Origin: Alpinimonas psychrophila
Lineage (GTDB): Bacteria > Actinomycetota > Actinomycetes > Actinomycetales > Microbacteriaceae
Direction of reading: 5' to 3'
Length of the DNA: 64,000 nt
NCBI RefSeq assembly: GCF_014137865.1
Contig: NZ_JACGWU010000009.1
Location: 1-64,000 of the forward strand
Part shown: one piece after another, positions 1-64,000 of the stretch
How the letters are laid out: every line of letters begins with the position of its first letter
Numbering within the stretch: the stretch's first letter is position 1
The notes under the pieces: generated by a model
Database searches by the model: none
What the model was told of the DNA's origin: nothing
What the model saw: only the letters and a program-made list of their open reading frames with translations
Position numbers and translations under genes: made by a program

Positions 1-362
1 GTGCGGGCAAAACGACACTGACGCGCGGTATCGGCGAGGGGTTGGGGGTGCGCGGCCCGGTGACAAGTCCCACTTTCGTTCTCGCCCGAACGCATCCCAG
101 CCTCACGGAGGGCCCGCCACTGGTGCATGTGGACGCCTACCGTCTTGCCTCAGCGCTCGAACTTGATGACTTAGATATCGATTTCTCCCACTCCGTGGTC
201 GTTGTGGAGTGGGGTGCTGGCATGCTGGATGGTGTCACCGAGTCGTGGCTGGAGGTTCACATTGTTCGGCCCGAGGGCGGCTCTGAGAATGATCTCGACG
301 ATGATCTTGTTGAACCCCGCACCGTCTCAATTGAGGGCCACGGGCCTCGCTGGCGCGCGTAG
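1..362 (+). CDS. tsaE: tRNA t6A synthesis ATPase TsaE, 5'-truncated by window edge
   Basis: C-terminal part of TsaE, the P-loop ATPase that works with TsaB and TsaD to make N6-threonylcarbamoyladenosine at A37 of ANN-decoding tRNAs. The frame is open from base 3 and begins inside the Walker A loop (AGKTTLTRG), followed by the family's SPTFVL stretch, HVDAYRL and VVVVEWG. The stop TAG is at 360-362. The start and roughly the first 30-40 residues lie outside the window. It is followed 10 bp later by tsaB in the conserved order tsaE-tsaB-rimI-tsaD. Identity is certain from these motifs and the neighbours. Confidence 0.93.
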   Translation, partial: AGKTTLTRGIGEGLGVRGPVTSPTFVLARTHPSLTEGPPLVHVDAYRLASALELDDLDIDFSHSVVVVEWGAGMLDGVTESWLEVHIVRPEGGSENDLDDDLVEPRTVSIEGHGPRWRA

Positions 363-372
363 TCTTGATTTC

Positions 373-1002
373 GTGATTCTGGCTATCGATACTTCCGCAG
401 GCACGAGTGTTGCGCTCGTTGAGAATGGCCGCATTCTTGCTGAACACAGCGTCATCGATACTATGCGCCACGCCGAAGTTGTGGGCGCCCTCATTCTTGA
501 GTGCCTGACGTCTGCTGACATTTTGGCTACTGATGTGACGGCCGTCGTCGCAGGTATGGGGCCCGGTCCCTTTACAGGACTCCGTGTGGGAATCGCCGCT
601 GCCGAAGCGTTTTCGGTGGGTGCCAACATTACCCTCCTGCCGATGGTCAGTCACGACGGGATTGCCACCGCCCATTATGCGGGCGGTGCGCGCGGTCCGA
701 TAACGGTGGTGACGGATGCGCGCCGCCGCGAGCTCTATTGGAGCACGTATTCCGGTCTGAACGCGCACGAGCTTCCCCAACGCATTTCGGGCCCCAACCT
801 CGCAAAGCAGGCCGAAGTTCCGGCCGAGGTGCTGGGTCTTACCCCGTTCATTCTGGAAGCGACCGAGGTATCGGCTGGCGCTTTGGCGATCACCGCCGAA
901 CGCATGGCGACGGCAGGGGAGCCTTTTGGGACATTTCGGGCGCTGTATTTGCGCTCGCCGGATGTCACTCTCTCTAAGGGGCCAAAGCGGGTCGTGCAAT
1001 GA
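373..1002 (+). CDS. tsaB: tRNA t6A synthesis protein TsaB
   Basis: TsaB (YeaZ), an ASKHA-fold partner that dimerises with TsaD in threonylcarbamoyl transfer to tRNA. The protein opens ILAIDTSAGTSVAL, the usual TsaB N-terminus, and has GMGPGPFTGLRVG, the glycine-rich segment of the family. I chose the GTG at 373 because the conserved N-terminus starts there; upstream sequence in this frame is antisense-like and lies within tsaE. Length is then 209 residues, normal for the family. The ribosome-binding site is weak, so translation is probably coupled to tsaE. Its stop overlaps the rimI start (ATGA). Confidence 0.93.
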   Translation: MILAIDTSAGTSVALVENGRILAEHSVIDTMRHAEVVGALILECLTSADILATDVTAVVAGMGPGPFTGLRVGIAAAEAFSVGANITLLPMVSHDGIATAHYAGGARGPITVVTDARRRELYWSTYSGLNAHELPQRISGPNLAKQAEVPAEVLGLTPFILEATEVSAGALAITAERMATAGEPFGTFRALYLRSPDVTLSKGPKRVVQ

Positions 1003-1535
1003 GTGGCACGCCACGGTTGAGACCGGCAACCGCCGATGATCTGGTTGCCATTATGGCGCTGGAAACGAGTGTTTTTGGGGCAGAGGCCTGGTCGGAAGAT
1101 GCAATGCGCCGAGACATGCAAGACGCCAATTGCCTGTACATCGTGGCCGAGCGGCCACGTGTGGAGTCCGGTAAGGAGGCTGGTGGGGCCTTCCAATTCT
1201 TGGGCTATGCGGGGCTCCTGTGTCCCTCCGGCTCAGGTGACGGCGACATTCAAACCATCGCCGTTGCAACCGAAGCACGCGGGCTGGGGTTGGGGCGTGC
1301 GCTCATGCTGGTGTTGTTGCAGCGCGCCGAGGAACGCCTCGCCGAGCGGCTATTTCTTGAGGTGCGTGCCGACAATGATGTCGCACGAGCGCTGTATGAG
1401 AGCTTGGGATTTGAGGAAATTGCGGTGCGTCCTCACTACTACCAGCCCGAGGGAATCGATGCGATTGTGATGCGGCGTGAAAAGACATCGCAGCGAAAGC
1501 ACGGCCCCAGCGTTGGTCGGGAAGTTCTCTCGTGA
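999..1535 (+). CDS. rimI: Ribosomal protein S18-alanine N-acetyltransferase RimI
   Basis: GNAT-fold acetyltransferase, 178 residues. The acetyl-CoA-binding motif A is visible as [11 protein letters not shown], followed by [22 protein letters not shown], the standard C-terminal half of RimI. It lies between tsaB and tsaD with 4-bp overlaps at both ends (ATGA at 999, GTGA at 1532), so the three genes are one translationally coupled unit. Known role of the family: N-alpha-acetylation of ribosomal protein S18. Other GNAT substrates cannot be excluded, but the position between tsaB and tsaD is the usual one for rimI in actinobacteria. Confidence 0.9.
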
Positions 1536-2608
1536 GCCGCGCCACGCACATCCTGAATCGCGAGGCACCCCTTGTGCTCGGCATTGAGACCAGCTGTGAC
1601 GAAACCGGTATCGGTATTGTGCGCGGGCGGAAGTTACTTGCTAACGTCATTTCCTCGTCGATGGACGAGCATGCGCGCTATGGCGGTGTCGTTCCCGAGG
1701 TTGCTGCTCGTGCACATGTGGAGGCTATCACCCCCGCTATTCGCCAGGCGGTCGCCGAGGCCGGCATCCGGCTCAGTGACCTGGATGCCGTTGCGGTCAC
1801 CTGCGGACCGGGACTTGCCGGTGCACTCATGGTCGGGGTTGCGGCAGCCAAAGCGCTCGCAATCTCTCTCGACAAACCTCTCTTTGCGGTGAACCATCTC
1901 GTCGGTCATGTGGGTGCAGATGTGTTGGGCGAGGAGGGGCCGTTGGAGTACCCCACGATTGCACTCCTGGTGTCGGGGGGGCACACCTCGCTGCTTTTGG
2001 TTCGTGATCTTGTCTCCGATGTGGAGCTTCTTGGCGAAACTATTGATGATGCTGCGGGGGAGGCTTTTGACAAGGTGGCTCGTGTGCTCGGCATGCCGTA
2101 TCCAGGAGGTCCGCACATTGATCGACTCGCTGCTACGGGTTCGCCTACCGCTATTCGTTTTCCCCGGGGTCTGAGCCAGCCCAAAGACATGGCAGCCCAC
2201 CGTTACGACTTCTCGTTTTCTGGGCTTAAAACTTCGGTCGCGCGGTGGGTAGAAATTCGTCGCGATGCCGGCGAAGAGATTCCCCTCGGCGATGTTGCCG
2301 CAAGTTTTCGCGAAGCCGTAGCCGACGTGCTCCTCACCAAGGCCATTGCTGCGTGCAGCGACTTCAACGTGCCCCGCCTCTTGCTTGGTGGTGGTGTCGT
2401 GGCAAATGCTCGTATTCGAGAACTGGCAGGCCAAAAATGTGCGGATGCTGGAGTGACGCTGCGTGTTCCACCGCTCGCGTTGTGCACCGACAACGGGGCC
2501 ATGATTGCCGCGCTTGCCGCGGAGCTCATTATGGCGGGGGCACAGCCGTCGGGCATGGACTTCGGGGCGGACTCCACGCTGCCCGTCACGACGATTCAGA
2601 TTCTCTGA
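1532..2608 (+). CDS. tsaD: tRNA N6-threonylcarbamoyltransferase TsaD
   Basis: Catalytic subunit that transfers the threonylcarbamoyl group to A37 of tRNA. 358 residues, normal length. N-terminal [15 protein letters not shown] and the metal-binding HLVGH (H122, H126) are present, as are the phosphate-binding glycine stretch [11 protein letters not shown] and a C-terminal CTDNGAMIA. Start is GTG at 1532, overlapping the rimI stop. It ends the t6A operon. No clear terminator follows before the next small gene. Confidence 0.95.
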
Positions 2609-2691
2609 AAAAGATTTTGTTGTAGCACGTGCAGAATCTATTATTCTCAGTACATGGAGTAGTCGTTAGTTCACACAATGGGAGAAATGCT

Positions 2692-2988
2692 ATGTCTGAA
2701 AACAACACCGCACAACCGGTCTACGTAGTTCCTCCCGCCGGCGCCAAGACCAACATGTTGGCTATTGTCTCACTGGTCACGTCGATTATTGGTTTGGGCA
2801 TCGTTGGAATCATTACGGGTCACCTGGGGCTGAGTCAGATTAGGAAGACGGGTGAACAGGGCAGCGCCCTGGCCATAGCTGGACTTATTATCGGCTACCT
2901 AGAGGTTATCGCGGTCGTCATCTTCATAATTATTTTCTTTGTCATGTTCGCCATCGCGGGTAACCACAGTTACAGGATGAGCTATTAA
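2692..2988 (+). CDS. DUF4190 small membrane protein (copy 1)
   Basis: 98-residue protein with a short hydrophilic head (about 18 residues), two transmembrane helices (about 20-45 and 62-88) and the central LGLSQIRKTGEQGSALAIAGLIIGY motif region typical of DUF4190 proteins. Start ATG 2692 has GGGAGAA upstream at good spacing. Function unknown; the family is common in actinobacteria and usually stands alone. A paralogue with the same layout is at 34101-34391. Confidence 0.8.
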   Translation: MSENNTAQPVYVVPPAGAKTNMLAIVSLVTSIIGLGIVGIITGHLGLSQIRKTGEQGSALAIAGLIIGYLEVIAVVIFIIIFFVMFAIAGNHSYRMSY

Positions 2989-3073
2989 TCCTGAATTCCG
3001 TGGAGGAGGATGCGGACAGAAAATAACCGTCATCATAGGGTTTCGTAGTGAGTGATGGTAAAATTTCTTTCGC

Positions 3074-3093
3074 GAGCACCTAGGTTGGTGCTC
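3074..3093 (+). terminator. Hairpin between DUF4190 gene and GGDEF-EAL gene
   Basis: Perfect 7-bp stem GAGCACC/GGTGCTC with a 6-nt loop TAGGTT. Eight bases further on comes TTTTT (3102-3106). It could terminate the small gene upstream or form part of the leader of the GGDEF-EAL gene starting 50 bp later. No c-di-GMP riboswitch signature is visible. Confidence 0.45.
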
Positions 3094-3142
3094 CGAGAAA
3101 GTTTTTGTGGTGACTGATGGTGCGCATTGAGACACGATTGAT

Positions 3143-5227
3143 GTGCTGGGGGCGCACAAGCAGTTGATAGACGCACAGAGTGAGTCTCTCAAATCCGTGT
3201 CGGTTGCCATGATTCTCACGAACACCGATCGCAAAATTGTCTTGGTCAACGACTTAGCAGAGTTGCTCTTTGGTTATTCCCGGGCAGAGTTACTCGGCCG
3301 GCGCATTGGTGTGCTCATGCCAGAACGTGACGGGGTCGCGGAAGCTGAGTCTACTTCTGGGTGCACGGTGGAAATGGTGGAGACAAAGGGGCGTCTGAAG
3401 AACGGGGCAACGATTGATATTTCCCTCAGCGTGTCACTTGTCTACGATGCCGATGGGGTAAAATATGGCATCTCCTACATCGTCCGGGATATCGATACCA
3501 CCTCGCATGTGACCGATCACCATCTGTTTGAGACGCAGCGCCGAGAAGCCGAGACGAATTTCCAGCTCAGTTTCGATATGTCGCTGATTGGCATGGGAAT
3601 GGTCGATCTCGACGGCCGGTTTCAGCGAGTTAACCTGACCTTGTGCGAGATTTTCGGGCGCACGGAGAATGAGCTTTTAGGTAAGCGCGCCCGGGACTTT
3701 TTCCCTCCGGAGGACGCGAGGAGCGGACCTCGCTCATCCGCTCATCCGCGATCCGGTGTGGCGGTAACGGTTCCTGTTGAACGGCGGTATTTGCGGCCGG
3801 ATGGTGGCGTGATTTGGGCGCAAGAGATTATATCGTCCGCGACTATCGTTGACGGAGGGCACAGATATTCGCTGCTGCAACTGCAAGATATTACCTCCCG
3901 TAAGCAGGCCGAGGAGTCTCTGAGTTATCAACTTTTCCACGACACACTGACAGGCCTAGGCAACCGATTACTGCTGAGAGAGACCCTCGAGCGCGCCCTC
4001 GCCAACGCGAGAGAATCTGGTCGCCAGGTGGGCGTGCTTTTTTTGGATACCGATCAGTTCACGTTGGTCAATGACGGGCTAGGGCACTCAGCTGGTGACC
4101 AACTGCTGGTGCAGTTAGCTAGGCGTTTGCAAGCCATGGTAAGGCCCACTGACACGGTGGCACGATTTAGCGGCGACGAATTCGTGATCGTCTGCGAGGA
4201 CACGACTGTGGAGAGCGTCGATCGGTTGGTTAAGCGAATATTGGCTTCGGGTAAAGAACCGTTCCCTATTGGTGGACATGAAGTGTTTGCCACCATGAGC
4301 GTAGGCATCATCATCACCAACGGAGACGAGGACGCGGGTTGCGTGCTTCGCAACGCGGATACCGCGATGTACCATGCGAAACATGACGGCGGCGGCCGAG
4401 CGATAGTGTTCCGCCAGGAGATGCACAGCACGGCCTCGAGTCGGCTCGACCTTGAATCCCAACTGAGGCGTGCCTTAGACAACCGTGAGTTGCGTGTTTA
4501 TTATCAGCCCGTTGTGGATATATGGACCGAGGACGTCGTTGGCTTCGAGGCGCTCGTACGCTGGGACCACCCAGAACGCGGATTAATTTTGCCTCTCGAG
4601 TTCATCCCGGTCGCCGAAGAAACTGGGATGATCATTCCCATCGGCGAATGGGTGTTACGTCAGGCACTTACCCAAGCGCAACGGTGGCGCACCGAGGCAC
4701 CCCGGGCTCTGAACCCGTGGATTGCCGTGAACGTGTCGACGCTCCAATTGCGGGACGCCAATTTTGTCGGGATGGTCGCCGATGTCCTTATGCAGACCGG
4801 GTTTGACCCGACGGCATTACACCTCGAAATCACGGAAACCGGTCTCATGAACGACATCGGGGCAAACCTGAAAACACTGCATGCGCTCCGCACGCTCGGA
4901 GTGCAGTTGTCTATTGATGATTTCGGTACGGGGCAATCTTCACTCAGCTACCTGAGCCTCTTGCCGGTGCAAACGCTCAAGATTGGCTGCTGCTTTATCG
5001 CGGGCTTGGGCGGGGAAGATCCGCATGCATCACCGATTGCTGATGTGATCGTCAGCGTGGGTCGCGCGTTGAAACTGACCGTCATTGCGGAGGGGGTGGA
5101 AACCATGGAACAGTTGCAGGAGCTGCGACGGATCGGATCCCCTCTCGGGCAGGGATTCCTGTGGTCGCAGCCGCTCCCTTCGGAAAAGATCCTCGAGTGG
5201 TTAGGCACGCGACTACCCCGAGAATGA
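3143..5227 (+). CDS. PAS-PAS-GGDEF-EAL c-di-GMP turnover protein
   Basis: 694-residue cytosolic sensor. Two PAS domains (about 15-120 and 140-260) precede a GGDEF domain (about 270-425) and an EAL phosphodiesterase domain (about 445-690). The cyclase signature reads SGDEF at 343-347 with an RxxD product-inhibition site just before it. The EAL motif is at 469-471. Other phosphodiesterase residues are kept: Asn in AVNVS, LEITETG, the Asp pair D592-D593 in DDFGTG, Lys in LKI and AEGVE. The usual KID is KIG here. I infer an active phosphodiesterase; cyclase activity is less sure because the first Gly of GGDEF is Ser. The GTG start at 3143 is the first possible one after an in-frame stop at 3128. 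No transmembrane segment. Converges on the next cyclase gene. Confidence 0.9.
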   Translation: MLGAHKQLIDAQSESLKSVSVAMILTNTDRKIVLVNDLAELLFGYSRAELLGRRIGVLMPERDGVAEAESTSGCTVEMVETKGRLKNGATIDISLSVSLVYDADGVKYGISYIVRDIDTTSHVTDHHLFETQRREAETNFQLSFDMSLIGMGMVDLDGRFQRVNLTLCEIFGRTENELLGKRARDFFPPEDARSGPRSSAHPRSGVAVTVPVERRYLRPDGGVIWAQEIISSATIVDGGHRYSLLQLQDITSRKQAEESLSYQLFHDTLTGLGNRLLLRETLERALANARESGRQVGVLFLDTDQFTLVNDGLGHSAGDQLLVQLARRLQAMVRPTDTVARFSGDEFVIVCEDTTVESVDRLVKRILASGKEPFPIGGHEVFATMSVGIIITNGDEDAGCVLRNADTAMYHAKHDGGGRAIVFRQEMHSTASSRLDLESQLRRALDNRELRVYYQPVVDIWTEDVVGFEALVRWDHPERGLILPLEFIPVAEETGMIIPIGEWVLRQALTQAQRWRTEAPRALNPWIAVNVSTLQLRDANFVGMVADVLMQTGFDPTALHLEITETGLMNDIGANLKTLHALRTLGVQLSIDDFGTGQSSLSYLSLLPVQTLKIGCCFIAGLGGEDPHASPIADVIVSVGRALKLTVIAEGVETMEQLQELRRIGSPLGQGFLWSQPLPSEKILEWLGTRLPRE

Positions 5228-5262
5228 TTTACTGACGTAATCGGCTGATTTTGAGCGCCGCT

Positions 5263-7017
5263 CTAACCCAATCCACCCGCTCCCTGTAATGAACTGCGCT
5301 CTCGGCCTTTTGCGAGGTACATCGCCCGGTCCGCATCGCCTAGAAGTGATTCAACGTCATCTTGGCCAGCACCGAAAACGACACCAATGCTTGCACCGAC
5401 AGACGCGATTTGGTTGCCGATGATGATTGGCTCGACAATGACCTTCCGAAGATTATCTGCAATCTCGAGAACGTCTTTTCTGCTTCTGATATCAGGGCAG
5501 ACTACAACGAATTCGTCTCCTCCAACGCGGGCCACGGTATCTGACGCCCGGACGCCAAGGCCCAGTCGAACTGCTATCTCGGACAAGACCGCGTCGCCCG
5601 CAGGGTGGCCAAGACTGTCATTGACGATCTTGAAGCGGTCAAGGTCAATGAAAAGCACACCGACGCCTAGATCGTGACGTGCAGCCTGCAGGAGAGCCTG
5701 CTTGAGCCGGTCTAGGAGCAGAATACGGTTGGGTAGATTCGTGAGAGAGTCGTGAAATGCGAGGTGTTTCAAGCGGGCCTCGGCCGCACGCAACGCGGTG
5801 ATATCGGTGACAGTGGCGAGATATCCGCTGACCTGCTCGGTATCTCTGATTGGAGCTGTGCTGACCTGTACCCAGTTCACGTGCCCCTCTGGGGTGAGAA
5901 AACGGAGCGTGGTTTCGTGGCCCTCTCCGGTGGAGAGAACCGATTTCCATTCCGCGAGCACTCGGTCTGCATCGTCGGGGTGTAAAGCCGTAGCCCAGCC
6001 GTCACCGAGAGACTCTTGCCAAGTGAGTCCGCTCAGACTTAGCCACTGGTCGTTAGCAGTGACAAGTCCCCCCTCAACATTAAGCTGCACGATGCCGACC
6101 GGTGCAATTTGGATGACTGTACGAAACTTGTCGACGATTTCGGCAAGTTCCCGAGTGCGAGCCTCGACCGTAGTCTCGAGCGTGCTATTCGCCTCGGCTA
6201 GCGAAAATTGAATGCCATCACGTTGTCGATCGAGCTCGCGCAGCCCGACCGCCGCCCTCACGATGAGCCCGCAGCCCAGAACAGTCATGCTGAGCACCAA
6301 GATAGCCACACCAAAAGCAGTATCGAACCAGCCCTGACGTTGGGCCCACAAGATTAGCCAACCTAAGGCGAACGGCCCGAAGATAATGAATAGTATGCCC
6401 GGACGGAGAAGTTTTCCTGCGCTCTCACGGTTCTGGAGCAAACTGACCGGTCCAACTGATGGGTGCTGCAGCAGAAGTGACAGTGACAGTACCGTCACTC
6501 CGAGCGCGGAGTGCAGAGCCATGCTTACGAGACCACCTAGGGCGTATAGCGAGGAGACGTCGTAGGCGTAACCTTGCAACGCGATCTGACTTACGCAGAG
6601 GGCTGTGATGATGAGGCCGAGCATCAGCGTCGTCAGTTTGAGCCGGCTTGCCACCACCGAGGCCCCGAGCAGGAGCAGAGCCAGCGCTGTGGCCGGCGCC
6701 ATCCGGGAAGTTTCTCCATCAAAGTTGATTCCCGGTATAAGTTCATCGATACCAGACGATAAACCAAAAATGTATTCGGTGAGGGTTACGGCGCCAATGG
6801 CGGCGACGGTCACGCCCAAGACGAATGGCAGAATGCGTCGACCGAGGGTGATTACCGCGACCGCGAGGAAGAGAAGCGCCAAGGCCGTAATAGGCTTCAT
6901 TGAGAAGGCGCCAGGCCAGATCAGTGTCGGCAACGTGATTTTGTTGTACCAGCCAACGAGAATAACCAAGGCCATCGTTCCGACGAGTCCGGCTCCGATG
7001 CGACCGATTAGTTGCAT
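5263..7017 (-). CDS. Membrane PAS-GGDEF diguanylate cyclase
   Basis: 584 residues from the ATG at 7017, preferred over an upstream ATG at 7062 because AGGGGGAAA sits at good spacing. The N-terminal 240 residues hold about eight transmembrane helices, an integral-membrane sensor region. A PAS domain follows (about 290-400), then a complete GGDEF domain with intact GGDEF at 499-503 and an RxxD inhibitory site (RASD) five residues before it. It should make c-di-GMP at the membrane. It is divergent from the exopolysaccharide operon starting at 7298 and converges on the GGDEF-EAL gene, so it sits centrally in the locus. Confidence 0.92.
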   Translation of the reverse strand: MQLIGRIGAGLVGTMALVILVGWYNKITLPTLIWPGAFSMKPITALALLFLAVAVITLGRRILPFVLGVTVAAIGAVTLTEYIFGLSSGIDELIPGINFDGETSRMAPATALALLLLGASVVASRLKLTTLMLGLIITALCVSQIALQGYAYDVSSLYALGGLVSMALHSALGVTVLSLSLLLQHPSVGPVSLLQNRESAGKLLRPGILFIIFGPFALGWLILWAQRQGWFDTAFGVAILVLSMTVLGCGLIVRAAVGLRELDRQRDGIQFSLAEANSTLETTVEARTRELAEIVDKFRTVIQIAPVGIVQLNVEGGLVTANDQWLSLSGLTWQESLGDGWATALHPDDADRVLAEWKSVLSTGEGHETTLRFLTPEGHVNWVQVSTAPIRDTEQVSGYLATVTDITALRAAEARLKHLAFHDSLTNLPNRILLLDRLKQALLQAARHDLGVGVLFIDLDRFKIVNDSLGHPAGDAVLSEIAVRLGLGVRASDTVARVGGDEFVVVCPDIRSRKDVLEIADNLRKVIVEPIIIGNQIASVGASIGVVFGAGQDDVESLLGDADRAMYLAKGRERSSLQGAGGLG

Positions 7018-7297
7018 GTGTTTCCCCCTGTTCCACCAGCCGGAAGCACCAACTAATTTCATAACATTACGTTAGCTTTTGGGTCGAACCATTGCAAGAT
7101 TCTTGTATTCAACTCAGTGGAGACGTCTCGGCGTTGAAGAAGTAGTAACCCGAATCGTGGCGCGGCGTGGCCCGGTGCGGTGTGAAAGAGGGGTAAACAC
7201 CGGTACAGTAACTTTGCTATACGCCACGATAATTTCATAGCCTACTTATAGTGGTGATATTTTCAAGTTAGTGTGGCTTTTTCATTCGGAATGGATA

Positions 7298-9352
7298 ATG
7301 AGCCCTAAATTTGTCTCTCGGACACTTGCCCTCGCGGGACTCACCGCGCTACTCCTTGCCATCCCCCTTTCAGCAATAGCCGCCCCGATCGCCACGGCGG
7401 ACGTCCTGACGGTGAATGCTCCAATGCTCTCTCTGCCCGATCCTGTCGCAGTCGTCGTCACTGCAGACAATGGTCCGATCTTCCTTACGGTTCCTGTTCC
7501 TGAGGGGCTTACCCCGGCCAACGTGACTGGATCGATAACGCCCGTTGTGTTGGGGGCAGGCAGCCTCCACGTCATTGTTGCGGGCCAAGTGGTGCAAAAC
7601 CTTGATCCAAGCGTGCCCTCCATCCTTGATGTTCCCCTTGCCGGCGCGGAGATTGTCAACGGCACGGTCTCGGTGAGCTTGGAGTATTCCTCATTGCTGG
7701 CCAACAACAATTGGTGCCAGGTCACCAACCCCGCATCTGTTACCGTTTCAAATGTCGTACTTCAGGCAACGGGGAGCGCAACGATGCCAACAACTCTGGC
7801 AGATTTTTTCTCGCCAGCTGTCAACGCTGTGTCGGTTCAAATTTCGGATAATCCCTCCAGCGCGCTTAAACAGGCCGCTATTTCGGCCGTTGGGGCGCTC
7901 GCGTTTGGTCTCGGTTCCACCGTCAATCTGAGCGCTACAACGACGAGCAACACCTCGCACCGCGTCGCGCTGGATTCTGTGCGTGGCAGGATCGTCGTGC
8001 TCGACCCCAGTGGTGATGCCGTCACCACCACGATTTCGTCAGATGGTTCGGGTATCCCCGTTCTCACCATTGCGGGTCCGGAGGCGCAGCTGAGCGCCGC
8101 CAGTGCGGCTCTTGGTTCCGGTTACCTTGCCCTAGCCAACTCTGCCAGCACCACTGGTCTTGCTCAGACCGGATCAGTCACTTCGGTATTGTCTCCGACG
8201 CTCTTCGATCTTGGGGCAAGCGATCGAATTTCGCTGGGTGGTTACGGCCAGAGCGCCTCCTATACCGGGGTAAGCCAAAGTGCATTCGGTGGCCCCATTT
8301 CTGATGCAACACTGCACCTGGTTGGCACCCACACGGACATTCCTGACACAATACTTGCCACGACAAATGTGTATTGGAACGACTTCCTGATTGGATCGAC
8401 AGTGCTCGGCCACGACGTGGCATTCGGGCTTGATCTTCCCATAGCGTCTACCCGCATGACAGCAGGTAATGGTCTTCGCATCGTGCTGAGTGCCGTGCCT
8501 CGCACGGGTGAATGTACTGGTTCAACCAACGTCATCCCTATCGAACTGTTCATCGACGCCAAGGCATCGACCATTGATGCAACTCGTGGACAGAGCATCA
8601 AACCCGGTTTCCAGCGTTTCCCCCAGGCGCTTGGAGGAGTGCTCCCTGTTGCCTTCGGGAACGGTATGACTCCAGCGAACGCTCTAGCCAGTGCGGGTGA
8701 TATTGTCGCGTCTTTGCAACGCCAATCCAGAGTGCAGCTCAACGTGACCGTCGTCGCGGCAGCCGACTTCTTACAGTCTGCGCATTCGGGTTTGTTCGTG
8801 GGTGCAACATCGGACGATTCGAATGTTCTCGGCGCACCGCTTCGCTTCGATAGTTTCAGGGCTATTGACTCCCGTGCCGTTGAGTTTGGCGTTGGGACTA
8901 CGGTGCCCTACGCGGCTCTTGAGGCGTTCGAGAACAGTGGTCGAAACGTGTTGATGTTGGGTGGATGGTCGCCAGATGGTACAGGGGCCGCTCTCCAGGA
9001 TCTGCAAATCGACGCAGCACACTATGCGGTGAACGGCGATGCCGGGTGGACAGGGCTTTCGGGAGACCTCCTCATTGCGCAACCGACTCTCGCCAAACCG
9101 GTTTTTCTTGACAGCAACGCCATCGTGCCGCAGGCGAGCGTGACGGATGACTTTCGCGGCTATGCCATGTGGATCGGCATTCTGATCGCATTACTCGTGT
9201 CTGTCGGAGTGATCGGTTCGATTGTTCGCCGTCGCCGTCGCGCCAAAGTGAAGCATTATGTGGATGCGCAGGCTTTGGGTGTGGCAGAGCAAGCGCGCGC
9301 CGAGCAAATAAACATCGCCAAGGCAACGCACCAGAATTCAACGCTGGAGTAG
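7298..9352 (+). CDS. BcsB-like secreted, membrane-anchored exopolysaccharide subunit
   Basis: 684 residues. Signal peptide (about 1-32, Ala-rich cleavage region SAIAAPIA), a long extracytoplasmic part of beta-rich repeats, then one C-terminal transmembrane helix (about 617-640) followed by RRRRR and a short cytosolic tail. This is the topology of BcsB, the periplasmic partner of the cellulose synthase BcsA. Sequence features such as LEYSSLLANNNWCQVTNPASV and paired carbohydrate-binding-like and alpha/beta segments also fit that family. ATG 7298 is preferred over an upstream GTG because the signal peptide starts there. First gene of a three-gene operon with two glycosyltransferases (4 bp gap to the next). 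Function in guiding a nascent polymer is inferred. Confidence 0.7.
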   Translation: MSPKFVSRTLALAGLTALLLAIPLSAIAAPIATADVLTVNAPMLSLPDPVAVVVTADNGPIFLTVPVPEGLTPANVTGSITPVVLGAGSLHVIVAGQVVQNLDPSVPSILDVPLAGAEIVNGTVSVSLEYSSLLANNNWCQVTNPASVTVSNVVLQATGSATMPTTLADFFSPAVNAVSVQISDNPSSALKQAAISAVGALAFGLGSTVNLSATTTSNTSHRVALDSVRGRIVVLDPSGDAVTTTISSDGSGIPVLTIAGPEAQLSAASAALGSGYLALANSASTTGLAQTGSVTSVLSPTLFDLGASDRISLGGYGQSASYTGVSQSAFGGPISDATLHLVGTHTDIPDTILATTNVYWNDFLIGSTVLGHDVAFGLDLPIASTRMTAGNGLRIVLSAVPRTGECTGSTNVIPIELFIDAKASTIDATRGQSIKPGFQRFPQALGGVLPVAFGNGMTPANALASAGDIVASLQRQSRVQLNVTVVAAADFLQSAHSGLFVGATSDDSNVLGAPLRFDSFRAIDSRAVEFGVGTTVPYAALEAFENSGRNVLMLGGWSPDGTGAALQDLQIDAAHYAVNGDAGWTGLSGDLLIAQPTLAKPVFLDSNAIVPQASVTDDFRGYAMWIGILIALLVSVGVIGSIVRRRRRAKVKHYVDAQALGVAEQARAEQINIAKATHQNSTLE

Positions 9353-9356
9353 CTCA

Positions 9357-11039
9357 GTGGTTGTCGTCCACACACAAGAGGCTCTTGAACCGGAACGAAC
9401 AGGCTTGAACAACTGGTTACTCCAGCGTTGGGTCTCGCTGGGAGCGACCGCAGGGGGCCGTAAGGTTCCGGGAACTCTCGTCGTTGCGTGTGCTGCACTG
9501 GTCGTGGGTGTTATCGCGTGCGTGATCACCACCTCGTCTGGCATCAATCTTGCCTACTCTGATGCGCAGAGCCACCTCACCATCGCTCGTCGTATTTTCG
9601 ACAGTAAGGCCCCCGGTTTCACCCAGTTGGGAACTGTCTGGTTACCAATACCGACGCTACTTCTGCTGCCCTTCGTGCAATCGCTGTGGCTGTGGCACAC
9701 CGGCTGGGCGGCCTGCATTCTCGGGATTCTTTGCCTCATGGTTACGGTCGTTGGTGTGTATCGGATCGCCGCGCGGATCGGGCTGAACCGGGCGGGCAGA
9801 ATCGTCAGTGTTCTCCTGATTCTGCTCAATCCGAGCATCCTGTATATATATACAACCGCTTCGACAGAGCCGGTGCTCATTGCCTGCATGATGGGATGCT
9901 TTGCCGGACTCGCTCGTTGGATCACCAGCAAACGCAACCTGAGTGCAGGGGAGCTGATGGTGTTCGGCGGAATTCCAGCGGCGGGTGCGACACTGTCCAG
10001 GTATGAGGGGTGGGTGCTAGTTGTTACGGGAACGCTGGTCGTCATGCTTGTCGGGTGGCGGCGCAAGAGATCGTTGAAATACAGCGTCAAGATGGGGGCG
10101 GCGTTTGCGGTGCTGCCGGCCTTGGCCATCGCTTGGTGGCTGGCCTATAATTTTGCGGTTTACTCCAATCCGCTCGAGTTCATGTTCGGGCAGTATTCGG
10201 CCTACAACCTGCAAAAGGCGACCGCCGATGCCGGGTTGCTCGCATATACGCATAACCTCGGACTGTCGTTGTGGACTTATAACTGGTCTGTCGTCGAAAC
10301 AGCCGGACTCGTCACAGTCCTTCTCGGAGGTGCCGGGGCAATCGTGCTGGCGTGGCGTCGCGGCCTCTCGAACGAAGCGGTCATCGTCTGGCTGATGGGT
10401 GGAACTTACGGGTTCTTGTTGCTGAGTCTCTACTTGGGCCAGACCCATATGAATAATGATCACTCGTTTCCCAGCAACTGGTTTAACGGTCGTTTCGCCT
10501 TGGCGGTTATTCCGTGGTTGGCGGTTCTGGCAGCCGTCCTTGTCGATGCGCTACGGCGGGTTAAAGCAGTTGCCGCCGTTTCGCTTGCTGTCATTGGCGT
10601 TGCGATTTTCGGGCAGAGCCTGTGGTGGTCACAGGACCTCTCACGATCATCCGTCATTGCTGAAGCCCAAGGCTACGTGCGGTTCAAGTCCGAAAGTGGG
10701 GAAGCAGATGCGGCCGCGTTCCTGCGCGAGAACTACGAGGGAGGCGGGGTACTCATGGACGAATCGGCTGCAGGGAGCGCCCTCCTACCCGAGATCGGTA
10801 TTCCCCTCGCCGACTACTACAATCGCTCAACCGGTGACCTGTTCGATCAGGCAATCGCTCGCCCTTCGACGCACGCCCAGTGGGTATTCGTTTCGGCAGC
10901 GGATGCCTCCGGACTCAATGAAGCAGGCGTCGCTGACCTCGTTTGGGAGGCCTTGCGGGAAAACCCAGCTTTCGCAACAGGCTATCGGTTGGCATTTTCA
11001 GAGGGTACATACAGAATCTTCGAGCGAGTGGGGTCGTAA
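9357..11039 (+). CDS. GT-C-type integral membrane glycosyltransferase
   Basis: 560 residues with about 10-11 transmembrane helices and a C-terminal soluble part of about 110 residues. The first extracytoplasmic loop contains YSDAQSHLTIARRIFDS, with the acidic residue that PMT/ArnT-like (GT39/GT83) enzymes use for catalysis, so a polyprenyl-phosphate-sugar donor is likely. GTG start, 4 bp after the BcsB-like gene; its stop overlaps the GT2 start (TAATG). Co-operonic placement suggests it decorates or builds the polymer made by the GT2 enzyme. Substrate cannot be told from sequence. Confidence 0.72.
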   Translation: MVVVHTQEALEPERTGLNNWLLQRWVSLGATAGGRKVPGTLVVACAALVVGVIACVITTSSGINLAYSDAQSHLTIARRIFDSKAPGFTQLGTVWLPIPTLLLLPFVQSLWLWHTGWAACILGILCLMVTVVGVYRIAARIGLNRAGRIVSVLLILLNPSILYIYTTASTEPVLIACMMGCFAGLARWITSKRNLSAGELMVFGGIPAAGATLSRYEGWVLVVTGTLVVMLVGWRRKRSLKYSVKMGAAFAVLPALAIAWWLAYNFAVYSNPLEFMFGQYSAYNLQKATADAGLLAYTHNLGLSLWTYNWSVVETAGLVTVLLGGAGAIVLAWRRGLSNEAVIVWLMGGTYGFLLLSLYLGQTHMNNDHSFPSNWFNGRFALAVIPWLAVLAAVLVDALRRVKAVAAVSLAVIGVAIFGQSLWWSQDLSRSSVIAEAQGYVRFKSESGEADAAAFLRENYEGGGVLMDESAAGSALLPEIGIPLADYYNRSTGDLFDQAIARPSTHAQWVFVSAADASGLNEAGVADLVWEALRENPAFATGYRLAFSEGTYRIFERVGS

Positions 11040-12982
11040 TGGTGGCACGTATCGATGCAGCACGTGTCGGTGAGATTTTGATTGACGCGGGACTCATTAC
11101 AGACCAGCAGTTACGGGATGCTTTGCGCCTGCAACATTTAGAAGGTGGCCTGATCGGCCGACACCTCATCCTCCTGGGCGCCGTCAACCGCCGGGAAATG
11201 TACGACGCTCTGGCACAGCAATGGAATGCACCCCTCATCGACCTTGTGGCTGAACCACCCGAGGCCGGTTTACTCTCTGTGATCGGACCCGAACGCCTGA
11301 TCGAGGCCGGTTGGGTGCCCTGGAAACGCGAAGGAGCCGGTGCAATCATCGCCACCACCGTGCCGCCAACCGAGCAATTTCGCGCGGATGCGGCGGAGTT
11401 GCTCGGGGTGCGTCACATTTCAGTGCGAACCACGACGGACTGGGATCTCAACCAGGCGGTGGAAGCGGCCTGTCGAACGACGCTGCTCTTCGGAGCATCT
11501 GAGGCCCTTGCTACGACGAGTAGCGATGAATCGGCCAAAGATGGCTTACGCCGTTGGCAGTTGGTCGTGCCGCTAACGATTGTGGCGAGCATTGTCGTCG
11601 GCCTTGTCGTCGATGCACCGACGACACTCATTTTTTTGCTTTCTGCCGCCAACCTGATCTTCGTGATGAATATCGGTTTTAAGGTATTGGCCGGGCTTCG
11701 GGCTCCGTTTAATGTGCGGGCTAAAGAGAAATGGAACGACGAAGTCGCGATCGAACGCGCGCAACGCGGCTTACCCGTGCTACCGCAGCGCACGCCCGAC
11801 GACGAACTGCCCGTCTACACGATTTTGGTTCCAGCCTACAAAGAGGCCAACATCATCAATAAGCTTCTCGCGAACTTAGGGGTACTGGACTACCCCAAGT
11901 CGAAACTTGAGGTGCTCGTGTTGCTCGAAGCCGACGACATCGAAACGATTACTGCTGTGCGTTTAATACGTCCGCCTGAATACGTGCGCCTCGTTATCGT
12001 GCCCCCGGGCGACCCGCAAACCAAACCGCGCGCCTGCAACTACGGACTCAGTTTCGCGCGAGGTGAGTTCGTGGTCATATACGACGCGGAAGACCGTCCG
12101 AACTCGAGTCAGCTGCGCGACACGGTTGCGGCGTTTCGGCGTGATGAGTTTGAACGTGACAACGTGCACTCCGACCAGCGCGAGCTTGTCTGTCTCCAAG
12201 GCGCGCTGAACTACTTTAATGCCGACTACAACGTGCTGACACGGATGTTCGCGGTTGAGTATGCTCACTGGTTTGACGCGATGCTGCCAGGCCTTGATCG
12301 ATCGCACCTGCCAATCCCACTCGGCGGGACCTCGAACCACTTCAAGACGAAAGTGCTCCGCAAACTCGGTGCGTGGGACCCCTACAACGTGACGGAAGAC
12401 GCCGACCTCGGCCTGCGTGTTTCCGCCCACGGGTACCGTGTTGGCATGATCGAGGCCAGCACAGGCGAAGAGGCTTGCGCAGAAGTGCCGGCATGGATCC
12501 GGCAGCGCACCCGATGGATTAAGGGTTACATTATGACGGCCGCCGTCAACACGCGGCACCCAATTCGGTGGTTCAAGGTCAACGGATTCTTCGGTGCGCT
12601 CAGCCTCGTGGCACTCATTATCGGCACTCCGCTGGCATTTATGTTGTATCCACTCGTCCTCGGATTCACGGTAATCACGTACATTGGAGTGCGGTTCATC
12701 GGGTTGGACCTACCCGAGTGGCTGTTGGTCACTGGCATGATCAACATGCTGTTCTCTAACTCGCTAATGATCATCCTGTCGGGTCTTGCAGCGTACAAAC
12801 GTTACAACTGGCGTATCGCAATGTTTGCGCTACTCAATCCGGTGTACTGGATTCTGCATTCGATAGCGGCTTGGCGCGCATTTTGGCAGATAGTGTTCAG
12901 CCCGCACCATTGGGAGAAGACGCCGCACGGGCTGACGGAGGAATACGAGGACTCGGCATTCGAGGGTAACTCAATCGCGTAG
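11039..12982 (+). CDS. GT2 polysaccharide synthase with N-terminal MshEN (c-di-GMP-binding) domain
   Basis: 647 residues. Residues 1-150 match the GspE N-terminal/MshEN fold: two tandem motifs of the type RxGxxLxxxGxxxxxxLxxALxxQ, the first from R9 to Q32 and the second about 39-61. Two helices follow (about 174-215), then a GT2 domain with the DxD-like YDAED (348-352), TED (452-454) and QxxRW (489-493), the signature of processive beta-glycan synthases, then about four C-terminal transmembrane helices. There is no PilZ domain. Known: MshEN domains bind c-di-GMP, and NfrB of E. coli combines GT2 and MshEN in the opposite order. I infer a c-di-GMP-activated exopolysaccharide synthase. Last gene of the operon; coupled to the GT-C gene. 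Confidence 0.85.
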   Translation: MVARIDAARVGEILIDAGLITDQQLRDALRLQHLEGGLIGRHLILLGAVNRREMYDALAQQWNAPLIDLVAEPPEAGLLSVIGPERLIEAGWVPWKREGAGAIIATTVPPTEQFRADAAELLGVRHISVRTTTDWDLNQAVEAACRTTLLFGASEALATTSSDESAKDGLRRWQLVVPLTIVASIVVGLVVDAPTTLIFLLSAANLIFVMNIGFKVLAGLRAPFNVRAKEKWNDEVAIERAQRGLPVLPQRTPDDELPVYTILVPAYKEANIINKLLANLGVLDYPKSKLEVLVLLEADDIETITAVRLIRPPEYVRLVIVPPGDPQTKPRACNYGLSFARGEFVVIYDAEDRPNSSQLRDTVAAFRRDEFERDNVHSDQRELVCLQGALNYFNADYNVLTRMFAVEYAHWFDAMLPGLDRSHLPIPLGGTSNHFKTKVLRKLGAWDPYNVTEDADLGLRVSAHGYRVGMIEASTGEEACAEVPAWIRQRTRWIKGYIMTAAVNTRHPIRWFKVNGFFGALSLVALIIGTPLAFMLYPLVLGFTVITYIGVRFIGLDLPEWLLVTGMINMLFSNSLMIILSGLAAYKRYNWRIAMFALLNPVYWILHSIAAWRAFWQIVFSPHHWEKTPHGLTEEYEDSAFEGNSIA

Positions 12983-13000
12983 CCAGTATTGACTTCCTCG

Positions 13001-14293
13001 CTAAACCCGTTCGGCGAGGAGTGCTGTGCGCCGTTCACCAATGCGCGTCAAAATTAACGTTGCGCTGTGCGGGCCTTGCAGGCGGAGTTTCTTACGAAAT
13101 TCTGCGGGGTCGATGTCGACACCACGTTTCTTAACCTCGAGCGTGCCAATCCCTCGCGTTCGCATCTCACGTGTCAGTGTTTTCACGTCGAGAGGAAACT
13201 CGTCGAGAATGCGAAAACCACGTGCGAATGGTGTGGATACGAGGATATCGCTCGTGAGATACGCAATGCGCTCGGAAAGCATGTGCGCGCCCATGATGCG
13301 GGCGAGGTCTCCGATGAGCCGTGCTCGAATGACAGATCCATCGGGCTCATAGAGAAAGTTACCGAGTACACCAGCTTCGACATCATCGCTGTCACCGGGA
13401 GCATTCATTTCATGTGTGCCTGTGTCATCCAACACGAGTGCCGAGCGCGTTATGCCAGGGCGGGCAACTGTGCCGAACCACAGCCCCAGCTCCACGACGC
13501 TTCCGTCGACTGAGACCCACTGGGCCTCGGCGTCGATTGGAATCAGGCCACGGTCAAACCCGGGGCCGAGCTTCACCCCCGCGGGATAACGTTCGGCCAA
13601 TCCAAAAGCGAATTTTAGGCTCGGTGAGTAGTCTTCAGGGCGTGTCAATCGTTCGGTGTTCGAATGGCCGGATGTGCGCCGCGCCGGGTCCAAATAAATG
13701 CCGATGCGCGCGGCGGAGTGAGGGCCATTGCTGTTACCCTCAACGGCTAGTGCGGCGAGGTCGAACTCCTCGGCACGGGCGTGAACCACCGTAACGTTCT
13801 CAAAGATCGCTAAGTTGTAGGAGGCCAAAGCCGCTGTGACCTCGTCGGCCTCCACGGCCGTCACGGTAAGCCCCAAGCCAGCCATTGCCATGGCATCCGC
13901 GCCAATGCCACAACCGAGATCCGCGACGTGGGTAATGCCGGCACGGGAGAATCGGCCGGCATGCAGTGCAGCAACTCGCAAGCGGGTGGCTTGTTCGAGG
14001 CCGGCTTCGGTGAAGAGCATCCGCACAGCGAAATCGTCAAACTTTGCCGCGGCTTTGGAGCGCAGTTTGGCTTGTGTGAGGACCGCCGCCACGAGGGCGG
14101 AGGAGTGACCTGCACTGCGCAGGCCTGCCACGATACGAACAATGTCGCCTTTACTCGAATATTCGGGGAGCGAATCTAGTAGTCGCAGCCCGGACGGAGT
14201 CAGTAATTCACGTACTTCGCTTGTCTCCACGAGAGCAAACTTACCAAGGTGCGCTGTGGAGGGAGCGCCAGACGCGGAACAATTTGTTGCCAC
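13001..14293 (-). CDS. Class I SAM methyltransferase with THUMP-like domain
   Basis: Up to 430 residues. The SAM-binding core is visible as VADLGCGIGADAMAMAGLGLTVTAVEAD, followed by a DPARRT motif (YLDPARRTSGH), as in actinobacterial THUMP-like methyltransferases. The C-terminal 90 residues (FPLDVKTLTREMRTRGIGTLEVKKRG and ILTRIGE) match the THUMP-like extension. A role in RNA or ribosome modification is inferred. The start is uncertain: GTG 14293 has no clear ribosome-binding site, and GTG 14230 is an alternative. It is divergent from groES and its start lies within 10 bp of a CIRCE element, so HrcA might affect it too. Confidence 0.78.
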   Translation of the reverse strand: MATNCSASGAPSTAHLGKFALVETSEVRELLTPSGLRLLDSLPEYSSKGDIVRIVAGLRSAGHSSALVAAVLTQAKLRSKAAAKFDDFAVRMLFTEAGLEQATRLRVAALHAGRFSRAGITHVADLGCGIGADAMAMAGLGLTVTAVEADEVTAALASYNLAIFENVTVVHARAEEFDLAALAVEGNSNGPHSAARIGIYLDPARRTSGHSNTERLTRPEDYSPSLKFAFGLAERYPAGVKLGPGFDRGLIPIDAEAQWVSVDGSVVELGLWFGTVARPGITRSALVLDDTGTHEMNAPGDSDDVEAGVLGNFLYEPDGSVIRARLIGDLARIMGAHMLSERIAYLTSDILVSTPFARGFRILDEFPLDVKTLTREMRTRGIGTLEVKKRGVDIDPAEFRKKLRLQGPHSATLILTRIGERRTALLAERV

Positions 14294-14300
14294 GTATTTC

Positions 14301-14325
14301 TAGCACTCACGTTGCGCGAGTGCTA
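14301..14325 (+). promoter_or_regulatory. CIRCE element 1 (HrcA operator)
   Basis: TAGCACTC and GAGTGCTA separated by exactly 9 bases, a near-perfect CIRCE (consensus TTAGCACTC-N9-GAGTGCTAA). It lies about 80 bp before groES and between groES and the divergent methyltransferase gene. Known binding site of the heat-shock repressor HrcA. Confidence 0.93.
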
Positions 14326-14346
14326 GTTGGCGCCGTAGACTCGCAA

Positions 14347-14373
14347 TTAGCACTCGCAGAGTTCGGGTGCCAA
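14347..14373 (+). promoter_or_regulatory. CIRCE element 2 (HrcA operator, imperfect right arm)
   Basis: Left arm TTAGCACTC is perfect. After 9 bases the right arm is GGGTGCCAA, two mismatches from GAGTGCTAA. It lies 32-58 bp upstream of the groES start, where it would overlap the promoter or early transcript. Two operators in series suggest tight HrcA repression. Confidence 0.85.
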
Positions 14374-14404
14374 TTCACTGTCTTAGCAAAGAAAGAGGTC
14401 AACC

Positions 14405-14701
14405 GTGTCGGTCGCCATCAAGCCGCTCGAAGATCGCATTGTCATCAAGCAGGTCGAGGCAGAGCAGACCACCGCGTCTGGTCTGGTTATCCCCGACACC
14501 GCTAAAGAGAAGCCTCAGGAGGGCGACGTTGTAGCTGTCGGCCCCGGTCGCATCGATGACAACGGCAATCGCGTTCCCCTTGACATCGCCGTTGGCGACA
14601 AGGTGATCTACTCCAAGTACGGCGGAACCGAAGTTAAGTATGCCGGCGAAGAGTACCTCGTACTCTCGGCTCGCGACGTTCTTGCGGTCGTCGTTCGATA
14701 A
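14405..14701 (+). CDS. groES: Co-chaperonin GroES
   Basis: 98 residues, full length: [21 protein letters not shown] at the N-terminus, the mobile loop [19 protein letters not shown] and the C-terminal [14 protein letters not shown]. It caps the GroEL chaperonin in the cytosol. GTG start with GAGG upstream. No groEL follows: the gene is monocistronic, ends in a UUCG-loop hairpin, and is followed by rarD. The groEL partner must be elsewhere. Regulated by the two CIRCE elements upstream. Confidence 0.97.
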
Positions 14702-14719
14702 CACGCATTTTCTCCTGAT

Positions 14720-14750
14720 GGACCTCGGCTTCGGCTGGGGTCCATTTGCG
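14720..14750 (+). terminator. Hairpin terminator of groES
   Basis: 10-bp stem GGACCTCGGC/GCTGGGGTCC (two G-T pairs) closed by a TTCG tetraloop, followed by ATTTGC. Very stable hairpin just after the groES stop; the T-tract is short. Confidence 0.75.
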
Positions 14751-14797
14751 TTGCGAGGGGCGTTTTGTGTTGTCGTTGTCGGGGTAGCATCGAGAGT

Positions 14798-15739
14798 GTG
14801 AGTCCCGCTAATTCCCACCAAAAACTTTCGCGCCCCGGGTTGCTTTATGCGTTTGGCGCCTACGGCATGTGGGGTTTGTTCCCGCTCTATTTTTTGGCGC
14901 TTCTCCCCGCAAGCCCGTTTGAAATTGTCTCGTATCGCATTATTTTCTCGCTCATTTTTTGCGCGCTCCTGCTGACAATCACGCGTGGATGGCGGCGATA
15001 TGTTGTTCTGCTGCGTCAGCGTCGCATTCTGCTGACGATGGCACTGGCTGGCGTGCTGATTTACGCGAACTGGCAGATCTTTATTATTGCTGTTGTTTCT
15101 AACCAAGTACTCGAGTCGTCCCTCGGGTATTTCATCAACCCCATCTTCACGGTGGTCCTCGGGGTAACGATTCTCAAAGAGAAGCTGCGACCGCTGCAGT
15201 GGGTTGCGGTGGGCATCAGTTTCATTGCCGTTCTCGTGCTGACTTTTAGTTACGGAAAAGTGCCGTGGATTTCACTTGCCCTCGCGACGTCCTTTGGTCT
15301 TTATGGGTTGATCAAGAAACAGGTGGGACCGCGAGTAGACGCCATCAGTGGTTTGACCATGGAATCTATGTGGGTGTTGCCCATCGCCATCCTTCAGCTT
15401 GTTATTGTGGGCAACCTTGTTGGCCTGACCTTCGTGGGTTTTGGTGTCGGACACACCCTGCTCCTGATGAGCTCTGGAATTTTGACCGCGCTGCCCCTCC
15501 TCCTGTTTGCGGCAAGCGCCAAACGACTGCCCCTCACGGCCATTGGCCTCATTCAATATTCGACCCCAGTGGTGACCTTTCTGCTCGCGTTGTTTGTCTT
15601 GCATGAGGCCATGCCGAGTTCGCGCTGGGTCGGCTTCATTCTCATTTGGGTATCACTCTTGGTGCTCACCGTAGATATGTTGACGTCGGCTCGCACTGCC
15701 CGGCTAGCTCGGGCCGCCTACGGCGCCACGCTGAGCTAG
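14798..15739 (+). CDS. rarD: RarD-type EamA transporter
   Basis: 313 residues from GTG 14798, with ten predicted transmembrane helices in two EamA-type halves. Typical RarD segments are present: GLLYAFGAYGMWGLFPLYF near the start, NWQIFIIAV, and ESSLGYFINPIFTVVLG, where LGYFINP is a family hallmark. RarD proteins belong to the drug/metabolite transporter superfamily; the substrate (originally linked to chloramphenicol sensitivity) is not established. The conserved region begins close to 14798, and the reading frame upstream is unlike the family. Confidence 0.88.
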   Translation: MSPANSHQKLSRPGLLYAFGAYGMWGLFPLYFLALLPASPFEIVSYRIIFSLIFCALLLTITRGWRRYVVLLRQRRILLTMALAGVLIYANWQIFIIAVVSNQVLESSLGYFINPIFTVVLGVTILKEKLRPLQWVAVGISFIAVLVLTFSYGKVPWISLALATSFGLYGLIKKQVGPRVDAISGLTMESMWVLPIAILQLVIVGNLVGLTFVGFGVGHTLLLMSSGILTALPLLLFAASAKRLPLTAIGLIQYSTPVVTFLLALFVLHEAMPSSRWVGFILIWVSLLVLTVDMLTSARTARLARAAYGATLS

Positions 15740-15820
15740 TTCTTTGCGTGCCCTGCGATCAGCGCGGGTCGACCTCGGTATGGTGGATGTTGTCATAAAT
15801 ACACAACGGATGGGTGAGAC

Positions 15821-16627
15821 ATGTTGGTTTCTCGACTGGCGGGAATTTTTCTTGCGGGTGCTGTGATCGTCGCACTTGCTGGATGTTCGGGTGAAGCAAT
15901 GATCACGCCGACGCCCTCGGCAACCCCGGTCGCACCTTCCGGTGACGGCGTCTTGCGCATCGGTGACATGACGCCCGTTTCTGGCCCACTCGCCGCTTTC
16001 GCGAAGGCACAAGCGGCGGGCGTTGAATTGGCGGTAAACGAGGTGAACGCGGCCGGTGGGTATAACAAGGTTCCTGTGGAGGTTTTGCACCGAGGCGCGG
16101 GTGACGGCGACGCTGCCGTAACGGATGCCAGTTTTGCCGATCTTTTGGCGCGCGGCGTCGACGTCATCATTGCCCCCGCATCCGCCAGTGTTTTGGCCCA
16201 ACTTGCTCCGCTCGCACAGGCCGCAGGAATTGCCCTCGTTGCCCCTGCTTCCGCCGATAATGCACCCGCCGGGGCGGTGACGACCCCTGTCGTTCCCGAT
16301 GACACGTTCGCCGTGCGCTTGCGCGTCTCTGACCCTGGTGTCGGCGAACTTTCCTACGGGATCGAGGCCTATGACCTCACCATCGCAGCCATTCTTGGCG
16401 CGACGCTTGCGAAAGATGACGGGGGCGCCTCCGTTTCGTACGGCCTTTCTCTCGTGACGGGGTCAGGTATCCAGTGTTCCAGTTATGGCATGTGCCTAGA
16501 TGTCCTAACGACGCAGACCTCAATCGACTATGTGGGGCTTGCGGGGCAGATCAATTATTCTGACGCCACAGGCATGGTGTACTTCGGAAAGGCCATCGCG
16601 CCCACATCGACTCCCTCGGCAAAATAG
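15821..16627 (+). CDS. Short LivK-like lipoprotein lacking its middle region
   Basis: 268-residue lipoprotein: signal peptide with lipobox ALAGC, then RIGDMTPVSGPL..AGVELAVNEVNAAGG, the start of a type I periplasmic binding fold, parallel to the same part of the LivK next door. At about residue 150 it jumps from the equivalent of GANTS to VRLRVSDPGVGELSYGIEAYDLT, which matches the LivK segment VRLSDWNVAVQGAALTDFTYAAESYDATT. The intervening region of about 110-130 residues (most of lobe 2) is missing. It may be an accessory or decoy binding protein, or a decaying paralogue. Start ATG has GGGTGAG upstream. Confidence 0.7.
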   Translation: MLVSRLAGIFLAGAVIVALAGCSGEAMITPTPSATPVAPSGDGVLRIGDMTPVSGPLAAFAKAQAAGVELAVNEVNAAGGYNKVPVEVLHRGAGDGDAAVTDASFADLLARGVDVIIAPASASVLAQLAPLAQAAGIALVAPASADNAPAGAVTTPVVPDDTFAVRLRVSDPGVGELSYGIEAYDLTIAAILGATLAKDDGGASVSYGLSLVTGSGIQCSSYGMCLDVLTTQTSIDYVGLAGQINYSDATGMVYFGKAIAPTSTPSAK

Positions 16628-16769
16628 TCCTACAACGGATTCCGTCGCCTTGAGGAAACCGCAGCGCCGAAAACGGAAGTCCTTGTGAATCTGCCTGATT
16701 TGTTACGCAGTTGTAACGCTAATTAGTTGTTTCACGAAACGTTCTCCTAATAGTTTGTACCTACTGAGA

Positions 16770-16788
16770 AGCACGCTTTCGGCGTGCT
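16770..16788 (+). promoter_or_regulatory. Hairpin in the livK leader
   Basis: 7-bp perfect stem AGCACGC/GCGTGCT with a TTTCG loop, 28 bp before the livK start and upstream of its AAGGAG. No T-tract, so not a terminator. Possibly an mRNA-stabilising leader hairpin; function unknown. Confidence 0.45.
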
Positions 16789-16815
16789 CCCACCACATTG
16801 AAACCAAGGAGTACC

Positions 16816-18135
16816 ATGAGCGTAATTTCACGACGTTCTCGTGCACTCGGAGGATTTGCCGTATTGGCTTCGTCAGCACTTTTGCTGGCTGGCTGTGCGA
16901 GCGGATCCACTGGGACTGCAACCACCGCTGCAGCCGCTGCCTATAAGGCAATCGACTGCGCCGCTGGAGCCACGAGCGCTGACACCCTGAAGGTCGGCGG
17001 ATTGCTTCCCGTCACAGGTTCTCTTTCCTTCCTCGGCCCGCCCGAGATTGCTGGCGTTGGCTTGGCCATCGCGGACATCAACGCCGCGGGTGGCGTTGGC
17101 GGAAAAGACGTCTGCTACTACGGCAAGGACTCTGGAGACAGCAGCGACATGGCCGTTTCGACGGCTTCCGCCCAGGACCTCATCAAGAACAACGTTTCTG
17201 TTGTCATTGGTGCGGCTTCGTCGAGCGTTTCGCTCAACGTGGTCGACTCTTTTACGGCCGCCAAGATTGTTGAAATCTCCGGCGCAAACACTTCGGCTAA
17301 GTTGAGCGGTTATTCGCCCTTCTACTTCCGTACTGCACCGCCAGACACGGTTCAGGGCTCGGCTCTTGGCCAGCTCGTAACCGGTGACGGCAATGCCAGT
17401 GTTGCCTTCATCGTCTTCAATGACTCTTACGGCACGGGCCTTCGTGACGCGACGCAGGCAGCAATTGAAACTGCCGGCGGAAAAGTCGTTTATGGCGGCA
17501 AAGGTATGGGGCAGGAGTTCCCTCCCGGGCAGACAACCTTCTCGTCTGAGGTAACCGCGGCTCTCGCCGCCAAGCCTGACGCCGTCGTCGTCGTTGCGTT
17601 CGACGAGACGAAGTCAATTGTTCCTGAAATGGTTAACCAAGGGTGGACCATGTCGAAGACCTACTTTACGGACGGCAACACCGCATCCTACGAGAAGGAC
17701 TTCCAGGCAGGCACGCTCGCAGGTGCTCAGGGAACCATTCCTGGTGCCAGCCCCTCGTCGGACCTCAAGGTACGTCTTTCGGACTGGAACGTTGCGGTTC
17801 AGGGTGCGGCATTGACCGACTTCACTTACGCTGCTGAATCCTACGACGCCACCACGCTCGCAGCCCTCGCTGCGGTCAAGGGTGGCAAGACGGACCCTGT
17901 TACCATCCAGGCCAACATGGCTGCGGTATCAGGCGCGAACGGCGGCACCAAGTGTGCCACGTTCGCTGACTGTGTCGTTTTGATCAAGGACGGCAAGGAC
18001 ATCCAGTACCAAGGGCCCAGCTCCATCGGACCCTTCAATGCAAAGAACGACCCTTCGTCGGCGTTCATTGGTATCTACAAGTTCGATGCCAAGAACATTC
18101 CCGTCTGGGGATCGGCTGTAGAAGGTAAGTCCTAA
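16816..18135 (+). CDS. livK: Branched-chain amino-acid-type ABC transporter substrate-binding lipoprotein
   Basis: 439 residues from ATG 16816, which has AAGGAG at 5-bp spacing. Signal peptide with lipobox LLAGC, then a complete Peripla_BP_6 (type I) two-lobe fold: KVGGLLPVTGSLSFLGPPEIAG at the start, VVIGAASSSVS in the middle, TYAAESYDATTLAALA near the end. It should capture ligand outside the membrane for the LivHMGF transporter encoded convergently at 18230-22317. Ligand could be branched-chain amino acids, amides or related compounds. It is separated from livF by a strong two-way terminator. Confidence 0.88.
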   Translation: MSVISRRSRALGGFAVLASSALLLAGCASGSTGTATTAAAAAYKAIDCAAGATSADTLKVGGLLPVTGSLSFLGPPEIAGVGLAIADINAAGGVGGKDVCYYGKDSGDSSDMAVSTASAQDLIKNNVSVVIGAASSSVSLNVVDSFTAAKIVEISGANTSAKLSGYSPFYFRTAPPDTVQGSALGQLVTGDGNASVAFIVFNDSYGTGLRDATQAAIETAGGKVVYGGKGMGQEFPPGQTTFSSEVTAALAAKPDAVVVVAFDETKSIVPEMVNQGWTMSKTYFTDGNTASYEKDFQAGTLAGAQGTIPGASPSSDLKVRLSDWNVAVQGAALTDFTYAAESYDATTLAALAAVKGGKTDPVTIQANMAAVSGANGGTKCATFADCVVLIKDGKDIQYQGPSSIGPFNAKNDPSSAFIGIYKFDAKNIPVWGSAVEGKS

Positions 18136-18153
18136 GCACTGTCAGATCGCAGA

Positions 18154-18195
18154 GAAGAATGGCCCGGGAAAAAATTCCGGGCCATTCTTCTTATG
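18154..18195. terminator. Bidirectional terminator between livK and livF
   Basis: Perfect 14-bp stem (18154-18167 with 18177-18190, core GGCCCGG/CCGGGCC), 9-nt loop, A/T-rich on both flanks. Serves the converging livK and livHMGF units. Confidence 0.9.
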
Positions 18196-18229
18196 TCTTT
18201 GTGTGGTTGTTTCGATGTCGCGGGGAAGC

Positions 18230-19027
18230 CTATTTGCCGTCTTCGACGTCTTTGGCCAAGGTTCCGAGGTAGAGCTCGATAACCTTGGGGTCGTCCGCCA
18301 GCTCGCGGCCTGTGCCCGTGTAGGCATCTGTTCCCTGATCGAGGACATATCCCCGGTCGCAAATCTGAAGGCAGCGCCGCGCGTTTTGCTCGACCATCAC
18401 GATCGAAACTCCTGTTTTGTTGATGCGACGGGTCCTGAGAAAGGTTTCGTCCTGCCGAACGGGCGAAAGTCCGGCAGAGGGCTCATCGAGAAGCAAGACC
18501 GAAGGATCCATCATGAGTGCCCGTGCCATGGCCACAGATTGGCGTTCACCGCCGGAGAGGGACCCCGCTCGTTGATCGCTGCGGTCGGTGAGGAGGGGAA
18601 ATATTTCAAAAATGGCGGCGAGGCGCTCCTTGAGCAGTTTGGGCCTCAAAAAGAGTCCCATCTGCAGGTTTTCCTCGATGGTCAAGCTGGGGAAAACGTT
18701 GTTGTTTTGAGGGACGTAGCCAACGCCCATTTGCACGAGCTTGTTAGCTTTCAACCCGGTGATGTCTTCGCCATGGAGTGTGACGTTACCCCCGCGAATC
18801 TTGACCAAGCCAAAGAGAGCTTTCAACAGCGTTGACTTGCCGGCACCGTTAGGGCCGATGATGCCGATGAGTTCCCCCGGGAACACGTCAATCGAGCATC
18901 CATTGAGAATGTTGATACCGGGCAAATAGCCTGCATCCAGATTCGTCGCCCGAAGGACAGGTTCCCGGCCAGCGGCGTCACGGGGAATAGCGGTGGCCGC
19001 ATTCACGGCCGCTTCGTTGGCGCTCAT
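18230..19027 (-). CDS. livF: ABC transporter ATP-binding protein LivF
   Basis: 265 residues. Walker A GPNGAGKST, Q-loop VPQNNNVFPSLT, signature LSGGE, Walker B VLLLDEPSAGLSP and the VEQNA switch region that replaces the usual His environment in LivF-type ATPases. Powers uptake together with LivG. ATG start overlaps the livG stop by 4 bp, the last gene of livH-livM-livG-livF. Residues 1-24 are a short extension before the conserved core. Confidence 0.93.
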   Translation of the reverse strand: MSANEAAVNAATAIPRDAAGREPVLRATNLDAGYLPGINILNGCSIDVFPGELIGIIGPNGAGKSTLLKALFGLVKIRGGNVTLHGEDITGLKANKLVQMGVGYVPQNNNVFPSLTIEENLQMGLFLRPKLLKERLAAIFEIFPLLTDRSDQRAGSLSGGERQSVAMARALMMDPSVLLLDEPSAGLSPVRQDETFLRTRRINKTGVSIVMVEQNARRCLQICDRGYVLDQGTDAYTGTGRELADDPKVIELYLGTLAKDVEDGK

Positions 19028-19992
19028 GAGTGCGTCTCCTGGTCGATCTTGGGGTCTTTGGTGACTTTCTCGGGGGTCTGGCTGACACCTTCATCCAGGA
19101 GTGAATCATCACCCAAGTCGGTGTCGTGATGAGCTCCCAGGTAAGCGTCGATGACAGCCTTGTTGGACATCACGGTTTCTGCGGGGCCTTCGGCGACGAT
19201 TTGCCCCTCGGCCATCACAATGACCCAGTCCGAGATGTGGCGGACCATGTGCATGTCGTGTTCGACGAAGAGCACCGTGGTGCCCTGATCGCGAAGCGCC
19301 TGAATGTGTCCTAGCAGTGACTGGGTCAACGCTGGGTTGACGCCGGCCATAGGCTCATCGAGCATGATCATGACGGGGTCGCTCATCAGCGCGCGAGCCA
19401 TCTCCAGCAGTTTCTTTTGGCCACCAGAGAGACTTCCCGCAAGGTCGTCTTTTTTCTCCAAGAGTTTGAATCGCTCTAAAAGTTCGAGGGCCTTGTCGGT
19501 GTTGGCCTTCTCCTGCGCGATCCAGAGGGGTTTGATGAGGGCTACGAAAAAGTTCTCACCGGCCTGATCTTTGGCTCCGAGGAGCATGTTCTGCAAAACG
19601 CTCAGCTTAGACAGTGCTTTTGTCAGTTGGAACGTGCGAACCATGCCTAACTGGGCGACCTTGGAAGCACCGACGTTTCCCATGTTGCGGCCGTTGAACA
19701 CCCACTTTGCCGCGAGGGCGCGAGACGGCCCACCGAACAGTTTGGGTGCCGACGAAGGTTTGTCGAAGCCCGTAATCAAGTTGAAGAACGTTGTTTTACC
19801 GGCACCATTGGGGCCGATCAGTGCCGTGATGACACCGCGCTGAACCTCAACGTGAGCCACATCGACCGCGGTCATGCCGCCGAAACGACGTGTGATGTTA
19901 TCGACGGTGAGAATGGGGTCGGGTTTGCTCGAGCCAGGAACTGCTTCCACTTGGGCGAGTTGCGCACGCGAGTTGGTCGAGAGATCAGGCAT
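19024..19992 (-). CDS. livG: ABC transporter ATP-binding protein LivG
   Basis: 322 residues. Walker A GPNGAGKTTFFNLITG, the LivG-typical GMVRTFQLTKALSKLSVLQNM, signature LSGGQKKLLEMARAL, Walker B IMLDEPMAGVNP and switch VEHDMHMV. About 40 residues of acidic C-terminal extension (SLLDEGVSQTPEKVTKDPK) follow the core. The ATG lies inside the end of livM, with GGAG upstream, so translation is coupled. Confidence 0.93.
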   Translation of the reverse strand: MPDLSTNSRAQLAQVEAVPGSSKPDPILTVDNITRRFGGMTAVDVAHVEVQRGVITALIGPNGAGKTTFFNLITGFDKPSSAPKLFGGPSRALAAKWVFNGRNMGNVGASKVAQLGMVRTFQLTKALSKLSVLQNMLLGAKDQAGENFFVALIKPLWIAQEKANTDKALELLERFKLLEKKDDLAGSLSGGQKKLLEMARALMSDPVMIMLDEPMAGVNPALTQSLLGHIQALRDQGTTVLFVEHDMHMVRHISDWVIVMAEGQIVAEGPAETVMSNKAVIDAYLGAHHDTDLGDDSLLDEGVSQTPEKVTKDPKIDQETHS

Positions 19993-20971
19993 TGAAGCTC
20001 AGCTCCTTCTTGTTGCCTAAGACCCCTTGAGGTCTGAAGATGACGAGCAACATGAGGGCAACACCAACCATGATCCACGAGAACTGTTCGGTCTGTTGCG
20101 AGTTCATGATGCTCGAGGGAATGAACAATCCGGCAAGCCCCTGAACAGCAATGCGGAGGGCAAAGAACAGTATCGATCCCAAGACGGGGCCAAAAATGGT
20201 CGCGGCGCCACCGAGGAGCAGTGCCGTCCAAATAAAGAACGTCATAGATCGTCCCATACTGTCGGGTTGCAGTGACGCGGGCAAAATGTAGAGCACGCCG
20301 CCCATCGCACCGAGAAAACCACCGAGAGCAAGGGATTGCAGCTTGAATGAGAAAACATTCTTGCCCAGGCTGCGAACCGCGTCTTCGTCTTCGCGAACTC
20401 CCCGAAGGACACGACCCCAGGGGCTTCGCATGAGGAGCCAAACGAACGTTGCGAAAATGGCGACGAGCGACCAGCCGACGATGCGGATCCACCATCCATT
20501 GACACCTGTGTTGTCGTAGGTGAACCACAGGATCGTTGTTTGACCGTCGGGAAATGGTGAGAGGCTGTTGAAAGGGTCACGGTAGCTGTTGCCAGTGATG
20601 CCGTTCGAGCCGCCCGTTAAGGCATTCAGCACGCTGGAGCGCCCTACCATTCGGATAATCTCCGCCGCTGAAATTGTGACAATCGCGAGGTAATCACCCC
20701 TGAGTTTCAACGTGGGAATACCCAGAATCAGAGCAAAAACGAGAGAAGCCGCGATGGCAACCAAGACGCTCAGCCAGAAAGGAAGGCCATTCATGACGCT
20801 GATGGCGAAGCCGTAGGCGCCAATGAGCATGAACCCGGCTTGCCCCATGTTGAGCAGTCCGGTGTAGCCGAAGTGCACGTTCAAGCCGATGGCGGCGATA
20901 GCGAAAGCGGCGGTCGCGGGTGACAATGCGATCGCGGACATGTCGTAGAGAATCTTCGTGATGCCGTCCAT
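19985..20971 (-). CDS. livM: ABC transporter permease LivM
   Basis: 328 residues, about nine transmembrane helices. Family features: GLNVHFGYTGLLNMGQAGFMLIGAYG, TLKLRGDYLAIVTISAAEI, and the cytoplasmic coupling loop SPWGRVLRGVREDEDAVRSLGKN. Ends in RPQGVLG, as in LivM. Strong ribosome-binding site GGGAGG six bases before ATG. Follows livH by 11 bp. Confidence 0.93.
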   Translation of the reverse strand: MDGITKILYDMSAIALSPATAAFAIAAIGLNVHFGYTGLLNMGQAGFMLIGAYGFAISVMNGLPFWLSVLVAIAASLVFALILGIPTLKLRGDYLAIVTISAAEIIRMVGRSSVLNALTGGSNGITGNSYRDPFNSLSPFPDGQTTILWFTYDNTGVNGWWIRIVGWSLVAIFATFVWLLMRSPWGRVLRGVREDEDAVRSLGKNVFSFKLQSLALGGFLGAMGGVLYILPASLQPDSMGRSMTFFIWTALLLGGAATIFGPVLGSILFFALRIAVQGLAGLFIPSSIMNSQQTEQFSWIMVGVALMLLVIFRPQGVLGNKKELSFNA

Positions 20972-20982
20972 GATTTTCCTCC

Positions 20983-22317
20983 CTAACCGATTCGCTCTTT
21001 GCGGCCGAAAATGCCTTGAGGTCTAACTAACAGGAGCAAAATCAAGAGCACGAGCGCAGTCGCGTATTTGAAGTCACCGGGAAGGATCAAGTTGGTGAGC
21101 TCCACGGTCATACCAATGATGAGTGATCCGACGAGGGCGCCGAACGCCGTGCCGAGGCCACCCAGGGTCACGGCAGCAAACAAGAGCAGCAGAAGCTGCA
21201 TGCCGGTCATCCAGTTGATGCCGTTGAGCACCAAGCCGAGCATGACCCCGGAAAGGCCAGCGAGGCCGGCCGCAATCGTCCAGACCAGACGAATGATGCG
21301 GTCTACGTCGATTCCGGAGGCGGCCGCCAGTGCGGGATTATCCGAGACCGCGCGCGTGGCCCGACCGGTTCGAGTTTTGAGAAGAAAAAGGCCCGTCAAC
21401 GTCAATACAACGACCGAGACACCCATCGCGATTAACGATTGCACCGTGAGTGTGACCGGTCCAAAGTTCACGATTTCCGCGTTGTTTTGCAGAATGCGAA
21501 CCGTTGACGCTCCAATGAAGTACTGGAACGTGTACTGCAAAGCGAGCGCCAGACCAATGGTCACAATAATCATTTGGTTCAAGCTAAGCCCCTTCTTGCG
21601 CAGAGGCTTCCAGAGAATCAGGTCTTGAAAGTATCCCGTTGCCGCTGTAATGGCCACGACGATAATCGTCGCAATGTAAATATTCAAGCCCATTACATTG
21701 GCGAAAACGTAGGCGAGGAGGCCGCCGAGGGTCACTTGCTCAGCGTGAGCGAAGTTACTCAAACCGGTCGTGCCGTAAATCAAGGACAGGCCTACGGCGG
21801 CAAGGGCTAGAAGGAGTCCGAGGCGAAGACCCGAAGCAGCCTGTTGGAGGAAACGATCCCACGTGACGGAGGTGGTCGTTGTTGTGGAACTCGTCATTTC
21901 CCCGCTGGCGTCGGTTGTCTGGGTTGAGAAAAGCACTCCGGCACGGGCACCGAGCGTCACGTCGCGAGACTGTGCTGCTTCACCCTTCATGGTGACAGAC
22001 GAGGGAAGGGTCTTCGGGTCGAGCGTGATTGTGTACGTTCCGGCTACGGTAACGGCGGCATTCCAGCTTCCATCGGCCGTCGTTTTGACCGTTACCTTTT
22101 GGCCATTTCCTTCGACCAGAATGTCAATGCCAGCGGCGCCGTCGCGGATTGTTCCAAAGAAGCAAGCGGTAGACGCGTCCGCGACGCAGTCTGTCGCAGC
22201 GACGGCGGCTGATGAGCCCGACAGCACGGCCAGGCTCAGGATCAGAGTTGCCAGAAGGGTACCGAACGTCACTCGCACCCGGCGATGGGAAAAACTTTTT
22301 CGAGCGGTTGGGCTCAC
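20983..22317 (-). CDS. livH: ABC transporter permease LivH with extra secreted N-terminal domain
   Basis: 444 residues; LivH proteins are usually about 290-300. Residues 1-42 form a signal peptide (cleavage near AVAA). Residues about 43-150 are an extracytoplasmic beta-sandwich-like domain resembling carboxypeptidase-regulatory/CNA-B repeats (GTIRDGAAGIDILVEGNGQ, TTADGSWNAAVTVAGTYTITL), followed by a Ser/Thr-rich linker. The LivH permease core follows with IYGTTGLSNFAHAEQVTLGGL and ends in RPQGIFGRKERIG. GTG start with AGGAGGT six bases upstream, so the N-terminal domain is clearly translated. First gene of livHMGF. The domain might dock the binding protein; that is inference. Confidence 0.88.
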   Translation of the reverse strand: MSPTARKSFSHRRVRVTFGTLLATLILSLAVLSGSSAAVAATDCVADASTACFFGTIRDGAAGIDILVEGNGQKVTVKTTADGSWNAAVTVAGTYTITLDPKTLPSSVTMKGEAAQSRDVTLGARAGVLFSTQTTDASGEMTSSTTTTTSVTWDRFLQQAASGLRLGLLLALAAVGLSLIYGTTGLSNFAHAEQVTLGGLLAYVFANVMGLNIYIATIIVVAITAATGYFQDLILWKPLRKKGLSLNQMIIVTIGLALALQYTFQYFIGASTVRILQNNAEIVNFGPVTLTVQSLIAMGVSVVVLTLTGLFLLKTRTGRATRAVSDNPALAAASGIDVDRIIRLVWTIAAGLAGLSGVMLGLVLNGINWMTGMQLLLLLFAAVTLGGLGTAFGALVGSLIIGMTVELTNLILPGDFKYATALVLLILLLLVRPQGIFGRKERIG

Positions 22318-22382
22318 GACGGCACCTCCTGTGGTTTTTCCGAAGCAGGATTAAAACTCATGAAATCCCTTGATTCATCTCT

Positions 22383-22402
22383 GTCACTCGACAGTGAGTG
22401 AC
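22383..22402. promoter_or_regulatory. Inverted repeat upstream of livHMGF
   Basis: GTCACTC-N6-GAGTGAC, perfect 7-bp arms, 66-85 bp before the livH start on its promoter side. Fits a dimeric repressor operator. The regulator is not identifiable and none is adjacent. Confidence 0.45.
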
Positions 22403-22490
22403 GCTACTGAATGTTTGTGTCTGAAATGTTTCTCTAGTGTACAAAAAGGCAGTCGCCGAACTCTACCTGTGGGAAACGCACACCGCTACT

Positions 22491-22591
22491 TGGCTTAAGA
22501 TTGAAATACCACAGATAGGTGCAATCCCGGTTTTTTCCAGAAAATAATTTTTCGTGACACACCCTCACAAAGGTAAAAATGGTCCAGCCAG
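22491..22591 (+). repeat. guaB-leader-like repeat, copy A (before CDF gene)
   Basis: Starts with TGGCTTAAGATTGAA, contains AATAATTTTTCG and CCTCACAAAGG, and runs through the ATG to CAGCCAG inside the coding sequence. All four blocks recur in the same order at 23522-23627 before guaB. The first block contains a TAAGAT that could be a -10 box, and the CACAAAGG block is the ribosome-binding site. Confidence 0.8.
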
Positions 22592-23511
22592 GTCAGAGCC
22601 ATGGTGGACACACCCACGGATCGAGTTCCACAGGAACCACGCGCTTGGCGATTGCCCTTGCCATTACCGTCGTTATTTTGGTTGTCGAAATCATCGGGGC
22701 TTTCATCACCGGGAGTCTGGCGCTTCTGGTTGACGCCGCACACATGCTCACGGATGCCGGTGGGCTGACGCTGGCTCTTTTCGCCGCGAACGTGGTCAAT
22801 CGACCCGCGACATCTCGGCGCACGTGGGGTTACGGGCGAGCTGAGGTGCTCGCCGCGACGGCGCAGGCTACTCTCCTGCTCGCTGTTGGGGTATTTGTCA
22901 TGGTTGAGGGCGTCCAACGTCTTATCGATCCGCCACCGATTGCCTCCGGGGAACTTCTGATTTTTGGTGTCATCGGGCTCGCCGCAAACGTTGCGTCAAT
23001 TTTGGTGCTGTTTGGCAGCCGTAGCGCCAATTTCAATCTTCGTGCAGCGTTTCTTGAGGTCGTCAACGATGCGTTTGGGTCTGTTGCTGTCATCATTGCA
23101 GCAATCATCATTGCCACCACAGGGTGGACGCGTGCCGACGCTGTTGTGGCCATGTTGATTGGAGCACTTATCCTTCCTCGGGCCTTCTTGCTCTTGAAAG
23201 AAACGATTGCCGTTTTGCTGGAATCGACGCCCAAGGATCTCGACCTCGATCTGGTTCGTTCGCATCTGGTGGGACTCCCGCACGTGCAATCCGTTCACGA
23301 TGTGCACGCGACGCAGATTTCTTCTGGGTTGTGCGTCTTGACCGCGCACGTGGTGGTTGATGATGAGTGTTTCTCCGATGGTCATGCCCCGGTAATGCTT
23401 CGAGAGCTCCAACAGTGCGTTGCGGAACACTTCGCCGTAAGCGTTGAACACTCGACATTTCAGCTGGAGCCTGCTTCGCATGCCCGGGGGGAGCGTCACA
23501 CGCACGACTGA
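22579..23511 (+). CDS. Cation diffusion facilitator (CzcD/ZitB-like metal efflux)
   Basis: 310 residues with six transmembrane helices and a His-rich N-terminus (GQSHGGHTHG) and C-terminus (SHARGERHTHD). The first metal site is HMLTDAGG (LVDAAHMLTD). The second reads VVNDAFGS, where most Zn-CDF proteins have HxxxD: the His is Asn here. The C-terminal cytosolic domain (HLVGLPHVQSVHDVHATQI) is present. Exports divalent metal, probably Zn or Co, for proton. Its promoter, leader and first codons look like a copy of those of guaB. Confidence 0.9.
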   Translation: MVQPGQSHGGHTHGSSSTGTTRLAIALAITVVILVVEIIGAFITGSLALLVDAAHMLTDAGGLTLALFAANVVNRPATSRRTWGYGRAEVLAATAQATLLLAVGVFVMVEGVQRLIDPPPIASGELLIFGVIGLAANVASILVLFGSRSANFNLRAAFLEVVNDAFGSVAVIIAAIIIATTGWTRADAVVAMLIGALILPRAFLLLKETIAVLLESTPKDLDLDLVRSHLVGLPHVQSVHDVHATQISSGLCVLTAHVVVDDECFSDGHAPVMLRELQQCVAEHFAVSVEHSTFQLEPASHARGERHTHD

Positions 23512-23521
23512 GCCGTCAGCG

Positions 23522-25117
<1,596 letters not shown>

Positions 25118-25133
25118 AGCGAGGGAAAATACT

Positions 25134-26300
25134 GTGACTGAACTTGAGATTGGTCGGGCCAAGCGTGCCCGCCGCGCTTTTGCCTTCGACGACATTGCCG
25201 TCGTTCCCAGCCGCCGCACGCGCGACCCCCGAGATGTCTCGGTCGGGTGGGGAATCGACGCCTTTCAATTCGAGATTCCCATCATGGCGGCTCCGATGGA
25301 CTCCGTTGTTTCGCCCGAGACGGCGATTGCCATGGGCAAGCTCGGCGGTGTTGGCGTGCTCAACCTGGAGGGACTGTGGACGCGCTACGAAAACCCGATT
25401 CCCGTTCTTTCGGAAATACGATCCCTGCCGGCCAATCGTGCCACGCGTCGCATGCAAGAAATCTATGCTGAGCCGGTCAAGGCAGAACTGATCACGGCGC
25501 GCCTGGCCGAGATCCGTGCCGCGGGCGTCACTGTTGCCGCAGCACTTTCCCCCCAGCGCACCCAGGAGTTCTACGAGACCGTTGTCAAGGCTGGCGTAGA
25601 CCTCTTTGTTATTCGCGGCATGACCGTTTCGGCCGAGCACGTTTCCAAAGAAACAGAATCATTGAACCTGAAGAAGTTCATCTACGAACTTGATGTACCG
25701 GTTATCGTTGGGGGCGCTGCTACCTACACGGCGGCCTTGCACCTCATGCGCACGGGCGCTGCGGGGGTGCTCGTCGGTTTTGGTGGCGGTGCTGCCTCGA
25801 CCACGCGGGCAACCCTCGGCATCCACGCGCCGATGGCAACGGCGGTTGCTGATGTTGCCGGAGCTCGCCGTGACTACATGGATGAGTCCGGTGGTCGCTA
25901 TGTTCACGTTATCGCCGATGGGGGCCTCGGCACCTCGGGCGACATCGTCAAGGCGATCGCCTGTGGAGCCGACGCCGTCATGCTGGGTTCAGCCCTTGCT
26001 CGGGCAACGGACGCCCCCGGCGGCGGTTGGCACTGGGGTCATGAAGCGCACCACGGTGAACTGCCCAGGGGCAGTCGCGTGCAGGTTGGCCAGGTCGCGC
26101 CGCTCGAAGAGATTCTCTTTGGACCCGCGGTGGTCTCCGATGGCACCGCCAACCTTGTGGGAGCCTTGCGTCGCTCTATGGCCACCACGGGTTATTCAGA
26201 CCTCAAAGAATTCCAACGAATTGAGGTCGTCATTGCTCCCTATGGAAGTGCTGCGAGTTCCCCCGCTGAGACTCCGAGCGCGGTAACGACAACATTGTGA
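25134..26300 (+). CDS. guaB3: GuaB3 family IMP dehydrogenase-related protein
   Basis: 388 residues from GTG 25134 (GAGGG upstream); upstream in-frame codons are the antisense-like tail of guaB. IMPDH/GMP-reductase TIM barrel without CBS domains: FDDIAVVPSRRTRDPRDV, PIMAAPMDSVVSPE, VIADGGLGTSGDIVKAIACGADAVMLG. The loop equivalent to the IMPDH catalytic GPGSxCTT is GGGAASTT, so the catalytic Cys is absent here, as in actinobacterial GuaB3. The exact reaction in actinobacteria is not settled; GMP reductase activity has been reported for a cyanobacterial GuaB3. Its stop overlaps the glpD start. Confidence 0.9.
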   Translation: MTELEIGRAKRARRAFAFDDIAVVPSRRTRDPRDVSVGWGIDAFQFEIPIMAAPMDSVVSPETAIAMGKLGGVGVLNLEGLWTRYENPIPVLSEIRSLPANRATRRMQEIYAEPVKAELITARLAEIRAAGVTVAAALSPQRTQEFYETVVKAGVDLFVIRGMTVSAEHVSKETESLNLKKFIYELDVPVIVGGAATYTAALHLMRTGAAGVLVGFGGGAASTTRATLGIHAPMATAVADVAGARRDYMDESGGRYVHVIADGGLGTSGDIVKAIACGADAVMLGSALARATDAPGGGWHWGHEAHHGELPRGSRVQVGQVAPLEEILFGPAVVSDGTANLVGALRRSMATTGYSDLKEFQRIEVVIAPYGSAASSPAETPSAVTTTL

Positions 26301-28054
26301 CTCCCGTCACCGCGCCCCAAACCCCACTCGCTTCCCGCGGAGATTTTTCGCGACTGAACGCGGCGACGCGGGCGCTGGCGCTGGCCTCCATGCGGTCTCG
26401 GGTGCTCGATGTGCTCGTGATTGGCGGGGGCATCGTCGGCGCGGGATCAGCATTGGATGCCGTGACCCGAGGGCTGGACGTGGGCATTCTAGAAGCTCAA
26501 GATTGGGCGAGCGGAACGTCGAGCCGATCATCCAAGCTCGTGCACGGTGGCATCCGTTATCTGGAACAGCTCGATTTTCCGCTCGTACAAGAAGCGCTCA
26601 CAGAGCGCGGCCTTCTTCTCCAAAGCATCGCCCCGCACCTCGTTCGCCCGATTCGATTTCTCTATCCCCTTCACCACCGTTTGTGGGAGCGGGTCTATAT
26701 TGGCGCGGGAATGATGCTCTATGACCTCCTTTCCTATACCGGAGGCCGGACTCCGGGAGTTCCCCACCACCGTCACCTTTCGAAACGACAGGTGGCGCTC
26801 GCCGCCCCCAGCCTTCGCTCCTCGAACATCATTGGCGGCTTGTCGTACTACGACGGCCAGGTTGATGACGCTCGCTATGTTGTGACGCTCGTGCGCACCG
26901 CGGCATCGTTCGGGGCGCATGCCGCCAACCGCGTTCGGGTCGAGGGATTTCTGACAGAAGGCGAGCGCATCGTCGGGGTGAAGGCCCATGATCTTCTGAC
27001 CGACGAACACTTCGAGATTCGCGCAAAATCTGTCATCAACTCCACCGGGGTATGGACAGGGGAAACTCAGGCCATGGTGGCCGACGGAGGTCGCTTGCGA
27101 GTGCGGGCATCCAAGGGCGTGCACATTCTGATTCCACGGGCCAAGTTTCAATCAATTATGGGATTGCTCCTGCGCACCGAGAAGAGTGTGCTGTTCGTCA
27201 TTCCGTGGGGCAAACACTGGATCATCGGCACCACCGACACGGACTGGCATCTCGATAAGGTGCATCCCTCCGCGACCGCGGCCGACATTGACTACCTCTT
27301 GGAACACGTCAATACCGTGATGGAAACCCCCCTGACGCGCGACGACATCGAGGGCGTGTATGTGGGGCTTCGGCCACTCCTAGCGGGGGAATCTGACGAA
27401 ACCTCGAAGCTTTCGCGCGAACATGTTGTCGCGAATCCGGCACCAGGACTCACTCTGATTGCCGGGGGTAAGTGGACGACGTACCGGGTCATGGCTCAGG
27501 ATGCGGTCGATGCCGCTGTTGACGGTCTCGATGGGCTGATCCCGCCGAGCATCACCGATCGGGTTCCCCTGCTGGGGGCATGCGGATATGTGGCGGAGTT
27601 CAGCCGGCGTGAGCGAACGGCAGCCGAAACTGGTTTGTCTGTCGCCCTGGTCACCCACCTCCTCCATCGGTACGGATCGATGGCACCGGATGTGCTTGCT
27701 CTCATCGCCGAGAATGCATCGTTGGCAACACTTGTACCCGGCACAACTGACTATGTTCAGGCCGAAGTGATCTACGCGGCCACCCATGAGGGTGCTCTGC
27801 ACATTGAGGATGTGTTGGATCGACGAACGCGTCTCGCCATTGAAACTTCAGATCGCGGGGCCGCCGCCGCGCCCGTGGTCGCCAAGCTTTTAGCGCCGGT
27901 CCTCGGCTGGAATGCTACTCGCGCGAAAGCAGAGGTCGCCAACTACCTCGCCTGGGTAGAAGCAGAACTTGCCAGTCAACGTCAAGACGACGACGTGGCG
28001 GCGAATGCCCTCAGCGTTGCCGTCCCACCGATTGGCTTGGCAACGACCTTATGA
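26297..28054 (+). CDS. glpD: Aerobic glycerol-3-phosphate dehydrogenase
   Basis: 585 residues. FAD-dependent oxidation of glycerol-3-phosphate to dihydroxyacetone phosphate at the membrane. FAD-binding DVLVIGGGIVGAGSALDAVTRG, the family signature SRSSKLVHGGIRYLEQLDFPLV, IGTTDTDWH and GGKWTTYRVMAQDAVD, then the C-terminal helical domain. GTG start overlaps the guaB3 stop (GTGA) and its stop overlaps surf1 (ATGA), so guaB-guaB3-glpD-surf1 reads as one unit. Confidence 0.94.
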   Translation: MTPVTAPQTPLASRGDFSRLNAATRALALASMRSRVLDVLVIGGGIVGAGSALDAVTRGLDVGILEAQDWASGTSSRSSKLVHGGIRYLEQLDFPLVQEALTERGLLLQSIAPHLVRPIRFLYPLHHRLWERVYIGAGMMLYDLLSYTGGRTPGVPHHRHLSKRQVALAAPSLRSSNIIGGLSYYDGQVDDARYVVTLVRTAASFGAHAANRVRVEGFLTEGERIVGVKAHDLLTDEHFEIRAKSVINSTGVWTGETQAMVADGGRLRVRASKGVHILIPRAKFQSIMGLLLRTEKSVLFVIPWGKHWIIGTTDTDWHLDKVHPSATAADIDYLLEHVNTVMETPLTRDDIEGVYVGLRPLLAGESDETSKLSREHVVANPAPGLTLIAGGKWTTYRVMAQDAVDAAVDGLDGLIPPSITDRVPLLGACGYVAEFSRRERTAAETGLSVALVTHLLHRYGSMAPDVLALIAENASLATLVPGTTDYVQAEVIYAATHEGALHIEDVLDRRTRLAIETSDRGAAAAPVVAKLLAPVLGWNATRAKAEVANYLAWVEAELASQRQDDDVAANALSVAVPPIGLATTL

Positions 28055-28866
28055 TTCGAATTGCCCGGCAACCTAAGTGGATTTTGCTCCTCCTTTTCGC
28101 CCTCGCGCTGGCAGCAGTGTTTGCCTGGTTGGGTAAGTGGCAGGTGGAGCGCGCGGTGCTCGACTCGCAAGCGGCTTCGTCCCTCACCGAAATCGCGAAA
28201 CCGCTGATCGAGCTCGCCAAGCCGGGTGGCCCGATTCCGATTACGGCCGGGGGGCATCTCACGACGGTCAGCGGTGCGTTTGATCCCGAGGGCTTTGTCG
28301 TCCTCACCGGCCGTCTGAATCAAGGCAAGGCTGGGTATTGGCTTGTAGGCCGTCTTTTGGTGTCAAACTCTGGTGATAACGGTGATAACGGTGACGCGGT
28401 GGCGGCTCGCGGTCCCGCATCCGTATCGTTGCCGGTTGCTTTGGGGTGGGCTCCAACCCAGGATGCGCTGAATGCCGCTCTGGCGCCAGAGAAGGCGGCC
28501 GCTGTCGCCGGTTCCGGATCCACCATCTTGATCAGTGGTCGCCTGATGCCGACCGAGGCGCCGACGGTTCCCAAACCGACGGGCAACCCTTTCGAGGAGT
28601 CAACGCTGTCGGTCGCCTCGTTGGTTAACGTCTGGCCGAACTACTCGGGCACGTCTTTTGGTGCCTATCTCATTGATGATCAGGGGCCCGACGGCTTGAC
28701 GACCATTGATTCGGCGCCGCCAGAGAATTCCGCCACCTTGAACTGGCTGAACATCTTCTATGCCATTGAATGGGTGGTCTTCGCGGGCTTCGCCGTGTAT
28801 TTCTGGTACCGCCTCGTGCGGGATGCCTACGAGCGCGAGGAAGAAGAAAAGACACTTTCTCTGTAG
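28051..28866 (+). CDS. SURF1 family cytochrome oxidase assembly protein
   Basis: 271 residues with the family layout: an N-terminal helix (about 9-28, LLLFALALAAVFAWLGKWQVER), a large extracytoplasmic domain beginning V(S)GAFDPEGFVVLTGRLNQGKAGYW, and a C-terminal helix (NIFYAIEWVVFAGFAVYFWYR). Assists assembly of haem-copper cytochrome c oxidase. Contains a small DNG-repeat loop (28372-28398). The last 40 bp, encoding an acidic EREEEEK tail, are overlapped on the other strand by the aldoxime dehydratase gene. Confidence 0.9.
   Translation: MIRIARQPKWILLLLFALALAAVFAWLGKWQVERAVLDSQAASSLTEIAKPLIELAKPGGPIPITAGGHLTTVSGAFDPEGFVVLTGRLNQGKAGYWLVGRLLVSNSGDNGDNGDAVAARGPASVSLPVALGWAPTQDALNAALAPEKAAAVAGSGSTILISGRLMPTEAPTVPKPTGNPFEESTLSVASLVNVWPNYSGTSFGAYLIDDQGPDGLTTIDSAPPENSATLNWLNIFYAIEWVVFAGFAVYFWYRLVRDAYEREEEEKTLSL
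28372..28398 (+). repeat. 9-bp tandem repeat inside surf1
   Basis: GGTGATAAC twice in tandem plus a third degenerate unit GGTGACGCG, encoding Asp-Asn-Gly repeats in an extracytoplasmic loop. Likely slippage-generated; in-frame. Confidence 0.7.
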
Positions 28867-29906
28867 GGCAACATTCCCGTGGCCTCATGGCAATTCAGAT
28901 ACTCAAAGTATTGCGCCGGGGCTTCCGTCACAAGGACTTCGTGCCACAGTCGGAGTTTGATGGCCCCCTTGAGCTCTTGGGCCATCTCAATAAACCGATT
29001 AAAAATCTTGAGATGACTCGGATGTGATTCGGACCACACCTCCAAATGGCGTAGCGAGACAAAGTGGGCGACCGCGAATTTTCTCTCGAGAGTGTCACCA
29101 GAGTGGGTTGTCTCGGTCATGTGGCGGCAGGAATAGCATCCGCTTTCAACGGGGTTGTCGCGAAGATAGAGCATTCCCTCCACGACGGAGGGAACGAGTT
29201 CTCTGTCATAGATTTCTTTCTCCCTCCCTATGAGACCCTCGTAGTGCTCTCCGGAGCGAATTGTCGCCAGATTTGCCTTTCCCGATATCAAAACCCTGCC
29301 GTGACGCTCCTGCGTTGAGGTACTTCGCGCGGCACTGGCGCTCGATGAGGAAAGCAAGGCATCATTGCCGGAGGCGCGAATTCGATCGCGCATGGAACCC
29401 CAGTAGTTATGTTCTTGAATGGGACTGCTCATTGGCACAGTGCCGCCATTTGCGCCGGCGCACATAGCAGCATCTGAATAGAGTGTCTCAAGCCTCTCGG
29501 CGGGCGTCTGCAGGACTTCTCGAAAATAGCCGGAGGTCTGCGTCAGCCTAGCGGGCGACTCCCAGAACGATTGGTGTTTTGGCCCTGACGACCAGTCGCT
29601 AAATCTCTGGGCGTCGCCGCGCCAATAACCGATGGAAATCCACGTGTAGAACCCGGCGGAATCGACGAACTCGGCATATTCCCGGTAATCCGGCCCAGAA
29701 CTCAGCGCAGAAGTCGCGTTAATCCACTCACGGAATTCTGCTACCCCGATGGAGTCTTTTCCCTCCATGGTTTGGACGCCGTAATAGGCAAAAGTTACAG
29801 GGCCATCAATTTTTGCCGAAAAACCGGGCACCGGCGGAACCCAGTCCGGCCATGGCAAACGCGCGGGAATTGTTCGTCGAGGTCGGCTTCCCTCTTCACG
29901 CAGCAC
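28827..29906 (-). CDS. oxd: Aldoxime dehydratase (haem protein)
   Basis: 359 residues. Dehydrates aldoximes to nitriles with a haem that binds substrate through nitrogen. By motif comparison with the Rhodococcus enzyme OxdRE the key residues are kept: R173 in EHNYWGSMRDRI, S218 in TIRSGE, proximal haem ligand H298 in WSESHPSHLKIF, and H322 in RLWHEV. GTG start at 29906 is chosen because GGAGG lies 6 bases before it and the length fits the family (about 350); this overlaps the nitrilase 3' end by 11 bp. After the conserved NCHEATGMLP the protein runs on through YRESVFSSSSRS, read antisense from surf1. Supplies nitrile to the adjacent nitrilase. Confidence 0.92.
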   Translation of the reverse strand: MLREEGSRPRRTIPARLPWPDWVPPVPGFSAKIDGPVTFAYYGVQTMEGKDSIGVAEFREWINATSALSSGPDYREYAEFVDSAGFYTWISIGYWRGDAQRFSDWSSGPKHQSFWESPARLTQTSGYFREVLQTPAERLETLYSDAAMCAGANGGTVPMSSPIQEHNYWGSMRDRIRASGNDALLSSSSASAARSTSTQERHGRVLISGKANLATIRSGEHYEGLIGREKEIYDRELVPSVVEGMLYLRDNPVESGCYSCRHMTETTHSGDTLERKFAVAHFVSLRHLEVWSESHPSHLKIFNRFIEMAQELKGAIKLRLWHEVLVTEAPAQYFEYLNCHEATGMLPYRESVFSSSSRS

Positions 29907-30906
29907 CGTCGTCCTCCGTGGCGTCGAGGTCAGGAAAGACAATCTCCGTGCCGAAGAGCCCATCGCCAATGACAACGCGTTGAGGCGTGTTGTTGAACAG
30001 GAGCTGGGTGACGTCGGGGCGGCTGTAGTGGCCAGAAGGGTCGGCCGCGTTTTTGGCAAAGTCAATCATGCTGAGGTCTACGTCCGCCGTGACGAAACCT
30101 TCGACGTTGGGGTCTAGCGCAGTCGAGAGCACGGCGGAGTCGGGCCCAAAAATAGTGGCGTATCCGCCGCCGCCGGTGTAAATCGGGGGGATCGAGCCAT
30201 CGGCAAGGGCGAAAGTTTTGACACCCTCATCACTCATGATCTGGGTTGAGGCGAGAACGAAGCAACCGCCTTCGATGGCATACGTTCGCGATGCCCCCAG
30301 ATTGGTCTCATGGCTCAAGCTCGGAACCATATCCAGGATGCCAAAGCACGGCCATCCGGAAATATGAATCTGCTCGTTCTGGGCGTACATTGCAAACTTC
30401 GTGAGCGGTTGAAGATGTTCCCAGCAATTCAAGGCACCAACGCGGCCGAGTTCCGTGGCCACGACTGTGAGGTCGGACCCGTCTCCCTCGCCGAAAAGAG
30501 TGCGTTCGACGTGAGTGGGCTTGAGCTTGCGTCGGTGAAGCAAAATCTGGCCTTCGCGACCAATCATGGTCTGTGCCATGTACAGGGTGCCGTGGGCTTT
30601 CTCGCTGAAACCGATGACGACGTTGATGTGGTTGTCACGGGCGGCCTCTCGGATGGCGCGCATGTGAGGACCGTTTACGGTGAGCGAGTTGGCATGATAG
30701 CGACCGACGAAGGGCATCTGCTCAGGCGCGGGAAGGGTCCAGAGAAAAGCCGGGTATCCAGGGATCCAGGTCTCAGGGAAAGCAATGAGGTCAACACCGG
30801 CTACCGCCGCATCCTTGATGATCGCCAGGGTTTTCTCGACGGTTCCATCGACGTCGAGCCAGACCGGCTCAGCTTGCACAGCAGCGAGACGAATTGTTTT
30901 ACCCAT
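29896..30906 (-). CDS. Nitrilase of the aldoxime-nitrile pathway
   Basis: 336 residues. Carbon-nitrogen hydrolase that converts a nitrile to its carboxylic acid and ammonia. Catalytic triad E45 (FPETWIPGYP), K127 (HRRKLKPTHVERTLFGEGDGS) and C161 (GALNCWEHLQPL), all in true-nitrilase contexts rather than amidase ones. ATG 30906 chosen because of GGAGG five bases upstream; a longer frame upstream has no such site. Co-transcribed with the aldoxime dehydratase by overlap and divergent from an AraC regulator. An arylacetonitrile- or aliphatic-type substrate is possible and cannot be decided from sequence. Confidence 0.93.
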   Translation of the reverse strand: MGKTIRLAAVQAEPVWLDVDGTVEKTLAIIKDAAVAGVDLIAFPETWIPGYPAFLWTLPAPEQMPFVGRYHANSLTVNGPHMRAIREAARDNHINVVIGFSEKAHGTLYMAQTMIGREGQILLHRRKLKPTHVERTLFGEGDGSDLTVVATELGRVGALNCWEHLQPLTKFAMYAQNEQIHISGWPCFGILDMVPSLSHETNLGASRTYAIEGGCFVLASTQIMSDEGVKTFALADGSIPPIYTGGGGYATIFGPDSAVLSTALDPNVEGFVTADVDLSMIDFAKNAADPSGHYSRPDVTQLLFNNTPQRVVIGDGLFGTEIVFPDLDATEDDGAA

Positions 30907-30989
30907 AGAGTCCTCCAGCGTGATTGGGTCACCGCGTCGGTGATAGTTCGAAGCTAGACGCGAGGATGTTTTTATCATCGGCATTTTGT

Positions 30990-31020
30990 GCAATCCTGTG
31001 GCACGCCTGAGGGGGATTGC
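30990..31020. promoter_or_regulatory. Inverted repeat between nitrilase and araC genes
   Basis: GCAATCC-N17-GGATTGC, perfect 7-bp arms, in the 154-bp divergent intergenic region. Arm spacing of about two helical turns suits an AraC-family dimer. Candidate operator for the divergent regulator. Confidence 0.4.
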
Positions 31021-31060
31021 CCATAATAAGAGCAAGGTCAAACGTCGGAAGGAGCGTGGC

Positions 31061-31990
31061 ATGGTGCTCTTTGCGGCGGCGACCGCGGATGAGTGGCAGG
31101 ACTTCGCCAGTGAGAGTTTCGTGCCGCTGGTCTGCCAATCTTTTGATTCTCATTTCTCCGGTTTCATCGACCATGAGCAGTTGAGTCGCCACATTGCCAT
31201 TTCGGAGGTCTCCTCAGAGGCGTGCGTTGTGGATCGGACTCCGCGGCTCGCGGCGATGGCAGATTCTGATGACGTGCATATCTCCATCCAGTTCGGATCG
31301 CGTGGTGCCATTCGCCAGAACGGCCGTGCGGTCGCTGTGGCTCCGGGATCCGTCACCATGTACGAGACGCATCATCCCTATCGCCTCGACTACTCCGCGC
31401 CGGGGCAGCGGCAAATTGTGATTCAGGCCAATAGGCGCTCTCTCGACCTCTCTGATCGGCAGTTGGCCGACATTGCAGCCAGCACTTTCGCCCCCGCTAA
31501 CGCGTCGAAGGCCAGTTTCATGACGTACGCCCGGAGTTTGCTCCTGGCCCCTCGTTCGGGAGACGCCGTTAACGTTAACGGTCGAGCCGAAGTCCTCTCG
31601 GAGCTGGCTTCCGTGATGATGAGGTCTGTGTGGGGCCAACGAGATGTCGTCCCCACGGGGCCCGCAGCATTACTCATCACCCTGGAGACGTACATTCGTG
31701 AAAACATGACGTCGCCGGATTTGTCGCCTGAAAGTGTGGCCGCCCGGTATTTCATTTCGCGGAGAAAGCTTTATGACCTTTTTGACCGGGCGCGGACGAC
31801 CCCGGCTGATTTCATCCGCCGGGAACGTGTTGAGAGAGCCGCGGGACTTCTTCAGACACGATCCGAGACGACATCCATTTCGGATATCGCATTCGGAACA
31901 GGGTTCACCGACACGACAACGTTCTCGCGGGTCTTTCGTCGTTACTTTGGGTGTACTCCGCATGAATGGTCGGCCGATCACAACGCATAA
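31061..31990 (+). CDS. AraC-family regulator, probable control of the aldoxime/nitrile genes
   Basis: 309 residues from ATG 31061, which has AAGGAG seven bases upstream. N-terminal ligand-sensing region of the AraC_binding_2 kind (about 1-190), then two helix-turn-helix motifs: SPESVAARYFISRRKLYDLF and SISDIAFGTGFTDTTTFSRVFRRYFGCTPHEW. Divergent from nitrilase-oxd, the layout known for nitrile-inducible NitR-type activators. Ends only 9 bp before the DUF3817-guaA genes on the same strand. Confidence 0.88.
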   Translation: MVLFAAATADEWQDFASESFVPLVCQSFDSHFSGFIDHEQLSRHIAISEVSSEACVVDRTPRLAAMADSDDVHISIQFGSRGAIRQNGRAVAVAPGSVTMYETHHPYRLDYSAPGQRQIVIQANRRSLDLSDRQLADIAASTFAPANASKASFMTYARSLLLAPRSGDAVNVNGRAEVLSELASVMMRSVWGQRDVVPTGPAALLITLETYIRENMTSPDLSPESVAARYFISRRKLYDLFDRARTTPADFIRRERVERAAGLLQTRSETTSISDIAFGTGFTDTTTFSRVFRRYFGCTPHEWSADHNA

Positions 31991-31999
31991 ACTAGGGGC

Positions 32000-32443
32000 A
32001 TGAGCTTAGAGCCCCGCACCATCGATATCCCCCGCATCCCCAAGGTCCTCAAGCTCTATCAGGTCATGTCATTCGTGACCGGCTCTTTTCTCTTGTTGCT
32101 GGTGGCTGAGGTCATCACCAAGTGGGAGCTTGGCTATGAGCTGGAGATGGGTGGCGCCTACGGGTTCATCGCGTTGGTTGCCCGCGACAGTGTGCAGGCC
32201 ATCAATCTCTCAACCATCATTCTGATCGTGCACGGGTGGCTTTATGTGCTCTACCTCATCGCCTGTTTCCGCCTCTGGTCGACCATGCGCTGGAACCTGC
32301 TCACCTTTGTGGTGCTGGCATCCGGTGGCATCATTCCCGTTTTGTCGTTCTTCTTGGAGAGCATCTTCACCAAGCGCGTTCGCGCCTATCTCGTCACGCG
32401 GGCCTCTTCCGATGCACGTGAAGTAGAAGGAGCGGCCGCATGA
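32000..32443 (+). CDS. DUF3817 integral membrane protein
   Basis: 147 residues with three transmembrane helices (about 24-42, 70-90, 100-120), starting [23 protein letters not shown] and with [22 protein letters not shown], the DUF3817 core. Function unknown; the family lies directly before guaA in many actinobacteria, as here, with an ATGA overlap. Start ATG with AGGGG just upstream. Its native promoter may have been displaced by the nitrile cassette. Confidence 0.88.
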
Positions 32444-33999
32444 GCCAGCCCGTCCTCGTTGTAGATTTTGGTGCCCAGTACGCTCAACTGATTGCCCGTC
32501 GCGTGCGCGAAGCTGGGGTGTACTCCGAAATCGTGGCGCACTCCATTACGGCGGCTGAAGTTAAAGCCAAGAACCCGGTCGGCATTGTGCTCAGCGGTGG
32601 TCCCTCGAGCGTTTACGAGCCTGGTTCGCCCACGCTCGACCCGGCCATTCTCGAACTGGGCATTCCTGTCTTTGGTATTTGCTACGGATTTCAGGTCATG
32701 GCCCAGGCCCTCGGCGGCACGGTCGCCCAGACCGGTGGTCGTGAATATGGTGCTACTCCCATGCGCATCGCGTCCGGGCATCCGCTTGTGGCAGGCCAGC
32801 CCGATGACCAGACCGTGTGGATGAGTCACGGCGATCAGGTGTCGCAGGCCCCCGAGGGTTTCACCGTTGTCGCCAGCACCGAAGCCACTCCCGTCGCGGC
32901 GTTTGCGAACGATGAGCGTCAACTTTATGGCGTGCAATGGCACCCCGAGGTCAAGCACTCTGAGTTCGGTCAGCGCGTTCTGGAGAACTTCTTGCACGAC
33001 TGCGCCAAGATCCCCGCGGACTGGAACAGCGAAAACGTCATCGAGACGCAGGTTGCTCTGATCCGCAAACAGATTGGCACCTCACGGGTCATCTGCGGTC
33101 TTTCCGGTGGCGTTGACTCGGCCGTGGCCGCAGCGCTCGTGCACAAGGCCGTTGGCGATCAACTCGTCTGCATCTTCGTTGACCACGGATTGTTGCGGCA
33201 GGATGAGCGCCGCCAGGTTGAAGAGGATTACGTGCGCATCACGGGCATCCGCTTGGTCACCGTAGATGTTCGGGAGCAGTTCTTGACGGCGCTCGCCGGC
33301 GTCAGCGATCCCGAAACGAAGCGCAAGATCATCGGCCGCGAGTTCATTCGAACCTTCGAGCAGGCCGAGCGCGATCTCGTCGCCGAGGCAGACGCCGATG
33401 GCCAGCCCATCAAATTCTTGGTGCAGGGAACCTTGTACCCCGACGTCGTGGAATCTGGTGGTGGCAGCGGTACCGCCAACATTAAGAGCCACCACAACGT
33501 TGGTGGTCTTCCTGATGACCTGCAGTTTGAGCTCGTTGAGCCCCTGCGAGCGCTGTTCAAGGACGAGGTTCGCGCCATCGGCCGCGAGCTGGGTCTTCCC
33601 CACGAAATCGTGGGCCGCCAGCCCTTCCCCGGCCCCGGCCTCGGAATCCGCATCGTGGGCGACATCACCCAGGAGCGCCTCGACCTTCTGCGGAAAGCCG
33701 ATGCCATCGTGCGATTTGAACTCACGGCCGCTGGTCTTGACGACGAGATTTGGCAGTGCCCCGTTGTGTTGCTGGCGGATGTTCGCTCCGTCGGTGTCAT
33801 GGGCGATGGGCGCACCTACGGTCACCCCATTGTTCTGCGCCCCGTATCCAGCGAAGACGCCATGACGGCGGACTGGACGCGCCTGCCCTACGACGTGCTG
33901 GCGAAGATCTCGAACCGCATCACGAACGAAGTTGCCGGAGTGAACCGTGTCGTGCTCGATGTCACGAGCAAGCCGCCCGGAACGATTGAGTGGGAATAG
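32440..33999 (+). CDS. guaA: GMP synthase (glutamine-hydrolysing)
   Basis: 519 residues. Amidates XMP to GMP. Class I glutamine amidotransferase domain with nucleophile C81 in [10 protein letters not shown] and [10 protein letters not shown], followed by the ATP-pyrophosphatase domain with [18 protein letters not shown] and the C-terminal dimerisation domain ([22 protein letters not shown]). Translationally coupled to DUF3817. Works after guaB in the same window. Confidence 0.98.
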
Positions 34000-34100
34000 C
34001 TTTTCGACCCTCAACTAAAGGCAGTACTGTTCCGTAGCATTTCTATGCCAGTATTAGCTCGATGAGCGCTCATTCGAGTGCCCGCTTTTGGGGAGTAAAA

Positions 34101-34391
34101 ATGACCACGTCCAACGTCGCACCAGTTACCAACGTCGCACCAAAAACTAACGTTCTTGCTATCGTTTCACTCGTTCTGTCCATTATTGGCTTCAACATTG
34201 TCGCCATCATCTTGGGCTTCGTCGCAATGAACCAGGTCAAGAAGACTGGCGAAAATGGTCGCGGGCTTGCTCTTGCCGCCGTCATCATCGGTTTCGCCGA
34301 AATCGTCATTGGCATCATCATTGTCATTGTCGTTGTTAGCGCAACCCAGGCCTGTGTCGCCAGTGGCGCCTGTGTCGTCACGAACGGCTAA
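34101..34391 (+). CDS. DUF4190 small membrane protein (copy 2)
   Basis: 96 residues: a Thr/Asn/Val-rich head containing two NVAP repeats, helix 1 (about 18-42), the loop MNQVKKTGENGRGLALAAVIIGF typical of DUF4190, and helix 2 (about 58-82), with two Cys in the tail (ACVASGACVV). ATG 34101 has GGGGAG upstream. Same architecture as the gene at 2692. Ends at a strong terminator. Function unknown. Confidence 0.8.
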   Translation: MTTSNVAPVTNVAPKTNVLAIVSLVLSIIGFNIVAIILGFVAMNQVKKTGENGRGLALAAVIIGFAEIVIGIIIVIVVVSATQACVASGACVVTNG

Positions 34392-34401
34392 CGAGCTACA
34401 A

Positions 34402-34440
34402 AAAACTGGCCTACCCTGTGGGGTAGGCCAGTTTTGTCGT
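34402..34440 (+). terminator. Rho-independent terminator after DUF4190 copy 2
   Basis: 15-bp stem (34402-34416 with 34421-34435, core GGCCTACCC/GGGTAGGCC), TGTG loop, TTTT tract at the end. The A-run on the left lets it serve the convergent Bax-inhibitor-like gene too. Confidence 0.92.
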
Positions 34441-34481
34441 TAATGCCGCAACGAGCGGGCTAGCGCACCGCTTGGACGGTG

Positions 34482-35312
34482 TTAGTTGCGGGTAATGGCC
34501 AACAGGCGAAGCAACTCGAGGTACAGCCAGATGACGGTCACCATGATGCCGAAGGCGCCCATCCACTCAAACTTGGCGGGGATGCGGTTCGCGACACCCT
34601 TCTGAATGAAATCAAAGTCGAGCACCAGCGAGTAGGCCCCAAGAAGAATTGCGAAGACACCAATCAGGGCACCCAAGGGGATACCGAAGATCTCAAAACC
34701 ACGAACTCCCCAGGGGTTGTTGATGGCGCCGAAGGACATCAACAACATGTTGATGAGGCTGAAGACAAGGTAGCCAACCATGGAGATCATGAAGACCTTG
34801 GTGGCTTTTGCCGAAGCGCGCACCTTGCCGCTGGCGAACAGGGCGAGCGTCACCCCAACGATAGTGAGGGTAGCCAGGACGGCCTGCAGGACGATTCCGT
34901 CCCACTGAGAGTTGTAAACAAACGAGATGACGCCGAGAAAGAAACCCTGAACTACGGCATACGCCATGATGAGCGCGGGGGAGGGCTCTTTCTTGAAGAT
35001 GTTGACCATGGCCAAAACGAAGCCGATAATCATGGCCCCGAACATCATGCTCATGCCGAGAGCGGGGTTGCCGCTCGTGAGAACCCAACCGACGACAGCA
35101 CCGACGACGAGAATGGCGAACAACGTCACGGACTTGCCGACCGCCCCTTCGATACTCATGGGCGTCTCCGCGACGGTATTGGCACTGCCGCCATGGCTGG
35201 TCACCGTGTTGGGCGAAGCGTCGTACATAGCCTGCAGTTCGACCGCGCTAAGCGTGCCCTTGTCTGCGGTGAAGCCCTTGTTGCGGGTGTAGGCGGGGTT
35301 GTCCATGGCCAT
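34482..35312 (-). CDS. Bax inhibitor-1/YccA family membrane protein
   Basis: 276 residues from the ATG at 35312; an ATG six bases further on is equally possible, and a longer frame to 35366 has no better start. A cytosolic head of about 55 residues precedes seven transmembrane helices. LDFDFIQKGVANRIPAKFEWMGAFG is the family's C-terminal signature with the conserved acidic pair. The family includes pH-sensitive calcium-leak channels; the role in actinobacteria is not known. Confidence 0.85.
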   Translation of the reverse strand: MAMDNPAYTRNKGFTADKGTLSAVELQAMYDASPNTVTSHGGSANTVAETPMSIEGAVGKSVTLFAILVVGAVVGWVLTSGNPALGMSMMFGAMIIGFVLAMVNIFKKEPSPALIMAYAVVQGFFLGVISFVYNSQWDGIVLQAVLATLTIVGVTLALFASGKVRASAKATKVFMISMVGYLVFSLINMLLMSFGAINNPWGVRGFEIFGIPLGALIGVFAILLGAYSLVLDFDFIQKGVANRIPAKFEWMGAFGIMVTVIWLYLELLRLLAITRN

Positions 35313-35431
35313 GGCGGTGAGGGGTTCCTTTCGGGAAAAGACACACGTCGAGTACTGCTCCGTCAAATATATCGAGAGATTACCGGGTGTTGGCTGAGAG
35401 CGTCGTGAGATTGGCTCGCTAATGTAGGCAT

Positions 35432-36463
35432 GTGACGAGTGATATCAACGTGAAACCGAGTATTTTTGCGCATCGCGGTGCCAGCGGGTATCGCCCCGAA
35501 CACACCCGATCGTCCTATCTTCTTGCCTTGGAAATGAGCGCGGAGGCGATCGAGTTGGACCTTGTTCCGACCCGCGACGGCGTTCTCGTGGTTCGGCATG
35601 AGAGTGAAATATCGATGAGCACGGATGTGGGTGAACATGCGGAATTTGCCGACCGTCACGCCACAAAAACGGTAGATGGTCGAACACAGAGTGGTTTTTT
35701 CACGGAAGATTTCACGTGGGCCGAGCTCACGCGACTGCGTTGTCGCGAACGCTTCCCCACAATGCGGCCCGATAGCGCCGCCAGCAATGATAGCGAGCCA
35801 ATTCTGAGGCTGAACGACGTGCTTGATCTCTTCGAGAAAACTGCCGGGGCCGGCGTTGCGCTCATTCTTGAGCTCAAGGATGCCACCTATTTCGATGAGC
35901 AAGGCCTACCCCTCGATGCGCTCTTAGAGATGACGCTGCAGCAGGCGGGGTGGGCCGCAAATGACCCCAGGCTGACGATCGAATGCTTTCAGAAGACAAT
36001 TTTGTTGCGCATGCGGGCACGGGGCATCGGCGCTCGCCATGTCTATTTGATGGAGTTTGGTGGGGTTGCCTGGGACGAGGTCACGTGGGCCGCTGAGCAG
36101 GGTGTTCCGTCGCTTTCCTACATCGATGAGTTGTCGGACGCTGGGCTGGAAGCTCTGGGGGGCACCTTCGACGGGCTAGGTCTCGACGCTCGTTTTCTCG
36201 TTGACATCTTCACTGGGAGCGTAGACGCGGGACGAAAGATTGTGGAGGCCGCTCACTGTTCGGGGTTGACCGTCTTTACTTGGACCCTGCGACCCGAGAA
36301 TCGATTTCTCCCCCTGAAATGGCAGGTTGGTCTCGACCAGGCGGCCTGGGGTAATTGGCAGGGTTACTTTGCCTCCCTCTACTCTCTCGGGGTGGATGGC
36401 GTCTTCGCGGATCATCCGGATCTCGCTCTGGCTGCCCGAGAAAGTGTCAGTGCTCGGCCTTAG
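35432..36463 (+). CDS. Glycerophosphodiester phosphodiesterase
   Basis: 343 residues. GDPD TIM barrel with the catalytic HRGASGYRPEHT (two active-site His), ELDLVPTRDGVLVVRHE with metal-binding acids and a further His, LILELKD, and C-terminal VFTWTLRPEN and GVDGVFADHPDLA. Hydrolyses glycerophosphodiesters to glycerol-3-phosphate, which could feed GlpD. GTG start; no signal peptide seen, so probably cytosolic. Next gene pcrA starts 12 bp on. Confidence 0.92.
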   Translation: MTSDINVKPSIFAHRGASGYRPEHTRSSYLLALEMSAEAIELDLVPTRDGVLVVRHESEISMSTDVGEHAEFADRHATKTVDGRTQSGFFTEDFTWAELTRLRCRERFPTMRPDSAASNDSEPILRLNDVLDLFEKTAGAGVALILELKDATYFDEQGLPLDALLEMTLQQAGWAANDPRLTIECFQKTILLRMRARGIGARHVYLMEFGGVAWDEVTWAAEQGVPSLSYIDELSDAGLEALGGTFDGLGLDARFLVDIFTGSVDAGRKIVEAAHCSGLTVFTWTLRPENRFLPLKWQVGLDQAAWGNWQGYFASLYSLGVDGVFADHPDLALAARESVSARP

Positions 36464-36475
36464 AATTGAGAGGTT

Positions 36476-38818
36476 ATGAGCCTTCTTACGCCTTCGGATC
36501 CTTTGTTGGACGGGTTGAACCCGGAACAGCGCGAGGCTGTTGAGTACCGCGGGCCTGCCTTGCTCATTGTGGCCGGTGCGGGGTCGGGCAAGACCAGCGT
36601 GCTTACGAGGCGCATCGCGAGTCTCATTCGCGGCCAGGAGGCGTGGCCAAGCCAGATATTGGCCATTACGTTCACGAACAAAGCGGCCGCAGAAATGCGC
36701 GAGCGAGCCGAATCGATGTTGGGAGCCGCCACCGAGGGAATGTGGATCTCAACTTTTCATTCCTCTTGCGTACGCATTTTGCGCCGCGAGGCCGAAAACT
36801 TTGGCTTTACCAAGAATTTCACGATCTACGATTCCCACGATTCACGCACGCTGATCAAACGCATCATCAAGGAACATGAGGCGGACACGTACGGGTTGAC
36901 GGTCTCCGGCGTCTCAGGCAAAATCTCTCGACTCAAAAATGAGCTCAACGATGTCGAAAGTTACGCCCGCAACGCGAGCATGAGTGATCCCAGCGAGCGC
37001 AAGTTCCTCGAGGTTTATCGGACCTACACGCGGGCGCTCCAGTCGGCGAATGCTTTTGATTTTGACGACCTGTTGGCCCAGACGGTCTTTCTTTTTCGGG
37101 CATTCCCTCATGTGGCCGATGTCTACCGCCGCAAATTTCGTCATATTCTCGTGGACGAATACCAAGACACGAACCATGCGCAATACTCTCTCATTCATGA
37201 GTTGACGCGCGAAACCGAGGACGGCTTGCCCGGAGCCTCGCTGACGGTAGTGGGCGACTCGGACCAGTCAATTTACGCTTTCCGTGGCGCTGACATGCGC
37301 AATATCGGTGAATTTGAGCGCGATTTTCCTGGTGCCAAGGTTGTCATGCTGGAGCAGAACTATCGTTCGACGCAAAATATTCTGGATGCGGCAAACGGCG
37401 TCATCTCCAACAACTTTGATCGCAAAGATAAGAAACTCTGGACCTCGATCGGTGGGGGCGAAAAGATTGTCGGCTTCACCGGCTATTCCGCTCACGATGA
37501 GGCCCAGTTTGTCGTCGATGAGATTAGTGCGTTGCGCGCCGCCGGCATGGACTACAACAAGATGGCCGTCTTCTACCGAACGAACGCGCAGACGCGAGCG
37601 TTGGAAGAGATTTTCATCCGCTCGGCTCTGCCGTACCGCATCCTGGGCGGCACTAAGTTCTATGAGCGCGCCGAAATCAAAGATGTCCTCTCGTATTTGG
37701 TCGTCATTGCTAATCCCGCCGATACGCTGGCGGTGCGGCGCATCCTGAATGTGCCCAAGCGGGGCATTGGCCCGGCAACCGAGACGCAGTTGCAGAATTA
37801 TGCCGACCAGAATGAGATCAGCCTGCGGGAATCGTTGCGCTCGGCTGACTCCCTCGGTTTTGGGCCCAAAGTGTCGGGGGCTATTTCCCGACTCTCAAGC
37901 CTGCTGGATGAGGCCACGGCGCTTGTGGAACTGGGGTCGGTGGGCGACGTACTGGCGAAGCTTCTCGAGGAGACCAGTTACACCACTCTTTTGCGCGCCT
38001 CACGTGATGCGCAGGATGAGGCGCGTGCCGAGAACGTAGACGAACTTTTGGCGGTAACCAAAGAGTTTGATAAGAACAACCCCGATGGCACGCTGATTGA
38101 TTTCTTGACGGAGGTCGCTCTCGTTGCCGCTGCCGACGACCTAGACGATGCCAGCGGAACCGTCAGTCTCATGACGCTCCACACGGCCAAGGGCCTCGAG
38201 TACGAAGCCGTCTTCATCACCGGGGTAGAGGAGGAACTGCTCCCGCACCGCATGTCTGCCGGCGAACCCGGGGGACCCGCGGAAGAGCGGCGCCTCTTTT
38301 ACGTAGGAATTACGCGGGCACGTCAACGACTCTTTATTTCTCTCGCCATGAGCCGTGCCCAGTTCGGGCAAACAAACAGTGCTTTGCCGAGTCGCTATCT
38401 TCAAGAGATTCCCGCTGAGCTCATGGACTGGCGACAGTCACCGGGAAACGGAGCAGGTTTTGGCTCCGACGGGCGAGGCCTCTCGGGTTCTGGGCGCTTT
38501 GGCGCTGGCTCCGGCGGCTATGGCCGTTCGGGAACCTCCAGTGAATCTAACGGTTGGGGTACGACCGAGGGAGGCTGGAACTCGCTGGAAGCGGCCCCTC
38601 GACCCAAGGCCGAGTGGGCAAACCGCATTACGAACAAGGTGCGCGACAACGGAGATTTGGAGCTGGCCGCGGGGGACCGCATCCGTCATGCTGATTTTGG
38701 CGATGGATCGGTATCCCAGGTCACGGGCGAAGGCGCTAAACGGGTTGCCCACGTGAAGTTCGATGTAGCCGGAGCCAAAAAACTCCTCATCAAGATTGCA
38801 CCGATCGAGAAAATCTAG
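36476..38818 (+). CDS. pcrA: ATP-dependent DNA helicase PcrA/UvrD
   Basis: 780 residues, SF1A helicase for repair and replication-fork processing. Q motif LNPEQREAVE, Walker A AGAGSGKTSVLTRRI, ITFTNKAAAEM, DEYQDTN (motif II), GDSDQSIYAFRGA (III), LEQNYRST (IV), LMTLHTAKGLEYEAVF (V) and VGITRARQRL (VI). A Gly/Ser-rich linker (about 660-700) joins it to a C-terminal Tudor-like segment (GDRIRHADFGDGSV) that in PcrA contacts RNA polymerase. Stop overlaps the converging VIT gene at CTAG. Confidence 0.97.
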   Translation: MSLLTPSDPLLDGLNPEQREAVEYRGPALLIVAGAGSGKTSVLTRRIASLIRGQEAWPSQILAITFTNKAAAEMRERAESMLGAATEGMWISTFHSSCVRILRREAENFGFTKNFTIYDSHDSRTLIKRIIKEHEADTYGLTVSGVSGKISRLKNELNDVESYARNASMSDPSERKFLEVYRTYTRALQSANAFDFDDLLAQTVFLFRAFPHVADVYRRKFRHILVDEYQDTNHAQYSLIHELTRETEDGLPGASLTVVGDSDQSIYAFRGADMRNIGEFERDFPGAKVVMLEQNYRSTQNILDAANGVISNNFDRKDKKLWTSIGGGEKIVGFTGYSAHDEAQFVVDEISALRAAGMDYNKMAVFYRTNAQTRALEEIFIRSALPYRILGGTKFYERAEIKDVLSYLVVIANPADTLAVRRILNVPKRGIGPATETQLQNYADQNEISLRESLRSADSLGFGPKVSGAISRLSSLLDEATALVELGSVGDVLAKLLEETSYTTLLRASRDAQDEARAENVDELLAVTKEFDKNNPDGTLIDFLTEVALVAAADDLDDASGTVSLMTLHTAKGLEYEAVFITGVEEELLPHRMSAGEPGGPAEERRLFYVGITRARQRLFISLAMSRAQFGQTNSALPSRYLQEIPAELMDWRQSPGNGAGFGSDGRGLSGSGRFGAGSGGYGRSGTSSESNGWGTTEGGWNSLEAAPRPKAEWANRITNKVRDNGDLELAAGDRIRHADFGDGSVSQVTGEGAKRVAHVKFDVAGAKKLLIKIAPIEKI

Positions 38819-39522
38819 AGAACGGTGCCGCCGATGAGCTTTCCGATGCCGAATGTGATGGCAAGGGCGGCGGCGCCACCGATGGTGACGCGTAGGATGG
38901 CACGAGGCATTTGGCTTCCGCCAATGTAAGCACCGAGCCCCCCGGTGAGAGCGAGAGCAACAAGGACAGAGATAAACGTTGCGCCGATGCGCCATTCCAC
39001 GGGCGATAGCAGAATGGTCGCCAGCGGAATCGCCGCTCCCACAACAAAGGCGATGGCGGATGACAGGGCGGCGTGCAGCGGATTCGTCAGGTGCTCTCCG
39101 CTGATATTAAGTTCGGCCTCGAGGTGCGCGCGCAGAGCGTCGTGTGCTGTCAGCTCAACCGCGACCTTATGGGCGGTCTCGGCCGAGAGACCCTTGGACG
39201 CGTAAATCCCGGCGAGCTCAAGGAGTTCTGCCTCAGGTTCTTCAGCGAGCTCTGTTCGCTCTTTGGCAATCAATGCAATCTCGCTGTCGCGTTGGCTGCT
39301 GACGGAGACATATTCGCCCAGTGCCATAGAAATCGCTCCGGCAACGAGAGCGGCTGTCGCGGTGAGAAGGATGACGCCGGGGTCGGTGGTGGCCGCCGCG
39401 ACACCGACAACAAGAGCAGCAACGGAGACAATTCCGTCGTTGGCGCCGAGCACGCCGGCGCGGAGCCAGTTAAGTTTTGATGCGAAAGCTGCCTCGTGGG
39501 GCTCAAAGCCATGATTTGTCAT
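38815..39522 (-). CDS. VIT1/CCC1 family Fe/Mn transporter
   Basis: 235 residues from the ATG at 39522, where homology begins (NWLRAGVLGANDGIVSVAALVVGV). Five transmembrane helices. The cytosolic stretch AISMALGEYVSVSSQRDSE followed by an acidic helical region matches the metal-binding domain of the family. Exports or sequesters Fe2+ or Mn2+. Its stop shares CTAG with pcrA. An inverted repeat that might be a metal-regulator site lies 43 bp upstream of its start. Confidence 0.88.
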   Translation of the reverse strand: MTNHGFEPHEAAFASKLNWLRAGVLGANDGIVSVAALVVGVAAATTDPGVILLTATAALVAGAISMALGEYVSVSSQRDSEIALIAKERTELAEEPEAELLELAGIYASKGLSAETAHKVAVELTAHDALRAHLEAELNISGEHLTNPLHAALSSAIAFVVGAAIPLATILLSPVEWRIGATFISVLVALALTGGLGAYIGGSQMPRAILRVTIGGAAALAITFGIGKLIGGTVL

Positions 39523-39564
39523 GTGTGTACTCAAGCAGAACCAGAAGTGCCGCGCCACCAAGGT

Positions 39565-39586
39565 AAGGCAAAGCTTCGTTTGCCTT
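39565..39586. promoter_or_regulatory. Inverted repeat upstream of the VIT transporter gene
   Basis: AAGGCAAA-N6-TTTGCCTT, perfect 8-bp arms, 43 bp upstream of the VIT start. Preceded by AGGTAAGGC, which resembles one half of a DtxR/IdeR iron box. Could be a metal-responsive operator; the second half does not match IdeR. Confidence 0.35.
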
Positions 39587-39672
39587 CTAGTGACCCATTT
39601 GTGCCAGCCATCGGAATGCCGAATCACAACTCCCCTTCAAAAAACCGGTAAAGTCATACTCGGTCAAATTAT

Positions 39673-39684
39673 CTTGACGTCAAG
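39673..39684. promoter_or_regulatory. TCA-gene palindrome at sucC
   Basis: CTTGACGTCAAG, a perfect 12-bp palindrome, 67 bp before the sucC start and followed by GTACTT. A near-identical site lies 75 bp before icd (50012-50023). Probable shared transcription-factor operator. Confidence 0.6.
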
Positions 39685-39750
39685 GTACTTTTGCGCTGTA
39701 GCGCGAGACCGTTCGACTCTCTTATCGCTGAATGCTGATTGGGAAATCAC

Positions 39751-40914
39751 GTGGATCTGTACGAATACCAAGCTAGGGACCTATTCGAGAGCTACGGTGT
39801 TCCCGTACTCGCTGGCATTATTGCCGATACTCCAGCCGAGGCTCGCGCCGCCGCGGAGAAGATCGGTGGCGTTGTTGTCGTGAAGGCGCAGGTAAAGGTT
39901 GGCGGTCGCGGCAAGGCCGGCGGCGTCAAGGTTGCCAAGAACGCCGACGAAGCACAGGCTGCCGCCGAGGCAATTCTCGGACTAGACATCAAGGGCCACG
40001 TCGTCAAGCGCGTCATGGTTGCCGCTGGGGCGCAGATTGAAGAGGAGTTCTACTTCTCGGTTCTGCTCGATCGCGCGAACCGTTCCTACCTCTGTCTTGC
40101 CAGCTACGAGGGTGGCGTGGAAATTGAAGTGCTCGCTGTCGAGCGCCCCGACGCTTTGGCTCGCATTGAGGTCAACCCCATCAAGGGCATCGACCTTGCC
40201 GAAGCGAAGCGCATCGCCATCGAAGCGAAGTTCCCCGCTGAACTGGTCGACAAGGTTGCTCCCGTCTTCGTCAAGCTCTATGAGGTCTACAAGGGTGAGG
40301 ACGCCACGCTCGTGGAGGTCAACCCTCTCGTGCTGACCGCTGCCGGTGACATTGTCGCGCTCGACGGCAAAGTATCGCTCGACGAGAACGCCGAATTCCG
40401 TCACGCCCACCACGCTGCCCTCGAAGACGCTGCCGCGGCAGATCCTCTGGAGGCCAAGGCCAAGGCTGCCAACCTCAACTACGTCAAGCTCGACGGTCAG
40501 GTCGGAATCATTGGTAACGGTGCCGGTCTTGTCATGAGCACACTGGATGTTGTCGCCTACGCTGGCGAGAACCACGGTGGCGTTCGTCCCGCCAACTTCC
40601 TCGACATCGGGGGCGGAGCATCCGCTGAGGTTATGGCTGCTGGCCTCGACGTCATCCTCGGCGACCCTCAGGTCAAGAGCGTTTTCGTCAACGTGTTTGG
40701 TGGCATCACAGCGTGTGACGCCGTCGCCAACGGAATAGTCAAGGCCCTCGAGATGCTGGGTTCAACGGCTACGAAGCCTCTGGTTGTTCGCCTCGACGGT
40801 AACAACGTCGAAGAGGGTCGCCGCATCTTGGCTGCTGCCAACCACCCCCTCATCACCATTGCCAGTGGCATGGATGAGGGTGCCGACAAGGCCGCCGAGT
40901 TGGCTGCGCGCTAA
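39751..40914 (+). CDS. sucC: Succinyl-CoA synthetase beta subunit
   Basis: 387 residues from GTG 39751, where the conserved [19 protein letters not shown] begins. ATP-grasp fold with [26 protein letters not shown], and the C-terminal CoA-ligase part ([31 protein letters not shown]). Converts succinyl-CoA to succinate with ATP or GTP formation in the TCA cycle. Followed by sucD 31 bp on. Upstream palindrome shared with icd. Confidence 0.97.
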
Positions 40915-40945
40915 GCGCCGCTTTCAGAAAATCTAAGGACAAACT

Positions 40946-41833
40946 ATGTCGATTTTTGTAAACAAAGACTCCAAGGTCATCGTTCAGGGCATCACCGGTG
41001 GTGAGGGTTCCAAGCACACTGCCCGCATGCTCGCCGCTGGCACTCAGGTTGTTGGCGGGGTTAACGCTCGCAAGGCTGGCACCACCGTCACCCACGGCGA
41101 TGTCGAGCTTCCCGTCTTCGCGACGGTAGCCGAAGCAATGGCCGCCACGGGCGCCGACGTCTCTATTGCTTTCGTTCCTCCGGCCTTCTCCAAGGATGCC
41201 GTTATGGAAGCCATTGACGCCGAGATTCCTCTTCTGGTCATCATCACCGAGGGCATCCCCGTTCAAGACTCCGCTGAGTTCTGGGCCTACGCGCAGGAGA
41301 AGGGCAACAAGACTCGTCTGATCGGCCCCAACTGCCCAGGAATCATCACGCCCGGCGAATGCCTCGTGGGAATCACTCCCGCAAACATCACCGGCAAGGG
41401 CCCCATTGGCTTGGTCTCCAAGTCAGGAACGTTGACCTACCAGATGATGTTCGAGCTTCGCGATCTCGGTTTCTCCACCGCCATCGGCATCGGTGGTGAC
41501 CCCATCGTGGGTACCACGCACATCGATGCGCTCGCTGCTTTCGAAGCAGACCCCGAGACCAAGGCGATCGTCATGATCGGTGAAATTGGGGGAGACGCTG
41601 AAGAGCGCGCCGCCGACTATATCAAAGCCCATGTGACGAAGCCCGTTGTGGGTTACGTTGCCGGCTTCACGGCTCCCGAGGGCAAGACGATGGGCCACGC
41701 TGGCGCCATCGTCTCCGGCTCCGCGGGAACGGCTCAGGCAAAGCAGGAGGCCCTCGAGGCTGCCGGCGTCAGGGTTGGTAAGACTCCGTCGGAGGCTGCA
41801 CGCCTGATGCGGGAGATTCTCGCTAGTCTCTAA
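40946..41833 (+). CDS. sucD: Succinyl-CoA synthetase alpha subunit
   Basis: 295 residues. CoA-binding [39 protein letters not shown], and the active-site phosphohistidine H251 in [19 protein letters not shown] six bases before ATG. Forms the enzyme with SucC. A perfect terminator starts 10 bp after the stop. Confidence 0.98.
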
Positions 41834-41836
41834 GAC

Positions 41837-42355
41837 ATGACGAAAAAACCGGCCCCCATAATAAAGGGCCGGTTTTTTCAGTTAAACCCCGACGCCGTTT
41901 TGAGCCTTGTCGTGTTTGGTGTCGCCGTGGCGGTCACGGCGGAAAATCCCGATACCCCTGCGGTGGACGCCCTCATTATCGTGGTTTCGTCGATCGTGGC
42001 GCTTTTTGTCGCGCATGTTTTCGCTCATTCCGTTGCCGGTCACGGTTTCAAAAATGGTCGTCTGGTTGGCTTCCGAGAGGCGATCTCGATCGCAATCCAA
42101 AACGCCGTTTCCATGTTCATGTGGGTGCTTCCGGCCACTGTGCCGCTCGTGCTCGGAGCGATCGGGATCATCACCACGGCCGAAGCGGACCGGTACGCTC
42201 TGCTCCTCATGTTTGGGGGGCTCTTCGCTTTTGGCTTTCTGGTTTTTTATGTTCGGCACAGCAAGTGGTACGTGTGCGTCTTGGGGTCGCTCGCGACGGG
42301 GCTCATGGGCACCCTCGTGGTAGCAATCGAGCTGATTGCGCGCCTCCTGCACTAA
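41837..42355 (+). CDS. Predicted membrane protein after sucD, start uncertain
   Basis: Up to 172 residues with four transmembrane helices (about 20-38, 45-65, 95-118, 120-140 and a further C-terminal one possible). I do not recognise a named family; small uncharacterised integral membrane protein. If translation begins at ATG 41837, codons 3-14 are the sucD terminator itself, and that part (KKPAPIIKGRFF) looks non-native. TTG 41900 or GTG 41912 would start just at the first helix but lack a ribosome-binding site. Contains conserved-looking HVFAHSVAGH and a YVRHSKWYVCVLGS loop. It sits where M. tuberculosis has small genes between sucD and perM. Confidence 0.6.
   Translation: MTKKPAPIIKGRFFQLNPDAVLSLVVFGVAVAVTAENPDTPAVDALIIVVSSIVALFVAHVFAHSVAGHGFKNGRLVGFREAISIAIQNAVSMFMWVLPATVPLVLGAIGIITTAEADRYALLLMFGGLFAFGFLVFYVRHSKWYVCVLGSLATGLMGTLVVAIELIARLLH
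41843..41879. terminator. Bidirectional rho-independent terminator of sucCD
   Basis: Perfect 13-bp stem, AAAAAACCGGCCC with GGGCCGGTTTTTT, 10-nt loop. Begins 10 bp after the sucD stop and lies inside the 5' end of the next open frame. Confidence 0.93.
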
Positions 42356-42374
42356 CTAAGGCGCGCTTATTGTC

Positions 42375-43055
42375 CTAGGAAACTGGACGCGCGGTGTCGT
42401 TCAAGAACTCCAGGACAGCGGAGACGCGCGCGTTCTGGCCCTCGGGAATGTTCAGGGATGCATAGATGGCGCTGAGGTGGTTGACCACGGAATTGTTGGC
42501 GATACCGAGCTCGTCGGCAATGGTTTGATTCGCCAGACCCCGTGCAACCATCCGGAGAATTTCGAACTGGCGGTTCGTCAAGGTGGAGACGGGGGTTCCG
42601 CGGCGAGCGACGGAGCGAGCCACGAGGGTGGGGTCCAAGACTGTCTCCCCTTTGCTGGTTGCTCGAATGGTGTTGACGAGAGTGTCTAGAGACGTCACGG
42701 ACGTCTTGGACAGGTAGCTCCAGCCGCGACGAATGTCTTCGGGGAGCCCGAGGAGCAATTCAACCATGTCCCTCGCGGAAAGGAGAACGATGCCGAGGTG
42801 GGGATCGGCGCGACGAAGGGTCACCCCGAGTGCGACGCCGTTTCCATCCCCCAGCTCAATGTCGAGGAGGGCCACATCGATTTCTCCAGGCCTGAGGCCA
42901 TCTTTGGCAGCGGCAACGCCGGAATACGCTCCGACAACGGTAATGCCGTCGATAGCGGCCAAGCTCGTCGTGAGTAGTTCACGGTAGAGGTCATGATCTT
43001 CAACAATCGCGACCCGGATTTCAGTTTTCTCAACCATATTTCTATTTTTGTCCAT
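42375..43055 (-). CDS. Orphan NarL/LuxR-family response regulator
   Basis: 226 residues. Receiver domain with acidic pair VEDHD, phospho-acceptor D65 in VALLDIELGDGNG, and KTS near the end, then a LuxR-type helix-turn-helix (LTNRQFEILRMVARGLANQTIADELGIANNSVVNHLSAIYASLNI). No sensor kinase is adjacent. Divergent from the membrane protein gene at 43216, which it may control. Starts at 43055 or 43037; neither has a clear ribosome-binding site. Confidence 0.88.
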   Translation of the reverse strand: MDKNRNMVEKTEIRVAIVEDHDLYRELLTTSLAAIDGITVVGAYSGVAAAKDGLRPGEIDVALLDIELGDGNGVALGVTLRRADPHLGIVLLSARDMVELLLGLPEDIRRGWSYLSKTSVTSLDTLVNTIRATSKGETVLDPTLVARSVARRGTPVSTLTNRQFEILRMVARGLANQTIADELGIANNSVVNHLSAIYASLNIPEGQNARVSAVLEFLNDTARPVS

Positions 43056-43215
43056 GTCGGGAGGGGTTTACCACTAAATTCGGTAACTTAACAGAGGGTT
43101 ATTGAGAAGCATGGTGCATTTCATGCGTGATTTGCAATAAAAGTCCCCGGAGTGGTGATGCAGTGATGGCAGACTGTGGGGGATCGCACCATCCACGCTC
43201 AAGGGGGCTCCACTC

Positions 43216-44640
43216 GTGACCGAAACAACGACTACCGTTCGCCAGAAGAGAAGTACCGGACGGGCGTGGCTCGCCGGAGTCTTGGTGACGCTCGGGGTGC
43301 TGCTGGCTCCCACTGCCGTTGTGGCCCATTGGGCAACGGTCGAGATTACCAACACTCAGCAATTCGTCAATACTCTCGGGCCGTTGGCGAAAGATCCTGC
43401 CGTTCAGGCACTCATCGTCGACGAAGTCACGGGGCTCATCAACGACCAAGTTGACATTTCCACAGTCACAGATTCACTCCTCACCGGCTTGGGAGACGCC
43501 CTGAACTTGCCAAAGGCAGCTAAGGATGCGCTCGGACTCGTCTCTGGCCCCATTGCTTCCGGCGTGACCGCGCTTATCCACAACGTCGTCGCTGACGTTG
43601 TTGCTTCGGATGCTTTCCAGGCAGCCTGGACCAAGACCCTCACCCTGACGCAAACTCAAGTTGTCGCGCTCTTGAACGGCAGCCCCAACTCCATGCTGAC
43701 GTTGGACAACGACGGCACGATCAGTCTGCCGCTCAAGCCCTTGATCCAGGATGTTAAAGTCGCCCTCGTCGACCAGGGTGTCTCTTTTGCGAGTGCTATC
43801 CCTGAAATTGACACGTCGGTCGTCATCGCAAAGATTCCTGAATTGGCGCTTGCCCGGGTCATCTATCAGATCGGCGTCGGCGTCGGGCTGTGGTTGCCGT
43901 GGGTCGTGCTCGGTCTTCTCGCGGCCGGGGTCTTTGTCGCCAATCGTCGCCCCCGCGCCTTGCTGGGCATGAGTATCGCGATGGGCATCGTTCTCGGAAT
44001 TCTGGCCATTGGGTTTGGTACCGGAGGTATCGTGGTTGCCGCCAGTATCGAACCCGCTTTCGCAGCGGCTGCGGCCGTTGTCTACGCTGCCCTGGTGACG
44101 TATGTGCTACACATTGTGGCCGCGCTCATTACCCTTGCCGTGATCCTTGGCTTCACCGGGTGGGCGTTCGGAGAGTCCATCGCGGCTGGAAAACTCCGCG
44201 CAACCATCAACAAAAACATGGATGCGATAAGAGGGGCGCTGGGCCAGACCAATCTGCCTTTCACTACGGCGAGCCCGGTGATGCACCGCTATCGCGTTCT
44301 CGCTCGCGTCGTTATCTTGGCGCTCATGGCGTTGGGAATCATTGGGTCAAACCCCCTCAACGTTGGTGCTGTCCTCGGCTTCACGATTCTCGGAGTCATC
44401 GTTTTGGGGGCCTACGAGATTCTGCAGCGTTCCGTTGTTGAGGCTCCGGTTGTTGAGGCTCCGGTTGTTGAGGCTCCGGTCGTGACCGCTACTGTCGCGA
44501 GGAAGCCCGCTATGAGGAAGCCCGTTGCTGAGAAACCTGCTGGAGCGAAGCCCGCTGGAATAAAGCCCGCTGGAATAAAGCCCGCTGTCAAGAAACCAGC
44601 CGCCAGGAAGCCTGCTGCCCCCAAACCGACCGCGGAGTAA
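43216..44640 (+). CDS. Large membrane protein with repeat-rich basic C-terminal tail
   Basis: 474 residues. One N-terminal helix (about 17-38), an extracytoplasmic domain of about 170 residues (about 39-215), then about five helices (220-390) and a cytosolic tail with three VVEAP repeats followed by many KPA repeats, rich in Lys, Pro and Ala. Such tails resemble histone-like nucleic-acid-binding tails. GTG start with AAGGGGG nine bases upstream. Family not recognised beyond resemblance to actinobacterial uncharacterised membrane proteins. Divergent from the LuxR-type regulator. Confidence 0.72.
   Translation: MTETTTTVRQKRSTGRAWLAGVLVTLGVLLAPTAVVAHWATVEITNTQQFVNTLGPLAKDPAVQALIVDEVTGLINDQVDISTVTDSLLTGLGDALNLPKAAKDALGLVSGPIASGVTALIHNVVADVVASDAFQAAWTKTLTLTQTQVVALLNGSPNSMLTLDNDGTISLPLKPLIQDVKVALVDQGVSFASAIPEIDTSVVIAKIPELALARVIYQIGVGVGLWLPWVVLGLLAAGVFVANRRPRALLGMSIAMGIVLGILAIGFGTGGIVVAASIEPAFAAAAAVVYAALVTYVLHIVAALITLAVILGFTGWAFGESIAAGKLRATINKNMDAIRGALGQTNLPFTTASPVMHRYRVLARVVILALMALGIIGSNPLNVGAVLGFTILGVIVLGAYEILQRSVVEAPVVEAPVVEAPVVTATVARKPAMRKPVAEKPAGAKPAGIKPAGIKPAVKKPAARKPAAPKPTAE
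44434..44478 (+). repeat. 15-bp tandem repeat, three perfect copies
   Basis: GTTGTTGAGGCTCCG three times in tandem, encoding VVEAP repeats in the cytosolic tail of the membrane protein. Identity at the third codon position points to recent slippage. Confidence 0.92.
44548..44577 (+). repeat. 15-bp tandem repeat, two perfect copies
   Basis: AAGCCCGCTGGAATA twice in tandem inside a longer run of KPA-type codons in the same gene tail. Confidence 0.85.
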
Positions 44641-44647
44641 ATCTGCG

Positions 44648-44675
44648 CCGCCTTGCCGCGCTGCTAGCAAGGCGG
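44648..44675 (+). terminator. Hairpin after the repeat-tailed membrane protein gene
   Basis: 9-bp perfect stem CCGCCTTGC/GCAAGGCGG with a 10-nt loop, 8 bp after the stop. No T-tract, so termination is uncertain. Confidence 0.5.
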
Positions 44676-44706
44676 ACTGGCCTCAAACGCTAGGCTCAGT
44701 GAGGTC

Positions 44707-45942
44707 ATGAACCGTTCACTCGTCGCCATGCTGGCCGCCCTCGAGGCCTTTCTTGCTGTCGCCGTTGGCGTCGGCATTTCGTTGGTTCCCTTGAGCATCA
44801 TGTGGGCGGCGCGGCTCGACCTTGGGCTCAGCTGGGTTGTCTTCTGGAGGGCATCCGCTGATATTTGGATGCTGGGTCACGGTGTCGACCTGGTACTAAC
44901 GCTCGATCCCAAATTGGTCGCGGCCATCGCGTTGCCGGGGGCTGAAGTGCCCTTCGCGCTGACTCTGGCACCCCTCACATTCGCTCTCCTCACGGTTCTC
45001 ATGGGCGTGCGGCTCGGGCGTAAATCGGCGGAGTCAGGTGCTCGTTTTGTCGGCCCCGTCGCGGGAATCGCAACCTTTGCCGGACTAACCATTCTGATCG
45101 CGCTCTCGTCGGTGCACCCCAACGCAATGCCAAACCTGTGGATGGCATTCTTTCTCCCGGCCGCTATTTTTGCGGGGGGTGTGGTGATCGGAACGCGCGG
45201 AGAAATTGGCCACGTGGGGGGACGTGCCGAGCGCGTTCAGCAGCGCCTTGTCGGCTGGGCCAACGCATTTCCGACCCATACCCGGCGCGTGTTCCTGGCG
45301 GCGGTGGCGGGAGGCACGGCGGCCGCAGCGGCCATTGTTGCCGTTGCCGCCCTGCTGCTCACCGTGCTGCTCTTCGCAAATTTTCCTGCCATTATTCGCC
45401 TGTACGAAGGGTTGCAAGGTGGCGGTGGCGGAGGCCTTGTTCTCACGGCAGCTCAACTCTCGTTCATGCCCAATTTTGTCGCGTGGGTCGCGTCCTGGCT
45501 GATCGGCCCCGGCTTCGCTCTAGGTATGGGTTCTTCTGTGTCACCCTTGGGCACCCAACTGGGCCCTGTGCCATCCCTGCCGATATTGGGGGCACTCCCC
45601 GTTGGTGATTTGTCCTTTGGTTTCATTGGCCTTGCGGTACCGGTTCTCGCGGGATTAGCGGTAGCGCTGTTTCTGCGGCCGAAACTCGTGCACATGCTGG
45701 GAGGACTTTCGTATGGGCGGTGGCTCATCGTCGCTGCGTGCGGTATCGGCGTCGTCGGTGGTCTCTTGCTGGGAATCTTGGCATGGACATCCAGCGGTGC
45801 GGCAGGACCGGGGCGCTTGGTTGACGTCGGACCCGACCCCGTCGCTGTCGGTGGGTGGGGAATGCTCGAGCTCGGGATCGGGGCTCTCATTGGAATGTTG
45901 GCGCCGGGGTTGGCCTCGAGTCGGCGACCATCGAGCCGATAA
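44707..45942 (+). CDS. perM: DUF6350 / PerM-like cell-division membrane protein
   Basis: 411 residues, about ten transmembrane helices, Gly/Ala-rich. Contains VVFWRASADIWMLGHGVDLVL and SFMPNFVAWVASWLIGPGFALGMGSSVSPLGTQLGPVPSLPILGALP, segments conserved in DUF6350 proteins. The position directly before purN-purH matches M. tuberculosis perM (Rv0955), needed for cell division and persistence. Function here is inferred from that family and order. purN follows after 9 bp. Confidence 0.82.
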   Translation: MNRSLVAMLAALEAFLAVAVGVGISLVPLSIMWAARLDLGLSWVVFWRASADIWMLGHGVDLVLTLDPKLVAAIALPGAEVPFALTLAPLTFALLTVLMGVRLGRKSAESGARFVGPVAGIATFAGLTILIALSSVHPNAMPNLWMAFFLPAAIFAGGVVIGTRGEIGHVGGRAERVQQRLVGWANAFPTHTRRVFLAAVAGGTAAAAAIVAVAALLLTVLLFANFPAIIRLYEGLQGGGGGGLVLTAAQLSFMPNFVAWVASWLIGPGFALGMGSSVSPLGTQLGPVPSLPILGALPVGDLSFGFIGLAVPVLAGLAVALFLRPKLVHMLGGLSYGRWLIVAACGIGVVGGLLLGILAWTSSGAAGPGRLVDVGPDPVAVGGWGMLELGIGALIGMLAPGLASSRRPSSR

Positions 45943-45951
45943 GCTGAACCA

Positions 45952-46545
45952 GTGCTGAAACTCGTCGTCTTGATTTCCGGATCGGGCTCTAATTTGCGGG
46001 CGCTACTGGAGGCTGCGGCTGCCGCGGCCTTTCCCGCACGCATCGTGGCTGTCGGCGCCGATAACGACGCGGATGGCCTCGCTCACGCCGAAGAATTTGG
46101 AATCCCCACCTTTGTGGTTCCCCCTGGGTCTTTTGATTCCCGTGAGGCCTGGGGGACCGAGCTCGTGACAACGATTGAGGGATGGACGCCGGATTTGGTC
46201 GTGTGTGCCGGGTTCATGCGCATTCTGCCGCCCAACGCCGTTCGTGCGTTGTCTCCGAACCTGATCAATATTCATCCGGCGTTATTGCCCCTTTTTCCCG
46301 GGGCTCACGCCGTTCGGGAAGCGCTCAGCGCAGGGGTCATCGAAACCGGGGCCACGGTTCACATCGTCGACGAGGGTGTCGACTCGGGGCCCGTGATCAC
46401 TCAGACCGTCGTTCCCATTCAGGACGGCGACACTGAGGCCACCCTGCATGAACGCATCAAAATTGTCGAACGTGTACTTATCGTGCAGACCGTTCGGGAT
46501 ATCGCCCTCACCCACATCAACCTCAAGGAGCTCGCGCGTACATGA
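45952..46545 (+). CDS. purN: Phosphoribosylglycinamide formyltransferase PurN
   Basis: 197 residues. Transfers formyl from 10-formyl-THF to GAR. N-terminal [17 protein letters not shown], folate-site [38 protein letters not shown] with catalytic Asn/His, and [15 protein letters not shown] with the catalytic Asp. GTG start. Overlaps purH by 4 bp. Confidence 0.97.
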
Positions 46546-48140
46546 GCAGTCCCAGCCACGATCCCAGCCTTTATACCACCCGTGATGTTGTCACTATTCG
46601 TCGAGCGCTGATTTCTGTGAGTGACAAGACGGGGCTGATTGAGCTCGCCGAGACTCTCAGTGAGGCCGGCGTTGAGTTGGTCTCTACCGGTTCGACGGCA
46701 TCGACCATTCGGGATGCCGGTTTCCCCGTCACTGACGTCAGCGCCGTCACGGGGTTTCCCGAATCGCTCGACGGGCGTGTGAAAACGCTGCACCCCGGGG
46801 TGCACGCGGGGATTCTGGCCGACCTTCGCCTCACCTCGCATGACATGCAACTGCAAGACCTTGGTATCTCGCCCTTCGAGCTTGTTGTCGTGAACCTGTA
46901 CCCCTTTAGGGAGACGGTGACTTCGGGCGCCCCCGACTCTGATGTCATCGAGCAGATCGACATTGGTGGACCGGCTCTCGTTCGAGCAGCCGCCAAGAAC
47001 CACGCTAATGTCGCAATCGTTGTCTCCCCGTCGCGCTACCCTGAGTTGCGCGCGGCTGTGGTTGCCGGTGGCACCTCTTTGGCTCAGCGAGGTTCGCTGG
47101 CCGCCGAAGCATTTGCCCACACCGCCGCCTACGATTCGGCTGTTGCCGCGTGGTTCGTGCGCGAGCAGAAGTTCCCCGACACCTTCACGATCAGTGCCGA
47201 GCGGGCATCCGTTCTGCGTTATGGCGAAAATTCGCACCAGGAAGCGGCACTGTACCTCGAGCAGGGTGGTCACGGCATCGCGCAATCGACCCTTCTCGGC
47301 GGAAAAGAGATGTCCTATAACAATTTTGTGGATGCGGATGCGGCCGTGCGCGCCGCCTACGACTTCATCAACCCCGCCGTCGCTATCGTTAAACACTCGA
47401 ATCCTTGCGGAATTGCGGTTGCTCGCGACAAAGCGGTGGATCAGATCGCGTCGGCTCATCGCCTCGCGCACGAGTGCGATCCCGTTTCCGCTTTTGGCGG
47501 CGTGATTGCCGCAAACCGCGTCGTCACGTTCAAAATGGCCGAGCAAATAACAGAAGTTTTCACGGAAGTCTTGGTCGCACCAGGCTTCGAACCGGCAGCC
47601 TTGCAGCTCTTGAAAACCAAGAAGAATCTGCGTCTTCTCCAGTTACCCACTAATTTTGGTCGTGAACCTCAAGAAGTTCGTCAGGTCTCCGGCGGATTCC
47701 TCGTTCAAGACGCAGACCTCTTTGATTCCACGTCCAAACTCGGTGCTCTCATCGAACAGTGGCAACTCGTTTCTGGCGAGCCCGCCGACGCCGAGACGCT
47801 GGTCGATCTTGAGTTCGCCTGGAAAGCGTGCCGCTCGGTGAAATCCAACGCCATCCTGTTGGCCCACAACGGAGCTTCTGTGGGTGTCGGTATGGGGCAG
47901 GTCAATCGTGTTGACTCGTGTCAGCTGGCAGTTCAGCGCGCTGCTCACCGTGCCGCCGGCTCTGTCGCGGCCTCCGATGCTTTCTTCCCCTTCGCCGATG
48001 GCCTCGAGGTGCTGCTGGCTGCGGGAGTAAAGGCCGTCGTACAACCCGGTGGTTCGGTTCGGGACGATGAGGTGATTGCGGCTGCTCAAAAAGCGGGCAT
48101 CACAATGTACTTCACAAACGAGCGTCACTTCTTCCACTAG
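46542..48140 (+). CDS. purH: Bifunctional AICAR transformylase/IMP cyclohydrolase PurH
   Basis: 532 residues. N-terminal cyclohydrolase domain ([34 protein letters not shown], then [15 protein letters not shown]) and C-terminal transformylase domain ([25 protein letters not shown] with the Lys-His catalytic pair, and [16 protein letters not shown]). Last two steps to IMP, which GuaB then uses. ATG overlaps the purN stop. No clear terminator follows. Confidence 0.98.
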
Positions 48141-48217
48141 ATTGCCGCAAGGCATTGCCCAGCGCGCACTCAGCCCACTCATAGATTCCCGATAAGTCAA
48201 AACGATAAGGTGATTCC

Positions 48218-49420
48218 ATGACTCCACTTACCCGCCGTATCGTCGCCTCCCTCGTTGCCGCCCTTGTTGTGACGGCCATCACCCAGGTCGCCAACATCTT
48301 GGCTTTCTCCGTGGGCAATCAACTCAAAGTTGAGATCCTCGATCAGGTCTCCTCCTACTTCCTGCCCGCCGTCGCACTTTTCGCCGTCTTGATCTTTGTT
48401 GCCGGATTTGCCGGTTTCCTCGCCAAGCGTCGTTTCGCGTGGCTCGTGGGCCTTGTGTCCGCGATTATCGCGACGCTCGTGGGCACGACGTTGCAAGTGA
48501 CGGCCCAGGGGCAGGCAGTGACGCCAGAGATTCTCACTGGGCTCTTCAGCACCCTCGTGAGCCTCAACATGATCTTTGTCGTCGCCGGTACCGTGGCAAC
48601 CGCCACGGCCGGTGTCACCATTTATCGTCTCGCTCAGGCATTCCGGAACAAGCCGGTCGCGCGCCGCGTAGCGCTGGTTCGTGCGCCCGCCTCCACGTTG
48701 GCAGACGGAATCGTTACCCACATCAAGCGCCAGAAGGTCGACCTTGAGTTGGCTGACACGCAGTGGGATGGCTACGTTGCAGCCCTTGAAGCGGCCGGCT
48801 GGAAGACGGAACTCGTCGAACCTCGCGATGACCTAGCGGACTCCGTTTTTATTGAAGACTCCGTCGTCATGCTCGCTGGCCTGGCCGTCATCACGAGCCC
48901 TGGCGCCGAAAGTCGTCAGGCCGAGATCATTGCCACTGAGGCAAGCGTTCGTCAGTTGGGACTCCCCGTTGAGCGCATCCTTCAGCCTGGAACCCTCGAT
49001 GGTGGCGACGTGCTCAAGGTCGGAACCACCGTTTATGTTGGCCTCGGCGGTCGCACCAATGGTGAGGGTATCCGCCAGTTGCGCGCCATCGCCAAGCCTC
49101 TCGGCTTCACCGTGGTTGCCGTTCCCGTCACGAAGGCCCTTCACCTGAAAACGGCCGTCACGGCCCTGCCCGATGGAACCGTTATTGGCTACTTGCCCCT
49201 CGTGGATAACACGTCGATTTTCGATCGCTTTTTGCCGGTCCCTGAGGCGGAAGGCACCGCTGTTGTCATTCTCGAAGATGACACTCTGCTCATGTCGGCG
49301 GCGGCCCCCAAGTCAGCGGAACTCTTCCGGGGCCTGGGATACCGTGTCATCACGGTCGACATCAGCGAGTTCGAGAAGCTAGAGGGCTGCGTAACGTGCC
49401 TCTCGGTTCGCGTTCGCTAG
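48218..49420 (+). CDS. Membrane-anchored dimethylargininase-like amidinotransferase
   Basis: 400 residues in one frame. Residues 1-145 hold four transmembrane helices; residues about 150-400 are a complete dimethylarginine dimethylaminohydrolase/arginine-deiminase fold: RVALVRAPA, EDSVVMLAGLAVITSPGAESRQAE, QPGTLDGGDVLKVG, active-site His in KALHLKTAVTALPDG, and the C-terminal catalytic Cys in EGCVTCLSVR (C394). Expected to hydrolyse methylated arginines to citrulline. DDAH proteins are normally soluble at about 255-290 residues, so the membrane domain is an unusual fusion. Located after purH; ends at a terminator. Confidence 0.85.
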   Translation: MTPLTRRIVASLVAALVVTAITQVANILAFSVGNQLKVEILDQVSSYFLPAVALFAVLIFVAGFAGFLAKRRFAWLVGLVSAIIATLVGTTLQVTAQGQAVTPEILTGLFSTLVSLNMIFVVAGTVATATAGVTIYRLAQAFRNKPVARRVALVRAPASTLADGIVTHIKRQKVDLELADTQWDGYVAALEAAGWKTELVEPRDDLADSVFIEDSVVMLAGLAVITSPGAESRQAEIIATEASVRQLGLPVERILQPGTLDGGDVLKVGTTVYVGLGGRTNGEGIRQLRAIAKPLGFTVVAVPVTKALHLKTAVTALPDGTVIGYLPLVDNTSIFDRFLPVPEAEGTAVVILEDDTLLMSAAAPKSAELFRGLGYRVITVDISEFEKLEGCVTCLSVRVR

Positions 49421-49454
49421 GAACCCCTATTTCGGCCCTCACCGCGGGTCGAGG

Positions 49455-49488
49455 AACCCCCAAAGATTCTTTCTCTGGGGGTTTTTCT
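49455..49488. terminator. Terminator between DDAH-like and GNAT genes
   Basis: AACCCCCA (49455-49462) pairs with TGGGGGTT (49476-49483), extended by a further three pairs after one mismatch, followed by TTTTTC. Lies between converging genes. Confidence 0.85.
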
Positions 49489-49500
49489 GTGGCGCGAACG

Positions 49501-49953
49501 CTAGAGCTTCATCTCGCCGATGACTTCGCCGTAGGGCGTCGTGCCAACGTCGAGAAAACCCATGCGGGTGAAGAAGATTCCCGGCCCTGCCTCACCGGGC
49601 TCCCAGAGAACCGTGAGGCGGCCGAAGCCTCGCGAGCGAGCTTCCTCGGCGAGGCCTTGGACGGCAAAGGCGCCCACGCCCTTGCCTTGAGCCTCGGCGG
49701 CAACGTTGATGCGCCAGAGACAGCTGCGGAATTCCTCATGAGAGTTCTCAGGATCAAAATTCGCGCGAACGAAACCAACCACGACATCGTCCTCGATGAC
49801 GACACGGGGCCACGCGGTGGTGGGGTTCATGTCGCTCTCGGTAATCGCGTAGGAGGGCGGAACGATGAACTGCTCCTGACCTGGCTTCATGGTCAGGCTA
49901 TTTGCGGCCACAACGTTGGTGGCCGAAAGCTCTTCTAATCTAAAGTCACCCAT
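49501..49953 (-). CDS. GNAT family N-acetyltransferase
   Basis: 150 residues. Starts FRLEELSATNVVAANSL, has VRANFDPENSHEEFRSCLWRINVAAEAQGKGVGAFAV, where QGKGVG is the acetyl-CoA-binding motif A, and FFTRMGFLDVGTTPYGEVIGEM. Resembles the spermine/spermidine or diamine acetyltransferase branch, but the substrate is not decidable. No obvious ribosome-binding site at the ATG. Convergent with the DDAH-like gene, divergent from icd. Confidence 0.82.
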   Translation of the reverse strand: MGDFRLEELSATNVVAANSLTMKPGQEQFIVPPSYAITESDMNPTTAWPRVVIEDDVVVGFVRANFDPENSHEEFRSCLWRINVAAEAQGKGVGAFAVQGLAEEARSRGFGRLTVLWEPGEAGPGIFFTRMGFLDVGTTPYGEVIGEMKL

Positions 49954-50011
49954 AGTTCAGGTTAACGCGAATTGCCGTCAAATAGGTAACACGCAGGTAA
50001 ACAGAATTTGT

Positions 50012-50023
50012 CTTGACGTCGAG
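50012..50023. promoter_or_regulatory. TCA-gene palindrome at icd
   Basis: CTTGACGTCGAG, one base from the perfect palindrome at sucC, 75 bp before the icd start and followed by ATACTT. See 39673-39684. Confidence 0.58.
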
Positions 50024-50097
50024 ATACTTCTTGATTTCGAGTAAAGTGGTCAAGGCCCTCAAAAGTGGCCAATCACGCATATCTGAGGAGCGACACT

Positions 50098-51312
50098 GTG
50101 TCGAAAATCAAAGTTGTGGGCACGGTAGTCGAGCTCGACGGCGACGAGATGACCCGCATCATCTGGCAGTCCATTAAAGACACCCTGATCAACCCCTATC
50201 TCGATGTTGATCTTGAGTACTACGACCTCTCTATTGAGAAGCGCGACGAGACCGACGACCAGATCACCATCGATGCTGCTCACGCCATCCAGAAGCACGG
50301 CGTTGGTATCAAGTGCGCGACAATCACCCCCGATGAAGCACGCGTTGAAGAATTCGGCCTGAAGAAGATGTACGCGTCTCCCAACGGCACGATCCGTAAT
50401 ATTTTGGGCGGCACCATCTTCCGTGAGCCCATCATCATCTCCAACATCCCTCGCCTCGTTCCTGGTTGGAACAAGCCCATCATCATTGGTCGCCATGCTT
50501 TCGGCGACCAGTACAAGGCCACCAACTTCCGCTTCGAGGGCGAGGGCACGCTCAGCATGACCTTCACCCCGAAAGACGGATCTGAACCTCAGTCGTTCGA
50601 GGTCTTCAAGGCTCCCGGTTCCGGTGTTGCGATGGGAATGTACAACCTCGATGACTCGATTCGCGACTTCGCTCGCTCGTCGCTCAACTACGGTCTGGCT
50701 CGCAAGTACCCCGTTTACTTGTCGACTAAGAACACCATTCTCAAGGCCTACGACGGTCGTTTCAAAGACATCTTCCAGGAGGTCTTCGACGCCGAGTTCA
50801 AGGCTGCTTACGACGCCGCCGGCCTCACCTACGAGCACCGCCTCATCGACGACATGGTCGCTTCTGCCATGAAGTGGGAGGGCGGCTACGTGTGGGCCTG
50901 CAAGAACTACGACGGTGACGTTCAGTCCGACACCGTGGCTCAGGGCTTTGGCTCCCTGGGGCTGATGACCAGCGTTCTTTCCACTCCCGATGGCAAGATC
51001 GTCGAGGCAGAAGCCGCTCACGGCACTGTAACCCGTCACTATCGTCAGTGGCAGCAGGGCAAGCCCACCTCCACCAACCCCATCGCCTCGATCTTTGCGT
51101 GGACTCGTGGCCTAGCGCACCGTGGCAAGCTGGATGACAACCAAGAGCTCATCGACTTCACGCTTACCCTCGAAGATGTGGTTATCAAGACCGTTGAAGC
51201 TGGCGGCATGACCAAGGACCTCGCACTGCTGGTCGGCCCCGATCAGGGTTACCTGACGACCGATGAATTCTTGGCTCAGATCACGGAGAACCTCAAGACT
51301 CGCATGGCCTAA
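50098..51312 (+). CDS. icd: NADP-dependent isocitrate dehydrogenase, dimeric type
   Basis: 404 residues from GTG 50098, which has GAGGAG six bases upstream. Oxidative decarboxylation of isocitrate to 2-oxoglutarate with NADP+. This is the eukaryote-like homodimeric type: [62 protein letters not shown], and [12 protein letters not shown] with the NADP-binding His. Many actinobacteria carry the large monomeric IDH instead. Terminated by a strong hairpin. Confidence 0.96.
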
Positions 51313-51341
51313 TCGGCGGTTCTCGCACACGAGTCTGCCTC

Positions 51342-51376
51342 AAACCCCGTCTTTTCTTCGAAGGCGGGGTTTTTGC
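51342..51376 (+). terminator. Rho-independent terminator of icd
   Basis: 12-bp stem AAACCCCGTCTT/AAGGCGGGGTTT (one T-G pair), loop TTCTTCG, then TTTTG. Starts 29 bp after the icd stop. Confidence 0.92.
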
Positions 51377-51422
51377 ACGCTGGGGAATGAGTCCGCCGCG
51401 ACGAGGTCATGTCGACATTCTG

Positions 51423-51452
51423 TTGAGGATGCGATACCCTAGGGGGTATACA
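51423..51452 (+). promoter_or_regulatory. Promoter with CsoR-like G-tract palindrome
   Basis: A -35-like TTGAGG (51423-51428) and -10-like TATACA (51447-51452) are 18 bp apart. Between them and reaching into the -10 lies ATACCC-TAGG-GGGTAT (51434-51449), the TACCC..GGGTA type of site bound by copper-sensing CsoR repressors. Drives the Cys-rich small gene at 51509. Confidence 0.68.
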
Positions 51453-51508
51453 GATTGCGAGTACGGATTCATCAAAGAATGCCGGCTCGCCCCTAGAAGG
51501 AGAACAAC

Positions 51509-51625
51509 ATGTGTAGTCCAGCTCGTTGCGCGCAATGCGGAAAAACCACGTGGGCCGGTTGCGGTCAGCACATCGAAGAAGCGCTCGAAGGCGTTGCCCA
51601 GCAGGATCGCTGTAGCTGCAACTAA
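51509..51625 (+). CDS. 38-residue Cys-rich small protein
   Basis: Small gene with ATG 51509 and AAGGAG seven bases upstream. The product has six Cys in three pairs: CSPARC, CGKTTWAGC (with C just before) and CSC at the end, plus GQHIEEALEGV. The CGKTTWAGCGQH core is shared by many actinobacterial small proteins of unknown function. The Cys spacing and the CsoR-like promoter suggest binding of Cu(I) or another soft metal. Its stop overlaps that of the converging TetR gene. Confidence 0.78.
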   Translation: MCSPARCAQCGKTTWAGCGQHIEEALEGVAQQDRCSCN

Positions 51626-52299
51626 GGGTGGGGGAGACCCACTGCCGGCAGGATGATGCCATCAATGAGCGAGACCAGAAACTCGCGATTGATGGGGGTT
51701 CGTAAAATCAAAATGCGGTGAGCAATCATTGCCGGCGTTACCAGCGACAGCGTCTGGATGTCAGACTTGGCACTTATTTCGCCGCGATCGATGGCCCGTT
51801 GCATCAAGAGAAGATTGGCTTGGGCGCGGGGCGCCACGATTGCAGTGTTGGCCGCATCGGCGAGCTCGGGCGCTTGCGAAATCATCGCTAGGACTCCCGC
51901 CATGATCTGAAATTTTCGGTCCCCCTCTTTGATGGACTGGGGTTTGATCATGGCGATCAAGTCACCCCTCAGCGTGCCGGTGTCGGGCAGCTCAGAGGTG
52001 GGGAGATTGTTTTTTCGCATGCAGGAGACGGCGTCAATGATGAGTTCAGCTTTGGAGGGCCACCTTCGGTAGATTGTGGCTTTTCCTGCCTTGGCCCGAC
52101 TCGCCACCATGTCGATGGTCATGCCGTCGTAGCCTGTTTCTGCCAAAACATCGAGCGCCGCCTCAAGGATCTCTGGGTCGCGGGTAAGATCGCGTTTTCG
52201 TCCCAACTTGGCGTGCAATTCCGCGGGCACGTCAGCGGGAATGTTTTCCGAGACAGAGGAGGGGGTGGGATTCATCTGCTCTGTCTGAACGTGGCTCAA
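51622..52299 (-). CDS. TetR-family transcriptional regulator
   Basis: 225 residues. Helix-turn-helix at about 40-85: DPEILEAALDVLAETGYDGMTIDMVASRAKAGKATIYRRWPSKAELIIDAV. The C-terminal ligand domain is of the TetR_C_11/16 kind. TTG start at 52299 is backed by AAGGGA upstream; ATG 52275 is the alternative. Could control the nearby P-type ATPase or YrdB genes, but no operator was identified. Confidence 0.87.
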   Translation of the reverse strand: MSHVQTEQMNPTPSSVSENIPADVPAELHAKLGRKRDLTRDPEILEAALDVLAETGYDGMTIDMVASRAKAGKATIYRRWPSKAELIIDAVSCMRKNNLPTSELPDTGTLRGDLIAMIKPQSIKEGDRKFQIMAGVLAMISQAPELADAANTAIVAPRAQANLLLMQRAIDRGEISAKSDIQTLSLVTPAMIAHRILILRTPINREFLVSLIDGIILPAVGLPHP

Positions 52300-52478
52300 G
52301 ACGATCCCTTCCTGTGGCTCATAGACCCAATGTTACGGCAGTATGAATTCTGGTACTAATGATATCCGGAACTGCAGAGTATCGTATGGAGTGCCCTTTG
52401 CCTTGGGGCCTTCAGCTTGTGCCGGCACACGGTACCAGCGCCTTGCCGGACGCGCGAAGCCTTATGTCTCGCGCAGGC

Positions 52479-52832
52479 TTAGATCTCGCGCAGTCCCTGA
52501 ATGACGCCGGTAACGGCGGCAATGACAAGAAAGACGACCCCGATGATGGGCTGTTGGAGGTCAAACCACGCGAACGCTGCCGTAGCCATGACAACGATTT
52601 CGACCAAGGCCTTCACAAAATAGTCCACGCGAAAAACTGCTTTTGGGGAGCGAAAGAGCGCCCACAACAAGATCGCTAACGCGGGTGCCAGGATCGCGAT
52701 GATGAGTCCGGGGAGGGGAAAAGCGAAGCCGAGGAGCCCCCAGAGAATAAGGCTAATGACCGCGAAAAGTTCGACCAGTGCCCGGATAACATCGAGGGCA
52801 GAAACTTTTGTAGGAACGTTCATCTCGGACAT
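52479..52832 (-). CDS. YrdB family membrane protein (DUF2568)
   Basis: 117 residues with four transmembrane helices: ALDVIRALVELFAVISLILWGLLGF, then PLPGLIIAILAPALAILLWALFRSPKAVF, then a helix pair ending VIAAVTGVIQGLREI. LELFAxxxL-like helix 1 and the WGxFxSPKA-like motif (here WALFRSPKA) match YrdB. Function unknown. Divergent from the P-type ATPase gene 35 bp away. Confidence 0.85.
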   Translation of the reverse strand: MSEMNVPTKVSALDVIRALVELFAVISLILWGLLGFAFPLPGLIIAILAPALAILLWALFRSPKAVFRVDYFVKALVEIVVMATAAFAWFDLQQPIIGVVFLVIAAVTGVIQGLREI

Positions 52833-52867
52833 ATTCCAATTCTAGACTTTCGTGGCAAGCTAGTTTT

Positions 52868-54751
52868 GTGAACGCACTTTGGGCAAGACTCACTCGGTAT
52901 CCGATCATCACGATCACCGTTGTCATTGGCATTATTGGTGTTGCTCTCGCCCTCACAGGGGAAGAGCTGGCCGCTCGTTGGACCATCAGCATTTTTGCGC
53001 TCGTCATCGCGGGAATCGAATCCATAGCGATGGTGCGCTCTCTACTGCGCGGTTCCTTCGGCATTGACGTTCTCGCCGTGACTGCCATTATTGCCACGGT
53101 TTTGGTAGGGGAATATTGGGCCAGTCTCATCATCGTTCTCATGTTTAGCGGTGGCGAAGCTCTCGAAGATTACGCCGCTGGACGGGCCAAACACGAGCTC
53201 ACGGCACTCCTGGATCGCTCCCCGCAGTTTGCGCATCGTCAACAGGGCAATGAGACCGTCGAAGTTCCCGTGGGGGAATTGGAGGTCATGGACACCGTCG
53301 TCGTGAAGCCCGGGGAACTTGTTCCGGTGGATGGCACGCTGTTATCCGAGGTAGCGACGTTGGATGAATCATCCCTTACCGGGGAGAGCCTTCCGGTAGA
53401 ACGAGTCCGGGGGGACATCCTGATCAGCGGATCAGTTAATGGTGCCCTCGCGCTGGCAATGACCGTGACCGCCAAGGCGGAGGACAGCCAGTACCAGCGC
53501 ATTGTGGCCCTCGTAGCGGAGGCGGCGGAGAGCAAGGCCCCGTTCGTGCGCTTGGCTGACCGTTATGCGGTGCCCTTCACGATCGTGGCGTACATCATGG
53601 CAGCGGCCGGATGGATTTTCAGCGGAGACCCCGCTCGCTTCGCCGAGGTGCTCGTGGTTGCGACACCGTGCCCGCTCATCATCGCCACGCCCGTGGCGTT
53701 CATCGCCGGGATGAGTCGCGCAGCCCGCCATGGCATCATCATAAAAAACGGCGGCACCCTGGAAAAGCTGGCCCGGGTCAAAACCGTTGCGTTCGATAAG
53801 ACAGGAACGCTCACCCAAGGGCAGCCCGAACTCTCGGCAATTCATGCGGTGGACGGTGTCACGCAAGACGAACTCCTTCGCCTTGCGGCCATCGCCGAAC
53901 AGTATTCCGCCCACACGCTGGCCCAGTCACTCGTGAGTTCGGCCCATTTCCGGGGCTTAAAAATAGTGCCGTGCAACGATGTCGTCGAAACGACGGCACA
54001 TGGCCTGACGGCCACGATCGACGGCAAGGTCGTGGTCGTCGGTAAATTTGGTTTCATTCTGGATGCGGCGCCGAACGCCGAGCGCGTCCAACTCGAGGCC
54101 GGCGAACTGGCCATCTATGTGTCGATCGACGGCGTCTATGCCGGGGCCATTATCCTGCGTGACGAGGTTCGCCTCGATGCCGCAGAGACCCTGACGTGGC
54201 TCCGCCATTTGGGGGTTCGTCGCACGCTCATGCTCACGGGGGACGCGAAGGCAACCGCCGAACACGTGGCTGCCGGTCTCGGCGTCACGGATGTTCGGGC
54301 AGAATGCCTGCCCATCGACAAGGTTCGGGCAGTCGAGGCCGTGACCGAGCGGCCTGTCATGATGGTGGGAGACGGGGTAAACGACGCCCCCGTGTTGGCT
54401 GTTGCTGATGTCGGTGTCGCCATGGGCGCGCGTGGGTCAACGGCGGCCAGCGAGTCGGCGGATGTCGTCATCATGAAGGATGACTTGGCCCGGGTTGCGC
54501 GGGCCGTTCAGGTGGGGCAAGACACAATTCGCATCGCTTTGCAAAGCATTTGGCTGGGAATTGTGTTGAGCCTCGGGCTCATGGTCGCAGCAGTGTTCGG
54601 GCTCATCCCCGCTGTGGTCGGCGCGGCTTTCCAGGAAATAATTGACCTCCTGACAATCCTTAACGCGCTACGAGCTCTGGGAAACGGTCGTTCGCCAGAA
54701 GTTCACCGTTCGATTTCACCACCAACACGGCAATCGCAAATTGTGCCGTGA
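52868..54751 (+). CDS. Heavy-metal P1B-type ATPase without N-terminal metal-binding domain
   Basis: 627 residues. Transmembrane metal motif TPCPL (266-270), phosphorylation D310 in DKTGTLTQG, TGES actuator motif (LTGESLPVE), and hinge GDGVNDAPVLAVADVGVAMG. No HMA domain or His-rich head. The P1B HP motif (normally SEHPLA) reads SAHTLA, as in a minor subgroup. Exports a transition metal; specificity unclear. GTG start. Its last 92 bp overlap apbE on the other strand, and the tail from GNGRSPEVH onward seems non-native. Confidence 0.9.
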   Translation: MNALWARLTRYPIITITVVIGIIGVALALTGEELAARWTISIFALVIAGIESIAMVRSLLRGSFGIDVLAVTAIIATVLVGEYWASLIIVLMFSGGEALEDYAAGRAKHELTALLDRSPQFAHRQQGNETVEVPVGELEVMDTVVVKPGELVPVDGTLLSEVATLDESSLTGESLPVERVRGDILISGSVNGALALAMTVTAKAEDSQYQRIVALVAEAAESKAPFVRLADRYAVPFTIVAYIMAAAGWIFSGDPARFAEVLVVATPCPLIIATPVAFIAGMSRAARHGIIIKNGGTLEKLARVKTVAFDKTGTLTQGQPELSAIHAVDGVTQDELLRLAAIAEQYSAHTLAQSLVSSAHFRGLKIVPCNDVVETTAHGLTATIDGKVVVVGKFGFILDAAPNAERVQLEAGELAIYVSIDGVYAGAIILRDEVRLDAAETLTWLRHLGVRRTLMLTGDAKATAEHVAAGLGVTDVRAECLPIDKVRAVEAVTERPVMMVGDGVNDAPVLAVADVGVAMGARGSTAASESADVVIMKDDLARVARAVQVGQDTIRIALQSIWLGIVLSLGLMVAAVFGLIPAVVGAAFQEIIDLLTILNALRALGNGRSPEVHRSISPPTRQSQIVP

Positions 54752-55454
54752 GGTGATCGAGGGTTTCTTGACCGCCAGCAATGATGGCGGTGGCGCAGAC
54801 GTCCGCAGTGATGATGTCACCGGCGATCACGGTGACTTGGAGAAAATCATGTGTCGCTCCAGGCCTCGCCCAGATGTGATCCCCCCGTTCGGCGGAGCCC
54901 GACGTGGCCATAGCGGGGAACTCTGGCGTGAGAGCAGTAATGGAGAGCAGTTCCTCACGGTTTTGGGGGTCGACGATTCCTGTCACCCATCCGTCACCGG
55001 CTTGGGGGATACCATGCGTCAGGATGTCGCCCCCCGCGTTCACGGAAAAAGAGGTAAAGCCGCACGACTGAATCGCGGCGGCGGCCTCGGCAAGAGCGAC
55101 GGCTTTGATTGTTCCGGAGAGATCGAGAACGCCATCGGGGCGGTGCGGTGTGAAGGCGCCGTTGGTAGCCTCGCGCCAGAGCAACGCCTGGGCGTAGGCA
55201 TCCCGCATCCGCTCGCTGGAGGCCGTTAGGAGGATTTCTCCGCGGGCGATCTGAGAAATCTCTGAGGCTTCGCGATACAAACTGAACTTTTCGTTGAGCC
55301 CGTCGAAGACCTGCTGGGCCGCCGCGATCGCCACGGATTCCCGAGCCGCGCCAACGTCCGTGGCGATGGAAGGAGCATCGACAACCTCGGTGGACAGAGC
55401 CCCCAATCGAACGCTGACAACCGTACCCATGGATTCAAAGGTGTGCACGGTCAT
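54660..55454 (-). CDS. apbE: FAD:protein FMN transferase ApbE
   Basis: 264 residues. Covalently attaches FMN to a Thr of FMN-binding proteins, using FAD and Mg. Starts FESMGTVVSVRL, has DLSGTIKAVALAEAAAAI, the FSVNAGGDIL segment, TSGSAERGDHIW (usual SGxYxR variant) and the C-terminal metal site TADVCATAII (usual ADAxATA). No signal peptide evident. Directly follows the FMN-binding protein gene, its likely substrate. Overlaps the 3' end of the P-ATPase gene by 92 bp. Confidence 0.9.
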   Translation of the reverse strand: MTVHTFESMGTVVSVRLGALSTEVVDAPSIATDVGAARESVAIAAAQQVFDGLNEKFSLYREASEISQIARGEILLTASSERMRDAYAQALLWREATNGAFTPHRPDGVLDLSGTIKAVALAEAAAAIQSCGFTSFSVNAGGDILTHGIPQAGDGWVTGIVDPQNREELLSITALTPEFPAMATSGSAERGDHIWARPGATHDFLQVTVIAGDIITADVCATAIIAGGQETLDHLTAQFAIAVLVVKSNGELLANDRFPELVAR

Positions 55455-55466
55455 GACGGTGACGTT

Positions 55467-56003
55467 CTAGCCGGTGAATCCGGCGGCATCCAGTGCCGAC
55501 TGCAGAGACCGCAGGTATCCCTGCGTCGTGTACGTTGCGCCACCAATATTGCTGACCTTGGCGGACTGCGCGGAGAGGACCTCCTGGCGAACCATGGGGG
55601 CGGCCTGGTTGCTGATACTGACGGACTCGCGACCCTGGTCGGTGAGTTTGACGGCGACGATATCCGCAATTTTGCCACCGGCGATGACCACGTTGACCTG
55701 AATAGTGCCGTAGCGCGTGTTGATGGTCTGCCCGTTGTAGGTACCGTCAGCAGCGCCGGATGCCATCGCCATGGGTGCGCTTGCCATTGGAGCAGTAGCC
55801 GAGGTGCTGGGAGAACTACTGGCGTTTGACGTAGTTCCCGTCGTGCCTGTTCCGGTAGCGTTTCCTGCCGAAGCGCTAGGACCGGACGCGACCGGCGCAC
55901 TCGTGGGAAGAGAGGAGAGAAGGGTTCCGACGCCGGCTTGCCAGCCGATAGCCAAGATAGCGACCGAACCGGCGCCGGCAAAAAAAGCACTGCGTGCTCT
56001 CAT
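55467..56003 (-). CDS. FMN-binding domain protein, ApbE substrate
   Basis: 178 residues from the ATG at 56003. One N-terminal helix (signal or anchor, about 5-25), a Ser/Thr/Ala/Gly-rich linker (about 30-85), then an FMN_bind domain: DGTYNGQTINTRYGTIQVNVVIAGGKIADIVAV. The C-terminal flavinylation motif GGATYT (usual [ST]GA[ST]xT) is followed by GYLRSLQSALDAAG. It should carry covalent FMN outside the membrane. ATG overlaps the stop of the ferric-reductase-like gene (TAATG). Confidence 0.9.
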   Translation of the reverse strand: MRARSAFFAGAGSVAILAIGWQAGVGTLLSSLPTSAPVASGPSASAGNATGTGTTGTTSNASSSPSTSATAPMASAPMAMASGAADGTYNGQTINTRYGTIQVNVVIAGGKIADIVAVKLTDQGRESVSISNQAAPMVRQEVLSAQSAKVSNIGGATYTTQGYLRSLQSALDAAGFTG

Positions 56004-57385
56004 TAGAATTCGAACCTTTCCGCGTGAATCTGGTGGTCGGGCACTCCGGCCCGTTTGGCCTCGCGAACGACGAGGTCCGTCCACTGCATGGGACCACAGA
56101 TGAAGACGTCAGAGTGCTTGATATCGGGAGCGAGGGTGGAGAGGCGCTCGCCGCTGGAGTAGGCCTCCGCTGACAGCCAGGTAGCAACGCCGCGCGGTCG
56201 TTTGCCCACTAATACTCGGAGGGAGGCATGCTTGGCAACGCACAGGTCGTACGTCTCCTGCCAGAGGAACACTTCCTGGGCAGTGGTGCCGCGCAATATG
56301 ACCGTGGCATCGTTGGCTTTCAAGAGCGGGTCTTCGAGCATGGCGCGAATCGGGGTGATTCCGACGCCGGCACCGATGAACACGGCTTTGGTTGTCGTGC
56401 GCGCGGCTTCCGAAAAAATTCCGTAGGGGCCTTCAAAGCTCACCTTTGTGCCGGGTTTGATCGTGAGGAGGCGATGGCTCGTGTCGCCGAGGTCACGCAC
56501 GGTGATGCGAAGGCTCTTGCCATCTGGGGCTGCCGAGAGGGAGAAGGGGTGTGAGACCCACCAGAGTTTCGGAGCCCAGAAGCGCCAGTTGATGAACTGC
56601 CCGCCCTTACCTTTCAGCTCGCGCAGACGACGTCCGGTCATCGTGATGGACACAACCCCGGGGGCTTCCACGCGAACCTCAGAAACAACGAGTGCGTGTT
56701 TGAACGAAAGGGTGACCGGCAGGATGACACGAAAGATTGCGATAGCGGCCAGCGTACCCACGTAGAAGGCCATCCAGTAGTAGCGAGCCCACGTACCGTC
56801 GGCGAACATCATGCCGGTCGAGAACTGATGGGGGAGGGCGGCCAGAACGGCACCGTACGACAGGAGGTGCACAAGATACCAAAACTGGTAGGGCAGCTTT
56901 TTGCGCACGACAATCAGCGAGGTCACCACGACCACGATCATGAGGGCCATTCCGATAAACGCGAGCCCCATGTCTTCCATCGTGGCAATCATGTTAAACG
57001 CCTCGGCAACGGGGTTGAACCCGGAGGTGATTCCGTAGCCAATGAGCAACAGGGTCATGTGGGCAAGAATCAGGTACAAAACGGGCTTGCCGAGTTTGCG
57101 ATGTTGAGCCAAAGCCGTGTCATGGCCGAAGGTGCGATCGATGATGGGCACGCGGGCTGCCAGCAACAACATGACCAGCAGAAGGTCGCTTCCGATGAGG
57201 CCCGTAACGATACCGACGCCGGTGGCCAGATCACGGATGTTTGTGAAATACGCAGCACCGCCGTCCGCCAAGAAGATGGCGAGAACGATCGCAACAGAGA
57301 AGTAAACCACGGTAGAAAGAAGGTCGCCGCGGCGCAGTCGAGCGGTGTGCTGACGTTTGATGCGGGTGGCGTCGACGGTGGTCAT
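56003..57385 (-). CDS. Ferric-reductase-like transmembrane oxidoreductase
   Basis: 460 residues from ATG 57385. Six transmembrane helices with His pairs in helices (QHRKLGKPVLYLILAHMTLLLIGYG, YLVHLLSYGAVLAALPH) that could bind two haems, then a ferredoxin-NADP reductase-like domain: FAD-binding HPFSLSAAPDG, NAD-binding GAGVGITPIRAML and C-terminal CGPMQWTDLV and ERFEF. Moves electrons from NAD(P)H across the membrane. Operonic with the FMN-binding protein and ApbE, the known arrangement for extracytoplasmic flavin electron transfer. Confidence 0.9.
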   Translation of the reverse strand: MTTVDATRIKRQHTARLRRGDLLSTVVYFSVAIVLAIFLADGGAAYFTNIRDLATGVGIVTGLIGSDLLLVMLLLAARVPIIDRTFGHDTALAQHRKLGKPVLYLILAHMTLLLIGYGITSGFNPVAEAFNMIATMEDMGLAFIGMALMIVVVVTSLIVVRKKLPYQFWYLVHLLSYGAVLAALPHQFSTGMMFADGTWARYYWMAFYVGTLAAIAIFRVILPVTLSFKHALVVSEVRVEAPGVVSITMTGRRLRELKGKGGQFINWRFWAPKLWWVSHPFSLSAAPDGKSLRITVRDLGDTSHRLLTIKPGTKVSFEGPYGIFSEAARTTTKAVFIGAGVGITPIRAMLEDPLLKANDATVILRGTTAQEVFLWQETYDLCVAKHASLRVLVGKRPRGVATWLSAEAYSSGERLSTLAPDIKHSDVFICGPMQWTDLVVREAKRAGVPDHQIHAERFEF

Positions 57386-57488
57386 GAGATGACTGTGACA
57401 GGCGGGTCTGAGGGAATCATTGGTGAATCCTATGAATTGCTTATGAAGCCCGTAGACGAACCAAAATTCTTTTCGCTGATCGAGAAAC

Positions 57489-58346
57489 CTAGCGAAAAAT
57501 AATGGTGCGCTGGCCGTCCAGGAGCACGCGATCTTCAGCAAACCACTTCACAGCCTGCGTCAGGGTGCGACTCTCCTCGTCTTGGCCGATGGCGACCAAT
57601 TCGCGGGCTGTGCGGGAGTGGTCAACGCGCACAACGTTTTGCTCGATGATGGGCCCCTCGTCGAGGTCTGTGGTGACGAAGTGGGCGGTGGCACCGATGA
57701 GTTTCACTCCGCGGGCATGCGCCTGTTTGTACGGGTTGGCACCCTTGAACCCGGGCAAGAACGAATGGTGAATATTAATAACGCGGCCCGCGAGCGTGGC
57801 GCAGAGTTCGGGGGAGAGTATTTGCATGTAGCGGGCCAAAACGATGAGTTCGATGTCGTGCTCCTCGACGGCGGCCAATACGCGGGATTCGAACGCGGCT
57901 TTGGACGCAGCATCCGTTACAGGATGGGCTTCAAAAGGGATGCCATAGAAACCTGCGAGATCTGCCAAGTCATTGTGATTGGAGAGGACCAGCGGAGTCT
58001 CCACGGGGAGTTGGCCCGCGCGTTGGCGAAACAGGAGGTCGTTCAGGCAGTGGGCGGCGGTCGAAACCAAAACCAGCGTGCGCAGGGGGCGGCCCACGAC
58101 ATCCACGCTCCACGACATGGCATACTTTTCGGTGACAGGGCGCAAGGCGTTTTCGAAGTCGTCACGCGAGGCGTTCGTCTCCACTTGCAAGCGCATGAAG
58201 AAGCGCCCGGTGTCCTCGTTGGAGAATTGCTGGCTCTCGGTGATATTGCCCCCGGCCGTAACAATGGCACCGCTCACAGCGTGCACAATTCCCGGTTGAT
58301 CGGCGCACACGAAACTGAGGACCCAGTGGGTTGAGGGGGTAGTCAT
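57489..58346 (-). CDS. purU: Formyltetrahydrofolate deformylase PurU
   Basis: 285 residues. N-terminal ACT domain (about 5-85: VLSFVCADQPGIVHAVSGAIVTAGGNI) and a formyltransferase-fold hydrolase domain with LARYMQILSPELCATLAGRVINIHHSFLPGFKGANPY and GATAHFVTTDLDEGPIIEQ (Asn, His, Asp triad). Releases formate from 10-formyl-THF, balancing one-carbon units with GlyA and FolD next door. GGAGG before ATG. Divergent from glyA. Confidence 0.95.
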   Translation of the reverse strand: MTTPSTHWVLSFVCADQPGIVHAVSGAIVTAGGNITESQQFSNEDTGRFFMRLQVETNASRDDFENALRPVTEKYAMSWSVDVVGRPLRTLVLVSTAAHCLNDLLFRQRAGQLPVETPLVLSNHNDLADLAGFYGIPFEAHPVTDAASKAAFESRVLAAVEEHDIELIVLARYMQILSPELCATLAGRVINIHHSFLPGFKGANPYKQAHARGVKLIGATAHFVTTDLDEGPIIEQNVVRVDHSRTARELVAIGQDEESRTLTQAVKWFAEDRVLLDGQRTIIFR

Positions 58347-58385
58347 TCCTCCAGATTATTGCCTCATAGGTGGGTAGACTGGCAA

Positions 58386-58492
58386 TATCGCAACTGGCGT
58401 TTGGATGGGTTTCCATCAGGGAGCGATTTGAGAGCGGATTCGGCCGAACGCCTGGGCCGAAACGACACCCACTGTGCCGGGTTTTACCCGGT
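58386..58492 (+). promoter_or_regulatory. ZTP riboswitch (pfl motif) of glyA-folD
   Basis: Aptamer hallmarks in order: P1 arms ATCGC (58387-58391) and GCGAT (58423-58427), ACTGGCG (58393-58399), a P2 hairpin ATGG..CCAT, the AGGGAGCG junction, and the 3' CGCCTGGGC (58449-58457). Then an expression-platform hairpin CCGGGT/ACCCGG (58477-58491) just before the glyA ribosome-binding site. Known: binds ZMP/ZTP, the alarmone of folate shortage, and turns on folate genes. Confidence 0.92.
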
Positions 58493-58512
58493 TGTCTCAA
58501 AGGAGCCAGCCC

Positions 58513-59787
58513 TTGTCTTCCACTTTCAATGAGCCGCTGTCTAGCGTAGATCCTGAGATTGCTGCCGTTCTGCAAAACGAGCTCGATCGCCAGCGTAACT
58601 TTCTCGAGATGATTGCCAGCGAGAACTTCGTTCCGCGGGCCGTCCTCGAGTCGCAGGGCTCGGTTCTTACCAACAAATATGCCGAGGGCTACCCGGGCAA
58701 GCGCTACTACGGTGGTTGCGAATTCGTCGATGTGGCCGAGAGCCTTGCCATCGAGCGTGCCAAGAAGCTGTTCGGTGCCGCGTATGCGAATGTTCAGCCT
58801 CACTCCGGAGCCACGGCCAACGCCGCTGTACTGCACGCGATTGCTCAGCCCGGCGACACCATTCTGGGCCTCGAACTGGCTCACGGTGGGCACCTCACCC
58901 ACGGCATGAAGCTCAACTTCTCGGGCAAGGTTTATAACCCGGTGGCGTATGGCGTTGACCCCGAAACATTTTTGATTGACATGGATGTTGTGCGCGCCCT
59001 GGCCATCGAGCACAAGCCCACCGTCATCATCGCCGGTTGGTCCGCCTACTCGCGCCAGATGGATTTCGCTGCTTTCCGGGCGATCGCTGACGAGGTTGGC
59101 GCCAAACTCTGGGTAGATATGGCGCACTTCGCTGGTCTCGTTGCTGCCGGATTGCACCCCAATCCCGTTCCCTTCGCGGACGTTGTCAGCACCACCGTTC
59201 ACAAGACCCTCGCAGGTCCTCGTTCGGGCCTCATTTTGAGCCGCGACGAGTCTCTCGCCAAGAAGCTGAACACGGCCGTCTTCCCCGGACAACAGGGTGG
59301 CCCGCTGATGCACGTGATTGCCGCGAAGGCGACCGCATTCAAGTTGGCCATGGAGCCCGAGTTCAAGGAGCGCCAGGAGCGCACCGTTCGCGGTGCCCAG
59401 ATTTTGGCCGAGCGCCTGATGGCAGCCGATACCCGCGCTGCTGGTGTCGATGTTCTCACGGGCGGCACCGACGTGCATCTCGTGCTCGTTGACCTGCGCA
59501 CCTCCCCTCTCGACGGCCAGCAGGCCGAAGATGTTCTTCACTCGGTGGGCATTACGGTCAACCGCAACTCGGTTCCTTTTGACCCTCGCCCCCCGATGGT
59601 CACCTCGGGTCTGCGCATCGGAACGCCTGCTCTGGCCACCCGCGGATTCGGCGATGTCGAATTCACCGAGGTTGCCGACGTCATCGCCTTGGCACTCATG
59701 CCGAACCCGGACGTGAGTGCCCTCAAGGCACGCGTCAAAGTTCTGACCGAAGCGTTCCCGCTGTACCCCGGTCTCGAGCAGTGGTAG
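58513..59787 (+). CDS. glyA: Serine hydroxymethyltransferase
   Basis: 424 residues from TTG 58513, with AAAGGAG seven bases upstream; a GTG at 58474 in frame lies in the riboswitch hairpin and is unlikely. PLP enzyme that interconverts serine and glycine and makes methylene-THF. [32 protein letters not shown], and PLP-binding K231 in [13 protein letters not shown]. Downstream folD overlaps by 7 bp. Controlled by the ZTP riboswitch. Confidence 0.97.
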
Positions 59788-60662
59788 CCCTCACTCTGGA
59801 TGGTGTCGCAACCGCGTCGGCCATCAAGGGTGAGTTGGCATCGCGCATCGCAGCACTTCGCGCCAAGGGCATTACGCCCGGGCTCGGAACGTTGTTGGTG
59901 GGCGATGACCCCGGATCCCGTTCCTACGTCGCAGGCAAGCATCGCGACTGCGCCGAGGTCGGCATCCAGTCCATCCGGGTCGACCTGCCTGCAACAGCAA
60001 CGGATGCGGATGTGCGCGCCGCCATCGAAAAATTGAACGCAGACCCAGCCGTCACCGGTTACATTGTGCAATTGCCCCTGCCTAAGGGGCTCAACGAGCA
60101 CGCCGCGCTGGAGCTCATCGACCCCCTGAAAGATGCCGATGGCTTGCACCCCATGAACCTGGGGCGACTGGTCATGAGCATTGAGGGCGAGCTCGCTTCA
60201 CCACTGCCGTGCACGCCGGCCGGAATTGTCGAACTTCTGCAACGTCACGGAGTTGAGCTGCCAGGCAAGCACGTCACCATCGTCGGTCGCGGTCTCACCG
60301 TCGGTCGCCCGCTCGGCCTCTTGCTCACCCGCAAGGGCATCGATGCCACGGTCACGCTGACGCACTCGCGCACGGTCGACATTGCGGCCGAGGTTCGTCG
60401 CGCCGACGTCGTCATCGCTGCGGTCGGTGTGCCTCACTTCATCAAGCCCGAGTGGGTCAAGCCCGGCGCTGCCGTTCTCGACGTGGGGATAACGCGCGTG
60501 CTGGATGCCGAAACCGGCACGTCCAAGCTGACCGGAGATGTGGATCCCGGCGTCGCCGAGGTTGCTGGTTTTCTTTCGCCGAACCCTGGTGGGGTGGGCC
60601 CGATGACCCGAGCCATGTTATTGGCCAACGTGGTGAAGGCCGCGGAGCTCGCCTCGCACTGA
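59781..60662 (+). CDS. folD: Methylene-THF dehydrogenase/cyclohydrolase FolD
   Basis: 293 residues. Oxidises methylene-THF to 10-formyl-THF, the formyl donor for PurN and Pur[28 protein letters not shown] with the catalytic Lys, [61 protein letters not shown] and [21 protein letters not shown] start inside the glyA end, so the pair is co-translated. Confidence 0.96.
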
Positions 60663-60827
60663 GCTTTTTCAGGGTTCCTCTTCGGGTGTTTGCCTCAGAG
60701 CAAGTTCGCGGTTTGACGTAGGGCGAGGGTCATCCGGAAACGAAGGGTTACTTTAGTTGGGCCAGCGCGAATCTCGGACGACAAGATCGGTGATGGCGCA
60801 CGCGGCCTAGGCTAGACCCACTCGCTT

Positions 60828-60854
60828 GGGTGGAAATCGGTAGTTACTCCACCC
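60828..60854. promoter_or_regulatory. Inverted repeat upstream of araC-type gene 2
   Basis: GGGTGGA-N13-TCCACCC, perfect 7-bp arms, about 100 bp before the regulator start. Candidate operator or leader hairpin; the 290-bp gap (60663-60952) otherwise shows only two short ATG frames. Confidence 0.4.
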
Positions 60855-60952
60855 GATGGAAGGAGCTTAGGACAAGATGACGACCTTCTCGCTGTCAGAT
60901 TTCCTGGTCTCATGACGGGGCAAATGAACATGAGCGACCGTTGGGAGAGAAT

Positions 60953-61936
60953 GTGTCGAGTCATCGGATAAAGGTTTTGGATACCCGAACGGTGCCGGTG
61001 GAGCAACGAGTGACGAAGTGGGAAAATGCTGTTGCCAATTTTCTCGTGCCGTTGGAGATCCAATCCTCCGACATGACCGTGACGGGTCGCATGACGCGCG
61101 TGAGCGTCGACAACGTCAGCATCTGTCATTTGTCCGCAAGCGCGCACTTCGGTGTGCGCAGCGAAGAACTTGCGGCCGGCTGTGGCTCCGAAAACTACAA
61201 GATTGCCATTGGCACGAAGGGGGTGGTTGCCCTGCAACAGTTTGGCAGGAAAGTAGTGCTTCGTCCCGGTGAATGCGCTATCTACGATACTGCCGAACCA
61301 TATTCTGTGGGCAGCGATGTCCCCTTTGGAGTCGTTGTGGCGTTGATACCCAAAAGCTCTCTTCGAGTGCGGCCGACGGAGATTGCTCGAGTTGCGGCTC
61401 AGGTTTTATCAGGTCAGGATCGGGACGGAATGCGCCGCACATTGTTGCGGTGTGTGGGTGGTGGTCAGTCTTCAATATTGGGCGAGGAGTTCTTCTCAAG
61501 CGTTACGTCTCTTGTTCGTGAAACACCTGCATTCCGTCTTGGGGATCACGTCATCGACGCCGACCTACTTCGGCGCAGCAGAGAGATTATCGAGGGTGCA
61601 CTGCAGTTAGAGGGGCTCGGGCCTGATTACGTGGCAGCACTTTTGGGTGTCTCTAGGCGATACCTGTATAACATTTTCACTCCTGAGTACGGCCCCATCG
61701 CAACATATATACGCGCAAAAAGGCTTGAGCGAGCTCGGACTTTTCTGGCGAGCGCGAAAGAAAAGGACACCCCTATCGTCGAAGTTGCCTTCGAATCAGG
61801 ATTCTCCGATCCCGCACATTTTTCTCGGCTATTCAAGGGTGTGTTCGGACTAACACCATCGGAGTTTCGGACACTTTGTAATCCCGTATCTCAAGGTGAA
61901 TCAGCACGTGGCAGAGTCATCGGCGACCGAGACTAG
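60953..61936 (+). CDS. AraC-family regulator next to nitrilase 2
   Basis: 327 residues from GTG 60953, with GGGAG five bases upstream; TTG 60941 is possible. N-terminal AraC_binding_2-type sensing domain (about 10-200), C-terminal helix-turn-helix pair: LGPDYVAALLGVSRRYLYNIF and PIVEVAFESGFSDPAHFSRLFKGVFGLTPSEFR. Converges on nitrilase 2, the stops overlapping at CTAG. Probably an activator responding to a nitrile or acid; this is inferred from the pairing, which mirrors the first locus. Confidence 0.87.
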   Translation: MSSHRIKVLDTRTVPVEQRVTKWENAVANFLVPLEIQSSDMTVTGRMTRVSVDNVSICHLSASAHFGVRSEELAAGCGSENYKIAIGTKGVVALQQFGRKVVLRPGECAIYDTAEPYSVGSDVPFGVVVALIPKSSLRVRPTEIARVAAQVLSGQDRDGMRRTLLRCVGGGQSSILGEEFFSSVTSLVRETPAFRLGDHVIDADLLRRSREIIEGALQLEGLGPDYVAALLGVSRRYLYNIFTPEYGPIATYIRAKRLERARTFLASAKEKDTPIVEVAFESGFSDPAHFSRLFKGVFGLTPSEFRTLCNPVSQGESARGRVIGDRD

Positions 61937-62985
61937 TTGTTCAAAGCGCTGAGGACAGACGACCGCTCCTCGACACCAGAGATTTCGACACTGTCCACGG
62001 CTGCAGGGTGAGGCATCTGGTCCACGGCTGCAATGTGTTGGGCCGTCAGTGGCACTTGCGGTGTGCGGTTTATGCCGAATGAGAATACGTCGGGACGAGA
62101 ATAGTGACCTGCACCGTCGGCGAAAAATTTTGCAAAGGCGATAATCCCCAAGTCAAGATCTGCGTACAAAATGGCATCATCGTCACGGTGAGGTTCCGAA
62201 AGCCACTTACCGTCGGGACCCATGAAGCCCGAAAGCCCCCCGCCCAAGGAGGGAGCGTCCGGCCCCTTGGGAATATTCAGGCGTTCAATGATTTCCTCAC
62301 TGACTCGACCCTGGACCATGACGACATAGGTTTGGGCGCTGATGGCATGTGCACTTGCAAGAGTCGTGGAGTAGTGATCGAAGTTCCCTGCATTGGGATC
62401 AGCGTGGGTGGCGCTGATCGCGGGCCATGAGGCAATGTGGATTTGCTCTCCGAGCGCGGAGAGGGCATACCTGTTGAGGTCCATGCTGTGTTCAAAGCAA
62501 ATTAAGCCTCCGACTTTTGCAAATCCCATGTCAACGACAAAGACGTCTCTTCCGTCGCCTCGACCCCAAATAGTTCTTTCTGCATTGGTCGGATGCAGTT
62601 TGCGGTGCCGTGCAACGAGTTCGCCGGTGGGGGAGAAGTACGCCTGCGTGTTATAAAGAGTTCCGCCTTCTCTTTCGTCCACGCCGAGCACGACCCAGAC
62701 TCCTGCCTCACGGGCTGCCTCGCCAATCAGGCGTGACTCGTTGCTGGGAAGCTCAATCGAATTGTGAAAGAGTTCAGCGAAAAGGGGAGCTGAATACTTG
62801 GCCGTGTGTGACCAAATCCAATGCGGGTAGCCGGGAAGATATGTCTCGGGGAATGCGACCAGTTTCGCGCCGTTTCGACCGGCTTCACTGATGAGCTCGC
62901 ATGTTTTCTGGACACCGGCCTTGAGATCAAGGAAGGGTGCGGCACCATGGACGGCCGCCACTTTGACAACGGATGAAGTATTCAT
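61933..62985 (-). CDS. Nitrilase 2
   Basis: 350 residues. Catalytic triad E47 (FPETYLPGYP), K129 (RHRKLHPTNAERTIWGRGDG) and C163 (GGLICFEHSMDL), i.e. a true nitrilase. Only broadly similar to nitrilase 1 and with different loops near the active site (AISAQTYVVMVQGRVSEEII), so a different substrate range is likely. No aldoxime dehydratase is adjacent. ATG at 62985 without a clear ribosome-binding site. Converges on an AraC gene. Confidence 0.92.
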   Translation of the reverse strand: MNTSSVVKVAAVHGAAPFLDLKAGVQKTCELISEAGRNGAKLVAFPETYLPGYPHWIWSHTAKYSAPLFAELFHNSIELPSNESRLIGEAAREAGVWVVLGVDEREGGTLYNTQAYFSPTGELVARHRKLHPTNAERTIWGRGDGRDVFVVDMGFAKVGGLICFEHSMDLNRYALSALGEQIHIASWPAISATHADPNAGNFDHYSTTLASAHAISAQTYVVMVQGRVSEEIIERLNIPKGPDAPSLGGGLSGFMGPDGKWLSEPHRDDDAILYADLDLGIIAFAKFFADGAGHYSRPDVFSFGINRTPQVPLTAQHIAAVDQMPHPAAVDSVEISGVEERSSVLSALNN

Positions 62986-63089
62986 GGCTGGATATTACGG
63001 CAAGTAGCCAAAGTCCTCCTTGGATATTTGTGCACACCGGGCCCGTTGCGTGCACAGTTCTACTAACGAATGTCGGGGTTCTTCCTTGA

Positions 63090-63450
63090 ATGGTGTCAAA
63101 ATCTTGGTCGTATATGGCCGATGGAAGCGAGGTAGCGACCGTGGTTTTGCCCCCGCGTCTGCTCTTGCCTGGTCAAAAAATTGCGGATTCAAGCCGTTCT
63201 GTCAATCAATTAGTGGGCCGGCCAACCCAAATAAATGGGTTGCCGAGCTTCGGAGAGGTGAAGGTTACCGTTGTGGCAACCTACGATCTCGCGGGCGACA
63301 CTTAGACCCATGCGGTTGCAACGGCCATTTTTTTCGTTGCGCCGTGGGAAGAACTCGCTGCCGCTCTTTTCGGTCTTGTCGCTCCTGGCGCGTTCATCGC
63401 GGGCATCCTGTGGTGGCGGCGAAAGCGCAGGGCAACATTTGATCTGAAGC
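63090..63450 (+). pseudogene. Decayed C-terminal fragment of a membrane-anchored surface protein
   Basis: A frame of 71 residues (ATVVLPPRLLLPGQK... VKVTVVATYDLAGDT) ends at TAG 63303-63305. In the same frame the next 40 codons read THAVATAIFFVAPWEELAAALFG, a transmembrane segment and WWRRKRRATFDLKP, the normal end of an LPXTG-less surface protein of the DUF916 kind. TAG replaces a probable CAG. The upstream part of the gene is missing. With the flanking bases this accounts for the 465-bp space between nitrilase 2 and the gamma-carbonic-anhydrase-like gene. Confidence 0.65.
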
Positions 63451-63990
63451 CTAAAACCCCGCCTGTCCGGTGTAGATCGCCAGACGATCGCGGTAGTTCT
63501 GCGCGTTGTGCGCAATGCCCTCGCGCTCCTCGGTGGTGAGTTCGCGACGTACCTTGGCGGGAACACCGGCGACGAGCGATCCGGGGGGAACGATGGTGCC
63601 CTCAAGCACAACCGCACCGGCGGCCACGAGCGAGCCTGTGCCGATGATCGCGCCGTTCATCACGATGGCGCCCATGCCGATGAGGCAGTTGTCTTCGACC
63701 GTGCATCCGTGAATGACAGCGTTATGCCCCACGGACACGTTCTTGCCGAGTGTCAGTGGGAATCCGGTGTCAACATGGCCCGTGACATTGTCTTGGATAT
63801 TCGAGCCTTCGCCAATCGTGATGGGCTCGTAGTCACCACGCAAGACCGCGTTGAACCAGATGCCAACACTGCCGTGCAGGGTGACATCTCCAGCCAAGAC
63901 AGCGCCCGGTGCCACAAAACAGTTGTCGGCCACCACGGGTGTTCCGAAGGTAGGAACGGAGATGATGCGAGCCTCGGCGTGATCAGTCAT
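63451..63990 (-). CDS. Gamma-carbonic-anhydrase-like hexapeptide-repeat protein
   Basis: 179 residues. Left-handed beta-helix with hexapeptide repeats from about 15 to 150. The three metal-binding His positions of gamma carbonic anhydrases are kept: GHVDTG and VGHNAVIHG. C-terminal helix (LTTEEREGIAHNAQNYRDRLAIY). May hydrate CO2 or act as an acyl-carrier transferase; the Zn ligands favour a metalloenzyme. Start ATG is ten bases from the window end; GAGGG upstream. Confidence 0.88.
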   Translation of the reverse strand: MTDHAEARIISVPTFGTPVVADNCFVAPGAVLAGDVTLHGSVGIWFNAVLRGDYEPITIGEGSNIQDNVTGHVDTGFPLTLGKNVSVGHNAVIHGCTVEDNCLIGMGAIVMNGAIIGTGSLVAAGAVVLEGTIVPPGSLVAGVPAKVRRELTTEEREGIAHNAQNYRDRLAIYTGQAGF

Positions 63991-64000
63991 GCCCTCAGCC

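Follow-up and report, generated by a model that had tools for sequence, protein, structure and literature searches.

A probably inherited and repeatedly trimmed aldoxime–nitrile cassette beside guaA in Alpinimonas psychrophila and related genera

In Bacillus sp. OxB-1 and Bradyrhizobium sp. LTSPM299, the aldoxime dehydratase gene (oxd) lies downstream of two others, one for a probable nitrilase and one for NitR, a regulator of the AraC type, with a predicted conversion of aldoxime to nitrile and then to acid, whereas the aldoxime–nitrile pathway of Rhodococcus and Pseudomonas chlororaphis B23 is encoded by oxd–nitrile hydratase–amidase clusters (both according to the accessible part of PMC8955678). 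The locus studied here, located in a 64,000-nucleotide stretch of the Alpinimonas psychrophila genome (hereafter the window), has the AraC, nitrilase and oxd genes of the former and differs from the latter in using a nitrilase instead of nitrile hydratase and amidase; we also found the hydratase-amidase type on two plasmids, one from Agrobacterium and the other from Pantoea. While this three-gene core is of an already known kind, new here are a link with a nitroalkane-oxidase-like gene in the relatives, a candidate operator of 14 bp, and, ahead of DUF3817, a promoter box of the leaderless type. We favour, with a probability of roughly 0.78, an explanation in which this AraC-regulated, nitrilase-type pathway entered once into the ancestor of three genera, was inherited vertically, and was trimmed repeatedly.

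In the window, nit1 and oxd are adjacent on the minus strand and face araC1 on the plus strand, that is, the arrangement of a nitrilase-type locus (Table 1). Direct reading confirmed the layout described in the initial annotation, with an 11-bp overlap between oxd and nit1 (29896–29906), a 40-bp antisense overlap between oxd and surf1, and a 9-bp gap between the araC1 stop (31990) and the DUF3817 ATG (32000). We also read from the sequence a head-to-head araC1–nit1 gap of 154 bp, a 4-bp overlap between DUF3817 and guaA, and an oxd frame that stays open to 30065; by eye, a GGAGGA motif lies 4 nt upstream of the nit1 ATG. The guaA gene is presumed to encode GMP synthase, a name based on sequence and gene order without a profile test.

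Table 1. Coordinates of the cassette, its flanking genes and associated sequence elements in the window.
Feature	Coordinates	Strand	Details
surf1, left flank	28051..28866	+	SURF1 PF02104, 55 bits; 76% identical in G001
Deletion junction	28827..28866		oxd end (YRESVFSSSSRS + stop) = antisense of surf1 3' end
oxd, haem aldoxime dehydratase	28827..29906	-	359 aa from GTG at 29906 (inferred start); Dehydratase_hem PF13816, 272 bits
nit1, nitrilase, first gene of divergent transcript	29896..30906	-	ATG start; CN_hydrolase, 175 bits
Candidate AraC operator GCACAAAATGCCGA	30978..30991	-	71 bp upstream of nit1
araC1, AraC-family regulator, divergent from nit1	31061..31990	+	AraC_binding_2 + HTH_18 (68 bits)
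TAAACT box, probable leaderless -10 element	31988..31993	+	6 nt before DUF3817 ATG; overlaps araC1 stop codon
DUF3817, right flank	32000..32443	+	PF12823, 62 bits; match in 390/398 family genomes
guaA, core gene, species marker	32440..33999	+	98.6% identical in G001, ~86–90% in other clade genomes

The combination of aldoxime dehydratase and nitrilase proposed in the initial annotation is well supported as a prediction from homology. In addition to the PF13816 and CN_hydrolase matches, the window Oxd scored 211 and 210 bits against the solved aldoxime dehydratases 3w08 and 3a15, compared with only 151 bits against the solved phenylacetaldoxime dehydratase 7f2y. All eight mapped OxdA positions are identical in it, including E143, H169, R178, S219, H299, and H320, of which we take S219, R178, and H320 to be catalytic and His299 to be the haem ligand position. 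With 268 bits, under the 600-bit cut-off of the OxdA equivalog model NF050090, the protein is a homolog not assigned as OxdA. The nit1 product matched the solved nitrilase 8uxu with 320 bits and, when aligned with 8uxu and 22sf, showed conserved FPE, LKPTHVER, and NCWEH segments; the hallmarks of nitrilases are a Glu-Lys-Cys triad and a CWEH motif. Its score against the Nit6803-family model TIGR04048 (247 bits) was under the 502.6-bit cut-off. Oxd would dehydrate aldoximes, a class of nitrogen compounds that plants produce, to nitriles on ferrous haem and Nit1 would convert these into carboxylic acids and ammonia, with nitrogen supply and/or detoxification as the proposed gain.

AraC1 might sense the aldoxime, the nitrile, or the product and activate the nit1–oxd transcript from the intergenic gap via the conserved candidate site GCACAAAWYGCCGA. 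The best NCBIfam model for this regulator was FeaR (NF007243), with 124 bits, below the 199-bit cut-off. The candidate operator is present as an exact match in the araC–nit1 gap of all seven genomes that carry the cassette (see below), and in each of them this is the sole exact match. We checked it against shuffle and reversed-pattern controls: matches with up to one mismatch in the window genome (2) did not exceed those of the reversed pattern (3), and matches with up to two mismatches in the window were at chance level (2 observed, 2.44 expected), so that the case for this testable operator comes from the exact matches at one place. A regulon elsewhere in the window genome, where a single further site with up to one mismatch was found (C4:32643), was rejected, as mismatch counts were no higher than in the control. 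An exact match in the congeneric genome G001 (C155:745) falls inside a reading frame for an oxidoreductase, and we consider it a chance occurrence.

On the other side of araC1, a TANNNT motif precedes the DUF3817 ATG by 6–7 nt in 33 of 34 loci examined by eye, and in the remaining one it precedes an ATG farther upstream. The cassette does lie between surf1 and DUF3817–guaA, as the initial annotation had it, but the term "core operon" was loose because DUF3817–guaA seems to own a promoter box. This suggests a place where an insertion next to an essential gene may do no harm, namely directly ahead of a leaderless promoter box.

The araC/nit1/oxd block occurs in the same order beside DUF3817–guaA in six relatives (G047, G171, G094, G205, G250, and G288; 77–98% complete, four of them under 90%). 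Comparison of the surf1–guaA spacing thus placed the cassette at the same site in seven genomes and in two genera (g47 and g13) besides that of the window (g1), with an empty site in G001; the surf1 side could be read in just three of the six relatives because the other contigs end. The proteins of the window and these relatives are 76–78% (Nit1), 48–57% (Oxd), and 42–45% (AraC1) identical. Pairwise dN/dS values among the relatives (0.016–0.042 for nit1, 0.068–0.102 for oxd, and 0.028–0.069 for araC1) reveal purifying selection on the three genes, which, given these values and the orthologs in six relatives, are not chance open reading frames. Pairs involving the window genome carry little information because their dS is 1.75 or more, or saturated, for all three genes; araC1 of the window and G047 gave a dN/dS of 0.32, which, like the low Oxd and AraC1 identities, weighs against the explanation we favour.

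Beyond these genomes Oxd is rare in the family sample, where 9 of 398 genomes had an Oxd over the profile cut-off, seven of them at this site. A single Oxd query against the order sample (396 genomes) retrieved just one further genome besides that of the window, with a weak match (E 3e-4), a result that we do not equate with absence from the order. In a phylum sample, nit1 was found at E ≤ 1e-70 in the window genome and seven others of 396 (47–54% identical); the seven supplied nine loci, of which three (two from G990 and one from G1041) place beside nit an oxd that is 29–32% identical. The cassette is not family-wide, yet the three genera that hold it are monophyletic in the guaA tree (100/100), which was built without G117, whose locus has no guaA. 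Since Oxd is rare elsewhere in the family sample, a single entry into their common ancestor is most likely, and the entry point would have been just upstream of the DUF3817–guaA promoter box.

The cassette gene trees are compatible with vertical descent within the guaA clade. The window copy is placed outside g47+g13 in the rebuilt nit1 (92/95) and oxd (80/86) trees and in the first araC1 tree (100/97), an arrangement that guaA backs weakly (83/73). This inner order is moderately supported: the first nit1 and oxd trees did not firmly arrange the three lineages (window copy, g47, and g13), long branches met in the first oxd tree, and each of the two oxd trees comes with a long-branch warning. 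The rebuilt nit1 tree excluded Aquimarina, a G219 row, and three nit2 rows and included six additional rows; the rebuilt oxd tree excluded Aquimarina, two G219 rows, G125, Pseudonocardia, the SZAS proteobacterium, and the cut gene of G288, included four plasmid rows, and had an outgroup not on one side of a branch. Composition was considered as a sign of recent transfer and rejected, the cassette G+C content (57.3%) being inside the spread of 122 overlapping window stretches (58.3 ± 1.6%, rank 34). That of oxd is 55.4%, against 60–62% in the core neighbours except DUF3817 (57.0%).

Several similar loci are found in other bacteria. Six Pseudomonas loci (L024–L026 and L028–L030), which we take to belong to the P. 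syringae group, likewise have a divergent AraC gene followed by nit and oxd, with 50–51% and 39–41% identity to those of the window; the P. syringae nitrilase was reportedly studied by Howden et al. 2009. An AraC-type regulator divergent from nit–oxd is also encoded on plasmids of Pantoea vagans FBS135 and Acinetobacter schindleri SGAir0122 (Oxd 36% and 31% identical, respectively), where, unlike in the window, nit–oxd precedes a gene annotated "transporter" and insertion-sequence or recombinase genes lie near. The closest nitrilase found outside the clade (63.6% identity, a long-branched sister in the tree) is encoded on a plasmid of Citricoccus sp. SGAir0253, together with a related AraC (37%) and an operator candidate with two mismatches but, in contrast with the window, without an adjoining oxd. 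A downstream Citricoccus gene of the metallo-β-lactamase (MBL) fold was discarded as an ortholog of the MBL gene of our clade (see below), as it belongs to another family.

The initial annotation regarded the cassette as horizontally acquired. A foreign origin at some point is supported because Oxd is so rare in the family and nit–oxd pairs occur on plasmids; what finds no support is a recent gain, in which the window lineage, once separated from G001, would have received the cassette between surf1 and DUF3817. In favour of that very unlikely scenario are the intact site of G001, the lack of Oxd in most of the family sample, the plasmid-borne pairs, including two of Pseudomonadota, and the Citricoccus plasmid, whose sister nit1 has recombinase and transposase genes nearby, but it conflicts with the presence of the cassette at the same site in two other genera, with trees and G+C content that fit descent, and with a window junction that is that of a longer cluster, cut.

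This longer cluster is found in the relatives, where, in contrast with the OxB-1 and LTSPM299 clusters, the transcript runs on into two more genes, in the order nit1–oxd–nitroalkane-oxidase-like (NAO-like) flavoprotein–MBL metallohydrolase, probably the ancestral composition of the locus. The window copy has neither gene after oxd; elsewhere in its genome the closest match to NAO is 29% identical and is not an ortholog, and a search for MBL gave no match. Because relatives hold this longer version at the same site, the window copy looks inherited and cut down, its oxd stop falling inside surf1 antisense. In G117, a deletion scar with just the outer gene ends is left between surf1 and DUF3817: the MBL C-terminus (about residues 160–254) fused directly to that of araC. 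G001 has an intact empty site, with a 13-bp surf1–DUF3817 gap; it carries no cassette remnant (genome 87% complete), and its emptiness is read as loss on grounds of parsimony. Trimming would thus have happened more than once, and the visible stages (the full locus, a partial copy whose stop codon is borrowed, a scar made of two ends, and an empty site) shift the view from a newly wedged-in cassette to an inherited one undergoing trimming.

Such trimming might also mean that the window copy is decaying, its truncated oxd having fallen out of use after the NAO and MBL loss, so that only nit1 (with the second nitrilase, see below) matters. The replacement of the oxd C-terminus by surf1 antisense codons, the divergence of the window oxd and araC1, and the loss of all or most of the locus in other clade genomes would agree with this. 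However, the invariant columns of the Oxd alignment stop before the C-terminal tail, none of the mapped catalytic residues is missing, the reading frames remain open, and the candidate operator is retained, making decay unlikely.

The NAO-like protein matched over its full length, with 307 bits, 2c0u, which we take to be the Fusarium nitroalkane oxidase, as compared with 139 bits for the best acyl-CoA dehydrogenase. It keeps D402 and R409 (D384 and R391 in the G171 protein), presumably the Asp base and its Arg partner, but has Thr at S276, presumably another functional position; although this change may be conservative, it led us to label the gene nitroalkane-oxidase-like. The MBL protein showed a weak match to SaxA 6brm (E 7e-5) and a better one to metallohydrolase 3rpc (E 7e-7); an identity as SaxA (isothiocyanate hydrolase) was considered too weakly supported to adopt, leaving the MBL fold only. 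A phylum sample of 326 genomes, with up to five candidates scored in each, yielded the NAO-like gene at E ≤ 1e-60 in one genome, in a short locus that showed no match to nit, oxd, or MBL. No NAO or MBL homolog was found at E 1e-3 in nine loci (L024–L032), the Pseudomonas ones above included.

The substrate and biological role of the cassette are putative, including the use of plant or algal aldoximes and the production of an auxin-like acid proposed initially. Plants expressing maize CYP79A61 emit a mix of aldoxime, nitrile, and nitro compounds, according to the accessible part of PMC4446944, and a NAO-like gene next to oxd would suit such a mix. We tentatively propose, as a possibility short of even odds, that the full sister-genus locus is an undescribed cluster that joins nitroalkane oxidase and MBL hydrolase to the aldoxime–nitrile pathway under one AraC, able to strip nitrogen from the aldoxime, nitrile, and nitroalkane co-released by plants from a single amino acid, and that the window version is reduced to aldoxime and nitrile. 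A limited literature search found no paper naming both nitroalkane oxidase and aldoxime dehydratase; if the link is functional, this would be, within that search, the first known cluster for all three forms. It is also conceivable, if somewhat doubtful, that the enzymes are real but act on self-made or microbial aldoximes, or on nitriles generally with a minor role for Oxd. The stronger constraint on nit1 than on oxd among the relatives, the Citricoccus AraC–nitrilase pair devoid of oxd, and a second AraC–nitrilase pair 30 kb from the cassette point in that direction. Against it, the relatives' NAO-like gene would match the plant emission in the available part of PMC4446944, and oxd adjoins nit1 in all seven cassette genomes, including G288, where it is cut by the contig end.

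The cassette between surf1 and DUF3817-guaA in the window comprises oxd (haem aldoxime dehydratase), nit1 (nitrilase) and araC1, which, together with the flanking surf1 and DUF3817, were unambiguously named by profile matches. Reading the sequence confirmed the layout described in the initial annotation: oxd and nit1 share 11 bp, oxd and surf1 overlap in antisense by 40 bp, and DUF3817 begins 9 bp past the end of araC1. The head-to-head genes araC1 and nit1 lie 154 bp apart.

Genes of the aldoxime-nitrile cassette in the window
Gene	Positions	Strand	Basis
oxd	28827-29906	minus	GTG start inferred from overlap
nit1	29896-30906	minus	read from sequence
araC1	31061-31990	plus	read from sequence

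The nearest solved structures to the window Oxd are the aldoxime dehydratases 3w08 (211 bits) and 3a15 (210 bits), followed by the phenylacetaldoxime dehydratase 7f2y (151 bits), and the eight mapped OxdA positions (E143, H169, R178, R218, S219, L289, H299 and H320), which we take to have catalytic or functional roles, are all identical in it. The top five solved matches of Nit1 are nitrilases (299-320 bits), with a cyanide hydratase (241 bits) and then the nitrilase 3wuy (204 bits) further down. Neither protein reached the strict NCBIfam equivalog cut-offs and, therefore, we give them no substrate class. The conversion of aldoximes to nitriles and of these to acids plus ammonia is established chemistry of the two families, and an aldoxime-nitrile type of pathway is very probably what these genes encode, as predicted from their sequences.

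When 398 family genomes were searched by profile, PF13816 scored above cut-off in nine (the window genome, G000, two of the related genus g47, four of the related genus g13, G219 and G125), with weak partial matches alone in 10 more; DUF3817 was matched in 390. The araC/nit1/oxd block also adjoins DUF3817-guaA in six g47 and g13 genomes; surf1 is reached at its other side in G047, G171 and G094, and in G205, G250 and G288 the contig ends before that side. G219 and G125 carry distant Oxd loci at other places and have surf1 close upstream of DUF3817. We compared 34 DUF3817 loci (the 30 best matches plus G205, G250, G125 and G219, from the 390 genomes with a match): seven contain the block, G117 (a genome of g47 or g13) retains a remnant within a gap of 419 bp, and in 26 surf1 directly precedes DUF3817 at a computed distance of -11 to 35 bp (the G219 value from an estimated start). 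These 26 include G001, the sole other sampled genome of the window's genus (g1), with a gap of 13 bp. Across the three genera g1, g47 and g13, the 11 genomes sampled thus comprise seven with the block, the G117 scar, the empty site of G001, and G013 and G155 (82% and 88% complete), where only downstream-gene fragments, no Oxd and no DUF3817 were found. The initial annotation named family-wide presence at this position as a sign that the cassette is ancestral: the shared site extends to three genera (seven genomes), but PF13816 exceeds its cut-off in only nine of the 398 genomes. Among the distant Oxd loci of the family (L041 and L042 in G219, L043 in G125), one Oxd adjoins a nitrilase and another has permease, nitrilase and dehydrogenase genes in its vicinity; the genome of the third locus lacks a nitrilase match.

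Occurrence of the block at the same site in two further genera, together with trees compatible with inheritance, argues against the recent acquisition by the window lineage that had been proposed. The guaA tree (33 rows) unites g1, g47 and g13 (support 100/100) and, inside this clade, g47 with g13 (83/73). The nit1 and araC1 trees each place the seven cassette genomes together, and the rebuilt oxd tree, which omits G288, does so for the other six; with very distant rows, the cassette group of the oxd tree has just 79/97. The window copy branches outside g47+g13 for nit1 (92/95) and oxd (80/86) in rebuilt trees and for araC1 (100/97), the same order as in guaA; the first nit1 and oxd trees left the fork between the window copy, g47 and g13 unresolved. 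We consider a single entry followed by vertical inheritance the best reading, the vertical inheritance itself having a probability of about 0.87. The G+C content of the cassette is 57.3% vs. 58.3 ± 1.6% over 122 overlapping window stretches (rank 34), with 55.4% in oxd, 58.6% in nit1 and 58.4% in araC1; the neighbouring guaB-like, G3P dehydrogenase, surf1 and guaA genes have 60-62% and DUF3817 57.0%. In pairs among relatives, the locus genes are under constraint, with dN/dS of 0.016-0.042 (nit1), 0.028-0.069 (araC1), 0.068-0.102 (oxd), 0.057-0.062 (the nitroalkane-oxidase-like, NAO-like, gene) and 0.110-0.176 (the MBL-fold gene), and 0.024-0.052 for guaA. In pairs with the window genome, dS of the cassette genes is at least 1.75 or saturated, and araC1 gives a dN/dS of 0.32 against G047.

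The locus of the relatives is longer. Between oxd and surf1, G047, G171 and G094 carry first the NAO-like gene, encoding a 414-aa flavoprotein, and then a gene for a 253-254-aa MBL-fold metallohydrolase, and G205, G250 and G288 show the same oxd/flavoprotein/MBL order as far as their contigs extend. The G171 flavoprotein matches the Fusarium nitroalkane oxidase with 307 bits vs. 139 bits for the best acyl-CoA dehydrogenase; an Asp and an Arg correspond to D402 and R409, with Thr at S276. The MBL protein weakly resembles several metallohydrolases. In G047, a short repeat with a frame reading LSLSKP... (L034:11990-12292) separates the MBL gene from surf1; at this border, no such repeat was seen in G171 or G094. 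A second nitrilase gene, nit2, adjoins the MBL gene in three g13 genomes (G094, G250 and G288). The window contains a second AraC-nitrilase pair at 60941-62985, with araC2 (plus) and nit2 (minus) tail to tail. This nit2 is 76% identical to the nitrilase within the G094 surf1-DUF3817 locus and, therefore, has moved; no araC2 was seen next to the nitrilase in that locus.

Neither an NAO ortholog (best match 29% identity) nor an MBL match was found in G000. The window oxd runs from ...TGMLP into YRESVFSSSSRS and the stop, and these codons are read in antisense from the end of surf1; most simply, this would result from a deletion that began in the oxd tail and reached shortly past the surf1 stop. 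The only features recognised between surf1 and DUF3817 in G117 are the C-terminal ends of two genes fused together: that of MBL in antisense (75% over residues 156-254, or 78% over 161-254) and that of araC (residues 258-305). At the fusion point, their alignments share ~30-45 bp. Since this scar has both MBL and araC ends, both ends of the locus were once present there. G001 has no remnant at the site, no Oxd, no MBL and only a weak nitrilase-type match; the loss of the locus there is deduced from the tree rather than from any scar.

Conservation across the araC-nit1 gaps is poor outside one candidate control element, GCACAAAWYGCCGA, which matches exactly once per genome, within this gap, in all seven cassette genomes. 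The four block-free genomes of the three genera contain a single exact match between them, which lies in G001 within another coding frame; G117, G013 and G155 lack it. The motif was initially chosen by eye from the same gaps; when all 14-mers of the window gap were then tested, it was again the best, with 39/42 matching positions in G171, G047 and G094, whereas none of 60 dinucleotide shuffles exceeded 32; with the Citricoccus gap added, the motif reached 50/56 and the shuffles no more than 40. Looser matches are no more frequent than expected by chance in the window or in G000. At the opposite border, a TANNNT box read by eye lies 6-7 nt before the DUF3817 ATG as printed in 33 of the 34 loci; the remaining locus has it ahead of an ATG lying further upstream. 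In the window, the box occupies 31988-31993, overlapping the araC1 stop codon. In actinobacteria, boxes of this kind are a mark of leaderless promoters. This pattern suggests that DUF3817-guaA may be its own leaderless unit across the family, and a promoter box of its own would keep it expressed independently of upstream content.

Outside the clade, the closest nit detected is carried by a Citricoccus plasmid and has a divergent AraC gene and no adjoining oxd; the nit1 tree places it, with a long branch, as the sister of the clade. An MBL-fold gene follows this AraC-nitrilase pair (L150:6028-11964) but belongs to a different family from that of the clade. Recombinase and transposase genes lie nearby: one flank has a recombinase gene, the opposite flank an IS256 gene. 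Pantoea and Acinetobacter plasmids and six Pseudomonas loci carry nit-oxd pairs with divergent AraC, like the cassette, and a Streptomyces plasmid has the order oxd-nit. A review (PMC8955678) reports clusters of AraC, nitrilase and oxd genes from Bacillus and Bradyrhizobium, and sets out a plant-defence idea. The cassette core is of a known kind; its site history and longer form are new details. According to another study (PMC4446944), Nicotiana benthamiana expressing maize CYP79A61 emits phenylacetaldoxime, benzyl cyanide and 2-phenylnitroethane together. A cluster of Oxd, nitrilase and NAO-like genes would fit this aldoxime/nitrile/nitro mix, in the relatives more than in the window, and a plant-related role of the locus is a tentative possibility. 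In the literature collection searched, no paper naming both nitroalkane oxidase and aldoxime dehydratase was found, and two turned up for phenylacetaldoxime together with nitroalkane. Elsewhere in the window (20983-22317), a branched-chain amino-acid-type ABC permease, named by eye, carries an extra N-terminal part ahead of its membrane domain.
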